From Opisthocomus hoazin (taxonomy: Eukaryota > Chordata > Aves > Opisthocomiformes > Opisthocomidae), in NCBI RefSeq assembly GCF_030867145.1, contig NC_134436.1, positions 3,906,001-3,970,000 on the forward strand: 64,000 nucleotides of DNA, given 5' to 3'. This document shows, in pieces, positions 1 through 64,000 of this stretch (positions within the stretch are counted from its first letter, which is position 1; every line of letters begins with the position of its first letter). Position numbers and translations under genes: made by a program. Under the pieces are notes generated by a model that saw only the letters and a list, made by a program, of their open reading frames with translations, was not told the origin of the DNA and searched no databases.

Positions 1-3000
1 CTCATAGTTATCCACAGAAGCAAGAACCATGGCAATTCTCATGCAGAAGCTTGCAGATCCTCCAGTGAGTTGCCCAGGCTAGTGGCTAAAAGTCTTTCAG
101 TCTCAGAGGGGATTCTTCATCACCTCAGTTCAAAGCGTTTCTAAAAAAAAAAAATTTGGCTGAACTTACATACATAATTGTCGTGTATGTCACATGGAGA
201 CTCCCACCACATAAAACCTTTTCACTCTGCTGCTGCAAATCCTAGGCTTGGCTGTACTTGGATGCCAGGACAACTGTAAGTCAGCCATCGCATTGTTCCT
301 CCGGCATCCTTTCCGTCAAGAGACCAGACAGATCAGTACCCACAGCAACAGTTATCAAGGAGCTAACTCTGCGGGTTTTCAGCCCAGGTGAAGGGCTCTA
401 GAAATGCTCTTTTCAGTCTTGGCCCAGTCCTGCGGAGTATGTGTCCATGACTATGTGCCAGTGGAAGATGCGAGATTCTAACCAGGAAGAAAATACATGG
501 GATCATTCCCATATTAATTTCAAAATCAGCAGATGAGTCTTACTATAAAATACTTCCAAGATTGTTCTCCAAGTCAAAACTGAAAATAGAAGCTTGGGAA
601 CAGTCGGGGAGCCCTGAGTTTATGATGACATATGGTACAAAGGTGAAACTGGCCACATGAGCCCAACAGATGTGCCCTCCATCACCCACTGAGGCAACAC
701 AGCAGCAAGGTCTCCGCTAACCTGTCCTGTAGCACCAGCTATCCCATGCTTGAATGTGACCGAAAGATTGCCAAGTGTAGGAACACAGAAGATAGGATTT
801 CATATAACACATCATTATAAACTCTTCCAGTCTAGCATCCTGCCTCAGAACAGTCTGGGATCTTAAACTTCAGAGAAAGGCAAAGAACAAACTGAAACAA
901 CCACAAAGTAAAATCCATGAGTTACCACCACCACCTTGTCCATGAGAAATTTTCCAGCAGGCAATGCATTGCTGTGGGCTGAAGGTATCATAATTGTAAA
1001 TCTCAGAGGCGCTTTCACTTTTGTCATGGAAGGGGCATGGTGCCCATCTCTAGCTCGCTCAGGACTGTGGATATCCCGGACCTGTTGTAACAAGTTTCTC
1101 CTAGCAGGACAGAACCCTTCTCCTTGTGTATTATTATGCATTGTAGTCTCTGGCACTGGACACAGCAGATAGAAATTCTCAAATAGCTTTAAATGATCTA
1201 ACTACAAACTGTTGCTGAAAGAAGCAGTCCTGCCCCATCACCAACCCCCCCAAGCAAGTGGCTAGCTGTTCTCTGACGTGCAGTTGTACTGAAGTTGGAT
1301 CACCTGATCCAAAAGTAATTTCTGCCTTCACCTAGTGTAACTTGGCATCAAGGGCTGCGAGCTGATCTGGTTCTCCGTGAAATCATTCATGCCAACACGA
1401 GGAAACAGGCTGAAGGAAGAAGAGGACAAAACCATCTCTTTCACTGGCAGCATTGCCTGAAATTCCATGCAAGGCGAAGAGGAGCACTGAGGAACTTCCT
1501 CAGTTGCATTTCAGGCTGCTTGGAGGTGTCCCAGAGAAGGTTCCCATCAGCAGTTGGCAAACCTGCCATTCACCAGCAAAGTCTGGTTTAGGAAAGCAAT
1601 GCCAGCAGCTGAGACCCAGAGTCCTCTGGTGCTGAGCCTACCTCCTCTGCCTGCAGCACACACACGTGCACTTAGGACTGCTCCCAGAGCCAAGCCATGT
1701 TCCTCCTTACCAGCTCTGCCAGGTCTGACATCTTTTCCTTGAGGTACACTTCCTTCCTTCCTCTCTCATTGCCCCCCATTAGCTTTTATTGTGCCATAAC
1801 TCTCAGTTCATACTCTCAGTTTGGGCCTCCTTAGCCCCTCACCACGTTGTCATCTGCCCTCCTGAAGCTGCCCAGCAGCAGCAGGCTCTGCTGGGGCTTG
1901 CAGAGCATCTCCTCCACACCTTCTTGCCCCTCCTTGCCTGTCTGGGTAACAGATGCCCAAGGTAGCTGCTAGAGCTCCTCACACAGATCCAGCATTTTTC
2001 TCTGCTGCAGTGGTGTGTAGAGGGGCCGGATTTGCAGAGGGACCCTGGCAGCAGAAGTCCAGCAGTGGCCAAACAATTTGTAGGGTCTTTAACAAACTCC
2101 GCAGAGTCATATGCCCCTGCTCCAAAGTGATTTTCCATTTCTAGAGTCCTTTGCCCTGTGCTGAATGAATCAAATCCAGGATTGCCACAATTTTAAAACC
2201 TAACAGAAGTAACTTTTAAAGTGATTTGCTCTTGTTCTCAGTTAGATGTGTTTAAAACTAAGTTAGTCTGAGAAACTGAAAACTTTGCTTCTTTAAGTAA
2301 AGCATGAGTTAGGGCTTTGGGTTTTTTTTATTTTATACTTAATGGATTTTTCTACAAGAAAAAAAGGTATTAATGGAAATTTCAGTGTAAAAGGATCCAA
2401 ACCTGAAAAAAGTATTGCCAGGTTTTAAGGAGTCAAAAAGTTCACCTTGCTGTTTTGCTGATGTGGTTTTCTTTTTTGATATTTGCCACCCCATCTTCTC
2501 TCAAATTCTGATTTTTTTTTTGTAGGCTTTTGCTGGTTTTGGTGCAGACGTGGATGTAGCTCACAGCACAGCCCCACAAACAGCCATGAGCATGGGGGAC
2601 ACAGTGGGGACCTCAGCCTGCCACTGCCACCATGTGGGATGCAGGAGACAAACTTGCATACCAAGACTTCACTCGACCAAGATGGTCAAAAACTTCCCCA
2701 CCACTCAAGATCAGACTCATCCTCTCCAACTCCCCTCCTCGAGGCGCATGTTTCTGGAGTAAACGATCCCAGAGCCTTGCCCGGCTTTCATCTCGCAGCC
2801 ATGCCCATCTCAGCAGGAGGCTGGGGGGCTGGCATCAAAGGCAGAAAATAAAAGAGAGTTAGTCCCAGATCTTCTATCTCAGTCCCAGGCTGGGAGGCTG
2901 CTGAGCTCAGCCAGCATTGCAGATGTCTCCACAGGATATTGAGGACAAGGACAGGACAGTCGTGGAATGGTTAAACATAGTCAAACAACAGGAGTTTTTC

Positions 3001-3913
3001 AAGCAGAAATCCAGGCAGGGCTGACAGCTACAGGCAGGCCCTGAATTGTTCATGCCCATGTTCCCAGCTTGCTAAAAAGCCCCTGGGCAGTCCGGGGCTT
3101 CCATGGGTATTTGAGTGAGCATCCTCAAGTGAGGATTTTGAAGTGACTTTGAGTGAGTCCCAGCCATGCTAGTCAGCCTGCTTGTATCTCCATCATTTGC
3201 CATAGTAAATCAGAGACTTCCATGTTATGCCCTGGGTCTACCTGTCTGTGCTGCTATAAATCTCTCCTCTCTGGCCATGAGAGCACCAGTAAATCTCCCT
3301 TGGATTCATGTCCTGACCAAGAAGACGACAATAAATTTCCTGTAAGTGGCTGAGAGAGGAGGAACAAGGAAAGAAACAGGATACTCGCACATGTCATGAC
3401 ACCTGCTTATATGGAAAAAAAAATGCCTGGCACACCCCTCTGGCCGGCAGGTTCTGGCTCCGTTTTCCACCCAGCCATTGCCCCTCGCTCCGCACCAGTG
3501 CCACCCAGGCACTGCTGTGCTGGAGGTCCCCACTCACCCCTGCACCCCCTCACCTCTGGACAGCATCTCCCTGCCATGGATGTCTCCTTCCGTATGGGAG
3601 CTCATGGAGGAGATCCCCGGGAGCTGCAAGCACAGTTCCCATGCTGCTCCCTGCCACTTTCAGTTCCTCAAAGTACTTTTTTAAGAGACAATGTCCCTCC
3701 ATCCCACTCACTCACCTTCTCCTCTCTTCATCCCCAAGTTGTTTTATCCCTCTTTCATCCTCCTTGGCTGTATGAATGACAGTCTTCTAGGGTCAGCTGC
3801 CAGGTCTTCTTCTGTGCCTTTCTAGCACTGCCCCAGAGGATCTGCCCTCGCTTGGGGTTTCTGTGCTGTCCTGTTGCACAGCACAACCCCCGCAAAGTTG
3901 CAACCCTGCTGCT
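1..3913. other. Gene-free stretch, nothing recognised
   Basis: I see no exon with a recognisable protein family and no consistent chain of splice sites on either strand. Short open frames overlap each other on both strands without conserved motifs. The left part (about 1-900) is moderately AT-rich and could be distal intron or 3' UTR of a gene outside the window. Positions 3260-3345 carry a TATA-like stretch followed by AATAAA, which hints at an LTR end but is too weak to call. Confidence 0.4.
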
Positions 3914-4288
3914 TGTCCTGGGTTTGGCCAGGACAGGGTTAATTTTCACCAAACTCCAGGAAGGGGCACAGCCAGGGGGTGGGGGCTGACCCCACCTGGC
4001 CAAACAGAGCCGGGTATTCCATACCATGTGCCGTCACGCTGGGTTCTGGTGGGGGGGGCGGCGGGGCGGGAACTCTCTCGCTGCTCGGGAGCGGGTCTGT
4101 TTTTGTCGTGTTTTCTCCTTATCTGTATCGTTGTTGTTCCTGTTCCCTCTGTTTGCTGTTCTGTTAAACTGCCCTTATCCCGACCCACCGGTTTTCTGCC
4201 TCTTTCTTTCCATTCTCCTCCGCACGCCGGCAGGGGGAGGGGCGGCCGCGTGGCACTTTTGTTGCCGGCGGCAGCCAAAACCAAAACA
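3914..4288 (+). mobile_element. Solo LTR of an avian ERVL-like endogenous retrovirus
   Basis: A 375-bp unit starts TGTCCTGGGTTTGGCCAGGA and ends in CA. It is flanked on both sides by CTGCT (3909-3913 and 4289-4293), a perfect 5-bp target-site duplication. Its start, a middle GTATTCCATACCATGTG segment and a GC-rich 3' part resemble the common avian solo LTRs that begin TGTCCTGG. A 5-bp duplication is typical of the ERVL class. No internal retroviral sequence adjoins it, so this is a fossil left by recombination between two LTRs. The clean TG...CA ends and intact duplication suggest moderate rather than great age. Confidence 0.85.
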
Positions 4289-4293
4289 CTGCT

Positions 4294-7200
4294 GCAGAGG
4301 AAGGAGGGGACACTGTCACTGAAAAGTGTGTTCAGGCGAGGACCACTGTTTTTCTCGAATTCCGAAGATACTCTGTTGGCTCCTGTGGCTCCGCAGTCAT
4401 GGGATCCTGTCTGCAAAGACTGTCCCCTCCCCTGCTGCAGAGGTGGAAGTCAGGGTTGTTAGGGCAAGAGCAGCTTTCCAGGGGTCCCTGGGATCGCAGC
4501 ACTGACCAGCCACTTGTTGTCAGCAAGCTTGTGGTGGCTCCATCACCAAAGCCAGCTTTGCCTGTCCTGCAGCCTGGAAGATACAGTTAAAAAAAAAAAA
4601 ACACCAAAAGCAACCAAAAGTGATGCGCATGCACAGCCATTTATTCCATTGTAGTTTCACTTGTTCTCAGCCCTGTCGGGTCCCCAGGGGACACGTGGTG
4701 AGAGGCCAGAGGAGACACAGACAGCCACTTCCCTTTCCACAGTTTCAGTGCCAGGGTGACTGGTGGCAAAGGGCAGGAAAGTACAGGACTGTTGGAGCAC
4801 AGAGAGCAAGAGTGCAAGTGTGGGTGAGCGGAGGGGTCCCAGCAGGAGCTCCCCAGGGATCTGTGCTGAGACCTGGGCAGCTTGACACACGTGACCTGAA
4901 GAGTCAGACCTGGAAGGGACCTGGAGGAGCTATTCAAAATATTTTGACCAGCACAATCCTGTAGAAAACAGCTTCTTTCCAAAGAAGAACTGAGTATCTG
5001 GGATGCTCCAGCCTGGGAAAGAGATGGCTGAGGTCTGAAGCCACCAGTGATCCGGGAAGGAGGAAAGGGGTGGTTGTTCATGTCTCTCCCAGCACAAGAA
5101 CAGTGGGACCCCAAACAGTGCTAGCCTGTGACACCTTCAAAACAGGCAAAAATGACTTCTCCACCCAACATGTGATTGGGGCCTCAGTGCCACACAATAC
5201 TCTGGGTAAGGGGCATTGCTGTACTCAGAGCAGCCCCAGGATCCGGGGATGGAGGGATGGTTCGTGCTGCCATCAGGATTTTAAACTCATCTCTACCGAG
5301 GGGTCACAGCCTGTGGTCAGGGCAAGGCAAAGGCTTTCCCAAGCTGGATACATCTCTGGAAAGGCATCCCATCTCCACATGGACTTTGTGAGCAAAGATC
5401 AGGACCCTGCATAATCTGGAGACAAAGGGGACATTCCTTTGGCGAGGACACCTCCCTGGCTGCCCTGACCATCACCTCTTTCATCCCGCAATGACACTGA
5501 TTTGCTGAACGAGTGAGAGACAACACGTGCTTGGGAGCTGGAGGAAGCAGCTCACCTGCTTCTGCAAGATTTTACCCAGCACACGGATGGCTCCTCACTG
5601 CATCGGAGGGAGTGATCCAATTCAAACAGCCCAGGGCAACACAGAGTATTGCAGAGCACTGGAGTTTTGCTAGGGTGGGCAATAACGCAAGCGCTGTCGG
5701 TGTGCAGGACTGCTGAGGGTACACTGGTGGTGCAATTACAGCACTAAAAACACAACTGCAACAGTTTTTAGCCAAGGGACCAAAGCCACTTTTGACACCA
5801 GCCTGGCATCCGAACCCTGTCCCCACAGGCACCCTTGGTGTAAAGCTGTCGCTGGGCAGCCTGCCTTTCGGCTGAAGCCAGCAGCTCTACCGGCTGTTGA
5901 AGGGCAACAGAACATGGTGGGAAAAAAAAAGGAGCAAAGGCTGCTGCAGTGCCGTCTTGCAGCAGAAGCAGGCTCTGTTACGCTTGGCTGCCTGCCTGCT
6001 CTCCAGGAGTAGACCTTTACCCAAGAGATTCCAGGGAAAGCACCATCTTCCCGGCCTGGCTTTGGGCTGGGGACGTGCCACACGCATGCAGCACCTGCCC
6101 CTAACCGCCTTCAGCCTCACATGGGGCCCGCGGCCAGGCCCAGCTCCTGGGTTATTCCACCTTATACCTAAGGCAATTCCTACAGAGCAGCCAGTGGGTC
6201 TCCAGAGGTGCAGGAGACTTCAAGCAAATTCACAGCATCTGGCTACCTGCAAGGGATCTCACCTCCTATCACTGCAGGATTTTTATATTCTTTTTCCAGG
6301 TTATTACAAGCTCTCAGGCATTTCACCAAAACCCTTCCCTGTCTAAACCAAGCCCTGGCTGCAGCTCTCCACTCCGCCTGTGGCCACTGGGATGTCAGTA
6401 GAGGCTGACCCCTTCCCCAGCCCCAACCAGTACACCAAGGCCCCTCTACAAACCAGCCTATGTTGTGTTACGGGCCAGCTCAGCTCTGCTGGATGCTCCC
6501 CAGGGTGGAGCTGTCACAGCAGCACAGCAGCAGTGTGGAAACCAGCAAGCCCAGGCTGGGCTGAGAGGTTAGGGCTGACTGGTTTGGTGCTGAGGAGTCA
6601 GTTATCCAGCAGGTGACCATGGACATCTCCAACAACCTAATCAGGTGGTTTTGCTGTGATTTGTCTGCGTCAGGAGCGTCCCAAGGGAGCATTGCTGGGA
6701 CGCTATCCCACAACGGCACGTGGCCCAAGAAACGGGGCGTGGGGAACGTGGGGATGCCCCGTGCATCCAGTAAGCACCAGCTGGTCCACATGCTGCTCTG
6801 TCGTTAGCAAAAGGCCATGGCATATGGCGCGTGAGGGGTTTATGCTGCCTGTCACATGAGTGGTTTAAAAACCTCTAGGGTGAGAAACTACTAATCTCAG
6901 TGGGGTCTGCAGTGTAGGTGGTTTTATAGATTGCTTTCCAGAGATTTGATTTCCTTGCCCAACTAAATCTCAAACAGAGGTGACAGCACTAGACTGGTTG
7001 GAAGTACCATTGCACTGCTCTGAGGTGGTTGCTTGCCAGGTTTTTTTTATGTATCTAAAATCTTTTGGCATCATGCATGACTTCATGTTCCTTCCCCTTG
7101 AGGGAAGAACAGCAAACAGGGAGAAAGGGAACTTCAGTCAAGGCACAATCGGGAAACACAAACTGTTGGCTAGACAAAAGGCAAAGGCAGCTTTGGTGCT

Positions 7201-8329
7201 CCCGCTTCTTGCTGGCTGTGCAGAGGTGCTGGGCAGCACTGGGCTCTCCATTGCCAGGCAAGCTCAGATGCTGCAGATGTCCAGCCTCCGCTGGAGACAT
7301 TCAAATCTCATTCCTGGAGTTTAGGCTCAGTTGTTGGACCGGGCACCCCAGCTCTACTCCGAGCTGCTCACCACAGGCACAGTCCCATCCACAGCATGGC
7401 AGGGAGCCTGGAAAGGCTGGAGGGTGGCTGGGAGGACTGTTCAAGAGCAAAGTAGTCTGGAGGTGATGTGACGTTGCTGAGAGCATGGCAGCTCTCATTT
7501 TGTCCTGATCTGCAGCTGGCCTGCAAGGTGCAGATGCAATTCCTCTTTGCTCCGATCCTCACCTCCCTCCAGCCTTATCATCTGCTTCTGCAAGCTCTGA
7601 CAGGCAGAATGGCTCTTCCATGCTGCTTTTTAATTACAGTTAGTACCCTGGCAACAGCCACATATGAGGCGAGTCTGGGGCTGTGGGGCAGAGGCTGGCT
7701 CAGAGCAGAAGCGAAAGACAGAAATACCATGGATGTTAGCGTGCTGAAGGTAGAACTGAAAGCAAGAGTCCAGGCTCCACGGGCAGGAAAGCCCCCCAGC
7801 TGCTCAGGGACCCCTGAGAAGAGGGCCGGCAGCTGGGCAGCCTCCTCCACTACACTGCAAGAGCCAGCTGGAGCTGGTCAGCGAAGCCCAGCTGGCAGGG
7901 ACAACCCAGCGCAGGAGGAAGTGATTCACTTGATATTTTAGCCAACCTTTGTGTTGAAGAAGCAAACAACACTTTGGCTATATCCACAAGCCCTCCCCAG
8001 GCTAGAAGCAAAGGTCAGGTGAAGCGGCTTTTCTGGGGTATCTAAGGTACCACAAAACCAGATTCTGATAATCTTGAGATGAGCGCAAGTAGTACGCTGT
8101 CAGTCTCTCTGGGCATCTGTTCCTTCCTCCCACCCTTTGGGTTTGTAAACATTTGAATTAAACATGACCGGTGGGCACATCTGAATCAGGATCCTTGTGC
8201 AGCCTGCGGAGACCCCCAGCAAGGTGCCTACTGGTCTGTGGGGACTGCGAGGGTCCCTTGGCAGCCTCCCTGCATTCACAGGCATTCCTGGGCAGAAAGC
8301 AATCGGACCCAAAGCACGTTCTGGACAGC
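4294..8329. other. Gene-free stretch, nothing recognised
   Basis: No recognisable coding exon or RNA gene. A short A-tract (about 4589-4601) and a few GC-rich patches are the only composition features. A segment around 4895-4950 loosely recalls the CR1 tail but was not accepted. The interval lies upstream of STING1 and may hold distal regulatory DNA, which cannot be judged from one sequence. Confidence 0.4.
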
Positions 8330-8945
8330 CACTCCCTTACCCAGCCTGTATCTACCCTGTTTGGCTACATGGAGGCTATAGGAGACCACGCTGAAAGCTT
8401 TGCTGAAGTGAAGGTTCTCCCCTCATCCACACGGCCAGTTACCTCATCCCATAAGGCACTTAGGCTGGTCAGGTACGATGTGCCCTTTGCAAATCCCTGC
8501 TGGCTGTTCCCTTCTTGTCCTTCAGGTGCTTGGCAGTGATTGCCGGGAGGATTTGCTCCCTCACCTTCCCAGAGACAGATGTGATGTTGGGCAGGCTGTA
8601 GTTCAGCAAGCCATCCTTCTTGCCCTGCTCAAAGCTCTGGGTGATATTTGCTTTCTCCCACTTACCAGGAACTTCCTGATGGCTACCATCTTCCAAACAG
8701 AATGGAAGAGATGAGAGAGCAGCCTTGCCAGGGCATCAGCCAGCTCCCTCAGCATCCTCAAGTACATCCCACCTGGTCCTACGGATTTGTGTATGTGTGC
8801 CCTAAGTCAGTCTTCCTCTAGGATGGGAATGCTGCTGCACTCTGCCGCTAGGACCTGGGAGGCTTGAGGGCAAACCTCAGCAATAACAACTGAGTCAAAG
8901 AAGGCCTTGAGTACCTCAGCTGCTCTGGATCTGTGGTCACAAGGA
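8330..8945 (-). mobile_element. Ancient CR1 LINE fragment (ORF2, reverse transcriptase region)
   Basis: Read on the minus strand, this segment matches the middle of CR1 ORF2. The phrases around 8722-8790 (gccttgccagggcatcagcc, then ccacctggtcctacggattt) parallel positions 21560-21625 in the younger CR1 copy of this window. The reading frame is decayed and both ends are ragged, so it is an old 5'- and 3'-truncated copy. Confidence 0.7.
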
Positions 8946-9446
8946 CCAGGAACCGAAGAAGCTTGAGGGCCTTACTGGCCAGCAAGAGCCCGGCTGCAAG
9001 AAGCCCCTGCTGTGTCGCCAGTGCCTGTGGGCACTGCCCCCTGAACCAGCATCTCCTGGGGCTGTGGGGGGTGGGGGGGGATCCAGGGTGCTGAGAGCCA
9101 CCCTCTTTGCTAGAAGGAATTTGCTTCTGTTTCACCCCTGGAAACCTGCCACGCTTATTAAACTCAGTCTTTGAAATCTGCTGCACTTAATAAATTCAAC
9201 CTCAACAAATTCTGTTTCCTTCCTCATTCCAGCTTGGCTCAGCCCCACTATGACCTGACAGATACGTTGGGGCTTTCCACAGGTGCAAGCTCATGGATGT
9301 CGAAACCTGCCCCATCCACCCAGCGCTGCCCAGTGCCTGGATTTCCTGTGGGCTGGGAGACCCCACGAGTGCCCTGCGTGGGACGGCTCTGGTGCTTTCA
9401 GGAGGGTTCTGGTGCTTTCTGCAGTCTGTCTGCAGCCACGATACTG

Positions 9447-9463
9447 CTTTCATTTTCATTTTT
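9447..9463. promoter_or_regulatory. ISRE/IRF-like element upstream of STING1
   Basis: The + strand reads CTTTCATTTTCATTTTTC; on the minus strand this contains GAAAATGAAAG, which fits the interferon-stimulated response element core GAAANNGAAA, with a further partial repeat. It lies about 190 bp upstream of the probable first-exon donor and about 510 bp upstream of the STING1 start codon. STING1 is interferon-inducible in vertebrates, so an IRF site here is expected. That it is functional is inference. Confidence 0.5.
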
Positions 9464-9579
9464 CTCGGTGCTGGGAACTGCGCAGCTCCACCCTTGGCAC
9501 CAGAAGCCTGTATGGTGCAAAGGTACCAGGATTCTGTCTACAGCAGCAGCCTCCAAAAAGACCTGCAGCTGCCCAGGCT

Positions 9580-9652
9580 GGAGCACAGAGCCCGCTAACA
9601 GCAGTGCAGAAAACCCAGGCAGCGTCCAGCCTCGCAGCTGATAACTGCTCCG
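9580..9652 (+). other. STING1: Probable noncoding first exon of STING1 (5' end not defined)
   Basis: A strong donor (CTCCG|GTGAGT) ends at 9652. The next good acceptor (CTGCCGTAG) sits directly before the STING1 start codon at 9973. A 5' UTR exon spliced to an exon that begins with or near the ATG matches the known organisation of vertebrate STING1. The transcription start was not located; the left boundary given here is nominal. Confidence 0.45.
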
Positions 9653-9972
9653 GTGAGTGCAGCAAGGAGTGATGGCCCCAGGGCTGCAGGGCAGGGAGGG
9701 CTGGCATAGGGTTGGCATCGATTTGGGAATGGGGTGGCCACCCAGACTCTGCCTTCCTGAGCCCATTTGGGCACAGGGGGAAGCCCCGAGCTGGCCTGTG
9801 CAGCGTGCAAGGGAACCTCCACAGAAGCAGCAAAGGAAGTGATGGCTCTGTTGCGCGCTTTGGGGTGCTCAGTGAGCACTGGGTGTGCATGTGTGTCCTC
9901 CTGCTCCACTCCCCGGCACTGTGTGGGTGCTGAGGACAACAACCGCTGCTGACCCCCTCCTCTCTGCCGTAG

Positions 9973-12900
9973 ATGTCTCAGGAATCGTGGCGACCGAGCG
10001 ACCCCACCACCTTGCTCATCCCCAAGGCCCGGGGAGGGCGAGCACAGCAAGCCCTCTACCTGCTCCTGGCTCTGTGTGCCACAGCGCTGTACCTCGCCAG
10101 GGAGCCCCTCGCGCCCACCGCCCGCAGCTTCACCTCCCACTTTGTGGCCCTGCAGATCGGGGTGCTGCTTAAGGGCACCTGCTACCTGGCCGAGGAGATC
10201 TTCCACCTCCAGTCCAGGTGAGCCAGCGTGGGGGAGGCTGCCTCCTGGGGCCAACACGGGGACAAGGGCATAGCAGCCTCTGGGTGTCGGGAGGGATCTG
10301 CTCCTTGTTTCTAGCCCCACGTGTGTGCTCTGTGGCAATGCTCTGCTGTGTCCCTGCAGCTCACACTGCTTTCCATCAGCCTTGTGTCTTTCTCAGCTCC
10401 TCCTCTTCCTCCTCTCCATTCTCCTGCCTGCCCAGCTCCCGCATATGTCTATGGACCTCTCCCTCTCCTCTCTGTGGTAGCTGCCCTCAGTCCTCAGCCT
10501 TCCCCCACTGCCCAGGGCCGGAGGGCACAGGGCTGTTGGAGACAATCTCCTCTTGCTGTCCAGGGCAGCATTGCATCTGCTCCCCTCTGAGACCGTGGGT
10601 ACTGCAGGAGACCCAAGCCGTCTCCTGGCTGGGGGCACCCGGAGTGCGCTAAGCAGGGTTCCTCAGGGCTCCCTGGCTCCGTACTGCTCCAGGAGGTCAG
10701 CAGCACTGGCAGGGAGGTGGGCTGCAGTTGAAGATGGCGAGTGGGCAGGCAACTGGCAGCCTGTCTCCTGTCTCCCTCTCCCACCCAGGCACCATGGCAG
10801 CTTCTGGAGGGTCCTGAGCGCCTGCTTCCCCCTGCGCTGGTACATGCCTATGCTGCTCGCCTCTGGCTCAGCCTACGTGGCTCTTCTCTATGGAGACGGG
10901 CAACCGCTCAGCCTTCACCTCAGCCTGGCCAGCCTGTGCCAGCTCCTCATCCTCGCTCTGGGGCTCCACGTAAGGCACCAACACCTCCAGCCTGGCCAGG
11001 CATCCCAGGGAGCGCGGCAGCCCCCAGCAATTGTGGGGGCACATGGCCCAGCTCTGTGTGGGCCCTGCATGTACAGCCCACCCACACGCAACCCCACAGC
11101 GGGAGGAACACTCTTATCAGCTCACCCCAAAGAGTTGATCTCAGTCCCATACTGCCATGTGCGACAGCAGGAGGGCCAGGCTGCCTTTTAATGAGCACAG
11201 CCACACTGGGCACTGGCAGCAGCCCTGCTGCAGCCAGAGCCCCGCTGACACAAAATACAGAAGTATTTTTAAATCTGTCAATCAAGCTGGTGCTTGAGGG
11301 GAAAGAATAGCTTGTGTGGTCTCCAAAGGGTTAATTATCAGGCATGCTGTGGTGGAAGAGCCAAGCTCCAAGTACCTCTGTACCATTGGGAGGGCTCTGC
11401 TTTACCCCAGCAGAGCTGGAAGGGGAGAGAGGTCACACAGACTACAGAAGGGTGCTATGGGGAGGGCAGTCATTAGGTGCCTGTGGGGTTTCAACACCCA
11501 TTTCCACCTAAATGAACACACAGAGCTGGTAGGGGCCACCAGTGGCCCTGGAAATGCCACCACCAGGCACTGGGATGTCTCCTCCCATGTGCTAGAAGCA
11601 CTGGGCAGATGCACAAGTTGCACTGGGACACGCAATCCCAGTGGAGGATGCAGCCAGAAACATGTCTGGCTCACTCCAACATTAGCTTCCTCATCTGCAG
11701 GGGCTGTGTGGGCCACCAAGGACTCTTGGCCCCATTGCCTGATGTAGTGGTGGAAGAGGGCAGCAGGGTTGCTCACTCTCCAGATCTCTTTGGAGAGGGC
11801 GGCTGCTCTCCAGTCCCTGTAGAGAATCAACTGTGTAGAAGAGCCCAGGTGGCTGCTTTCATCACTGCTAGTCTGTCTTTCCTTCCCTCCACAGAAGCCC
11901 TCAGCAGTGGAAATGTCTGAGATGTCTGAGAGGTCCAAGCAGAACGTTGCTCATGGGCTTGCCTGGTCTTATTACATTGGGTACCTAAAAATAGTCCTGC
12001 CACGTACGTAGCTGTTTCCCTGTATTATCATGCCTACAGATAGAAATAGCTCCTAATAACAATCCTCACACTTTTGCAGTGTTAGCAAGGGAATGAGGAG
12101 CAGGGTAGAAAGCAGCTGTACTCACACTGGGCACCTCTGCCCAATGCTGTCTTCCACCAGGGGTGAAAAAGTCAATGGAGGAATTCATCAGAGCCAACCC
12201 CAATGTGCTGGCCTGCAGGGAGACCTGGAAACTCCACATCTTGGTCCCTCTGAGCTGTGATGTCTATGATGACCTGGAGAAAGCTGACAGCAATATCCAG
12301 TACCTGACAGACCTCACTGAAACCACCTTGACTCGAGCTGGCACCAAAAAAAGGGTCTACAAACACAGCCTCTATGCAATCAGGGATGAAGACAACAAGG
12401 TACACCGAGTGCAGCGTCAGGAGAGCAGTCGGCATGCATTAGCCCAAAGGTCTTCCTGGCCTCAGATCCCAGTCCAGAAGTGGCCATAAGGGCAGGACAG
12501 TGTCCCCTCTCCTATTAGATACTCCCAGTTTTCAGCAGGTTCCCGCAAGATGGAGAGGTCCTGTCCATGCCAGCCATCTGCACCCCATCCTCTTGGCTGC
12601 CTGCTCCCAGCAGGGATGTTGGGCTCACTCAGCCTCTCCTGGAGTTGATTTAAGTCTGGCAAACAGCAGAAAACTGAGCAGAAAAAAGCACATGTGGGGT
12701 CCAGAGCATCACTTCCCATGGGAAAAATTAGTATTTCCTTTTGTTGTGAAGAGGTGCTTGAAAATGTCTGTGTGAGTCACTATACAATTTGACTCTCCCC
12801 TTCCCCCAGTCACCTCTTTTCTGGGCTCGTGAGCCCTAAATCCCTCCATTTCACATTGCTTTCATCTCCTTCCACATCTCCAAGCAGATGGACCTCTGCC

Positions 12901-15286
12901 CCTGCACCCTTGGAGGGACGAACACACTGCTCCTGCTGACACAGCAGTGGATGGAAGTGTCAGCAGCGCAATGGTTCTCACCTGGGTGTCCCTAATTTGC
13001 CTTTTGATGGTGGCTGTGCACTCAGCTGCTGCTTTTAAAGCCCTGCCTGCAGGGACTCCAGAGCTACTTTCCTGGCCCTGCTCCTGGGGAAGTACAGTCA
13101 GCATTGGGATTTTCCTGCTACTATGTACGCACTGATGTTGTGTTTGATCTGCCAGTCTCCTGCTGAGTCACTCAGCACCATGTGAACTCCAGCAGCTCTG
13201 CAGCCTGGACCTGTCCTGACCCACTGCATGTTGTCAATAAAATCTGTCCCTCAGCTTGCTGCCCAGTTGCTGGTGAACGTGTGCATGGCAGATGCTAGAT
13301 CCCATCCGTGGCACCTGCTCCAGGTCACTGTGGTGGCTGCCCTCCAAGGCTGATAGCTCTCCCTGCTACTCTGCACTTACCCAGGGATCCTGTCTCTCTT
13401 CCTTCTAATACACTTTATTAAACTTTACAGTTTGCCCAGTATAAGACTTAGTCTTAACCCTGCTCCTCCTTGGAATTTTTATGGCCTTAGCAAAGTTATC
13501 CTCATTTGTTTGACCAGCCGTCTTCTAGCTGTGCATTCACCTTGCCAGCATTTTTCCTCTTCTCCATCCTCCTGCTCTCCATTAGGATGCTCAGACTTCC
13601 CCTTCTCTAGCAGAAAAGCCACCAAGAAGGTCTGATAGGACACAGCCAAGGGACGTCTCCAAGGAGGACCAAACTCCATGGGGAAAATCACTCCCCACGC
13701 TGCAGCTTGGGAGCACTGCCAAAGCCGGTGTCTGCAGCCCAGGGCCCCGTGGGAAGGAGAGAGCTGCCTGAGCCCACCTGGCACACGGGGCACAGCTGTA
13801 CCTGCCTCCCTGCCAGGCCCGCTGCTCCTTCCCCGCTCAACGCAGGGCAGGGGGACATTGGAGCCAGAACCAGTGTCCCTGTCCCAGGGGTCCAGCACAC
13901 AGCACCAGTGCAGGGCAGGCCACAGAGCTGCCGAGGGGTCTGCCCAGCAGCAGAGTCCCCCGGCAGCCCTTTGCCAGGTGCTTGGTCCTCCTGCCGCCCT
14001 GTCTTTTTCTTCCATCCCTGCAGCTCTGGCACTGCGCAGTGGAGTTTGCCACCCCACTCCAGTCCCTCTACGCCATGTCCCAGGACGAGTGTGCTGCCTT
14101 CAGCCGGGAGGACCGTCTGGAGCAGGCCAAGCTTTTCTACAGGACATTGGAGGAGATCCTGAAAGGCTCCAAGGAGTGCACGGGTACCTACCGGCTCATT
14201 GCATACGAGGGTGAGTGAGGAGGGGAAGAGGGCAGGGGTGCCCAGCACAGCAGCTGTGCTTCCCCAGCCCCTTGAGTGACCTTGGATCACGGCAAACAAG
14301 GGTAAGCAGGTAGGATCCATGTGCTTGGCTGATATCCCCACTCACACGGGCGTGGGGGTCCCTGTCACAGTGGGAAGAAGGGGCTGCTTCCCGACACAGA
14401 AGAACTTTTTGTGGGTCTCAGAGGGGTGGGGAGGATGCTGGCAGAGCTGGTCCCTGGTGAAGTCCCCAGAGGCACCTGAGACAAGCAGTCTTCCACTGCG
14501 GCAGCAAGAACACTTCCGCAAGGATTAAACATAACAGCGGGCTTCCAGGGGAAGGAGCAGCTCCCTTCACTGCTGATGTTCCTGGGACAAACGTCTGGGG
14601 CTGTCAAGCCCTCCCCAGGACTGGGACTGTGTTGGTGTGTGTGCTGGCTCAGGGACATTCCTCCTGACAGGGGATGAGAAGGAAGGCTGTCCCCTGCTTC
14701 CTTTCAGTTTCCCTTCTCCTCACCTCTGGCAGAGCAGCATGGCTTGAAAGCAGCTTTGCTGCTTCTTGCTGAAATGAATCTCGTTTTTCAGAGGAAATTC
14801 AGCGCTCTCCCTGATCAGGAGAAGCAGTTCTATCCTGTGAATTACTTCCCATCACAGCAAGTACTACTGGGAAACCAGCACACAGTGTCTGTATTTTAAT
14901 CTCCTTCCTGCATTTCGTGTTTTATTTTCTTTTTTCTGGTGTCCTGAAAGGGGGAAGTAAGAACCATATTTCAGCTTCTCAGGAAATTCTGCATATTGTG
15001 GGGCATCTCCCAGAGACTCTGCTCTGCTCCCTGCCCAGACTCCTGCCTCGGGCCAGACCAGTGAAGGTGGGGTTTGTCTTTCTCTGTTCCAGAGTCGGGT
15101 GAAGCAGAAACCCACTTCTTGTCCAGAGAGATGCTGCGGCACCTCCGGCAGCAGCGTCACGAGGAGTATGCCGTGTGTGAGGGGAGCCAGCCGCACAACC
15201 CATCCACGACCCTCAGCTCAACAGAGCTCAACCTCCAGATAAGCCAGTCAGACCTGCCACAGCCTCTGCGAAGCGACTGCTTGTAA
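9973..15286 (+). CDS. STING1: Stimulator of interferon genes (STING), 6 coding exons, 384 aa
   Basis: ER membrane receptor for cyclic dinucleotides (2'3'-cGAMP from cGAS) that recruits TBK1 and an IRF. Coding exons: 9973-10217, 10789-10969, 11895-12003, 12161-12399, 14024-14210, 15093-15286; all junctions are GT-AG and in phase. Residues 1-140 hold the four membrane helices ([39 protein letters not shown]). Residues about 158-345 form the ligand-binding domain, with [24 protein letters not shown] (equivalents of human Arg232, Arg238 and Tyr240) and [15 protein letters not shown] (Glu260 and Thr263 equivalents). The tail keeps the pLxIS motif as NLQIS (367-371) and a TBK1-docking end PQPLRSDCL (human PLPLRTDFS). 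From memory, chicken STING is 379 aa, so this one is full length. The ATG lies directly after the acceptor. A weak TATAAA poly(A) variant is at 15561-15566. Confidence 0.97.
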
Positions 15287-15676
15287 AGCACCGGTGCTGC
15301 CTGGCCCCGCACCGCCGCCTTGGGGCTCCAGACCCCCTCCCCAAGCCCCTTCCTCTTGCAGCAAGTGCCACCCATGGCAGCGATCCCCAGCCTCCTGCAG
15401 GAACTGCCCACCAAAAGCTCCTATGCCTGATGTTTACTGGAAACAGCTGCTCAGACCACACTCCTGTGACATACTTCCCATTTTCTTTGTAATGTGTATC
15501 TCATATTTTAATCTATGGGTGGTTTGTTTGTTTTTTTTAAATCTGCTTTCATTCATATTATATAAAGCATTTTCCTTTGGAGTTAAGTTGCATTATCTTG
15601 ATTCTTGGGCATGATGCGCAGTTTGCCCTTGGGCATCCTGTGGTGTTGGATGGGGGTTCGGAAATCCCAGCCATGA

Positions 15677-15713
<37 letters not shown>

Positions 15714-15803
15714 TGTGTCTGTGTGTGTCTGTGTGTGTGTGTGTGTGTCTGTGTGTGTGTCTGTGTGTGTGTGTGTGTGTGTCTGTGTGTGTGCGTGCGT
15801 GCA
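15677..15803. repeat. (TG)n microsatellite with interrupting TC steps
   Basis: About 127 bp of GT dinucleotides broken by TCTG units at fairly regular spacing, ending in GTGCGTGCGTGCAG. It lies about 390 bp past the STING1 stop. Long apparent ORFs of alternating Cys-Val or Thr-His across it are artefacts of the repeat. Confidence 0.97.
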
Positions 15804-18800
15804 GGGTCCAGCATATCCCGCCAGCGTGGCCTGGCTAATCGGAGGGTTTCCGCAGGTACAAGGAGTATCCGCAGGACTTCCAGGGTACCCTCCAGCCTGA
15901 CAGACCCACTGGGCGGTCACACACAAGCATCCTCACTTTCCACCCACTCGGGATGGGGAAGCAGAAGAAGAGGAGGTCAGGCCTAAGAGACTCTGACTTT
16001 CAGTAGTCCCACAGTACAAGAAACCCCCTTGCCTTTGTTCCACCCAGTAATTTCGCACTTTGAGCCATCTGCAGTGCCTGCCGGTGCCCTTCATGCCCAC
16101 ATTCCTCCCAAGCACTTGCAGAAGTGTTTCTCCAGCCCCAAAGCATGTGCCAGACTCCCTGGAGCTCTGGGAAGGCGGCAGGGTGCAGTCCTGGGACAAC
16201 TTGTATGGGGGTTTTGGTGCAAGACATCACATGTTGGGCTGCTCATCCCTCTATGCCTAGGGGTGAGGTACCCTCGACAAGTCCAGCAAGCCAGGCCCTC
16301 CCTGCCTGCTGAGGCCCCATGTGGTAAGGCAGAAGCAGGGCAGAGGACATGCAGCGGGTCTGCTCAGCGTTCCTCTGAGACAGATGATTTCTCAACTGAC
16401 CATCTACATGCTCCTCCAGGATCTACCTAGGCTGAAAAAGGGGCTTTACCCATGCCAGCCCCAATGCCTGGACACCCTGCATAAGGCCACACTTGTAAAG
16501 GATAGAGCCTGCTCCTGAGGGACTGCCAGGACCAAGCAAGTGGATGAGCCCATGGTGGGCTGCTGCCAGGAGCCCTCCTACCTGGGAAGACTGCAAAATC
16601 CCAAAGGTGCCCTGATTGACCTGGGCCAGACATGGGACAGGGGAGCCAGCCGGTCACTCAGGCAATCAAGCATGAGTGACGCTGCGTGGCCAGATCTGTG
16701 TGCCATAGGGCAGGATGGTGACTCCAGGGCTTGTTGCTTACTGGGTTGCCAGAGACCACAGCAAAGCTTTGCTACGGTGCAGCTTGGCAAGGCCACACAG
16801 CAGGGGCCAGAGCTGTGCACCCTCTGCTCCGTGCCTCAGTTTCCCCTTTTGCCAAGAGCTGAAGGAGGGTCTAGCCAGCCAGTTCTGCCCTGAGAGGTAA
16901 GAGGGGGCAGGAAGCAGCTTAGCTGGCTTGTTGCCCTCTGATGGTGCAGCATCCCTATGTGGATGTGATCCCTTTGGTCCCTCCCAGCTACCAGGACTTT
17001 GGCAAAAACATGAGGTCCCTTCAGAGCTCCTATTCACCCTCAGCCTGAACTTCCAGCACCTGGGCCCAGACACAGCTCTGACCACCCTCTGGGCCAGCCA
17101 CGGAGACCCTGAGGGGACTGTGGAGTCCAGGGACCCAGAGGAGGTGACCTGGCCGCATGGCTGAGGATTGCGACAAGAATGCTGTGCCTGGTTCCCTCCA
17201 GGCTCTACACACAGCTTCCTGGGTGGCTTTGCCTGGAACCAGATGCATAAAAGCATCCTAGGCGATGGTACTACCTCTGTTTGTGGCTACTGGTGAGTCT
17301 CTCAGCTAAGCCAGTTTCCCTGCCACTATTCTTCCAATGTGGGCAGGGTTCCTCATGTCCTGTCCAGACCTGTTTGCCAACGGCCTGGTGCGAACTCCCT
17401 CTAACAGCAGGCTCAGACTCCTTACCGGAGCTGTGGCTGCCCAGCCTAGCCACGTCCTTGCCACATGGCTCCTGCCAGCAGCACCCAGCAAGCTGCTCCT
17501 TCCAGCAGCCCAGCTTCCACTGGTCTGAGCATGGACAGCCTGTGCAGGGGCCGTGATGCACTGCAAGCAGAACAAAACTAGCCAAGAGGACAGAGACAAC
17601 CACAGCCGCAGGGATCATAGCAGGGTATTGGATTTCTCTGTCAGTCCCAGGTGGCGGCTGAGGTCAAAGAAGGGCAGGAAGATGGGTGCCCCAAGCTGGA
17701 CCTCCAGCCTGGGAGGTAGAGGTACCTGGGGAGCAATCCTGAGACAAACTAATCAGCTGGACACTTATGTCACCACTTCTTCACATACCTGGTACAACAG
17801 CTTTGGTGCTGGTAGGGGGCTGTGTGCATGGTGCAGACAAGAAGACAGCTCCAGTGGGCAATCTGGCACCGCAGCAGATGCTGCTGGAAGCCTGGTTTAA
17901 AAGCAGCCTGCCTGTGCTGCCTCCAAGAGCAGCTCAAAGGGCTCCAACGTGACAGTGCTGCTTCAGCCTTGTTTGCTCCACAAAGGGCTCGTTGGGCTCA
18001 TCTCAGAAGCGTAGCCACACCACCTAGAATTCTCCTGAGTGGAAGGAGAAAAAGCTGGGTGTAATGTTTTGAACCATTGAATGAAAGCTTGGATGACTGC
18101 AATTTCTTTTGGGAAGAAGGCAGCCTGGAGAACCCCCACCCTGCAGTCAGCCACCACTCAGCCCACATGAAGCCTGCAGAGCCAAGCACTTCACAGCTGC
18201 CCAGTAGCGTTGTTAAGTCCAGCCAGCAAATTGAGACACAAGCTTGTAGTCCAGCTCCTTAACCACCCTTTGAAGCCTCTGGGATTCAAAAGGTCCCTGG
18301 GACCTGCTCAGGCTCCCAGACAACAGGCAGCCCAAGGCCAGCGAGCGCCTGGACATCCTTCCTCTCGTGCAGTGCCAGTGCGGCAAGGCTTCAGGGACGC
18401 CTGGGAGCTCTGTAGGACAGTGTTTGCTGACCCTCGTGGGCTGGTACCACTCCTGGCCTGGAAGTGCGCTCTGTGCTGAGACCTTCTGCCCCCAGTGTGA
18501 CCCCAAGTAAAGAGGGATTGGCTACAGCTTATTCCTGTCACCTAAAGCCACTCATGAAACAGGTCCAGTTCCTTCCTGAGCTTTCTTTCCCAGGACAAAA
18601 CTGCTCTTACCTGGCAGCTGCCTCTCAGCAAAGCAGCCCAGGAGAATATCAGGGCTCCATCTTTCACACATATGGGAGAACATGTTGGGAGACGCCTCTC
18701 CCCAGCTCCAGCCCAGCAAGCTTACAGAGGAGATGTGGCTGCACATTGGTCCCGCTGAGACTGGAAATTGGAACCCATTTCAGGATTCGGTAAAACCTTA

Positions 18801-20090
18801 ATCTGCAGCCTAATCTCTGGGTACTGCATCTGTGCAAAAGACAAAAACAACAAATGAAAGGGCTTTAAGGGAGGGTTTGCAACAGCAAAGGCTGCTGCAA
18901 AGAGCCAGCTCCTCTTGGCCTGCTGGTTTGCAGAGGTGTCGGGGAGCCTGGTGCTGCACCAGCCAGAGGGTGAGAGGGGAGAGCTGTGCTGCTGCAGACA
19001 AGGGACCTCCTGCTTGCGGTAGGAGACGCGTAGCCCTGCGTGCAGGGACCAGAGTGCTGCGCCCAAGGGGTCTGGCCCTGGGGCATGGGCAGGTGGACGT
19101 GGGTCTTGATCACCCACCTCCTGTTTTGGAGCAGTGTTCCAAGGGCACAGAGCACCTGCTGAAACTAGATGTAAATGCATGGCATCAGGGCTGAGCTCAG
19201 CAACACAGGCACAGCCAGAAGCAGCTAAATGAGCAGCAAAGCCAGTGCTGCTGCAGTCCCCGAGGGTTTGCGCCTTCAAATCCACTGGAGATCCTCGTGG
19301 GCCACGAACACCATCTCCTTCCTGATGCCCTGCTCCCTTGCCATGTGGTGCTTCTTATCTTGCCCATCACCGCCTTCAGTCAGGTTGGGTTGAAGATGGC
19401 TGATAAGCTCAGCTCTTATTATCAGAGGGCGGGTAGAAACACAGGCACAAGCCCAGAGGAAACCTGACAGTGCAACCTTGTTCCAGCAGAAACCGTGCTG
19501 CCAGCCAAAGGCTCACCTCGTGCCACTGCTCAAGGGCAAAGCCAGGACCAAGCAAGCAGCAAGGTGAAAGCCTTTGCTAGCAGAGTGAATCGCAGGCAGA
19601 GCTGAATCAGAGGCAGGAAAATCAAACCTCAGAAGAAGTGGAAGCTTGCTGCCCAAGCTGGCAAACAGACAATAATAATTTTCCTGTTGCACTCCCTAAC
19701 AGCACTAATCAGCTGAGTTTTTGCACTAATTGCAGCGCTCCCCACCAGGCCTGACTCACGACTCCCCAGCTTCTGGGGTGGTTGAAAGCGCCGCAGGGTG
19801 TCAGCAGCACAGATGTAGCCTGGCCCACTGCTGGCATGCACCAGCAGGGCAGTGGCATACCTCAACGCCACTGTCCCCACTGCCATGTGGGGGGCAAAAG
19901 CCCCGGATGCCCCTAGTCATCACACAGTGCTTGGGCACAGCATTGCTTCAGTGATGCCCCATGCTCCAGTGCCACAGCTGCCAGCAAGAGCTAGGGGTAT
20001 GCAAGGGGCACAGCCAGGCACTACCCCAGTCTGGAGCCAACTGTGCAGGGACTGCCAGGACCGTGAGAGGTGATGAGAAGATTTAGGGGG
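15804..20090. other. Gene-free stretch, nothing recognised
   Basis: I looked for exons of UBE2D2, CXXC5, APBB3 and SRA1, which lie near STING1 or SLC35A4 in human, and recognised none. The sequence is GC-rich with many short open frames on both strands, none with a known motif. A + frame around 16928-17160 with a possible donor and similar short frames were considered and left unassigned. Confidence 0.4.
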
Positions 20091-22738
20091 CACAGAATCA
20101 TACAATCATTACGGTTGGAAAAGACCTCTAAGATCATCAAGTCCAACTGTCACCCCAACAACCACCATGCTTGCCAAACCATGTCCTGAAGTGCTGTATC
20201 TACACAATTTTTTAATGCCTTCAGGGATGTTGACTCCACCACTTCCCTGGGCATCCTGCTCCAATGTCTGACCACTCTTTCAGTAAAGAAAATTTTCCTA
20301 GTATCCAATCTAAACCTCCCCTGATGCAGCTTAATTTCCTATTGTCCTATCGCTAGTTACTTGAGAGAAGAGACCAACACCCACCTCACTACAACCTCCT
20401 TTCACGTAGTTGTAGAGAGCAATAAGGTCTCCCCTCAGCCTCCTCTTCTCCAGGCTGAACAACCCCAGTTCCCTCAGCCACTACTCATAGGACTTGCTCT
20501 ACAGACCCTTCACCAGTCTTGTTGCCCTTCTCTGGACATGCTCCAGCAACTCAATGTCCTTCTTGAGTGAGGGGCCCAAAACTGAACACAGTACTCGAGG
20601 TGTGGCCTCACCAGTGCTGAGCACAGGGGCACGATCACTTCCCTACTCCTGCTGGCCACACTATTCCTGATCCAAGCCAGGATGCTGTTGGCCTTCTTGG
20701 CCACCTGGGCACACTGCTGGCTCATGTTCAGCCAGCTGTCGACCAGCACCCCCAGGTCCTTTTCCGCTGGGCAGCTTTCCAGCCACTCCTCCCCAAGCCT
20801 GTAGTGTTGCATGGGGTGGTTGTGACCCAAGTGCAGGACCCACCATTTGGCCTTGTGGAACCTCATACAATTGACCTCTTCCCATCAATCCAGCCTGTCC
20901 AGATCCCCCTGCAGAGCCTTCCTACTCTAGGGCAGATCAAGACTCCCGCCCAGTTTGGTGTCATCTTCAAACATACTAAGGGAGCACTCAATACCCTCAT
21001 CCAGATCATTGATAAAGATATTAAACAAGACCGGACGCAAAACTGAGCCCTGGGGAACACCACTTGTGACCGGCCACCAACTGGATTTAACTCCATTCAC
21101 CACAACTCTCTGGGCTCGGCCATCCAACCAGTTTTTTAGCCAGAGAAGAATACACCTGTCTAAGCCATGAGCAGCCATCTTTTCTAGGAGAATGCTGTTG
21201 GAGACAGTACCAAAGGCTTTACTAAAGTCCAGGTAGATAACATCCACAGCCTTCCCTTCATCCACTAGGCAGGTCACCTGGTCATAGAAGGAGATCAGGT
21301 TAGTCAAGCAGGACCTGCCTTTCATGAACCCACGCTGGCTGGGCCTGATCCCCTGGTTGTCCTTCACATACCTGGTGAGCACACTCAATGTGATCCACTG
21401 CACAACCTTCCCTGGCACTGAGATCAGGCTGACAGACCCGTAGTTCCCAGGATCCTCCTTCCGGCCCTTCTTGTAGATGGGTGTTACACTGGCAATCCTC
21501 CAGTCATCTGGGACCTCCCCTGTTAACCAGGACTTCTGACAGATGATGGAGAGTGGCTTGGCCAGCTCCTCCGCCAGTTCCCTCAGCACTCTCGGGTAGA
21601 TCCCATCCAGCCCCACAGACCTGTGAGTGTCCAGGTGACATAGCAGGTCGTTAACTGCTTCCTCCTGGATTACGGGAGATTTATTCCACTTTCCAACCCT
21701 GGCTTCCAGCTCAGGGGACTGAATACCCTGGGAATAATTGGTCTGATTATTAAACACTGAGGCAAAGAAGGCACTAAGTACCTCAGCCTTTTCCTCATCC
21801 TTGGTGGCAATGTTCTCCCCCACATCCAAAAAGGGATGGAAATTCTCCTTTTCTCTCCTTTTGCTGGTAATATATTTGTAAAAATATTTTTTGTTATCTC
21901 TTACAAAATATTTTTTGTTATCTCAAGTTCTAGCTGGGCTTTTGCCTTTCTCATTTCCTCTCTGCACGACCTAATGAGATCCCTGTACTCCTCTGGGGTT
22001 GTCTTCCCCTTCTTCCAAAAGTGGTAAACTCTCATTTTTTCCTGAGTCCCAGCAAAAACTCCCTGTTCAGCCAGGCAGGTCATATTCCCCGCCGATTTAT
22101 CTTATGGCACATGGGGACAGCCTGCTCCTTGCAGAATGTCCAGCCTTCCTGGACCCCTTTGCCTTTCAGGACTCTGTCCCAGGAGACCCTCCCAAACAGT
22201 GTCCTGAACAGGCCAAAGTCTGCCCTCCAAAACTCCATGGTGGTGGTTTTGCTGTCCCCCGCTTCTTTGCTTCATCAAGAATCAAGAGCTCTATCATTTC
22301 ATGGTCGCTACGCCCAAGACAGCCTCCGACCACCACATGTCCCACCAGTCCTTCTCTGTTAGTAAACAGCAGGTCTAGCGAGGCACCTCCCCTGGTAGGC
22401 TCACTTACCAGCTGCATCAGGAAGTTATCTTCCACACACTCCAGGAACCTCCTAGACTGTTTCCTCTCTGCTGTGTTGTATTTCCAGCAGACATCCAGTA
22501 AGTTGAAGTCCCCCATGAGAGCAAGGCTAGCAATTGTGAGACTTCTGCCAGCCACTTGTAGAATGCTTCATCTACCTCTTCATCCTGGTTGGGTGGTCTA
22601 TAACAGACTCCCAGCAGGCTATCTGCCTTCTTGGCCTTCCCCCTCATCCTTACCCATAAGTACCCAACCTTACCATCACAATCGTTGAGCTCCACACAAT
22701 CGAAACAATTCCTAACATACAGAGCCACCCCCATTCAG
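20091..22738 (-). mobile_element. CR1 LINE, 5'-truncated, about 2.65 kb
   Basis: A minus-strand CR1 retrotransposon. The 3' end is at 20091 (cacagaatcatacaatcatt on +). Reverse transcriptase spans about 20930-21830, with blocks [52 protein letters not shown] and a catalytic box read as FEDD where FADD is usual. Part of the endonuclease follows at about 22170-22735 (GVALYVRNCFDCVELND; GVCYRPPNQDEEVDEAFYKW). The 5' end is lost inside the endonuclease and ORF1 is absent. The frame is broken between the endonuclease and RT parts, and a short direct duplication (aaatattttttgttatctc, twice) sits at about 21883-21924. It looks dead but relatively young. Confidence 0.95.
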
Positions 22739-24612
22739 GACTTGTCCTGCTAATTGGGGCACTCCATCTTCCAATGCCCTTCTTTTCTGGGGAACACTAC
22801 TCTGTCTTCCCCCCTTTTCATTCTGCCTTTCTGTCCCTTGACTGCTAAGTACTCCTCTGCTTTTAACATTCAAAGCAACAGCTAGCAAAGCAGCCTGTCA
22901 CTTGATACCTTTCTGTCCTAGTCACTTTACACAACCGTTGGTAAAATCCAGGCAGATTTTCCTCTGGCTCCTGTCATACTTTATACAATTTAGACACATT
23001 CCCATTCCCTCTGTTTTTCCCCAATACTGGGCTAAACTTTGCATCTCCTGCACTTTTCTAACTGTCTACAAAACAGCATCAATTGTAACAGCGTATTATA
23101 ATTCATAGTTCCTTTTTCAGACTATTTCTCGCCATCATCCAAATCATACATCATTCACCAAACACTAAAGAACAAATCAACATACAGCACTTCATCCTAT
23201 TTCCCTTCATGCTGGCAAAACAAAATTGATTGCAATATTATACTTTAAAGTTCCATTCTTTGGCCATTTCTCTTGATCTTCCAAAATGTACATTTGCCAC
23301 CAATGATTAAAATATTCCATTAATTGCTTCCTTGTGAGGGGATCAACTCCCACCTCCTTCTAATGCTTCAATAAACATCCCAAAGGTGACTTCTTTAAAA
23401 TTCCTCCCTCCAAATATTGTTCAGAACTCATGTTACAATAAAATAACCTCTCTACTTCTCGACCGATTGGTTAACACAACACACACACGTATCCTAGAGG
23501 GGATCTTTTTTAAAATCCCTCTGCCTACAACCTGTGTATCACTTAAGTACAACTATATATACAATATATAACCAAACTACCTCAATCAATATGTTTATAT
23601 ATATAAACGTAGAGCTCGTTCAAAACAATATTACAGTATATATAATATACAACCTAAAACAGAGTCCCAAAATGATCGATCAATGGCAAATAACCAGGGA
23701 ACTTGTAACCCCACAATACGTACCGACTTCTAAGCATCCCAAAACCAAAATTCCCAAATTGTACCAATTCCCTTTAAACAAACCGAACCCCATATATTAT
23801 CAAGATGTTTTTCGAGTGAGGGGGTCCCCCCCCAATATTTCCCCAATGTTTTAATACACATCAAACAAAAAAGTTCAGAAGGTAATCACATGGTCTTTTA
23901 ACAGGCAAAAATCTAACACCAACAGATCCGTCTTCAACACGATATAACTTATCAAACCGGCTGACAGCGCTGGCTCGTGTCTGCGGGGCAGATGCCTACG
24001 TCACTGCTGTACGGCCGTCGGTGACTGCAGACCGGTTAGCACAAACCTGAGCTACGCGTAAGAATCCTCACGAATGGTAAAGACAGGGAAGTCTCATCAG
24101 TTTCTTCTTCTCCAAATTTTGAAATCAAAATTAATTTATACTGGCACTGAAGCCTTTGCATTGAAGCTGGCAGGTTCCTTTTCACACTGGACGTCCTGCA
24201 GGCGAGAGCTGGCTGAGCGAACAGCATCATCTTCCTCACCCTGTGGGAGGGTGTGCCTGGAGGGGAGCCACCATCCACCCCTGGAGCAAGTGCAAAAGTA
24301 GTCACATAATCCAGACAAATCCGTTAGATCACATAAACCAGATAAATCTGTCAGAAACAGATGAGGATCCCCAAAACCAGAACTCAGTGGCCACAAAACC
24401 TGATTAGCCTCGCCCTGCGTGGCAATTTTCACCCCCGTCTAATGGGTGGGCCCCAGAAAGAATGCTTTTCCACTTACCAGGGGTCTTACTTCTAGTCCCT
24501 CAGTCTGGGGATCGGAAGTTCTCCCCGAGAAGTTCCCGGTGCCAGCTGGAGGTCCTGTGATCCCACGGATTGGTAAGGAGTCAGAAGCAGTGTCCCATCT
24601 GGGTCACCAAAA
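22739..24612 (-). mobile_element. AT-rich stretch, possible internal remnant of an endogenous retrovirus
   Basis: Positions 22880-23900 are clearly more AT-rich than the rest of the window and carry no host-gene signal. The right end (about 24594-24612), read on the minus strand, begins TTTTGGTGACCC directly after an LTR-like CA end. TGGTGACCC is the start of a tRNA-Trp primer-binding site as used by avian retroviruses. I therefore read the right part as leader of a minus-strand ERV fossil. The left part may be degraded internal sequence, but I recognise no gag, pol or env protein, so the extent is uncertain. The junction with the CR1 is at about 22738. Confidence 0.4.
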
Positions 24613-24990
24613 TGATACTGTAAGTCGGCAAAACAAAGACTCTCTCATTTTGGGAGTTTTAGAAAGCAAGCATTCTTTATTACAGCGCCAGATGCATTAC
24701 AGAGCCTTGCAAATGCAGGTGCTTCTGTATCTGGGGCAGGAGAGGAAAAGAAGCCAAAGATTTGACAAAGCCAAAGGTTTCTGAAGTTTGACAATAGCTA
24801 AAAAGATTCCCCAGGACCTATTTTTATTTGTATCCTTATATCTTATATCCATGTAATTTCTAAAGAGAAGGTGAGTTTGACTGATAACTGCACAGGTCCA
24901 GAGCCAAGAACACTATGTGCATGATGATGCTGTACAACCATCTCGTGCAGTGGTGGTCACTTTGTGAGGCCGAAATAAAACAAGTTACTG
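24613..24990 (-). mobile_element. Endogenous retrovirus LTR fossil (3' boundary clear, 5' boundary approximate)
   Basis: On the minus strand an AATAAA signal (complement of TTTATT at about 24678) is followed by about 60 bp that end in CA at 24613. Next comes TTTTGGTGACCC, a tRNA-Trp-like primer-binding site. This is the expected R-U5-PBS order of an avian retroviral LTR. The U3 end toward 25 kb was not fixed and no target-site duplication was found. It is an old, incomplete copy. Confidence 0.5.
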
Positions 24991-27900
24991 GCAGATAGGT
25001 GTGCATGCAAACCAGGGAGGGTCGTGTGCTTCGATGGAGAAAAACGCGGATGTCATCTTCTGCAGAAAAGTGCTGGTGAGGTTGGCGATGGGTACACCTT
25101 TCGTGAGGAAACAGCTACAGGTGAGCAGCAATGACTGTTCAGTGGTGCTACGCTGCCCTCAACTGTTGCCTTTTAGCAATATCCAAATTTTCAAACAGCC
25201 TGCGCAAAGTTGCACTTTTCAGGTTTTGTGGTTGTGCTCCAAGAAAGGCCCTTGCAATCACACCGATTTTTTTTTTTCTCACCTTTCATGTAGTAAAAAT
25301 CCTGCTTGAAAAGTGAGCTCATTTGAAGTGGCTGAGGAAAAGGGCAGGTTCACTATGTTCACACCTATTTGAGGTTGAAGTCTGGCATCCTGCAAAGCAA
25401 GGAAAACAGCAGCTCAGTGTCTGCCACAGTTGGACTCCTACATCTCTTAGACTTAAACCAGCTATTAATTAACTGCCTCTGCTTCGGGGTGCACCTGCTA
25501 CTGACTCCACACCCCCTTTCATTTCCTCTTCCCAGTGGCTCAGTGGGAGCAGCATAATACATATGAGGAGTGTGTATAAACTAAATTTGAGAGCCACAAG
25601 CCCGACAGTCCAAAAGCCTTCACGGGGCTGTTTCAATGCTCTTGCATGCTGTCTTAGTGCACAGCTGTGTCTGCAAATTCACACCTTTAAATCCTTGAGC
25701 CTTTAAATCCTGGTGTAGTATCCATGGGGGCGTCATATACATAAAACCCAACATCCCAATTTGTAATTAAATTGTTAGCCAAGCATCCGAAATATGCATT
25801 TCTCAGAATTCCTCAGCCTTGCTTGTAGCTCTGTAGTACAAATTTTGCAAGCAGAAAGCACTGTAGTTTGTGTTTTGCTGGCACCTTCAATGGATGTGTT
25901 AGACAAAGCATGGTCCCCAGCACGACTGTGTGGTGCTCAAGTCTCACAGAAAGTTGAACAGACAAAGAAATGGAAAAACAACTTAAAGCCCCAAGTAAGG
26001 AAGAAGGTCCCAGTCTGGGGTCACGGATGGCTCAGAGGGCCCAAGCAGGGTCCCTACTTGTGGCAGCTTTTTAGTAAGCCAAGCCACTTGCTAACAAAGA
26101 CAGAACTGACAGCTCAAGCCTTTAGATAGTAACTTCAAGGTGTTAGTTTTATGGAGCCATTTTTATTCTTTCCTCATCAATTTTGTTCTGGCCTCTGGTG
26201 CTGGGGACTACAGTAAGAGCAGGAGCCAGGCAGTGCAGACAGCCCGCTGCTCCCATCACAGCCTGGCATACCCCCGGACATGGCTGGCACACCACAAAGC
26301 TGTTTACAGCAGGAGTGACCTGGGTAACCACGGCAGATATGGATGCAGAGGGGATGCCCTAAGTCACCGTCTGTCCCCAGCAAAACAGCACTGACATCAG
26401 AGCTGCTTCAACCACTGAGGAAAGCGCCCACAGTGTTGTCTGCGCAAACACATCCTGCTCATCAAAGGGAAAGGAAGAGGGGTTAATTAGGTTGAGACAT
26501 GTTTTGTCTCTTTTTCCTGCTCCTGGTACTGCCCCTCAGCTGCACACAGCCTCCGGAGGCCAGAGACTGTTATCTCTTCCCTGAAATCAGCAGCAGGAGA
26601 GCACCAAGGTGGACTGCCTCCACCCCTCACTGTTGGGAAAAGGATGGCTGTCTTGGGGCTATGGCCTACAGCCAGGAAAAGGGCAGGAGGGATCTTGAGC
26701 CACAGGATTAGGCAGCACACTTGGGATGAAAAACATCCTGCCACTTGTACCTGACACAAGCCACAGGACCAGTCACTGGAACCTCCAGTGCAGCTGTCCG
26801 CCAGGTCCACACCAGAGCCCCAAGGCGAGGACTTGCCACAAGAGCAGGAGCTGAGATGGGATGAGACACGGACTCAAGTCCTTAATATTTTTGTACACAT
26901 CCCTACACTGGAAGCTGCTTTCTACCTTTCTGTGCTCTCCATTTCTCTAGGCTGGAGCTGCACTAGCACACATTCGCCTCCACACGCAGCTTTTCACTAA
27001 TGAACATGCTGCAGAGAGCAGTGCTCCTCCTGGCCAGCCCTACGTGATGAACCTCCTCCTCGTCTGCTCTGGTGGTGTAAGGATTGCACACACATCGACA
27101 ACTGTGGGCTACCTTTGGGGGGTTACCTTTAGTGGCCCTTGGCTTTCCTCTGCTGGCCTGGAGTGCCTGGAAGCACCGCAGCACACACAGATGGAGACGA
27201 GTCCCCAGCTCTGCAGCCTCCCACTGCTCCCCTTCTGAGGGGAACATGGAGGGGGCGCTCAAGTGGTGTAAACTCCCTTTTACCTGAGAGGCGATCAAGT
27301 CAGAGTTGGTATTTATTAGAAGGTCCATTAGAAGACCATTAAGCATTTGCTATTAACAGATTCAAGCTGGTACCAACCACAGATAACCAGTCCCACAATA
27401 CAGTCACCGAGTCACAGGGGTCACTCACACCCACTCAGGCAGCAACAGCTGGAAGCTGACCCCAACTGCTCCCTGGAGCGAAGTGTTGCACTGACACACC
27501 ACAGCTCACCAGGAAGGTGCTCATGTGCCCCCTCAGATGGGCTCCTCTCTCATCAGATGCTTGGATAAAATCCTGTTGCGCGCAACAGACCCATTCCAAG
27601 TTACACAGCCCTCAGCTGATGCTTGCCTGTGCCAGAAGCCTTGTGGTGTCCTACGCTCATCAGCATCTGTGAATTCAAAACCACTGCCAGCCTGCAGCCT
27701 CTCATAGTTCTTCCTTCAGCCATAGCTCCATAAAACTTGTCACCTCAGCTAACTTCTGAGCTATGCTGAAAAGCCACAGCGCAACACTCAGAGGCATGAA
27801 GCACAAGCGCAAAGGAAGACTGAGCTTCTGTCATCAGAGACCCCACTTACCTCAGTTCAGGCAGTAGGAGCAAGAGGGAAGTCAGTGGCCCAAAGGCTCA

Positions 27901-28400
27901 GCCCCGCCTGCTCCTGTCCGGAATGCTGGTCCTACACCATGCTGCAGCTTGTCCTTCACTAGCAGGCCAGAAACCCAAGGCAGCAGCACTCTGTCATCAC
28001 CTCCTAGTTGTACCCCTCACAGGCCCTCCTGCCCATCTTCTGCTGCTCCCTCCCCAGACCTGAACACTCAGGGTCAGGATGTGTCCGTCCTGCTGGGCTG
28101 TGACTGGGACCCCAAGGCAGAGCTCTCCCTAGGTGAGGAAAGAGAGCAGGCAGAGGAAGCAGAGGCGCGGCGATACAAGCGGCCACTCAGACATCGCAGC
28201 CAACACCAGCACCGCAGCAGCATCTTCAGGAACCGAGCTCTGCCAAACGGTCTGCCCAGGCCTGACAAGCCACTGGGACCTCTCTCCCTCAGCTTGCCGT
28301 GGCAGGGCAGGGAATGCCCCCTGCACCGCCCAGGGCGGATCCTGGGCTGATCCTCGGACCTTCCCGACAAGAACGACCACACCAAGCGATCCCTCAGAGA
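24991..28400. other. Gene-free stretch, nothing recognised
   Basis: No exon chain or known protein segment is visible on either strand. Composition is mixed, with several GC-rich stretches toward 28 kb where the SLC35A4 promoter island begins. Open frames here overlap on opposite strands and show no conserved motif. Confidence 0.4.
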
Positions 28401-28659
28401 ACAGACACACGCACGTGCACCCACCCTGTGCTGAACGCCCCCGTGCTCCAGCCATCCCAGGGCAGCGACCGCACACCGCCGGCAGCTCCGGCCCGCTCGG
28501 GCAGAGCAAGGCCGCAGGCGCAGCAGCAGCCCCCAGCCCCACTCCAGACCTGCCAAAGCCCTTCCCTCCCGCCCAACAGCCCCTCTCCGGGTCTCCCTCC
28601 CGAGCAGGGCCCAAAGCTCCGCCGTCGCGGCCTGCTCCGCCGCCGGGACCGGGCTGACC

Positions 28660-28817
28660 CTCAAGGCGGAAGCAACGCCCCCACCACCATGGCGACGCCC
28701 GGCCAGCCCCCGCCCCGGCCCAACATGGCGCCGGGTGCGGGGTCACGTGCCTCCCTGCCGCCCAATCAGCAGCCCGCGGCGCCTGCGCGGTGCGTGGCGG
28801 GCAGCGCCTGCGCTAAG
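28660..28817 (+). promoter_or_regulatory. SLC35A4 CpG-island promoter
   Basis: Within a CpG-rich block (about 28400-29240) and just upstream of the first ATG are several classic housekeeping motifs. They are an E-box TCACGTG (28743-28749), a CCAAT box (28762-28766), an NRF1-like GCGCCTGCGCGG (about 28780-28791) and an AAGATGGCGG (28816 on), which fits a YY1 site placed on the start codon. NRF1 and YY1 sites are common at genes for mitochondrial proteins, in keeping with the microprotein encoded first in this transcript. Function is inferred from motifs only. Confidence 0.6.
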
Positions 28818-29404
28818 ATGGCGGACGGTAAGGTGAGTGGGGGGGCGCGGCGGGTGGGGCCGGGCCCCGGGGCGGAGGGGGTGCGGGGCTGCTTCCCCGT
28901 CCGCGGGCGCTGCGCCTCAGGCTGCGCCTCTCCCCCAGGACCCGCTGCCCAAGCTGAAGGACCTCGCCTTCCTGAAGGACCAGCTGGAGAGCCTGCAGCG
29001 CAGGGTGGAGGACGAGGTGCACGCTGGCGTGGGGCAGGTAACGGCGTGGTGACCCGCGTGTGTCGGGGCGGGCCAGGCACCCATCTTGAGGGGGCTTGGT
29101 TAAAAAAAAAAAAAAATAATAATAATAATCCCCGGGGCGCGTCCCTGCGTCGCACTCCCCGCCAGCCACCCTGCCCCGTGGCCTCACCCTTCGCTCCTCT
29201 CCGCAGGATGGCTCTCTGCTGGCCTCGCCCTTCCTCAAAGGCTTCCTGGCAGGCTACCTGGTCGCCAAACTTCGCTTCTCAGCTGTCCTGGGATTCGTGG
29301 CTGGGACCTGCACAGGGATATACGCTGCTCAGAACTACGCTGTCCCCAACGTTGAAAAGACAGTCCGGGACTATTTCAGTTCACTGAGAAAAGGTCAGGA
29401 CTAG
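28818..29404 (+). CDS. SLC35A4: SLC35A4 upstream-ORF microprotein (SLC35A4-MP), 3 exons, 103 aa
   Basis: Small mitochondrial inner-membrane protein encoded by the upstream ORF of the SLC35A4 mRNA in mammals. Exons: 28818-28832, 28939-29037, 29207-29404, all GT-AG and phase 0. The protein starts MADGKDPLPKLKDLAFLKDQ, then a short coiled-coil-like segment (QLESLQRRVEDEVHAGVGQ), then a glycine-rich hydrophobic part (GFLAGYLVAK; SAVLGFVAGTCTGIYAAQ) and a basic end (SSLRKGQD). Its length of 103 residues equals the human microprotein and most residues agree with the human sequence as I remember it. Such conservation means it is a selected protein, not just a translational brake. Its stop lies 584 bases before the transporter start. 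A likely acceptor (ATATTCTAG, about 29923) suggests that part of this gap may be spliced out. Confidence 0.93.
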
Positions 29405-29988
29405 CAAGGAGCTCTGTGGCAGCGGTGACTGTAGGAACGGTACTCCGTAGTTAGAAGGCGCAGAAGATTCCTAGGGCTTTCCGAGGCACATCACGTACAC
29501 CGTTCTTTTCCACTGGAAAGGGGCTTTGCATCACATCATTGCGTGACATGAGCAGGTCTGGTTATGGGGTATTTATTAGAGCATCGTGACAGCGGTGATC
29601 ACTCCACTAACCCACAGTAGCTTGGAAGCATCAGCAGCCAACGGTTTGCCAGCTGCCTTTCCCCCTCAGCTCTCTTCCCCATGCCCCTGTGGACCAGAAG
29701 GCTGCCTGTGACATGTCATCACGCTCACCACCCGTACGCCCCTCCGAGCGCACGCTTTGCTCTGGGAACATGCTCTGTGTGGCTTCCTGGGGAAGCTCGT
29801 AGTTCTCTTCCTAACAAAAGACAAAACGTTTCTCTTCCACTGCATCAGAAATGTAGCGGGTAATATCCTGCTTTAATCGGATTCATTAAATTAATGGTAT
29901 TTGGTCTCTTCTTGAATATTCTAGGGTGCGAGTCTGTCTGGCCTCTCTGCACTGATAGCAGCTCGCCCTTGCTGGCTACCACCTGAAA

Positions 29989-30936
29989 ATGGTGATGTTT
30001 GGTAGCATCGTTGGCTCTGCAGACCGGGTGCTGCGGAGGGGGCTGTGGGGACTGATGCTGATCTTGTCTGTAGCCATATACGGCTCTCATGCTCCCCTCC
30101 TGACCCTGTGCAAGGTGAACGGGATGATCCCCTTCAGCTCCACGTCCGTCGTGGTTCTTGTTGAGCTGACAAAACTGGTGTTCTCCCTCCTGTTCCTGCT
30201 GACTTGGGACTGGGAGCTGCTGGGAGTTGCCGTGTCGTGGCGCCATGTTGTCCCCTTCGCCCTCTCTGCCTTGCTCTATGCTGCCAACAACAACCTGGTG
30301 GTTCACATGCAGCTCTTCATGGATCCCAGTACCTTCCAAGTCTTGAGTAACTTAAAGATCGTCAGCACCGCGCTCCTCTACAGCCTCTTCCTGCGCCAGA
30401 GACTCAGCATGCGCAAATGGCTGGCGCTGTTCTTGCTGGTGGCTGCTGGAGTGAGCTACAGCTGCGGTGGCCTGCAGGACCCTGGCAGCCCCTCCAAGAT
30501 GCAGCTCCACATCACGCTGGTGGGCCTGTTGCTGATCTCTGTGTACTGCCTGATATCAGGCTTGTCTGCTGTCTACACGGAAGCCATCCTGAAAACCCAG
30601 GCGCTGCCTCTCAGCCTTCAGAACCTCTTCCTTTACTTCTTTGGGGTCCTGCTCAACTTGATCGGCTACTTCTGGAGCAACGCAGAGGGTGGTTTCTTGG
30701 AGGGCTTTTCTTCCTGGGTCCTGGTGATTGTGGTCAGCCAGGCCTTGAATGGCTTGATCATGTCCATGGTCATGAAGCACAGCAGTAACATCACCAGGCT
30801 CTTCGTGATCTCCTGCTCTATCCTGGTCAACGCCCTCCTGTCTGTTGCCCTCTTCAACCTGCAGCTCACCCTCCTCTTCTTCGTTGCAGTCTCATGCATC
30901 GGACTCGCTGTTCACTTGTACTATGGGGTCACATAG
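29989..30936 (+). CDS. SLC35A4: Nucleotide-sugar-transporter-like SLC35A4, 315 aa, single coding exon
   Basis: Golgi multi-pass protein of the SLC35A family; the human protein has been linked to CDP-ribitol transport. The frame is uninterrupted for 315 codons (human 324). About ten hydrophobic segments are visible. Family signatures include YGSHAPLLTLCKVNG, LSALLYAANNNLVVHMQ, MDPSTFQVLSNLKIVSTALL, YCLISGLSAVYTE, LQNLFLYFFGVLLNLI, QALNGLIMSMVMKHSSNITR and a C-terminal GLAVHLYYGV. Two ATGs stand at the start (M-V-M); I took the first. It is the second cistron of a transcript whose first cistron is the microprotein, so its translation probably depends on re-initiation or leaky scanning. The 3' UTR runs to ATTAAA at 31879-31884, converging on the minus-strand kinesin-like gene. 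Confidence 0.96.
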   Translation: MVMFGSIVGSADRVLRRGLWGLMLILSVAIYGSHAPLLTLCKVNGMIPFSSTSVVVLVELTKLVFSLLFLLTWDWELLGVAVSWRHVVPFALSALLYAANNNLVVHMQLFMDPSTFQVLSNLKIVSTALLYSLFLRQRLSMRKWLALFLLVAAGVSYSCGGLQDPGSPSKMQLHITLVGLLLISVYCLISGLSAVYTEAILKTQALPLSLQNLFLYFFGVLLNLIGYFWSNAEGGFLEGFSSWVLVIVVSQALNGLIMSMVMKHSSNITRLFVISCSILVNALLSVALFNLQLTLLFFVAVSCIGLAVHLYYGVT

Positions 30937-31878
30937 CTGCTACCTTCCTGCCCTGCATGTGCCAGGGCAGTCTTTCGTTGTTCCTCAGAGGTGTTGAGTG
31001 CTTATGCTGGGGCTGGCATTAGAAGCACAGCAGTGCTCTGGCTGTCGGCCTCCCTGCCCTGCTGTGACTGGTGGGTGCATGCAAGACTAGCACGGAGCCG
31101 CCGGAGGAGGAGTGCTAAGGGGGAGAGTGCGCTGTCCCTGTTCTGGGGAGAAGCCGAGCCCTCCTCCAGCCTAGCTGGGCTCCGTGCCACGAGGTTCTTG
31201 TGTCATTAGGTGGGCCCAGCCTGATGGGTGGGTCCTGAGCACCTCATTCATGTGGTGTATCACATTCTCAAGCTGCTTCCCTCATCTTCCCTGCACCAAA
31301 GAGTGCACCCATCTCTTGTGCCTGTAAATGCTCCTGCAGTGGTGAGCTCCGCTGTGCTGCGGTCTCTGCTGCACGGTCGCTGCCAGGCCAGCGTTGGTCT
31401 GATGCTGTTTTGACTCCTGTGGATGGTGTTTCCCTGTGACAGGGGACCCATGTGTGTCTGATGTTCCCAGCTGGTCCCCATCCCTTGGCTTCAGGGACAC
31501 TGTGGGAGGTAACCCCGCTGGTCCATGCCCCCTCTGAGCTCCTAGTGAGGTTTCTCCCTCTGGGTCTGCAGAGGTACCAGCCATCTGCATGGGGCTGGGT
31601 GCTGCTGCCTGGAGGGCCTCATGCTGTGGCCAGAGGCTTTTCTCCAGCCTGTCTCTGGATTTTCAGCCCAGCCCTTGCCCCAGCCCCTGGCTGAAGGGCT
31701 GCTGTCCTTGGGCCCCATTCCCACTTCTCAGTCATAGTGTCGCTGCTCCGTGCAGAGCAGATGGGGAACAGGAGGATGTGGGGACTGCTTTGCCCACTCA
31801 CTGAAAGAGAGACAGGACCCGAGTTTGTACCAGTGCTGTGGCTAGTGGCAGAAGTCGCCACTGGCTCTGGCCAGTGTT

Positions 31879-31884
31879 ATTAAA
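31879..31884 (+). terminator. SLC35A4: Poly(A) signal ATTAAA of SLC35A4
   Basis: ATTAAA is followed by the T/GT-rich TTGCTGTTC and, further on, GCGTGTTTGTC, a plausible downstream element. It lies about 940 bases after the transporter stop and about 130 bp from the opposing poly(A) signal of the minus-strand gene. Confidence 0.6.
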
Positions 31885-32010
31885 GTTGCTGTTCAAAAGC
31901 ATGCGCGTGTTTGTCATCCCTGCAGAAGGGCATCTGTTTTGCCTGGCAGAGGTTTGGGGTCCGGGGACACATCTGAGCCTGACAACACCCATTGGTGACG
32001 GGGTACCCAC

Positions 32011-32016
32011 TTTATT
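32011..32016 (-). terminator. Poly(A) signal AATAAA of the minus-strand kinesin-like gene
   Basis: TTTATT on + is AATAAA on minus, 375 bases past the stop codon of the kinesin-like gene. This is the first good signal downstream of the stop and gives a compact 3' UTR. Confidence 0.6.
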
Positions 32017-32390
32017 CCACGTGGCAGCAGCCCAGGGGCCACCAGCCCTGGCACCGTGCTGGCTCTGCTCCTGTTGCAGGGCTGTGTCCGAGCCCACACT
32101 CCTGCAGGCAGGTGCCCGGCGGCAGAGCAGCGTTTTCCCTGCAGGGCAGAGGGGTGAAGTCCTCCCCTCTGCTGCCAGCAAGGACCTTCCCTGCAGCCAG
32201 GGTTCTGCAGGGAGCAGCTCCCCGCAGCTGCAGCAGGCAGGATGGGAAGCCTCGCCCTGTGTAACTGCTTTAGCTGGGGCTGGCCAGTTCCCTGGCATCA
32301 GGGCTCGGAGGGTTGAGGTGGCAGGGGTCTGCAGGTACCCGGTCCTGCCTGCCTGCAGGGCAGCAGTGCCCACCGCCCCGGGGCGCAGGC

Positions 32391-35300
32391 TCAGGGCGTC
32401 TGCGTGGCAGCATCGGCCGAGCCCGGCCATCTGGCGTCCCGCAGCTGCCGGTTGTGCGCAGCGAGCTCCACGGCGTCTCGGAGCACCTCCTGCAGCAGCC
32501 CCCGGTGCCGGCGGTCCAGTGCCTCCCTCTGCTCCTCTGCCTGGTGCTGCTGGTCCTGAAGCACCTGCAGGAATGGCTGAGGCTGCCTGGCACAGCCCTG
32601 GCAGCCCGCAGGTCTGTCCCCAGCCCTCCCTGCCCACCTGAAGCAGGTGCTCCCTGCAGGCCTGCCTCTGCTGCCGCTGGCTCTGCAGCAAGGCCTCCAG
32701 GTCCCACTCGGCTGCTTCCCGCTGCCTCCGCTCTGCCTCCAGGCTCAGGCCCAGTGCGGCCACCTCCTGCTGCCAGCGAGCTGTGTCCCACTGCAGGGCA
32801 CGGGGATGAGGACAGGGCAGCTCTGGGGTGTCTCTGCTCCTTGGGGCTGCCCTGCCCTGGGAGAGCAGAGCCTGGAGTGCATGGTGAGGGGCTCTCTTCA
32901 CACGCCCACCTCCGTTGTCACTTCCTGGCCTGGTGCTGTCCCATCCCTGAGCTCTCGCTGGAGGAGCAGGCAGTGCTGAGCCCGCAGCCGCTGTCTCTGC
33001 GCCTTGGCCAGGGCGTACTGGACCTCCAGGGACGGGCGCTGGCTCCCTGCCTGGCAGAGATCACAGCCGGGGGACGCAGTGCTGCTGCCGCAGAGGGCTG
33101 CAGGCCCTGGGCGCTGCTCCTGCCCAGGAGCAGCCAGCAGGGACCCAGTGGGCTCCCCCTCACCGTGTCACTCCTGGTCAGTGGCCACGGCTGTGGTGCT
33201 TCACTCGGTGAGGGCTCCTCCAGCGAGCCCTGCCCTGCATTCCCCAGGGCTTGGCTGTCCCCTCCCTGGTTGCTCTCACTGGCAGCCGCTCCTGGGTGGG
33301 GAGAGGGAAGGAGAATGAGAGGGCTGTGGCAGGGCTGAAGAAAGCAGATTCAACGAAGGACTGAGGCCTCTTCCAGCCCAACCAAAGCCATTTCCCACCA
33401 TGTAAAGCAATGCTCTGTGCCCACATATCCGCTACCCAGGCGTGGGCTGCATGCCTGGCCCCACGCTCTGGACCTGCTGGCCCCAGGCTGGCCCCAGTTG
33501 GGGGCAGTTGGGTCTCAGCCTGCTGGCCTGGCTCAGTATTCCCTCCAGAGACCTGGTCCTGTGGGAGCAGGAGGAGATGTTATGGGGACGCAGCCAGGAC
33601 TCAAGGCTTCTCCTGAGCCTGGGTTGTCCCTGGATGGGCGGCTGTGGCGTGACCTGCGCCCACCTTGGCACCAGGCTGATGCATCTGGCTTCTGAGTGCC
33701 TCGGCTGCTGCCTTCTTCTTCTCCCACCTTTGGCTCTTCAGCACCTGGAAGAAGGGGCTGGGGGTCCTTGTAGGGGTGCTGGAGACCTCAAGACATGGTA
33801 TAGCTCCAGGGACACACCCCACTCCCACTGTCTCACCCCCCAGGCAGGCAGCCCCCGGCCACTGCCCTCAGTGCCTGGGCAAGGGTCTTGACACCAGGAC
33901 AGCGCCTGGACCTCATCTGACCAGGGGAATTGGTGCCATCCTGGTCCTGTCTGGTGGCCAGGGGCATTTCCCCACCTGCAGCTCCCGCAGGGCTCTCCGC
34001 AGCCGGGCCACAGCTGTCTTCTGCTCAGGGAGGCCAGCTCCGGCCAGCAGCTCCATCCGCAGCCCTCGGATCTCCCTCCGACGCGCTGCGACCTCTTGCG
34101 CAGGGTCCCAGAGGGTGGCTGAGATGGGTTTGGCCAGCCCCTTCACCCGCTCAGCCAGTGCCAGGGACGCCAGGATCTCTTCTCTGGGGGTGTCTGGGAG
34201 AGCAGCGAGCCCTTGGCAGGGTCCACCAGCACAGGGACGTCCCAGTCCCCTGACAGGGAGGAGTGGAGCCGGCATCCGGCTTCCAATGCCTGCGGGCATC
34301 CCCGGGCAGCAGCCAGGGACCGAGTGCCAGGCGTGGGGCAGGGCAGGGGGGGAATCCCAGGGAAGGGGCACTCCGAAGCGGCGTCCCGGTCCCAGGGGCT
34401 ACCTGGCAGTGTCACACACAGCAGCAGGAATGTCAGGCTGTTCCCCTCCAGCAGCCGCTCGACGATCCAGGGCAGGCAGCTGGCACCAGGCAGGGGACGG
34501 TCAGTGGCTGATGCCCTGTGTGTGGGGCAAGAGACACCCTGGGAGAGGGATGGGGCTGGGACCCACACGCCCGGGGAAGGCTGAGCTCTGACCCACAGGA
34601 GCCTGAGGATGGGTTAGCCATGCCGGGAGCAAGCCCGCGTCCCGGGGGGTGGTAGCAACCCCTTGGCTCCCAGCCACAGGCTCCTGTTAGGGTGCCTGGG
34701 TCCATCCTGCTTCACCTCTGGGTACTGAGTGCCCCCTGACCACACAGCAGGCACCGCGGGGGTGCTGGAGAGGGGACCAGCTCCGGTACGTACGGCTCAG
34801 GGCAGGGCCGGGCAGCCCCGGGGAATGCCAGGATCCTGAGGGCCGAGCGCCAGCACCGGCCGCCCTGCGTCTCCCGCTCCACGGTGAGCGTGAAGAGGCT
34901 GCCGGCACTAGGGAGAGGCCGGCAGGTGAGCAGGCCTGCGGCAGCACCCCAGCACCCCCCGGCTCAATCCTTCCCAACCCCGCGGCGTATCAGCCAAATC
35001 CCTCACCCCTGCATGGCCGAGTGCCCATCTGCGGGGGGCTGCAGTGCCAGAACAGCACCCAGCCCCCAGGCATAGGCACTGATGGCAGCTTGGGCATCAG
35101 GCACGGCGATTTCCGTTGCCTCTTCCACCATCCTGGAAGCAGAGGGAGATAAGAGCAAGCGAGGAGGGCCACGTCCACCCACCTCCTGCCTGCCTGGGCT
35201 CCCCGAGCCATCCTCTGGCTGGACACCGTGCTCGCTGCCCAGCCCCATGCTCAATGTTGGGGTACTGGCACCCCAGGAGTAGCTGCCCAGCCGCAGGGTG

Positions 35301-37887
35301 TCGGGTACCTACAGGCCCAGGGGTGCGACATCCATCACTTGCAGAGCTCGGCCATCAGGACGGAGCAGGTCCCAGACTTTGTCGTGGGCACTGACCTGCA
35401 ACGAGCCTGCGTTAGGCAGGGGGGGCAGAAAGAGGGGGCTGCTGGCATCCCGCACTCACCGGGGCCCCCGGTTGCTTATGGCCCTGCACAGGTCAGGGCT
35501 GGGAAGGGAGAGCTGCCAGGGTCACTTCCAGCTTTTCCAGCCCCAGGGCCAGGGAAAGGCAGAGTGCAGAGCTTGGCAGGTCCCTGGCAGCATCCTGAGG
35601 GCGAAGGGCAGGGCCCAGCCTGGCAGCAAGAGCTGGCATCGCTCCTGTGCCAACCAGGGACGTGCTGGAGGGACATTCAGACCACAGGGAGCAGTGGCTG
35701 GCAGGAAAAGCCCAGCCACACGATGGGAAGGAAGGTGTTAGAGGTCTCACCAGTTACCACCTTGCTGCTGGAGCCTGGGAAATGCCCCGTGGGCACCCAA
35801 GGCTTCCCACGCCTGGGAAGTCCTACGAGGAGGTGAGAAAACCTGGAATCTGAAAGTCTTCAGCCCCTGGTCACCGTACATCCCAAGGGACAGGATGCCA
35901 GTACTGGGGCAATACACGCCCCTCGGTGCAGCAGGGTCCGGCCAGTGGCAGAAGGGGAACAGGACCCCACCCCAGGGCATCCTGGCCAGCCCTGCTCCTG
36001 CCCTACCTGGACCAGGCTGACAGTTTGCAGACTCTGTGTGTCAGCCCCCAAGGCCTCCAGTTCTTGGAAGACGGTGTTGATCACCTGGGGACAAGCTGGT
36101 CAAGCTGGGAGCCATTGGTTCTTGGCACCAGTGGCTGGGTCTCACCCATACCAGCAGGACTGGGGTCAGTTGGACAACCCGAGAGCCCAGCACCATGCAG
36201 TTGTGCTGTCACCTCTCCCCTGCCGTGCCCTGTGCCCTCACCTGCCAGACAATGCTCTGGAAGGGTAGCTGGGTCCCAGGGCCGTGGAGGTCCCACAGCA
36301 GCAGGGACACACTGTAGCCAAGGGGAACCAGTGCCAGCTGGGGTCTTGCCAACTCCAGAACCTGCTCCTGGTAGGAGAGACATAGCCAGCAGAGCAGGGA
36401 TGGCATGACACGACCAGCGTGGCACAGCACGGACAGCGTGCTGCAGATGGCCCAGCACAGAGGGCATTGGCACAGCTAGCACAGCACAGGCAGCCCGGTA
36501 TGGATGGCACAGTGTAGATGCACAGCATGCATGGCATGGCACGGCATGGCACGGATGGTGTGGCACCACGGTGCGCAGCACACCAGAGAAAGCATGGCAT
36601 GGGCAGTAAGGCACAGACAGCACAGCACAGCATGGCAGCTACGTCCCAGGACCCAAGAGGAACCAGGGGAGGGGTGAGAAACACCAGCAGGACACTTGTA
36701 CGACCACAGCCTGGGTCCCCAGCACACCTGAGGGGGTGGCAGCGGTGCCCAGTGGCCCCAGGACCTCAGCTGGATGCCCCAGCCCATGGCTTGGGCCAGC
36801 ATGTCCCTGGCTCATCTGGCTGGGGACAGGGGTGCAGAAGGACTTGGGCTCACAATACCTGTCCTGCATCCAAGCGGAAGATGCCATCCACTGTCAAGCC
36901 GTTGCCCTGGCAGGAGGAAGGGAGTGTGATAATGTTCAGCTTCCCCCCATTCCAGTATGACCAGTGCAGGGTAAAGGAGGGACTGGGCACATTGGGATGG
37001 AGGTGGCAGGGGTGGCATGGAGGGCCTGGCACAGCCTTGGGGGGTGGGGGGAGACCCCCCTCCCTTCCCCTGCTACCAGGTAACCCCCACCAGCCCCCAC
37101 CAGAGAGGAGCCTGGAGGGGTGTAGGGCAGGATCAGCCTAAGACCTCAACACCCATCAGGGTCCCGAGCGTGGCGTGTGGCTGGGACAGGGCCCCTGCTC
37201 CCATCTGGTTGCCTGGGGACCCTCGTCCCCTTGATACCCATGTCCCTGCCACTCTCACCTGGACCTCCTTCCCAGCAAAGAGAAGCTGCAGGGTGTCTTC
37301 ACTGATGGCCTCCTGGCTTTCCCCTGGCCCTGAAAACACTGAGTGTGGGGTGGGGCAGAGGGGGGCATCCACACCTGCCCCAGCTCTGTGCCCGCCCTGC
37401 AGCCTAGGGCCAGGTCCCAGGGCTTCGTAGTGTCCCCGAACCCTCCCACTATGGCCACAGTGCTCAGAGCCACGGGGGTGGGGAGGACGCTCCCTCCCCA
37501 TCACCGCCTCCCAGGCCAGCCGCACCAGCATGGCCAGTGATCCCAGTGCGGCCGTGGCTGTGGCTGCTGCCCTCGCCCAGTTCACTGGCGTGGGGGTTCG
37601 GGCTGGAGGCGCAGGGATGCTGCGGGTGTCCCCAGCCCCAGCTCTACCTGCTGCCTGGTGGAGTCCCACGGCTGCTCGCACGCACACATCCTGCTCGGCC
37701 TGCCAGGACACGGAGCAGAGGGGAATGAGCCAGGTCCTGCCCCATGCGCCCAGCACCTGCCAGGAGCTGCATGAGCCCCTGGGGAGCTGGGCAGTGCCTG
37801 GCCATGCTGCACCGCAGGCAGGGGACAGATCCCTCCAAACCACCCTGTGATGTCTCCCATGATGGCACTCACCTCCCCAGCGTCCAT
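32391..37887 (-). CDS. Kinesin-like pseudo-motor protein with C-terminal coiled coil, 16 exons, about 550 aa
   Basis: I do not recognise a named orthologue. Exons in transcript order: 37887-37873, 37699-37648, 37329-37259, 36906-36859, 36361-36242, 36084-36007, 35395-35313, 35132-35007, 34907-34794, 34479-34403, 34193-33976, 33744-33664, 33265-33164, 33050-32910, 32790-32638, 32564-32391. All are GT-AG; the total is 1653 nt, in frame. Residues 1-334 follow the kinesin motor in order: DVCVRAAVGLHQ (strand 1); LTVDGIFRLDAGQ; LARPQLALVPLGYSVSLLLW, then WDLHGPGTQ where the P-loop GQTGSGKT belongs; TVSLVQVSAHDKVWDLLRP; DGHSAMQGAGSLFTLTVE for switch I; LRILAFPGAARP for DLAGSE; LLEGNSLTFLLLCVTLP; REEILASLALAERVKGL. 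The Walker lysine and both switch signatures are gone. The rest (396-545) is Arg/Gln/Glu-rich coiled coil ending AATQTP. The start codon and exon 13 acceptor are least certain. Confidence 0.72.
36410..36645. repeat. Degenerate CAGCA/ATGGCACGG-type simple repeat
   Basis: Short imperfect tandem units rich in GGCA, such as catggcatggcacggcatgg at about 36529-36548, lie in an intron of the kinesin-like gene. There is no clear unit length. It is low-complexity DNA without further signal. Confidence 0.6.
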
Positions 37888-39538
37888 GGCTAGCTCAGTA
37901 CCGTCCGCCCCTGAGCTGCTGTTTCAGACAGGGCAGGGGATGGGGTTACACGGGGGGATCCTGTTCCCCTGCATTATTAATAGGTGTCGGGCACAGTCGT
38001 GTGGGCAGAGCCAGGCAGGGAGCGAGCCCAGCCTGGAGGCACCATGTTCTGGAGGCTGAGCCTCGCTAGCCAAGGAGGGAGCGGGGCCATGGCAGGCAAG
38101 TGGGCACCTGGACCTGCTCACACCATTGGTGTGCTGCTGGTCCGAGAAGGACATCTTTGCAAGCTGAGGATGGGAGATGAGGGGCCTTGGACTATCATTT
38201 TCTAGTCACCAGAAGCAACCACAAACTACAGAATCACATTTATTGGGTATCAGTCATACCAGAAAGCACAAAAGGAAATGCTGAAGCTGGAGATCTTTGT
38301 GGTCTGTAGAAACACAGACTGCGGGAGACGGGAGAGAGGTCCCAGGACAGCCCTTGTATTCGGACAGGACCAGGCACGACGGGGAGATGCACACGTGTCC
38401 CTCTGCCCCCATTGCCCCTACAGAATGAGATTACAGTGCTGCCCCTGCGTCTCTGAGCCCCCGCCTGCCCAAGTGTCTTCAGGCTGGACATGAGCCAGCC
38501 TTGCAAATGAAGCAAACAGCACCTGGGACTCCATCAAGAGCAGAACAAGAGGTGTGGCTGTGCCTCATGTGGGTGCTGCTAAGGGAAAGCAAGTCCTAGG
38601 ATTCTGGGACACAGGGATTTCTCCTTCCTCATCCATTAGACAGTGTCTGCTGCTCCCTGTTTCCAGGTCGAGCCTGTAGCAAGGCTGAGCACCAATCCCC
38701 AAGATACAACTGCAGACACCTGGTGTACATGCATCCACACGGGTCACCACGAGCAGAGCGGTGCCTTTGCTAGCACCCGTCCAACCACCAACCACGCTCC
38801 CACCAGCACAGGCACGCGTGCGGAACGGCCCCATCCCTCCCCTCCAGCTGCTCAGGGCTGACGTGGGCTGGTGGCACAGCCCCACACCCCCACCCTCAAC
38901 CCACAGGCAGATGCACACCCATGTGCCCTCAAACACACAGAGGACCCCGAGCCCATCGCAGACCCCCGGCTAGACTCTGGGCCCTGTTTAGCCACCCTCC
39001 AGCTCCAGCCTTGGGTCTTTCCACACTCTGGTTTTCCTCCCACTGGCAAGTCCAGCCTGTGTTTGCTGGCAGGTCACACACGTGCACAAGCAGAATAGTG
39101 AGGTGACACAGCAAACACGCAGGAACAGACTTTAATGAGAAGGCAGGACAGACCGTGGGACGAAGCGCAGGGCTTGGCCAGGCGAGCGCTGCTTGCCTAC
39201 GCCCAGCCCCCTCCTTCCCCATCCCCATTTTCCCATGCTTGTCCCTTCCCCAGCCACCTACCCTGAGCCTCCCCTTGATCCTTCCCATAAGCATTCCCCG
39301 GTTAGTTTTGCACATTCTCCCGATCTCCATCAGCATCCCATGATCAATTTTCTCTTTCCTATGAGATGTTTTCTGAATAACCCAGAATAAACCCATTTTC
39401 TTCTTAGTTAAATGTTTCTGGTTGAACGTCTTGAGGTCACACTTGAGGGGTTCATCCACCAGTGCCTTGAGAGCTTGAGTCTTCGTTGCCATCTCTGTTA
39501 CCTCCACCTTGTTAGCATTTGTGTATAGGGCTGTTTAA
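37888..39538. other. Intergenic stretch between the kinesin-like gene and CD14, with two minus-strand poly(A) signals
   Basis: No recognised gene. On the minus strand AATAAA (complement of 38236-38241) is followed by a TG-rich tract (TGTAGTTTGTGGTTG), and ATTAAA (39133-39128) by TGTTCCTGCGTGTTTGCTGTG. Both look like real cleavage sites and may be alternative distal ends of CD14. A minus frame from 39507 to 38929 (192 codons, MATKTQALKALVDEPLKCDL near its start, Lys-rich) has no family I know; it may be chance or a decayed retrocopy. Confidence 0.4.
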
Positions 39539-39544
39539 TTTATT
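39539..39544 (-). terminator. CD14: Nearest poly(A) signal AATAAA downstream of CD14
   Basis: TTTATT on + gives AATAAA on minus, about 635 bases after the CD14 stop. Its downstream GU-rich element is weak compared with the two more distal signals at about 39130 and 38238, so CD14 may use several ends. Confidence 0.4.
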
Positions 39545-40177
39545 CATTTTTTCTGTCTTTTGTGGTTTTTCTCTCTTGCTGAATAGCAGTTAAGCAGACA
39601 CCCTCACAAACCAGACATCCTCCAAGGCATGGCCCAGCCATGGTCCCAGGTAAGGAGAGGCGGAGGATCACCAGAGGGGCCGCAGAGGCTGCAAGGACAG
39701 CTGGGCTGGTGGGCACAGGGCTACAAGGTGCTGGGGGACCCCGGGCCGGGACCACCACCCCCCCCGTGAGGCTTGGAGCATCTGAGCACCGCCTGGAGCG
39801 CTGCAGATATGATGGGGCTGAACTCCTCTTGTTCAGGGCAGATGATCTCAGAGGGGCAATGGCTGCACATTAGCGCTTGAGGAGTTAGAGTTGGCCATAA
39901 CGAAAACCGCTCTGGGAGGGGGCAGCCCTGGGACAGAGCATGGCAAGGGGCTTTGCTTGGGGGTTTCTCCAAGACTTGGACAGGCAAAGCCACAGCCACT
40001 GTGGGATAATGCTGGGCACAGTCCTGCTCCACAGGGGAGCCTGGACTGGGGACACCGAGAGAGCCCCGCACTGGCACCTGGGGGTCCTGTGAGCCTTCCC
40101 ACAGAGCTCCTGGCCTTGCAGCCCCTGGGGCTGAGCCCCTGCGGGGAAGCACTGGTGGGAATGGTCACACGTCCCCT

Positions 40178-41533
40178 TCACGCTTTGTGGCAGGGCCAGA
40201 CGAGCCCGGGCCTGGATCTGACCAGGCAGACGGCCCCGGCCACGCCAAGCAGGGTGAGGGCAATGCAGACAGGGGCAATCACTGCAGCACTGTTACACTG
40301 CAGCACCGAGACCGGCACGTCCTTCACCAGCCTGCCCTGGTAGTGAGGTGGGGAGTGACATGTGTATTCCTCGGGCCAGCCCTGCCCAAGCTGCCCCATG
40401 CCCGCCAGTGCCTGCAGCGCCCCGGCCCCAGAGCACAAGCAGTTGTAGGGGTTGCCAGCCGCAGCCACATTCCGCAGGTGCCCCAGGAGCTTCACCTCAT
40501 CCCATGGCAGCTCTGTAATTAAGTTGTTGTCTAGGTGGAGAGTGTCCAGCATGGGGTAATTCATGATGGAGGGGGCAGCCTGCAGCATGTTTTGGCTCAG
40601 GAAGAGTTTCTTCAGGGAGCTGAGGGAGATGTCTACAGCATGGAGGTGGTTGCAGCTCATGTCCAACACTTCTAGACCGGGAGGCAGAGGTGTGAGGACT
40701 TCATCCAAGCCGGTGTCAGACAGGTTAAAGATTCGGAGAGACACTGGCCACTGGCAGGGGTAGGATGGGTCTGCCATGAGCTTATTCTGGCTGAGATCTA
40801 GATGCTGGAGCTCGTGCAGCAGCTGCACACTTTTGCATACGCTGTGGTAGGATGTCAGGTTGTTGTGTTGCAGGCTCAGTACCTGGAGCTGAGGGAAAGC
40901 CCCCTTGCAGAAGGCAGGTATCAAGCTCTCATCCTCAAGGCTGTTTTGTGCCACATCCAGGGAGCGCAGATCTCTGAAGACCCTTCCGATGCCACAGGGC
41001 AGGCTGGTGACATGGGAGCCAGTGACAGCCAGCTCCTGCAGGGTCTCCAGCCAGCGGCTCAGATTAGAGAAGCCCTGCTCACGGCCCGTCAGCGGTGCAG
41101 ATGTCACGTTGTGGAAGTGCAGGGACAAGATGGGCAGGTTCTGGCCTGCCATTTCATCCCAGTCGCCCCTCCCCTCAAAAATGCAGCTCTTAAACACCAG
41201 CTCCTGCACTTTGGTGTAGGAGAAGAACCTCAGGACTCGGGCGAGGAGTATCTCAGGCACCAGGAGACCACCAAAAATTATTTTCCTGATGACAAGGGAG
41301 CCCAACATTTCAATGGCAGAGGGGTCCAAGTCGCTGATAGGGAAGGCTACATATTGCTCCAGGTCTCCCCCCCAAAACTCCACGACAGAGGCTGGGAGGC
41401 ACTGGATGATGCTTGTTATGCTTTCCTGGGACAGGTTGTAGCACACACAGTGCTCCTGAGTGCGATTGAAGAAACACCTGCCTTCTGCCTCCAACAGCCC
41501 CAGCCCCAGGAGGAGGAGGACAGCCACATTCAT
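40178..41533 (-). CDS. CD14: Monocyte differentiation antigen CD14, transmembrane form, 451 aa
   Basis: LPS co-receptor that passes lipopolysaccharide from LBP to MD-2/TLR4. The start is the ATG at 41533 (MNVAVLLLLGLGLLEAEG signal peptide), not the in-frame ATG 17 codons upstream. An acceptor-like CTCATTTCTAG lies 10 bases before it, as in mammals, where an intron sits next to the CD14 start codon. An N-terminal Cys-rich cap (CFFNRTQEHCVCYNL) precedes about 11 leucine-rich repeats (LQVLSLQHNNLTSY, LQHLDLSQNKLMAD, LEVLDMSCNHLHAV, LDTLHLDNNLITEL), and an LRR C-terminal cap holds NPYNCLC and YTCHSP. The C-terminus is a clear membrane segment (SAAVIAPVCIALTLLGVAGA) followed by a basic tail RSRPGLVWPCHKA, so the protein should be membrane-spanning rather than GPI-anchored as in mammals. 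It is longer than human CD14 (375 aa). The TMCO6 gene follows head-to-head on the other strand. Confidence 0.96.
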   Translation of the reverse strand: MNVAVLLLLGLGLLEAEGRCFFNRTQEHCVCYNLSQESITSIIQCLPASVVEFWGGDLEQYVAFPISDLDPSAIEMLGSLVIRKIIFGGLLVPEILLARVLRFFSYTKVQELVFKSCIFEGRGDWDEMAGQNLPILSLHFHNVTSAPLTGREQGFSNLSRWLETLQELAVTGSHVTSLPCGIGRVFRDLRSLDVAQNSLEDESLIPAFCKGAFPQLQVLSLQHNNLTSYHSVCKSVQLLHELQHLDLSQNKLMADPSYPCQWPVSLRIFNLSDTGLDEVLTPLPPGLEVLDMSCNHLHAVDISLSSLKKLFLSQNMLQAAPSIMNYPMLDTLHLDNNLITELPWDEVKLLGHLRNVAAAGNPYNCLCSGAGALQALAGMGQLGQGWPEEYTCHSPPHYQGRLVKDVPVSVLQCNSAAVIAPVCIALTLLGVAGAVCLVRSRPGLVWPCHKA

Positions 41534-41752
41534 GGTGAACAACCTAGAAATGAGGAGAGCAATGGTGAAAGGCAGCACTCTCACGGCAGCCGAGGAGACC
41601 GTTCAGGTCCAGCTGACTGGAGGGCTGCCTTGAGCAGGTTCAGCCACCGAGAGCCACCTCTCAGGGACACAGCGCTGCCCTCGTCCCTCTGCCCAACTGC
41701 CCTTCGCATGGCTCCAGCGCACCCCATCAGCACCCGCCTGGCTACTCAGTCA

Positions 41753-41759
41753 TGACTCA
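41753..41759. promoter_or_regulatory. AP-1 consensus TGACTCA upstream of CD14
   Basis: A perfect AP-1 heptamer lies 220 bp upstream of the CD14 start codon. CD14 is myeloid and AP-1 and C/EBP sites control it in mammals, so the site is plausible, but a single 7-mer is weak evidence. Confidence 0.3.
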
Positions 41760-44336
41760 GGGCAAAGCTCAAATCACCAGTGAAACACCCAAGAGCTGCA
41801 CCTGTGCCACCCGCTCCTTGGCAGCAAGTCGGTGGCACTGGTCTCACCCCACCCCAAAAGCAGGGTTTCGGCAAGGCAGGGTGGCTCCTCCTGAGGCAGC
41901 AGCTGCCGGGCTCTGTGCTGTCCTGCCTGGGCTGCCTTGCTGCAGACTCCTGTTCCCAGGCGACCAGGAAATACCACGGATGAGGAGCAACTAGAAATGT
42001 TGAGTTACGGACAGTGAAGCCAGATATATCAGTCTGACTGCAAGACGGGAGAGCCACAGCTCTGTTTGTTTCTCTGCATGGTGCGCCCTGTAATCTGGGG
42101 CAGGAAATTGCAACAGAGGGCTTCATATTTTCCTTTTTCTCACCCAGCGATTAGATTCATTACCAGCCTCCAAGGGGATAGCAGAAAATCATTTCTGAGG
42201 GTCTGTATGCACCGCTGTCAGCACTGAGTATTGCTTTGCTGTCCAGCTGAAGGGAAAGTCTTATCAACAGATTGCAACAAAGCAGCAAGATTAAAGGCTC
42301 CCAAGAATGTGCTGACTCAGCTCTGTTCGAGCACCCAGACAGGGCAGTGGCGAGGAGTACTTGGGGGTCTCCAATCCAACCTCCTGCTTCGAGCAGGTCT
42401 GTTGCCAGCACTAGTCCCGATCAGCCACAGCTTTTCCTGGCCGCATCTGAAAAAACCTCTGAGGACAGAACTCTCCCTACCTCTGTGCCGTCGTGGGCTG
42501 CACCACCCTCCCACGGGGAAGCTCTTCTCCAGCACTGGCGCGAAGTCCCCCTCTCCGGGGGTGCAGCACGCAGCGGGGTAGGTTTGTCCAGTGACTCACC
42601 AGTCAGCTCACGCTGAAATGTTTCCTTGCCCCACAGCTGCTTCCTCTAGTTGCTGCCAAATCCAGGGCTAAGGTGCCAAAGGCTTTGCAAGTGCTTGGCT
42701 CTCTCCTGTGCCTGATCCTCCGCTGCCTCCAGACAGACGAGACCTCAGTGCCTGCAGGTGTCTTCCAGCTGCCGTTGGCACTTCCGCAGCCCGTCCCGCC
42801 TGCGCTTAGACCCGCGCGGCTGGGGCTGGGGGGCACCCGAAGGCAGGCTCCCGGGCGCTGCCCTTGCTCCCGCTGCGTGATTTCCTGAGCAGGACGGGGC
42901 TGGCTGTGCCACGGGAAGCAACACGCCACGCAGCAACCGCCCAAGTCACTTCTGCTTCGCCTCCCTGCAGCAACGGGCTCTTGCAGCTGCAGGCTGGGGT
43001 TTTGGTCGACATGCCAGTGCTGCTCACTTTCCTAGTAAGGATGGGGGAAGAGAGTGCGGTCACGGTGCCCTAAACACATGCTCGGGACCAGCCCAAACAT
43101 GCATTTGCTTCCAGATGCTCTGAGCTTGCTGTGCCTCGGAGACCACTGGGTGCTGAGCACCCTGCAGGAGGTAATGCAGAAGGCAACGGGACTGTCATAC
43201 CCACTGTCCAGACCACCCCCAGATGCCTGTGTCCCATGTAGGACGGGGACAGGACAAAGTCCCATCAACTGTGTGCACAGCCCAACATTGCGAAGGGCAC
43301 ATCTTCACCCAAAGTTGGCTTCCTTGGCCAGCTGGCTGCTTGGCTTGGCCAAGGAACTCACGTCACTTGCCACGTGCTCCTTTGGCAGCTGGTGGCGGTG
43401 CCTACATCAAGACATTAACGATCTCCATCAGCGAGCGGAGACCAGCAGGCACTGGGAAAGATCTGTCAGGGATTTTTTCTTCCCCGGGGATTTCTCTGCC
43501 CCTGTTGGATTTCAGAAAGATTTTCAGAAAGGCAATGAATCTGCACAGCTAGAAGATGCAATTCCCAGTTTGTTTTTGTTAACGCAGCATTGCAGACAGG
43601 CACTATCCGTGTGAAAACAGCTGGGCAGGAGCTGCCTGTCCCACGCACTCTGGCACTCTGCTGCTGGGATGGGTGAAGGGGAGGTCTCCTTTCGGTCCTC
43701 ACATTTACTGCAGCTCATTTTCTTGCTCCTGGCATCTCAGGAGGAGTGCTGCACCGTTTTGCTGCCTTTCCCTGAGCAATCCCTTCTGCAGAGGCGTTCA
43801 GCCATTCCATGATTCCTCTTCTCGATCCTCGGGTTACATGAAACTGCTGCTGCACGCACCACGGAAAACTCCTAGCAGCACTTCTGAGTTCTCCTCGCTA
43901 CTCCTCTTGGTGAGGCTGGCAGCTCTGTTGGGGCCTGGTACCTTTTAACTGCTCATTCCTAGCCACCAGCTGCAAATTCTCCCAAATATCTTTCTGGGGA
44001 AAAAAATCTCCTTGGCAGCCAGCCACGCCCCGCTTCAAACACTTGTGGTTTTGGAGCCACCTTTTGGGTGATTAATTTCTTGTTGTCGTCGCCAGCGTGG
44101 CAGATCCCAGGACACCGAGAGCCATTGCCTTACATTGCCGGTGAGTGTCTGGGCTTTTTTTGCTTCAGCAAACACGCAGTTCAGCCTGTGGGAGCAGAAA
44201 CCTCGCCTGCGCCTGGAGGCTGGCTGGTTTCAGCCCTGCAAGGCCAGAGGAGTTCATCCTCTGCCTGGTTTCCCCCTGCCACGCACGCTTGTGTCTGTGT
44301 CCCTGTGCACAGGCCCTGCACCCCATCCCTGGAGCC
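41760..44336. other. Intergenic stretch between CD14 and the minisatellite
   Basis: No coding exon recognised. About 42355-42435 resembles a decayed CR1 3' end (ctccaatccaacctcctgct, then cagcactagtcccgatcagcc) but is short. The rest is moderately GC-rich with scattered open frames on both strands. This is the shared upstream region of CD14 and TMCO6, so regulatory elements are likely but not visible beyond single motifs. Confidence 0.4.
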
Positions 44337-45320
44337 AGTCACTGCGCCGGAGATGATGGCCACTGTGGCAGAGACGGTCACTGCGCCGAAGAGGGTCACC
44401 ACACGCTTCCAAAGAGGGTCACCACGCAGTCCCCAAGAGCGTCACCACACGCTTCCAAAGAGGGTCACCACACACTCCCAAAGGGGGTCACCATGCCAAA
44501 GAGGGTCACCGCGCGGTCCCCAAGAAGGTCACCACACAGTCCCTAAGAGGGTCACCATGCGGTCCCCAAGAGGGTCACCACACCAAAGAGGGTCACCACA
44601 TGCTTCCAAAGAGGGTCACCATGCCAAAGAGGGTCACCACATGCTTCCAAAGAGGGTCACCATGCCAAAGAGGGTCACCGCGTTGTCCCCAAGAGGGTCA
44701 CCACGCCAAAGAGGGTCACCACACGCTTCCAAAGAGGGTCACTGCGCAGTCCCCAAGAGGGTCACCACACCAGAGGGTCACCACACCAAAGAGGGTCACC
44801 ACGCGGTCCCCAAGAGGGTCACCGCACCAAAGAGGGTCACCACACACTCCCAAAGGGGGTCACCACACCAAAGAGGGTCACTGCGTGGTCCCCAAGAAGG
44901 TCACCACACAGTCCCTAAGAGGGTCACCATGCGGTCCCCAAGAGGGTCACCATGCCAAAGAGGGTCACCACACACTCCCAGAGGGGGTCACCATGCCAAA
45001 GAGGGTCACCACGCGGTCTCCAAGAAGGTCACCACACAGTCCCTAAGAGGGTCACCATGCGGTCCCCAAGAGGGTCACCACACCAAAGAGGGTCACCACA
45101 CGCTTCCAGAGAGGGTCACTGCGCAGTCCCCAAGAGGGTCACCACACCAAAGAGGGTCACCACGCGGTCCCCAAGAGGGTCACCGCACCAAAGAGGGTCA
45201 CCACACACTCCCAAAGGGGGTCACCACACCAAAGAGGGTCACCACGTGGTCCCCAAGAAGGTCACCACACAGTCCCTAAGAGGGTCACGGCGCGGTCCCC
45301 AAGAGGGTCACCCAGCGAGG
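44337..45320. repeat. Minisatellite of alternating 23-bp and 18-bp GTCACC units
   Basis: About 980 bp of tandem units that all begin GTCACC and end in AAGAGG or a close variant. Long units are 23 bp (for example GTCACC+ACACGCTTCC+AAAGAGG) and short ones 18 bp (GTCACC+ATGCC+AAAGAGG); they alternate in higher-order blocks. The strand is open in several frames, giving PKRVTT/RGSPHQ-type repeats up to about 400 codons, which I regard as by-products of unit lengths and absence of stops in the motif. It abuts the TMCO6 CpG island. Confidence 0.95.
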
Positions 45321-45694
45321 TGGCTCTGCTGGCGCAGGCCTCGCAGCGGGGCCGGCCGAGCTCCCTCCTGCGGGCGCAGCAGGCGATGGCGGGGGTGGCC
45401 CAGCGGAGCCCCTGCCCGGGAAGGGCCGGTCCCGCTCCTCCGGGGCCGGGCGCTGGGGAGGCAGCGGGGTGCCGGGGCTGCGGGCGGACCCGCCGGCCGG
45501 GCCCCCGGGGGGGACAGCCGGTCCCGATGCCCCTTCCCGGGGCTGCCCGGCCACCAGACAACCCGCCGCCTCACGACCCGGCCCCGCCCGCCGCCCGGCC
45601 GCGGCCTCCTCCCCGCGGCCCTCCCCGCCGCGGCCTCCTCCCCGCCCCGGCGCAGCCTCCTCCTCCTCCTCCTGCTCCTCCTCCTCCCGCCGCC
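45321..45694 (+). promoter_or_regulatory. TMCO6: TMCO6 CpG-island promoter and 5' UTR
   Basis: Very GC- and CpG-rich DNA from the end of the minisatellite into TMCO6 exon 1, with a CCTCCT pyrimidine-rich run directly before the start codon (about 45655-45687). There is no TATA box. This is the expected layout of a broadly expressed gene. The transcription start was not determined. Confidence 0.55.
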
Positions 45695-48600
45695 ATGTGG
45701 GGCCGGCGGCGGCGCGGGGCCGGGCGCGGCGCGGAGGAGCTGCGGGCCCGGCGGCGGGAGCGGGAGGCAGGTCCGCGGCGGGGCCGGGGCAGCGCGGCGG
45801 GGCGGGGCCGGGCCCTGGGCCGCGGCCTCGGGGCCGGGGGTGGGGGGGGGGTTGCGGGCCCACCCCTCCGTGGGTAGCGGGGCCGGCGGTGGGAGCCCCG
45901 CGGCCTCAGCCCTGCCCCGCAGCGGGGCCCAAACAGAGCCCCGGCGCCGCATGCTGGGGTGCACGGGGCGGTTGGCAGCTGCGGGCTCCCGGCCCGCTCG
46001 GGGAAGCATTTTACAGGCTTTGATCACAGAACCACAGAATCACAGAATGTCAGGGGTTGGAAGGGACCTCTGTGGGTCACCCAGTCCAACCCCCCTGCCC
46101 AAGCAGGGTCACCCAGAGCAGGGGGCACAGCACCGCGTCCAGGCGGGGCTTGAATATCTCCAGAGGAGACTCCACAACCTCCCTGGGCAGCCTGGGCCAG
46201 GGCTCCGTCACCCTCAGAGGGAAGAAGTTCTTCCTCATGTTCAGACAGAACTTCCTGTGCCTCAGTTTGTGTCCATTGCCCCTTGTCCTGTTGCTGGGCA
46301 CCACTGAAAAGAGCTTGGCCCCGTCCTGCTGACACCCACCCTGCAGATATTTGTAAGCATTTATAAGGTCCCCTCGCAGCCTTCTCTTCTTCAGGCTGAA
46401 CAAGCCCAGCTCCCTCCGTTTCCTCAACCCCCTCCCTGCGGTTTGGGCTTTCCAAGGTCTTGCCTACGTAAAACCAGCCGTGGGTCCTCCCCAGTGCGGC
46501 CACTCTGGTCCCCTGGTTCCACACCGGTTTGCCCAGCCGCGGCTTCGCTCATTGATGGGTGCCCGACCCCGAAGCTCAGTGGCGCACGAGGTCCGAACGT
46601 AGTCACTGCCTGGTGCGTCCTTCCCCGGCTCGCACGAGGAGGAACTGGCAGCTTCTCCCTGCCGAAAGGAATAAGGCTCTTTGGGGGGATGGAAAAGCAT
46701 CTTGAGCTAGGCAGGTGGTGACGGGGACCGATTCGATCACAGCTCTCAGGAAAGCCCGGCGGCAGGAGCAGCTGGTCAGCAAGCGGCTTCTGCGGGAGGA
46801 CATCACAGCAGAGGAGCTTGGACAGGATGGAGCAGAGGTTGTGCTGGACCCTCTCTCGGAAGAGGAGGTGAAGAGCATGACGTTCTCCGTGGGGGTGGGT
46901 GTCCCTGGGGTCTCCCCCAGCCTCTAGGCATGCGGAGGAGCCTGGGTGGAGGTGGGTCTGGGAGTGTTTTCTGAGTCACTGCCAGACATAGTGAGAAACA
47001 CTAAGGTTCTCTGTGACCATCTTTGCGCCCTGGGTTTCTTTGCCTCCAGGAGTAACGGGATGCAAACTTCACCCTGGCACTGCTTGAAATTCACTCATCT
47101 TTTAATTTTTTGATAGGTTCTTGAGCTGCTCAGAGGCGTGCAGAGGGGTTCGGAGGACAGGAAAAGATCACTCAGCCAGCTTCGCTGGGCTCTGCAGAAC
47201 AAGGAGACTCAACAGAAGTTTGTCAGGTCAGCCCTGGTCATGCACTGCATGGCTGTTATCAAAGGCATGTCCAGAGTGGCCCTTTGTCCCAGTCGTTACG
47301 TGAGTGAGCTGGTGTGTGGCTGAGGGTGGGAAGGCAGGAGGTGACAGCACCCTTTGGGTTCCACCAGGCTGGACGGCAGCATCCGGACACTCATCGGGCT
47401 CTTCACCAGCAGCCTGGCTGACATGCAGATGGAGGCAGCCCGCTGTCTCCATGAGCTCTCCCACTCCAGTGACCCTGCTGTGGTGGAGGCGTGTCTGCCA
47501 GTGACCTCCTATCTCCTCACCTACCTCTCGGGATACAGCATTGAGTTCACGGTAAGATCCCTGCTTGCATTTGCCAGGGCTCTGGCGCCTGATAATCCTT
47601 TGGTAACAGTTGGGTTGTTGACCTCTTTCAGCCAGCCTTAGCCTAACATGGCTCACATAGGAGTGCTGGTGGGAAGGGGACCTCTGGAAGTCCCTAGTCC
47701 ACCCTTCCCCTTGGAGCAGGACTGTCCCCGGTGCTAGCTCAGGGCAGCGAGGCTTTGTCTGGCAAAGTCTTGGAAATATGGAGACCCCCTTCATTGTGCC
47801 CTGGTGTCCCAACACCAAGAGGAGTTTGGTTCCATCGTGTTTGCACCTCCTTGCAGGTAGCTGCAGGCTGCTCTTAAAAGCTCCCAAGCCTCATCCGGGC
47901 CAGGCAGATCCTCCTGCTGCAGCCCAGGATGCAGTGGTTTGTCCCATTTGCAGCAGGTTCCTCCTTTTCAGCTCCGTTTGGGGAAGCAGGGACTGCAGGC
48001 TGTGGCAGCTGGACTCCATCATCAGACACGTGTTCTGGCCTCTTGACGCAGGCTGGGCCTGAACAGGAGGTACTTTGGTGTCTGTGTAGTGGGTAAAACA
48101 GAAATACTAGATGCAGGTCAGTTTAGGTGTTTAAAAAGATTTCGGGAAAGTGAAAGAAATGAGCATCTGCAGGCTGGGATGCAGGGACAGCTACTTTGTC
48201 AGCTTACCTTCACGCAGCAAGCAGGCAGGCTTTTGTCTGGGCTGGGAGGAAGAGCAGGGTGCCTGTGGCTCCAAGCTGTGCAGTTTGATCCAGGCGAAGG
48301 AGCGAACAGTTGGAGCAGCGCTGGGACACCCGTGTGTTTTGCCGGCTGCCGAGCAGTGTGCCTTGTGCAACACTCTTTGAGCAGCAAGCAGGATCAGAGC
48401 TAAGGGACAAGATGGGGAGCAACGCCAAGGTGATGATCACGTTTTAATGCAGTCCATGGGCAGTCTCCAGGAGAATACTGTGGAACTGGAGGGGTCTCAG
48501 GGAAATGCTATAGCAATAATTAGAAGCCTGAAAAACCTCCAAAGTAGAAGTGATTAGATCCCAACCTGAGCCAGATAGAAAAAGGGTAAATTGAAGCTGA

Positions 48601-51600
48601 TACAGCTGGGAACAAGGTAGCTGGAGAGTCCAGCATTATCCGTCTATGTTTACCCCTCTGAAGACAGCTTCTGCCCTGCTCAGGGAAAGCGTGTGCCTGC
48701 GTCCCGGGCTGCCGGGACCTAGAGGCCTTGCTGGCTGGCCAGGGTCCCGCTGAGGAGCACGGAAGAGGTGACGTGCTCTCTTGGGTGTGTTTCAGGAGCT
48801 GTGTTTGTACACACTGGGGAACCTGGTAGTGGAAAGTGAAGCTGTGAGGAAGCAGCTTCTGCCTCAGGGCATCATTCCAGTGCTGGCATCCTGCATCCAG
48901 GTGAGTGAAATAGTTCAGCCACGCTCTTCCCCTGCCCTGCCCCAGAAAGATGCCTTTTATTCTGCCCTGCAGATACTGGCTGAAAGTACTGAGTTACCAG
49001 CCCTCCTTCCCGCTGTGGCCATGTGTAGAGACCCCTCTGCAGAGGGCTGTTCCTTTGCGGGTGAGGGTCTCTCATGGGCTTTCCTACACTCCATTTTTGG
49101 GGCTTAGGTCACCATCTTGTGCTCTTCTACAGCTGAATCTCTCACATCCATAACTGTGGCTTGCCGATAACCAGTCTGTAACATGGGGAGCTGTGGGCTT
49201 CTCCCCTCTGCACAGCGTGGGTCCAGCAGGCATATGAGGCCAACACAGTGTGCAGGGCTGTCATGTGCAGATCCGAATGCCCAAAGCAGCACTGCTGCTG
49301 TATTTGGGCACCTGGCTCCCTACAGCTACAGCCCATGTGAGTGTGAGGAGGGGGGACAGCTCAGCTTTGGTGTGGCCACAGCTTGCTCTGTCACTCCTGG
49401 TCCCCTGCTGTGTCCCCCCTTCCCAGGCACAGAGGGACTGCGCCACTGAGCTGCCTGGTTTGGCTTTGGAGAGGTATCGCCCTCTCACCAGCCTGGCAGC
49501 TGGCACACAGGATCCCCCTTGCTCTGTCACCCAGGATTAGCTTTGTTCTGTTTGATTGCAGTCCCCGCACGAGGCTGTGCTGGAAGGTCTGGGCTACGTC
49601 CTCTCGCAGCTCCTTCAAGCCAAGGAAGCCCCTGCAGAGATCATACCGTGAGTCACAGCCTCTTAACCCTGAATCCGGATGAGCCCTGGGGCCCGGTGTG
49701 GTATTTGCGTGCCAGGGACAATGACGCCTTTCCTATCCCAGTGATGTTAATAGTTCAGAGCAGAATCCTACCAGAACTACGGAGGTTTTGTTGCAAATCA
49801 GGGCGCAGGGCTTGACTCTTTTCCCTCAGCCTCATCTGAGCAGACAGCTCTGGTATTTCGGTAAAGGACAGCGTTGAGCAGGGTAGGCTTGCGGCAATAT
49901 TCTGGCTATATTCCTCCTGCGAAGGAAAAGATCAGCTTGACAGCCCCCAGTGCCAAAAATGTGACCCCAGCCAAGGTGTCCTGAGTGCCCCCGGGCTCTG
50001 CCCCAGACAGGGAGAGCTTGTGCGAGGCGTTAGTGGTGCCAGAGGCTGCTGCCCTTAGGTAAGAGCCTCTTCCAGGTGGGCTCTTGGGCCATGTGGTCCC
50101 CAGTACGGGGGAGGGCAGCTCCCTGCTCGGTGGCCAGGGCTAGTATCTCCCTGACAGTTGTCTGTCCTGCTTGTGCTCCAGCCTGTGCCTCCGTTAACTC
50201 TGTCGTTCTGACCCCAGCTTGGTTCTGGACTCTGTTCTCCCCCAGCACATGCTTCGACTGGTTTGCTCCGGCCTCAAGGCTGGGACAGGAGCAGCCGTGG
50301 AGTTTGCATGGTGTCTCCACTACATCATTTGTAGGTAAATGCACTTTTCTCCTCATTTTGAGTTCCCTGGCAGCAGACAGAGAGGGACAAAAGCTCAGGG
50401 TCCCGCAAGGGGACCTGGATTGCCTCCCCTCACCCTTTTCCCTTGGAAAAGCCATTTCCCTGCCATCCTGAGCATTCCGGCTCTCGTACCTGAGCGCACG
50501 TGTGTTTGTTACCGACTTCTTTTACAGCGTGATAACAGGTGATAAACATGAGGAGGCTGTTCCTGGTCCTCTGAAACTCCCCCAGTCACTTCCCCCTGTC
50601 TGGAGTTGTGCCCTGCACTCCCCAAGGCAAGCTCCCTGAATCCTCGAGCTTCTGGGGTTGGCCCAGTGTCACCTGGCCAGGCTGGCTGCTGCCAACAACC
50701 TCTGCCTACCTTGGTGTGCCTGCCCTGGTGCCATCTCTTTCAGCAGCCCCAGAAGAGGGGAAGGAACTTGTGGGTACTCAAAGAAGGATCAGGGCTGTTG
50801 TTTCCAGACAGACATAGATAATCCCAGCGGATCTGTTTGCCAATGGCTTTTAAAATTTCTCATAAGCTCAGAGACAAGCTGCTATTTAATGAACAGCCAT
50901 ATGAAATGAGCCCTGCGGTGGTTCAGGAGAGCGCTCTGAATTTCCAGGCCCTGTTGTCTGGCGAGGGCTGCGGTGGCTTTTCCTGTCTGAGGGCCACGAG
51001 CAAACACGCTGTCCCTTCCCTTTGCAGCCATACAGCCAACATGGCATTGCTGTCGCTGGGGGCCGTGCCTGCCCTCACCTCACTCTTGCTCGACCTGGCT
51101 TCTGAAATGCCCCAGGATGCTTCTGAGGGCCTGGAGCTGGTAAGACACAGGCAGGGTGCCGGCTGTTCTCGGCGTTGCTGTGGGGATGCGGTCGGCTAAA
51201 GGGCTTTGTGCTTCCACCATCACAGCTCGTCTGCCCAGTGCTGCGGTGTCTCAGCAACCTGCTCGCGGAGGAGACGGGCTGTGAAGGGCAGATCCAGGAC
51301 GAGCGCCTGCTCATCGCCCTCTTCCTCATCCTGCAGTGCTTCCTCCAGCAGCACCCGTTCATCGTACAGGAGTGTCTCTGGCTGCTGAACAACCTCACGG
51401 GTAAGCGTCCTGCGGGGCTGGCAGCAGAGCCAGACCTGCTGCCAGGACCTGCCTTGATTACTGACGGTCTCGTGGCATCTTGTCTACAGAGACCTCCCTC
51501 AGAAACCTCCATTTTATTGATATGTTCCTTCTCTGCCCGCACTAGCGGATGAGCCGTTCTTCTGCTCCGCTCTGCTCTCTCTGGACTTGCTCCCGGCCCT

Positions 51601-53007
51601 GCTGCAGCTCCTGCCGTGTTCCCGGATGGCCAGTGTGTTGGTAAGACCTCACCTCGTGCCCCGGGTCTTGGGGGAAGCGCTGGACTGTTGGGAACATGAA
51701 TTGCGCATGCACAGTGCTCAAGTTGGAGGTTGTCTTGGGGCAGTAGCAAAGTGGTGTTGTGGCAGTCACCATCCACCTCCCCTGAAGTCACTACGCCTGT
51801 ATTTACCCTTGACAGTCTTGTCCCGGCAGAAGAGGGGTCCCAAGGCAGATGTTAACTTGGGGCCAGGCCTCCCAGCACCTGGGGCGGGCCTGGCGAAGCT
51901 GTTGCCACCTACTTTTGGAAGACGCTAAAGTTTTAGGGGGTCCTGGGGCGATGCTCTGCCGAGTGGTGGGTGGTACAGCTGCATCTGGTTTGCACGGGGA
52001 TGAACAGTGGCTTGAGAGGGCTTTGAAAGAGCATTCAAAGTCTACCCGGTTGGTGGCTGTGGGGAAGCACCTGGCAGGACCTCCAGGGAAGACAAGGGGA
52101 GTTCTTTGGGCCCCTCCTAGGCCTGTCAGCAACCTGCCCACTAACGAAACATTCACTGCTTGCTCCCTCTCATGGCTTCCCCGCCCAGGTCCTGACCGTT
52201 CTGTGCAATATAGCAGAGAAGGGACCAGCCTACTGCCAGCAGCTGCACCGGCAGCCGGCCCTGCCCCTGCTGCTGCCCACCCTCGCACTGCCTGACCCCG
52301 AAGTGGTGGGGCAGTGCTTCGAGCTGCTGCACCTCCTCTTCCTGCACTGGCCGGAGGTAAGAGACAGGGGGGTGCCTGCCCCAGAATCAAGCACGAGATC
52401 ATAAAGCCAGGGATGGGGATTATTATTGTTATTTAAATAATACGGCCTTCAGTCATTGCCACGCTCACCCGCCCTCATCAGCACCCAGACATGTGCCTGA
52501 AGGGGGGCACCTGTGTGGTGGAGAGGGCAGAAGTCCTTCTTGTATCTCTGGGGAGTTCATTTTCACTGACAATGACTGGGTTTGGGGCAGGTTGTTTGCA
52601 CCCTTTGAGCTTCCTGGGGAGGATTCTTCCGATTCAGTTGTGCTTACTTCAGGCTGTGCGTACTCCCGGCCAGCGATCGGCACGGCTGGATTTACCGGGC
52701 TCAGGACTCCAGCGTCTGGCAGGGCTCTGGGGAATCCTTCAGCCCCTTCCCTGGGCGGTACCACGGTGGCTCTGGGCAGACAGGGGCAGCAGCACCAGCT
52801 GCTCAGGTGGCCGCAAGCCCTTACCCCCCTCCTCTTGCACAGGCTGCTGCCGACTTCGTCAGGCAAGGGGGGCACCGGGCCCTTGAGCAGCACCAGAGCA
52901 CCCCACAACTCCAGGATCGGGCACGAGCGCTGCTGGACATGGTCGGGCAGCCCCCGGGCACCTCTGCCTTCAGTCCCTGCCACGCCACGTTGTCTGCCTT
53001 CTCCTAG
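45695..53007 (+). CDS. TMCO6: TMCO6, importin-alpha-like armadillo protein, 12 exons, 505 aa
   Basis: Orthologue of transmembrane and coiled-coil domains 6 (human 493 aa); function poorly known. Exons: 45695-45770, 46743-46867, 47117-47226, 47368-47551, 48796-48900, 49562-49647, 50218-50334, 51028-51139, 51226-51400, 51546-51640, 52189-52356, 52843-53007; all GT-AG, in phase, total 1518 nt. Residues 1-45 are strongly basic ([20 protein letters not shown], then QLVSKRLL) and resemble the importin-beta-binding region of importin-alpha. The remainder is armadillo-like helices: [69 protein letters not shown]-like [50 protein letters not shown]. These closely match human TMCO6. Two CR1 fragments lie in its introns. 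It converges on NDUFA2; the poly(A) signal is ATTAAA at 53415-53420. Confidence 0.95.
46025..46440 (-). mobile_element. CR1 LINE 3' fragment in TMCO6 intron 1
   Basis: Begins on + with repeated cacagaatcacagaatg and continues through the CR1 tail ORF, read on minus ([25 protein letters not shown]). About 415 bp; 5'-truncated and antisense to TMCO6. It is similar to the copy at 56477, so of the same subfamily and of limited age. Confidence 0.93.
47660..47965 (-). mobile_element. Old CR1 LINE 3' fragment in TMCO6 intron 4
   Basis: The + strand phrases gaaggggacctctggaagtc, ccttggagcaggactgtc and aggtagctgcaggctgctct follow the order of CR1 tails, but the copy is much more diverged than that at 46025. 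Boundaries are approximate. Confidence 0.65.
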
Positions 53008-53414
53008 GCCACGCCACCTCCCTTCCTCCCACCACGCTCCAACGAGTAGCAAACCATTTGTTCACCCCATGCCCTGCTTTTGCAAGACCTGGTCGGGGGT
53101 CTCACCGCCAGCTGGAAGCACCAGTGCTGGCTGCGCAGGGATGCTGGTCCTTGGCAAGATACGGCTGTTCCCATCCTTGCGGTCACCTCGCAGCTACCAG
53201 CAGGCTGCCCCAGGCCTCCCCAGAGCTCGGCGCAGGGGCAGAGCTCGGCTGCAGCCTGGGCAGACGGGCGCTTGATGCCAGGGAGGTGGTGCACAAATGC
53301 TGCTGGGTCAGCCGTTACCTCCAGCAGCTGCTTCGGGCTTTAAACCCAACTAGTGAAGCTCAGGATAAGCACATTGCATTTATGCAATTGATAAGTTAAA
53401 GATACATGTTTTAC

Positions 53415-53420
53415 ATTAAA
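53415..53420 (+). terminator. TMCO6: Poly(A) signal ATTAAA of TMCO6
   Basis: ATTAAA about 410 bases after the TMCO6 stop, followed by mixed T/G sequence. It is the last candidate signal before the opposing gene begins and lies 32 bp from the NDUFA2 signal on the other strand. Confidence 0.6.
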
Positions 53421-53451
53421 GACCATCAGTCAAGTCTTCAGCACGCGCATA

Positions 53452-53457
53452 TTTATT
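53452..53457 (-). terminator. NDUFA2: Poly(A) signal AATAAA of NDUFA2
   Basis: TTTATT on + is AATAAA on minus, only 9 bases past the NDUFA2 stop codon, giving an extremely short 3' UTR. The downstream cleavage site would fall within the TMCO6 3' end, so the two transcripts are likely to overlap or abut. Confidence 0.7.
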
Positions 53458-53465
53458 GCCTGTCT

Positions 53466-54812
53466 TCACACCGTGCTTTTCACAATGTTCTCCAAGGCCT
53501 TGGCCACTTCGTCCACAGTGAGGTTGTTCAGTGGCACGCTTTTCTCCTTACCAAACTCTGCAGAAAAGACAAAGGGTGAGAGAGGGGCAGGTGCCTTGGT
53601 CCTTTTATGGTGTAAGGGCAGCCCAAAGCCCTGCTTTAGGTTTCCCAAATGCCACTGGCGTCACAGCCCAGGGTCCCATCACCACCCTTTCGCACCCACC
53701 ACTCCCTAGCATGCCTCTGCATGATGAGGTTACTGTTTCCACCTCTTTATTCTCAGCCCTTCCTGTGGAGAGAAGCCACTGCAGCCTGCTACGTTTCCTT
53801 GCCTCTTTGTTAACTTTTGCTGTGCAGCAGCTGGGCAGAGGCCATCACCACATCCGAAAGCAACCCGGTGCCTTTCAGCCTGCTCACAGCAAGATGCTCA
53901 CCAACACTTCAGTAGAACAGTGCTGAAAACATTGCTGTTCCTACAGCAGCCGCTACCCGGGGCTCTATTTCCCTGCAAGTCGCACACAGACAAAAGACAG
54001 GCACTGTACCAGCAGGCGCTACTGGCTCGCACTGGGAGACCTGTGCTCAAAGAAACACTGCATCTCTTTGAAAGAAAGTTTCTAAGTTATTTTTGTCTAG
54101 CCCAGAGGGCTTCTGGAAGAAAACAATGCCTTTACAGAGCAGTTTTTCTGCTCCCTCCTTGACATTTCACTGAGAATGCAGTGAAAACAAATCCCAAACA
54201 GAGCCATTTTTCTGCACAGGAATCTCGCGGGGCGGGAGATGACAGCCACAAGCTGCCAAAGACCTTCTGAGCCGCAGGTCCCTTCTTTGCCTCCCGCCAG
54301 GTCACGCAGCAGCAACACGCTTCTCTGCGGCCCACCCCACCCTGCCTCACGGACAGCCGCCCCCCTCCGTCGCTGGCCCTTACCGGCGCCTCCGGAGCCG
54401 CCTCTGCTGCAGCCCGCGGGGCCCTGCCGCTCGCTTCCGCCCGCTGCCAGGCAGTGCCGGCCGGCGGGCCCCCCCCCACTTACCGTACCGAGCCCAGAGC
54501 CGGGGCTGGACGCCGGAGCACTCGCGGATCAGGATGGGGAAGTCGGGATTCGCCCTCTTCAGGGTCACGTAGTGCTGCTCGATGAAGGCTCTGCGGGGGG
54601 AAGGAGGAAGGACGGATTCCCGCGGCCGAGCCCGTTGGGGCTGGGAGGGCCGGTGCCAGGCCCGCGGGGCGGCCGCCCGGCCCCGCCCTGCAGCTCCCGG
54701 CTCACCTGACGCCGCGGCTGCCCGCGGAGCGCTGGCACAGGTGGATGCGCAACTCCCGCAGGCCGCGGCCCAGCCCGCCCCCGATGCCCCTCACCGCCGC
54801 CGCCGCCGCCAT
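53466..54812 (-). CDS. NDUFA2: NADH dehydrogenase 1 alpha subcomplex subunit 2, 3 exons, 101 aa
   Basis: Accessory subunit (B8) of mitochondrial complex I with a thioredoxin-like fold, in the matrix arm. Exons: 54812-54706, 54590-54484, 53557-53466; GT-AG, phases match, total 306 nt. The protein begins [20 protein letters not shown], followed by [52 protein letters not shown] and ends [10 protein letters not shown]. Human NDUFA2 is 99 aa; the bird copy has a slightly longer N-terminal Gly-rich stretch. The two cysteines of the family (in HLCQRS and IRECS) are both present. The start codon lies in an AAGATGGCGGC context that also fits YY1. It shares a divergent promoter with IK and ends tail-to-tail with TMCO6. 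Confidence 0.97.
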
Positions 54813-55015
54813 CTTCTCTCTGCTCCTGACAGCAACATGGGGGCGCGGCTTCGGCACCCACCAATCGCAGCCGCCGCCGGTCGCAGCGTTCGCCAATCGT
54901 AGGGCGCTGTGGCCAGGCGCCGGCCAATGCGGGCGGGGGGCGGGCGGGCCGGCCGCGGGGGGTGCTGGGAAGGGGAGCGGCGGGGCTGCGGAGCGGGGCC
55001 GCGGAGGGGATCGCG
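54813..55015. promoter_or_regulatory. Bidirectional NDUFA2/IK promoter with three spaced CCAAT boxes
   Basis: Only 203 bp separate the two start codons. Three CCAAT boxes on + (54861-54865, 54893-54897, 54924-54928) are spaced 32 and 31 bp apart, which is about three helical turns. This is the arrangement typical of NF-Y-driven bidirectional promoters. The region is CpG-rich and without TATA. A YY1-like motif covers the NDUFA2 start. Confidence 0.75.
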
Positions 55016-58000
55016 ATGCCGGAACGCGACAGTGAGTGGGGCGGGGGGCCGCGGGGCTCCGGGACGCCGCGGGACCGGGGTGTGCGACCCTCGGGCGGGC
55101 GGTGCCGCGGCACCTGGGGCAGCGGGGGAGCGGCCGCGGGGCGGGCGGGCGGTGTAGGCCCACCCTGCGCTTGGGGCAGCGGCCCGCGGCGGAGGAGCGG
55201 GGGGAACCCCCGGCGATCACGGGGCCCCCCCAGCCCGGTGAGAGGAGCAGCTGTCGGAGCTGGGGATGCCTCCCGGCCTGGGGCCCGGGGCAGCCCAGGG
55301 CGTGCGGAGACGCGTGGGGGGCCTGGGGGCGAACCAGGGGAGTCCGGGAGTGAAGCTCTGCGGGGGACGGGGGGGGGGGGGGGGTGACACTGGGGTGCGC
55401 TCAGGGGACGAGGCGAGAGGGGCATTTCCGGGGGGGGGTGCGAGGGCGGTCCCGGGAGGCGGTGGGGACCCCGGGTGTGGGGACGGCCCCGCGGAGGCCC
55501 CGGGATGCCCACGGGGTCGGGGTGCAGAGTGCCTCGGGGGGGGGCAGGGTCTCATGGTGGGCAGCGACAGCAGGAGCCCGGCGTCCCACGCGCCCTGGGG
55601 AGCCTACCCCAGGGTGTCGGCGGCCTGGGCTTGGCAGAGGAGCGGGGGGGTGGGTGGGCGCTGCTCCTTTCCCCAGTCCCGAGCAGGAGCGGGCTGCGAG
55701 GACCGTGGTGGTGGTGGCTGGAGGGGGGCTGAAGCCATGCAGGTAGTCTCTGAGCGCTGTCTTTCCTCCTGCCCCCAGATGAGCCGTTCTCCAACCCTCT
55801 GGCCCCTGATGGCCACGATGTGGACGACTCACACTCCTTCCACCAGTGAGTATGGTGCTGGGGCGGGACTGGGCCAGGACTATGGGACTCGAGGCCAATT
55901 ACCCTGTCTAGAGGGTGGGTGCGACTGGTGCGATGCAGCCTTCGGGCTTCGTCCGCGGGGACCCCGTGTCTGATTCCATCACACAGGACTTGCTGGCAGA
56001 CCCTCTGCCTCCTCAGAAGCCGTCAGGCTGCCAAAGCTCATTGAGGGATGGCGGTTTCTGTTTCCCCTCTTCCTTGCAGGTCCAAGCTGACCAATGAAGA
56101 CTTCAGAAAGCTTCTCATGACCCCGAGGGCTGCGCCAACATCTGCGCCACCATCCAAATCTCGCCACCATGAGTAAGTAGGACTCCGTTTCACAGGACTG
56201 TGGGACAAAGCATGGCTGCCTTCCCTCTGGGGCTCCGTTCCTGCCTGACACTCCTTCCTTGCACACTGCAGTGGAGTGCCTAAAGGGGCCAACGAGTGCA
56301 CAGACAAGGCCCGACGAGCAGACCTTGGCCTTGCTTTGTGCTCGGGTCCATGCAAGCTGTATGTGTGTGTTAATTGGAGAAGGAGGTGGGTCAGGACTGC
56401 TGTAAATAATAGAGTGAGTCTTGCATGGCTGTTAAGATGCTTTGTGCAGGAGGAAGATTTAGTTTTCATTCTGTAAAAATCACAGAATCACAGAATGGTA
56501 GGGGTTGGAAGGGACCTCTGTAGGTCATCTAGTCCAACCCTCCTGCCGAAGCAGGGTCACCCAGAGCAGGCTGCACAGGACCTTGTCCAGGCGGGTCTTG
56601 AATATCTCCAGAGAAGGAGACTCCACAACCTCCCTGGGCAGCCTGTTCCAGGGCTCCGTCACCCTCAGAGGGAAGAAGTTCTTCCTCAAGTTCAGACAGA
56701 ACTTCCTGTGCCTCAGTTTGTGCCCATTGCCCCTTGTCCTGTCGCTGGGCACCACTGAAAAGAGCTTGGCCCCATCCTCCTGACACCCACCCTTCAGATA
56801 TTCATAAGCAAATATTAGGTCCCCTCGCAGCCTTCTCTTCTTCAGGCTGAACAAGCCCAGCTCCCTCAGCCTCTCCTCGTAGGGGAGATGCTCCAGTCCC
56901 CTCACCATCCTCATAGCCCTCCGCTGGACTCTCTCCAGTAGCTCCTCATCTTTCTTGAACTGGGGAGCCCAGAACTGGACAGAGTACTCCAGATGAGGCC
57001 TCACTAGGGCAGTGTAGAGGGGAAGGGGAACCTCCCTCAACCTACTGGCCACAATCCTCCTAATGCATCCCAGGATCCCATTAGCTTTCTTGGCAGCCAG
57101 GGCACACTGCTGGCTCATGGTCAACCTGTTGTCCACCAGGACACCCAGGTCCCTCTTCACAGAGCTGCTCTCCCCTCCTCTCCTTGCTGACAGAGTGGAG
57201 TTAGGGAGAAATGGGACTGTACTGTTCCCATCTTTGAGGATCTCGGTGCCCTGCTGTGTCCGAGGGACTGTTCTGTCTCGCTGCCTGTGTCTGTATGACT
57301 CTGCAGACTGTATGTGTGGTTTCTTGTCCATTTCCAGGATGCCCCGGGAGTACAATGAAGATGAAGACCCAGCTGCTCGCAGGAGGAAGAAGAAAAGGTA
57401 AGTGGGGAAAGGGATGCATCAGGGCTTGTTTTCATACATCATGTCCCTCCCCTGGAAGCAACTTCTGAGCTCTTGGACTACCAAAGAGGACTCCAAGTGG
57501 CCTGGATTATTTCGGGGCTTTGGAGCCAAGCAGAGCGAGAAGAGCTCAGACTGTTGCTGCTTGTGGGAACAGATGTGGGAAGGCGGCAGCAGGATGGGGA
57601 TGAAGCTTCACCTCCAGAAGATGCAGGAGAAGCTCTGCTGGTGTCCGGCAGAGCAGGGCAGCGGTGGGACATCTGCGCTAGTGACTGTCTTTTGGGGCAC
57701 ATGTGGGCAGCAGGACTGTACTTGACCTTTTCCCTTTGGAAGGGAAGAATGAGCTGCTCTTTGGAGAGCCTTGGTACAGCAGTCTGGTGTTCTCCAGGCA
57801 TATTGTGTCCCATGGTGCTACAGGACACTTTTTGGGGAAGGGGTTGGGAGCAGAACAGGCACGTGGGGGCCCTTGGGGGCTGTTACCTGACTGGTACATC
57901 AAAAGCGTGAACGTGTCGCTCTAACACTGAGCTGTTTTTCCAACCCCAGCTATTATGCAAAGCTGCGCCAGCAGGAGATAGAGCGTGAGAGGGAGCTGGC

Positions 58001-61000
58001 TGAGAAGTACAGGGATCGAGCCAAGGAGAGGAGAGATGGTGTGAACAAGGACTATGAGGAAACGGAGCTGATCAGCACAACTGCCAACTACAGAGCTGTG
58101 GGGCCGACGGCAGAGGCGTACGTGAGCCTGCGGCGTGGCCTTGTCTTCCCAGTCTGCTCTAGAGGGTCTGTCTTGTAACTGACTCTGTTTTTGTTGCACA
58201 GGGATAAATCTGCTGCAGAGAAGAGGAGACAGTTGATCCAGGAGTCCAAGTTCTTGGGTGGTGACATGGAGCACACTCACTTGGTGAAGGGTCTGGACTT
58301 TGCACTGTTGCAGAAGGTGAGCACAGATATCACCATGCTGCTCCTCTTCTACCCTGTCCACTCCCACAGGCAGAGAGGGTGGGCAGAGGGTAGTAGCAGC
58401 CACTTACAGGTGCTTTAGTCTTGTCAGTCTGAATTTCTTCCTCTGGGAGAGATTTATGAAGAGTTGGGGAGCTGGTGGAAGTAGGCCTACTGGTTCTGGT
58501 GAGCAGCAGTGGCATGGATTGGTCTGTAACACATGGGTTTACTCTGTGGCCAGGTACGGGCTGAGATTGCCAGCAAGGAGAAGGAAGAGGAAGAAATGAT
58601 GGAGAAGCCCCAGAAAGAAACGAAGTGAGTGAGTGAGGATTTTGCACTCCAGAGTGCAGCAGCCTCCCAGAGAGGAGGATGCAGAGGAGGCATACACTTA
58701 GCGTAATACTTCTGTTTCTTTTCTGTTTCTGTTCAGGAAAGATGAAGATCCTGAGAACAAAATTGAATTTAAGACCCGGCTGGGTAAGACTGTGTGGATG
58801 TGGCTGTTGCCCACCTTATGTTGTGACCTGAATGCGGAAGAAATCTTAAAGGGTGACTGGAGGAATGAAAACCTTAAATCATCAAAGGGGGACAGTCTCA
58901 AGTGTAGGCATCTTGAATTTGAGGGATGGAGGAAGCATGTTTCTTCAGAGGTGATGCTGATGTTTCTGATAACCTAAATGTGCTTTGCTGTGGGCTTGTC
59001 CATCGCTCTCGTAGGAGCAGCTCTCCCATGCGTTTCCCTCCCCTCCAGGTCGCAACATCTACCGCATTCTGTTCAAGAACAAGGCCTACGAGCGGAATGA
59101 GCTGTTCCTGCCAGGGAGGATGGCCTACGTGGTAGATCTGGATGATGAGTATGCCGACACCGATATCCCAACCACGCTGATCCGGAGCAAGGCTGACTGC
59201 CCCACCATGGAGGTACCCACCAAGCATCCAGGTTGCCTGACTGCATTGGTCAGAGCAGGTGTTGCTGGGAGGAGTTCCCTGCCAGGGGAGTCGGACGCTT
59301 CCTCGGGGATTTCTCTTTCAGGCACAGACGACACTGACCACCAATGACATTGTCATCAGCAAACTGACGCAGATCCTCTCCTATCTCAGACAAGGGACCC
59401 GCAACAAGAAGCTCAAGAGGAAAGACAAAGGTAGGAGCTGAAGGGGAACCAAGAAGTAGGATTTAATGCTTGAAGCGTGTCCCAAGAGAATGAGATGTGT
59501 TTTGGTTTGCTGCATTCCCCTGTGCCATGAGGCGGTGGACTTAGAGGACAGTGATTTCCTGTAGTTCCCCAAGCGCTGCATCCTGAAGGCAGGCTGTTCT
59601 GCAGAGAGACCACAGGGGACTGCCTGCGAGGGTGGCTCATGCTGCTATGCTCAGGCCCAGTTCCTTGAGGAAATGTCCCCTGTTGGGGAGGGACACAGTG
59701 GCTTTCTGAGGGGGCTAGATGTGATGTGGTAACCAAACAGGGAGTCAGGAGGACACCTTCCAGGCCACCACGTTTGGGGCTTGGACGCTAGACTGGGGAC
59801 AGGGAAACAGTGCGGGTGGCGGAGTGGATGATATGCCTCTCACTGCTCTTGTGTCCTTGCAGGGAAGCTGGATGAGAAGAAGCCCCCTGAAGCTGATATG
59901 AAGTAAGTGCCTCCCTCCCCACAGGCTGTGGGGTCACAGCTCTCTGCCTTAAGGAATGTCTTTTTTGTACCACTGGGTTTGGAGAGGGCTGGGTTTAGTG
60001 CTTCTGGAGCAAGCTGCCTTGTTGGACCTGCAGTTTGTAGGATAAGGCTAGAGGCAAGCTCTGGGTTTTATCTCAAGCTTGAGGCAGGCAAGGGCTATCT
60101 GTTGTCTTGGTCTACCAGAAGCAGGTCCAGGCAGCAGAAGGGAGCGGAAAAGCGGTGATACCTTTGACAGATGTAGAAGTGAGTTCTAATGGGCATCCTA
60201 GCTCTCCATCTTGGTGCTGTGTGCTGCTTTAGTAGGTTCCAGTTCAAAGGGAGATGGTCGTGGCCTCTTCTCTTGCACCACCTGTAACTGCAGGCTCTTT
60301 TCCACTCATAGCATCTTTGAAGACATTGGGGATTATGTGCCCTCCACTGCAAAGATGCCACGGGAGAAGGAGCGGGAGAGGTACCGGGAGCGTGACAGGG
60401 ACCGAGAACGTGACCGGGAGCGTGACAGGGACCGGGAGAGGGACAGGGAGCGTGACCGTGAGGAGGAAAAGAAGAGGCATAGCTACTTTGAGAAGCCCAA
60501 GGCTGATGATGAGGTGAGCCTCTGCTCGTGAAGCCTGGACTGTCCCACCTGATCTCTGCCTTTGGGGAGTGCAGCTGTGGGCTTGGTGGGGTCACCCTGG
60601 TGGCTTTGGGTGTCTCTGGTTGTGCTCCTGCACATGCCAGTGTTCGGGTCTTGCCAAGCTGTCTCTCCAGCCAGGGGCTGGTGGGTGGTTGGGTGCTTCT
60701 CCTCTCCTTCAGCAAACAAGGCAGGACTAGCACAAGCCAGTAGCTTTGATGGTTCAGCTCTGTGCTTGCCACGAACAGTCTTAAAGTGGAGCTGCAAGTT
60801 GTGCAGCACTGTCATTTGCCTGCTTTCAGCCCTCACGGGTGACACAGTATCTCTTCCTCTTCTTTGCAGCCCACAGACATCGACAAAGGTGAGTGAAGTG
60901 GTGTGGACGTTTGAGTGAGGCCATACAGGGTTGCAGAGTGCAGAACTGCTTAGCTTGCTGTCCTGCGTGAGCTCCCTGCTCTCCCAGGGACTGCTGTGGT

Positions 61001-63386
61001 GGAGGGAAAATGGCTTGCCATGAGGGTTCTGGGGTGGAGAGTTTTGTGCCTACAGGCTGGTGCGTGCTGGCCCAGGTTGAGTGTGTGTGCAGATCCTTCA
61101 CTGGCAGCAGACCAGCTCGAACAACCTCATGTTGGCTGTAAGCTGAAAGGGATTCAGGGTCTCCTAGGATCAGCCTGCCCCTGTCTGTGCCTGAACTGAT
61201 CTGCTGCTCCTCGGTGTTCTCCTGGCTCCTCTTCTTCTACCTTGTATGCACCTTGTCCTTCTGCCTGTTACCCCGTCCCAGTGAATTGGTCATGCAGAAG
61301 GGGGCTGTGCCCAGCCGCATGTGTATCGGGGTGAGCGGTTCCTCCTCCAAAACTCAGCCTGCTGCTCTCTCTGCCCCAGGACCCGGCTCAGCCAAGGAGC
61401 TCATCAAGTCGATCAACGAGAAGTTTGCCGGAGCCACTGGCTGGGAAGGAGCAGAGACATATCCTTTACTGTCTGTGCCAGCCTGGCTGGCTGCAGGGAC
61501 GGGCTTCCCTTGCAGGCAGGCCTTGCCCAAGTATGGCCGTGTGGCCGTCACTTGGGAAGGGTTTTCCTCCTGTAGCAGAGGAGTGCTGCCCAAAGCTTGC
61601 TGCTCGTATGCCAAACATAAGCTCTGCAGCCTCCGATTCAGTTGTGTTAGGGCAGGAGATGGCTCTTTGGCTGGCTGTGTTCAGCCCTTAGCTGTGAGGC
61701 TACGTGGTGTTGCTTTCCTTGACTGTTGTCACATTGAAGAAGCCAGAAGACAAGAAGCAGGTGGGAGACTTCTTCGGCATGTCGAACAGCTACGCCGAGT
61801 GCTACCCTGCTACGTAAGGAAGCAGCGAGAAGCTGTGGGTTGGGAGCAGGGTGTGCCGAGGGGCTGCTGTTCTCTGGCAGCTAGAACTTGAACATCAGCC
61901 CCACTGCTTGTTGGGAGGAGTGGGTTTGACTTCATCTGGGGTTGCAACCTCCTGTTAAAATGCTCCCCGAGTCCTTGGTTCTGGCCGACCTGGCCTTCTC
62001 TTACCTGGTCTCTGCTATAAATGACTGCCTGGAGTCTGCTGCCTTTCACTGCCAGGGAGAGACCAAGGTGGCTGGGAGTCTGCTGGGTTCCCTGGTGATT
62101 CATGTGCTCGTTGAGCTCTGGCCACAAAGCAGTCCCCTGGCAGAAGAGGAGCAGCTTTCAGCCTGCAGAGTCATCTGCATTTGCAGTCTGGGATGCCCTT
62201 GTGGTACAGCTCATCTGCGGGGCCTGCAGTTGTGCAGTTGGAGGAGCTTCTCTCTAGTGCAGGAACTGAACGTGTTTGGTCTAAGGCCACGAGAGATGGC
62301 TCAAACCAGCCTGGCTTCAGTCCTGATCCATGTCCCGTGGACCCACTCCAAAACTTTGCTTGCTTTTCTTTACAGAATGGATGATATGGCCGTGGACAGC
62401 GATGAGGAGGTGGACTACAGCAAAATGGATCAGGTATGGTGTCGCCAGCCTTTCAGACCAACCAGCAAACTAGAGATCAGTGCAGGCTGAAAGGATCCCA
62501 CTGGAGAGAGGCAGGCTTGTGCAGAGGGATTGAATGCCCTGCACTGGCTGTTGAATGTGTTTTGGGGTTTGCTGATTGCTGTGTGCCTGGGCCCGAGCGA
62601 GATATGTCATCCCAGGCAGCAAACATGTGACTGGCACCTGGCCAGGAGGTGCTGGTGAGGTGTGCTGTTCCGTCCCAACTTCCTTTTCCACAGGGTCTCC
62701 TGTCTGGCGCTTCTTGGGGAGGGAATCTCTGTGCCAAGGCCAGACTGGGTACACAAGCCCATTGAACTGGGGCCAGCGGGAGACTGAGATCTTGCCTGGG
62801 TGCGCGGGGCTGCATGAGGAGCCCTGGCCAGCATCAGCTGAGCAGCTGCTCCAAGTTGTTCTTTCGCTGCAGGGTAACAAGAAAGGACCTCTGGGGCGCT
62901 GGGACTTCGACACGCAGGAGGAGTACAGCGAGTACATGAATAACAAAGAGGCTCTGCCCAAGTGAGTGCAGCCCTTGTGAAGGGCTGAGCAAGGAGTCTG
63001 GGTGGGGGTGGCAGTGCTGGCCAGACCTGGGTCCTGGGGGTGTTGAAATCAAGAAAGGGGTTCCCCTGGTGAGGACCTGAGGTGGAGCTGTGGATCCTAG
63101 GCCTGGTGGCTTGTCTTTGCTCTTAGTGCCACTTGTGAGGACTTCTGCCCAGCCGCCACTTTCAGGGGCCCAAGCGGGCCCTGGAGCCCACGCTTGTGGC
63201 TGGGGCAGACGCGTCCGTTCCCCCGGCAAGCTACGGATGCCCTGTGAGCGCTGAGCTCTGTCCCGCTCCTTCCCCAGGGCAGCCTTCCAGTACGGGATCA
63301 AGATGTCTGAGGGACGCAAAACCCGTCGCTTCAAGGAGACGAATGACAAGGCAGAGCTGGACCGGCAGTGGAAGAAGATCAGTGCG
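55016..63386 (+). CDS. IK: IK (RED), spliceosome B-complex protein, 18 exons seen, last part beyond window
   Basis: Nuclear RED protein; partners SMU1 in the spliceosomal B complex. Exons: 55016-55031, 55779-55845, 56080-56172, 57338-57397, 57950-58117, 58202-58316, 58554-58624, 58737-58783, 59049-59212, 59322-59430, 59863-59902, 60312-60513, 60870-60888, 61380-61458, 61733-61813, 62376-62433, 62873-62961, 63278-63386; 529 codons in frame (human 557 aa). The final piece (human IIEKRKKMEADGVEVKRPKY) should lie past 64000. Segments match human nearly throughout: [91 protein letters not shown]. Exon 12 encodes the Arg-Asp/Arg-Glu repeat, somewhat shorter than in human. Exon 13 is a 19-nt microexon. 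The intron 61459-61732 is of AT-AC (U12) type; all others are GT-AG. Confidence 0.96.
56477..57185 (-). mobile_element. CR1 LINE 3' fragment in IK intron 3
   Basis: About 700 bp, antisense to IK. It begins on + with tcacagaatcacagaatggt. On minus it encodes the CR1 ORF2 C-terminus ([80 protein letters not shown]) almost uninterrupted, so the copy is fairly young. It is 5'-truncated. Confidence 0.95.
61459..61732 (+). other. IK: U12-type AT-AC intron of IK
   Basis: The intron begins ATATCCTTT, an exact U12 5' splice site. It ends TTTCCTTGACTGTTGTCAC, with branch-point consensus TTCCTTGAC (branch A at 61722) 10 bases before the AC end at 61731-61732. Splicing here joins GAG-AC to A-TTG and restores human-like [13 protein letters not shown]; a GT-AG alternative does not give the frame. 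Confidence 0.92.
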
Positions 63387-64000
63387 GTGAGTGCCCGGTG
63401 CTTGAGGTGTCGCAAGCTGCCAGCATAGCCCTGGATTGCTCCCACCTAGTCCTGCCCTCGCTGTCCTAGTTGCGGCTCTGCGGTCCAGCCCACATCCTGG
63501 CAGCCAGGCCCTGCCGGTGTGCGTGCGCAGCAGGGCTGGCTCTCTAGAAGCTGGGTCTGCTCCTTGCGAAAGCATCGGCCAAGTATTTGGGGTGTCAGGG
63601 CTGCAGAGGCATCTGGAGCTGCATTTGGAGCTGTTGCCCTGGGAGCAGTCCCCATCGGGAGCTTTTTGCTCCGGGCTCCGCAGCAGATGAGCGTGTCCAA
63701 AACCAGCAGCTCCGAGCCATCGAAAGGGGCTTGGAAGCGGCCAGGCCTGTTTAGCAGCTCCCTGTTTTCTAACCGGCAGAGCTGGGGGCTGTGCTGGCAG
63801 GGGGGGCTGGCCACGAGCACCCCAACGGTACGTGGGGAAGGTGAGAACAAATTGCCCTTGGTGGCTAAAATGGAGCAAAGGGGGAACAGGCCAAGGTTCT
63901 CCAGGCCTCGGACAGCTTGTGGACAGCTTTAGCTGAGCTCAGCTTGCTCTGGCCTGGCTACAGCTCTCCCCAGGTGGGTCTGGCACCCTGCAGCCGCTCT

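What the first reader, a model, noticed from the sequence alone, without database searches (positions are those of the whole stretch)
32391..37887. Kinesin-like gene with a degraded motor between SLC35A4 and CD14
Sixteen minus-strand exons with GT-AG junctions concatenate to a 1653-nt open frame. The first 334 residues follow the kinesin motor block by block (VCVRAAV, TVDGIFRLDAGQ, LARPQLALVPLGYSVSLLLW, VWDLLRP, SLFTLTVE, LLEGNSLTFLLLCV, EEILASLALAERVKGL). I know of no gene at this place in human (SLC35A4 is followed by CD14). Seen: the exon chain and motif order. Established: the kinesin motor motif order. Inferred: common descent. It could be a bird- or sauropsid-retained gene lost in mammals.
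Basis: partly seen in the sequence, partly recalled or inferred. Interest (0 to 1): 0.88.

Follow-up and report, generated by a model that had tools for sequence, protein, structure and literature searches.

The report
Dead-motor kinesin gene beside CD14
Between two well-known genes in this bird genome lies an intact, undescribed gene for a kinesin-shaped protein whose ATP-burning site is gone, and relatives with the same loss occur in turtles, lizards, salamanders and some mammals, so the dead motor seems to have been kept for a purpose.

Summary

It is not a bird relic. Searches returned 73 proteins from birds, turtles, crocodilians, lizards, six mammals, three caecilians and axolotl, mostly 'uncharacterized'. 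None has a Walker A P-loop, SSRSH or DLAGSE (59 of 73 cover the P-loop site). The stretch before helix alpha-5 is 21 (turtle) to 27 (window) residues short. The fold core is kept, so this is a conserved non-motor kinesin fold.

Reptile copies end in an LC8 (dynein light chain) type motif; birds keep a weaker xQT form. Best guess: a dimeric, nucleotide-free scaffold, LC8-clamped in reptiles. Shown: gene, homology, lost motifs, conservation. Inferred: scaffold role, LC8 binding, no motility. 'Lost in mammals' is not supported; human status was not tested.

The parts
37873..37887 (-). exon 1 (15 nt), start codon, MDAGE
   Evidence: MDAGE also in owl P0001, MDAGQ in turtle P0020
37648..37699 (-). 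exon 2 (52 nt)
   Evidence: GT-AG; aligned in owl
37259..37329 (-). exon 3 (71 nt)
36859..36906 (-). exon 4 (48 nt), kinesin TFD..F block (LTVDGIFRLDAGQ)
36242..36367 (-). exon 5 (126 nt), helix alpha-1, strand beta-3 GYSVSLLLW and lost P-loop (DLHGPGTQ)
36007..36084 (-). exon 6 (78 nt)
35313..35395 (-). exon 7 (83 nt), VWDLLRP block
35007..35132 (-). exon 8 (126 nt), PLGLMVEE..E..V block (spans the exon 7/8 junction) and start of lost switch I region
34794..34907 (-). exon 9 (114 nt), SLFTLTVE strand and lost switch II (RILAFPGAA)
34403..34515 (-). exon 10 (113 nt; acceptor corrected from 34479 by owl homology), helix alpha-5 block LPWIVERLLEGNSLTFLLLCV
33976..34193 (-). exon 11 (218 nt), end of motor fold and neck helices
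   Evidence: by homology to the turtle model
33664..33744 (-). exon 12 (81 nt), neck block with nearly invariant W (QVLKSQRWEKKK)
33399..33558 (-). exon 13 (160 nt; donor corrected from 33474 by owl homology), variable linker
33164..33291 (-). exon 14 (128 nt), variable linker
32910..33050 (-). exon 15 (141 nt), start of helical tail
   Evidence: owl model
32638..32790 (-). exon 16 (153 nt), tail helix
   Evidence: owl model
32391..32564 (-). exon 17 (174 nt), tail helix, C-terminal xQT motif (ADAATQTP), stop
32011..32016 (-). poly(A)-like signal about 375 nt after the stop

Best explanation
The gene encodes a conserved non-motor protein that belongs, by descent, to the kinesin superfamily. 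The N-terminal head keeps the kinesin fold but has lost the P-loop, both switch motifs and much of loop 11 and helix alpha-4, so it should neither hydrolyse ATP nor step along microtubules. Neck helices follow the head. A variable linker leads to a roughly 100-residue helical tail that may dimerise, and in reptiles the tail ends in an LC8 (DYNLL)-type xQT motif that would clamp the dimer; birds, this window included, keep a weaker form of it. It most likely works as a scaffold or adaptor that uses the kinesin fold as a protein-binding surface. Shown: gene structure, homology, fold prediction for two homologues, absence of catalytic motifs in the returned homologues, conservation. Inferred: no ATPase, weak or no microtubule binding, dimerisation, LC8 binding, scaffold role.
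Against: No expression, binding or knockout data. A heptad test supports a coiled coil only weakly in turtle and axolotl tails (p 0.04 and 0.07 for the best stretch) and not in the window (0.20), lynx (0.58) or the first tail helix of turtle (0.51). LC8: the published seven-residue motif is met letter for letter in 0 of 44 C-termini, the older [K/R]xTQT class in 10 of 44, all non-bird; of 15 bird C-termini 11 have xQT, followed by P or S, 0 fit my widened motif and 4 songbirds have TQS; no motif in the 6 mammals (4 of them reaching the tail end region) or 4 amphibians. So LC8 binding is unlikely to be ancestral and is doubtful for this species. The window protein alone is below Pfam's cut-off, and chicken and the two mammals scanned give no Pfam hit, so the head is still eroding there. 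Against turtle it is less conserved than CD14 (40.8% and 50.4%). No codon-level selection test was possible.
Confidence: 0.55

Rival explanations
1. Non-catalytic partner head: the protein pairs through its tail with an active kinesin and serves as a passive foothold, as Cik1 and Vik1 do for yeast Kar3.
For: A dead head plus a helical region is the Cik1/Vik1 plan (PMC4338441, passages seen). The fold is kept although catalysis is gone.
Against: Cik1/Vik1 heads still hold on to microtubules, while here loop 11/alpha-4, the main microtubule contact (established knowledge), is cut by about 21 (turtle) to 27 (window) residues. No candidate partner was identified.
Confidence: 0.15
2. A gene in decline: a dead kinesin relic drifting to loss, still open by chance in this species and perhaps already lost in other lineages.
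For: Pfam score falls from 88 bits in a caecilian to none in chicken and two mammals. No primate, rodent, frog or fish protein was returned (the first two scored only a capped set of about 8,000 candidates). Two records are flagged LOW QUALITY (P0010, P0045).
Against: Long homologous proteins in all main tetrapod groups returned, 23 invariant columns in an alignment of 14 from amphibians to birds and mammals, transcript-length contigs of lizard-like homologues, and conservation equal to CD14 between two birds.
Confidence: 0.2
3. The head still binds microtubules without nucleotide and acts as a static tether or ciliary structural protein, in the manner of a kinesin-9 in the sperm central apparatus.
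For: Foldseek ranks two chains of the mouse sperm central apparatus (9ijj c and d) third and fourth for the turtle model; the PLGLxVE block at the loop 8 position is strongly conserved.
Against: Shortened loop 11/alpha-4. No X-box excess: 103 loose matches in the window against 97 expected, none between 37085 and 38846, which includes the stretch before exon 1 (X-box consensus recalled). That chains c and d are KIF9 is recalled.
Confidence: 0.15
4. Chance exon chain, no gene.
For: None beyond high GC, which lengthens open frames.
Against: Whole-length homologues in other tetrapods at E down to 2.4e-266.
Confidence: 0.01

Closest known systems
Kinesin-3 motors (KIF13B, KIF1A, KLP-6)
   Different: No FHA domain or other Pfam tail domain up to E 1 that belongs to kinesin-3; no nucleotide site. 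For motor-only constructs kinesin-8, KIF19 and KIF1A tie or beat KIF13B, and the neck alone does not single out kinesin-3, so assignment is open.
KIF26A/KIF26B and VAB-8 (kinesin-11)
   Same: Kinesin-fold proteins thought to lack ATPase activity (PMC13228590, passages).
   Different: Known from nematode to mammal with roles in neuronal migration and axon guidance. No direct comparison was made here.
Cik1 and Vik1, non-catalytic partners of Kar3 (kinesin-14)
   Same: Kinesin-like head without catalysis joined to a dimerisation region (PMC4338441, passages).
   Different: Yeast kinesin-14 partners whose head lies in the C-terminal part (Vik1 351-647) and binds microtubules. Here the head is N-terminal and its microtubule face is shortened.
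LC8/DYNLL client proteins
   Same: Reptile tails end in xQT[DE] (28 of 29 non-bird C-termini), the published motif class (PMC3078936, abstract and passages), after a long helix.
   Different: Binding untested; motif weak in birds (xQT then P or S, 11 of 15) and absent in mammals and amphibians.

Membership tests
Kinesin superfamily (by descent) | Motor-domain fold | tested here: met
Kinesin superfamily (by descent) | Significant sequence match to kinesin motors | tested here: met
   Profiles E 4.2e-14 and 9.7e-21; window alone E 9.5e-5
Kinesin superfamily (by descent) | Pfam PF00225 above gathering score | tested here: inconclusive
   Window 19.3 of 29.3 bits, so not met by itself; met by 5 of 10 homologues scanned
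Kinesin motor (ATP-driven) | Walker A GxxxxGK[ST] | tested here: not met
   0 of 73 proteins, 59 of which cover the site; caecilians keep GK but not S/T, axolotl keeps KT
Kinesin motor (ATP-driven) | Switch I NxxSSRSH | tested here: not met
   0 of 73; some records are cut and lack the region
Kinesin motor (ATP-driven) | Switch II DLAGSE | tested here: not met
   0 of 73; DL[VT]GE in the 3 caecilians only
Kinesin motor (ATP-driven) | Full loop 11/helix alpha-4 microtubule face | tested here: not met
   46 residues in 1goj, 25 in turtle, 19 in window between switch II site and alpha-5 (counted by eye); a 7-residue helix remains in the turtle model
Kinesin motor (ATP-driven) | ATPase and motility | not testable with these tools
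   needs protein
Kinesin-3 | FHA domain after the motor and neck | tested here: not met
   Pfam scans of window and 10 homologues list none up to E 1
Kinesin-3 | Motor and neck closest to kinesin-3 | tested here: inconclusive
   Top ranks but ties for motor-only chains; neck profile not specific
Kinesin-11 (KIF26/VAB-8) | Closest relationship to KIF26 | not tested
   No KIF26 sequence at hand
LC8/DYNLL client | LC8-type motif | tested here: inconclusive
   xQT in 40 of 44 sauropsid C-termini, but published seven-mer exact in 0 of 44 and [KR]xTQT in 10 of 44, none in birds; window ends ADAATQTP
LC8/DYNLL client | Direct binding | not testable with these tools
   needs protein

The most novel reading that the evidence does not exclude
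A tetrapod kinesin lineage, absent from the human-based KIF naming, lost its ATPase before amphibians and amniotes split and has since been kept as a scaffold (LC8-linked in reptiles) whose head is a pure protein-binding module, sitting unnoticed beside the immune gene CD14.
Probability: 0.38. Interest if true: 0.75.

Novelty: new variant of a known kind. Interest (0 to 1): 0.6.

Why it matters
Kinesin families are mostly catalogued from human and mouse (general knowledge). A set of homologues across amphibians, reptiles, birds and some mammals, with the catalytic motifs gone in every returned copy that covers them, would be a kinesin branch missed by that catalogue and a natural test of what a kinesin head is good for without ATP. 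A published gene list for this interval in anole and human has nothing between SLC35A4 and CD14 (PMC2764143, passage), although anole has a homologue (P0058; its position was not tested). The caecilian and axolotl copies, with half-kept P-loops, give testable steps between motor and non-motor.

Tried and rejected
Bird-only or sauropsid-only gene: rejected by mammalian and amphibian homologues. Chance exon chain: rejected. Reading GYSVSLLLW as the P-loop itself: rejected; the profile alignment places it on strand beta-3, with the P-loop site in the next eight residues.

Kinesin-3 assignment: tested by profile, fold and neck profile; left open (in one search the best hits are H-NS and ribosomal L29, with one 'kinesin-like protein' at E 0.3). 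By title, no KIF26 chain stands among the 50 rows shown in each; that is no evidence against it. A ciliary promoter lead (X-box) was at chance. A whole-tail heptad test gave no signal (p 0.33 to 0.53); a 28-residue window test was weakly positive for turtle and axolotl only. A first junction test on the multiple alignment was uninformative because insertions in other rows counted as gaps. Repeated pairwise, ungapped junctions were 14 of 16 with owl, 11 of 16 chicken, 8 of 16 turtle, 8 of 16 lizard P0052, 8 of 15 P0054, 9 of 12 P0061. Two junctions gapped with owl (9 and 13) led to the corrected exon edges.

Literature, 10 searches. The identifiers LOC107054473, LOC101953166, LOC109290180, LOC101815805, LOC110082121 and LOC120498611 occur in 0 papers held; kinesin with SLC35A4, CD14 and chicken in 0. 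Only open-licence PubMed Central papers were searchable. Papers were seen as search listings or passages; none was read whole.

Not possible or not done: RNA-seq junctions, codon-level selection, human, mouse, fish or frog genomes, synteny in mammals and amphibians. The third protein search (one caecilian region, 3494 candidates) returned only amphibians; it missed even the turtles, so its silence on fish and frogs says little.

Mended on re-check: the LC8 motif is weaker in birds than I first wrote, so I lowered the best explanation from 0.60 to 0.55 and the novel case from 0.40 to 0.38.
Full report
What is there. On the minus strand of the window, between SLC35A4 (ORF 29989-30936, plus strand, nucleotide-sugar transporter domain) and CD14 (ORF 40178-41584, minus strand, leucine-rich repeats), 17 exons with GT-AG introns join into one open frame from ATG 37887 to stop 32391. 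The first chain gave 589 residues. Comparison with the owl homologue showed two edges to be wrong. The exon 10 acceptor lies at 34515 and the exon 13 donor at 33399, which adds 12 and 25 residues and gives 626 aa, with 498 of 616 aligned residues identical to owl. The other forward frames of the joined 589-codon sequence hold 11 and 12 stops, the reverse frames 3, 6 and 10. An AATAAA lies at 32016, and SLC35A4 has a poly(A)-like signal at 31879, so the two genes converge tail to tail.

How widespread? Three protein searches returned 47, 40 and 4 rows, 73 distinct proteins: 63 counted as sauropsid (birds, turtles, crocodilians, lizards, and six from unnamed contigs placed by similarity), 6 mammalian (Condylura, Lynx, Monodon, Acinonyx, Crocuta, Megaptera) and 4 amphibian (Microcaecilia, Geotrypetes, Rhinatrema, Ambystoma). 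The first two searches scored only the roughly 8,000 candidates sharing most words, so the list is not complete. Rows are clusters and include isoforms. Most named ones are 'uncharacterized', 'hypothetical' or 'unnamed'; a few say only 'kinesin motor domain-containing', and others carry names that disagree with each other (KIF3A, KIF4A, KIF17, CENP-E, klp-20, CD14, GULP1-type adapter). In a manakin (P0010) and a turtle (P0050) the annotators fused this protein to a CD14-like protein, which shows the same neighbourhood there; synteny was not tested elsewhere. Two proteins of 614 and 549 aa from an unnamed source, closest to lizards, lie on contigs of 2056 and 1842 bp. As the bird gene spans 5.5 kb with 16 introns, these are most likely spliced transcripts (inference). 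Between window and manakin this protein is 75.7% identical, CD14 73.3%; against turtle 40.8% and 50.4%.

What is lost and what is kept. Strict Walker A, SSRSH and DLAGSE occur in 0 of 73 proteins; 59 of the 73 cover the P-loop site, the rest are cut. The caecilian Rhinatrema has GSQGSGKD at the P-loop and DLTGE at switch II; axolotl has GKDSPEKT; the turtle P0020 EAHCAGTK; the window DLHGPGTQ; mammals lack part of the loop. Pfam scores fall in step: 88, 65 and 61 bits in amphibians, 49 and 47.5 in gharial and turtle, 23 and 22 in lizard and owl, none in chicken and two mammals. Between the switch II site and the alpha-5 leucine kinesin 1goj has 46 residues, turtle 25, the window 19 (counted by eye). 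The missing stretch is mostly loop 11 and the first half of alpha-4, the main microtubule contact (established knowledge); a 7-residue helix remains in the turtle model. Kept are GY[SN]VxLL, PLGLxVE..E..V at the loop 8 position (in amniotes), the alpha-5 block with LEGN, and a neck block with a nearly invariant W. So catalysis was probably already gone or crippled in the tetrapod ancestor and the fold stayed under constraint, while birds and mammals eroded further (inference; independent losses are not excluded).

The tail. The models show a single helix of about 100 residues. A coiled coil is weakly supported in turtle and axolotl and not in the window or lynx. Of 63 sauropsid proteins, 44 carry the tail block near the end (the other 19 were dropped as cut or misannotated). 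In 40 of these 44 the end holds xQT, against a shuffled mean of 6.9 that ignores relatedness. In 28 of 29 non-bird C-termini D or E follows; in 15 bird C-termini 11 have xQT followed by P or S and 4 songbirds have TQS. Against the published LC8/DYNLL motifs (PMC3078936), the seven-residue form [D/S]K x [T/V/I] Q [T/V] [D/E] is met exactly in 0 of 44, [K/R]xTQT in 10 of 44 (none birds), and a form that I widened to allow E, R, H, M and S in 21 of 44 (none birds). Such motifs are often next to coiled coils. The six mammals and four amphibians lack it (two of the mammal records are cut before or at the tail end).

Mechanism. I think the most likely role is a dimeric scaffold without nucleotide, its kinesin head used as a binding surface and, in reptiles, its dimer clamped by LC8. 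Rivals are a passive partner head for an active kinesin (as Cik1/Vik1, PMC4338441), a static microtubule or ciliary element, and a relic in decline. The deciding data (expression, dN/dS, ATP and microtubule binding, partners) were out of reach.

Known or new? Dead kinesins are known (KIF26/VAB-8, PMC13228590; Cik1/Vik1). I found no paper on this gene in ten searches (listed under Tried and rejected). A printed gene list for anole and human passes from SLC35A4 to CD14 (PMC2764143). I therefore call it a new variant of a known kind: kinesin by descent, not a kinesin motor, subfamily open.

Noticed in passing
window 44389-45312: A 23-bp minisatellite, about 43 copies (AAGAGGGTCACCACACGGTCCCA), which creates artefact open frames such as the 403-aa one at 44068-45279.
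   Followed up: partly
window 20927-21829 (-): Reverse-transcriptase fragment (PF00078 E 9.3e-23), by recall a CR1-type LINE of birds.
   Followed up: partly
window 60379-60456: 30-bp tandem repeat, 2.6 copies, that could code an Arg-Asp/Arg-Glu run, perhaps an exon of the IK (RED) gene that follows TMCO6 and NDUFA2 in the list of PMC2764143.
   Followed up: no
P0010 (Manacus), P0050 (Mauremys), P0012 (Limosa): Public annotation fuses a CD14-like protein and the kinesin-like protein into one prediction in P0010 and P0050; P0012 carries the CD14 name but matches only the kinesin-like protein.
   Followed up: yes
window 31879-32016: Poly(A)-like signals of SLC35A4 and the kinesin-like gene are only about 140 bases apart on opposite strands, so their 3' ends may overlap.
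   Followed up: no
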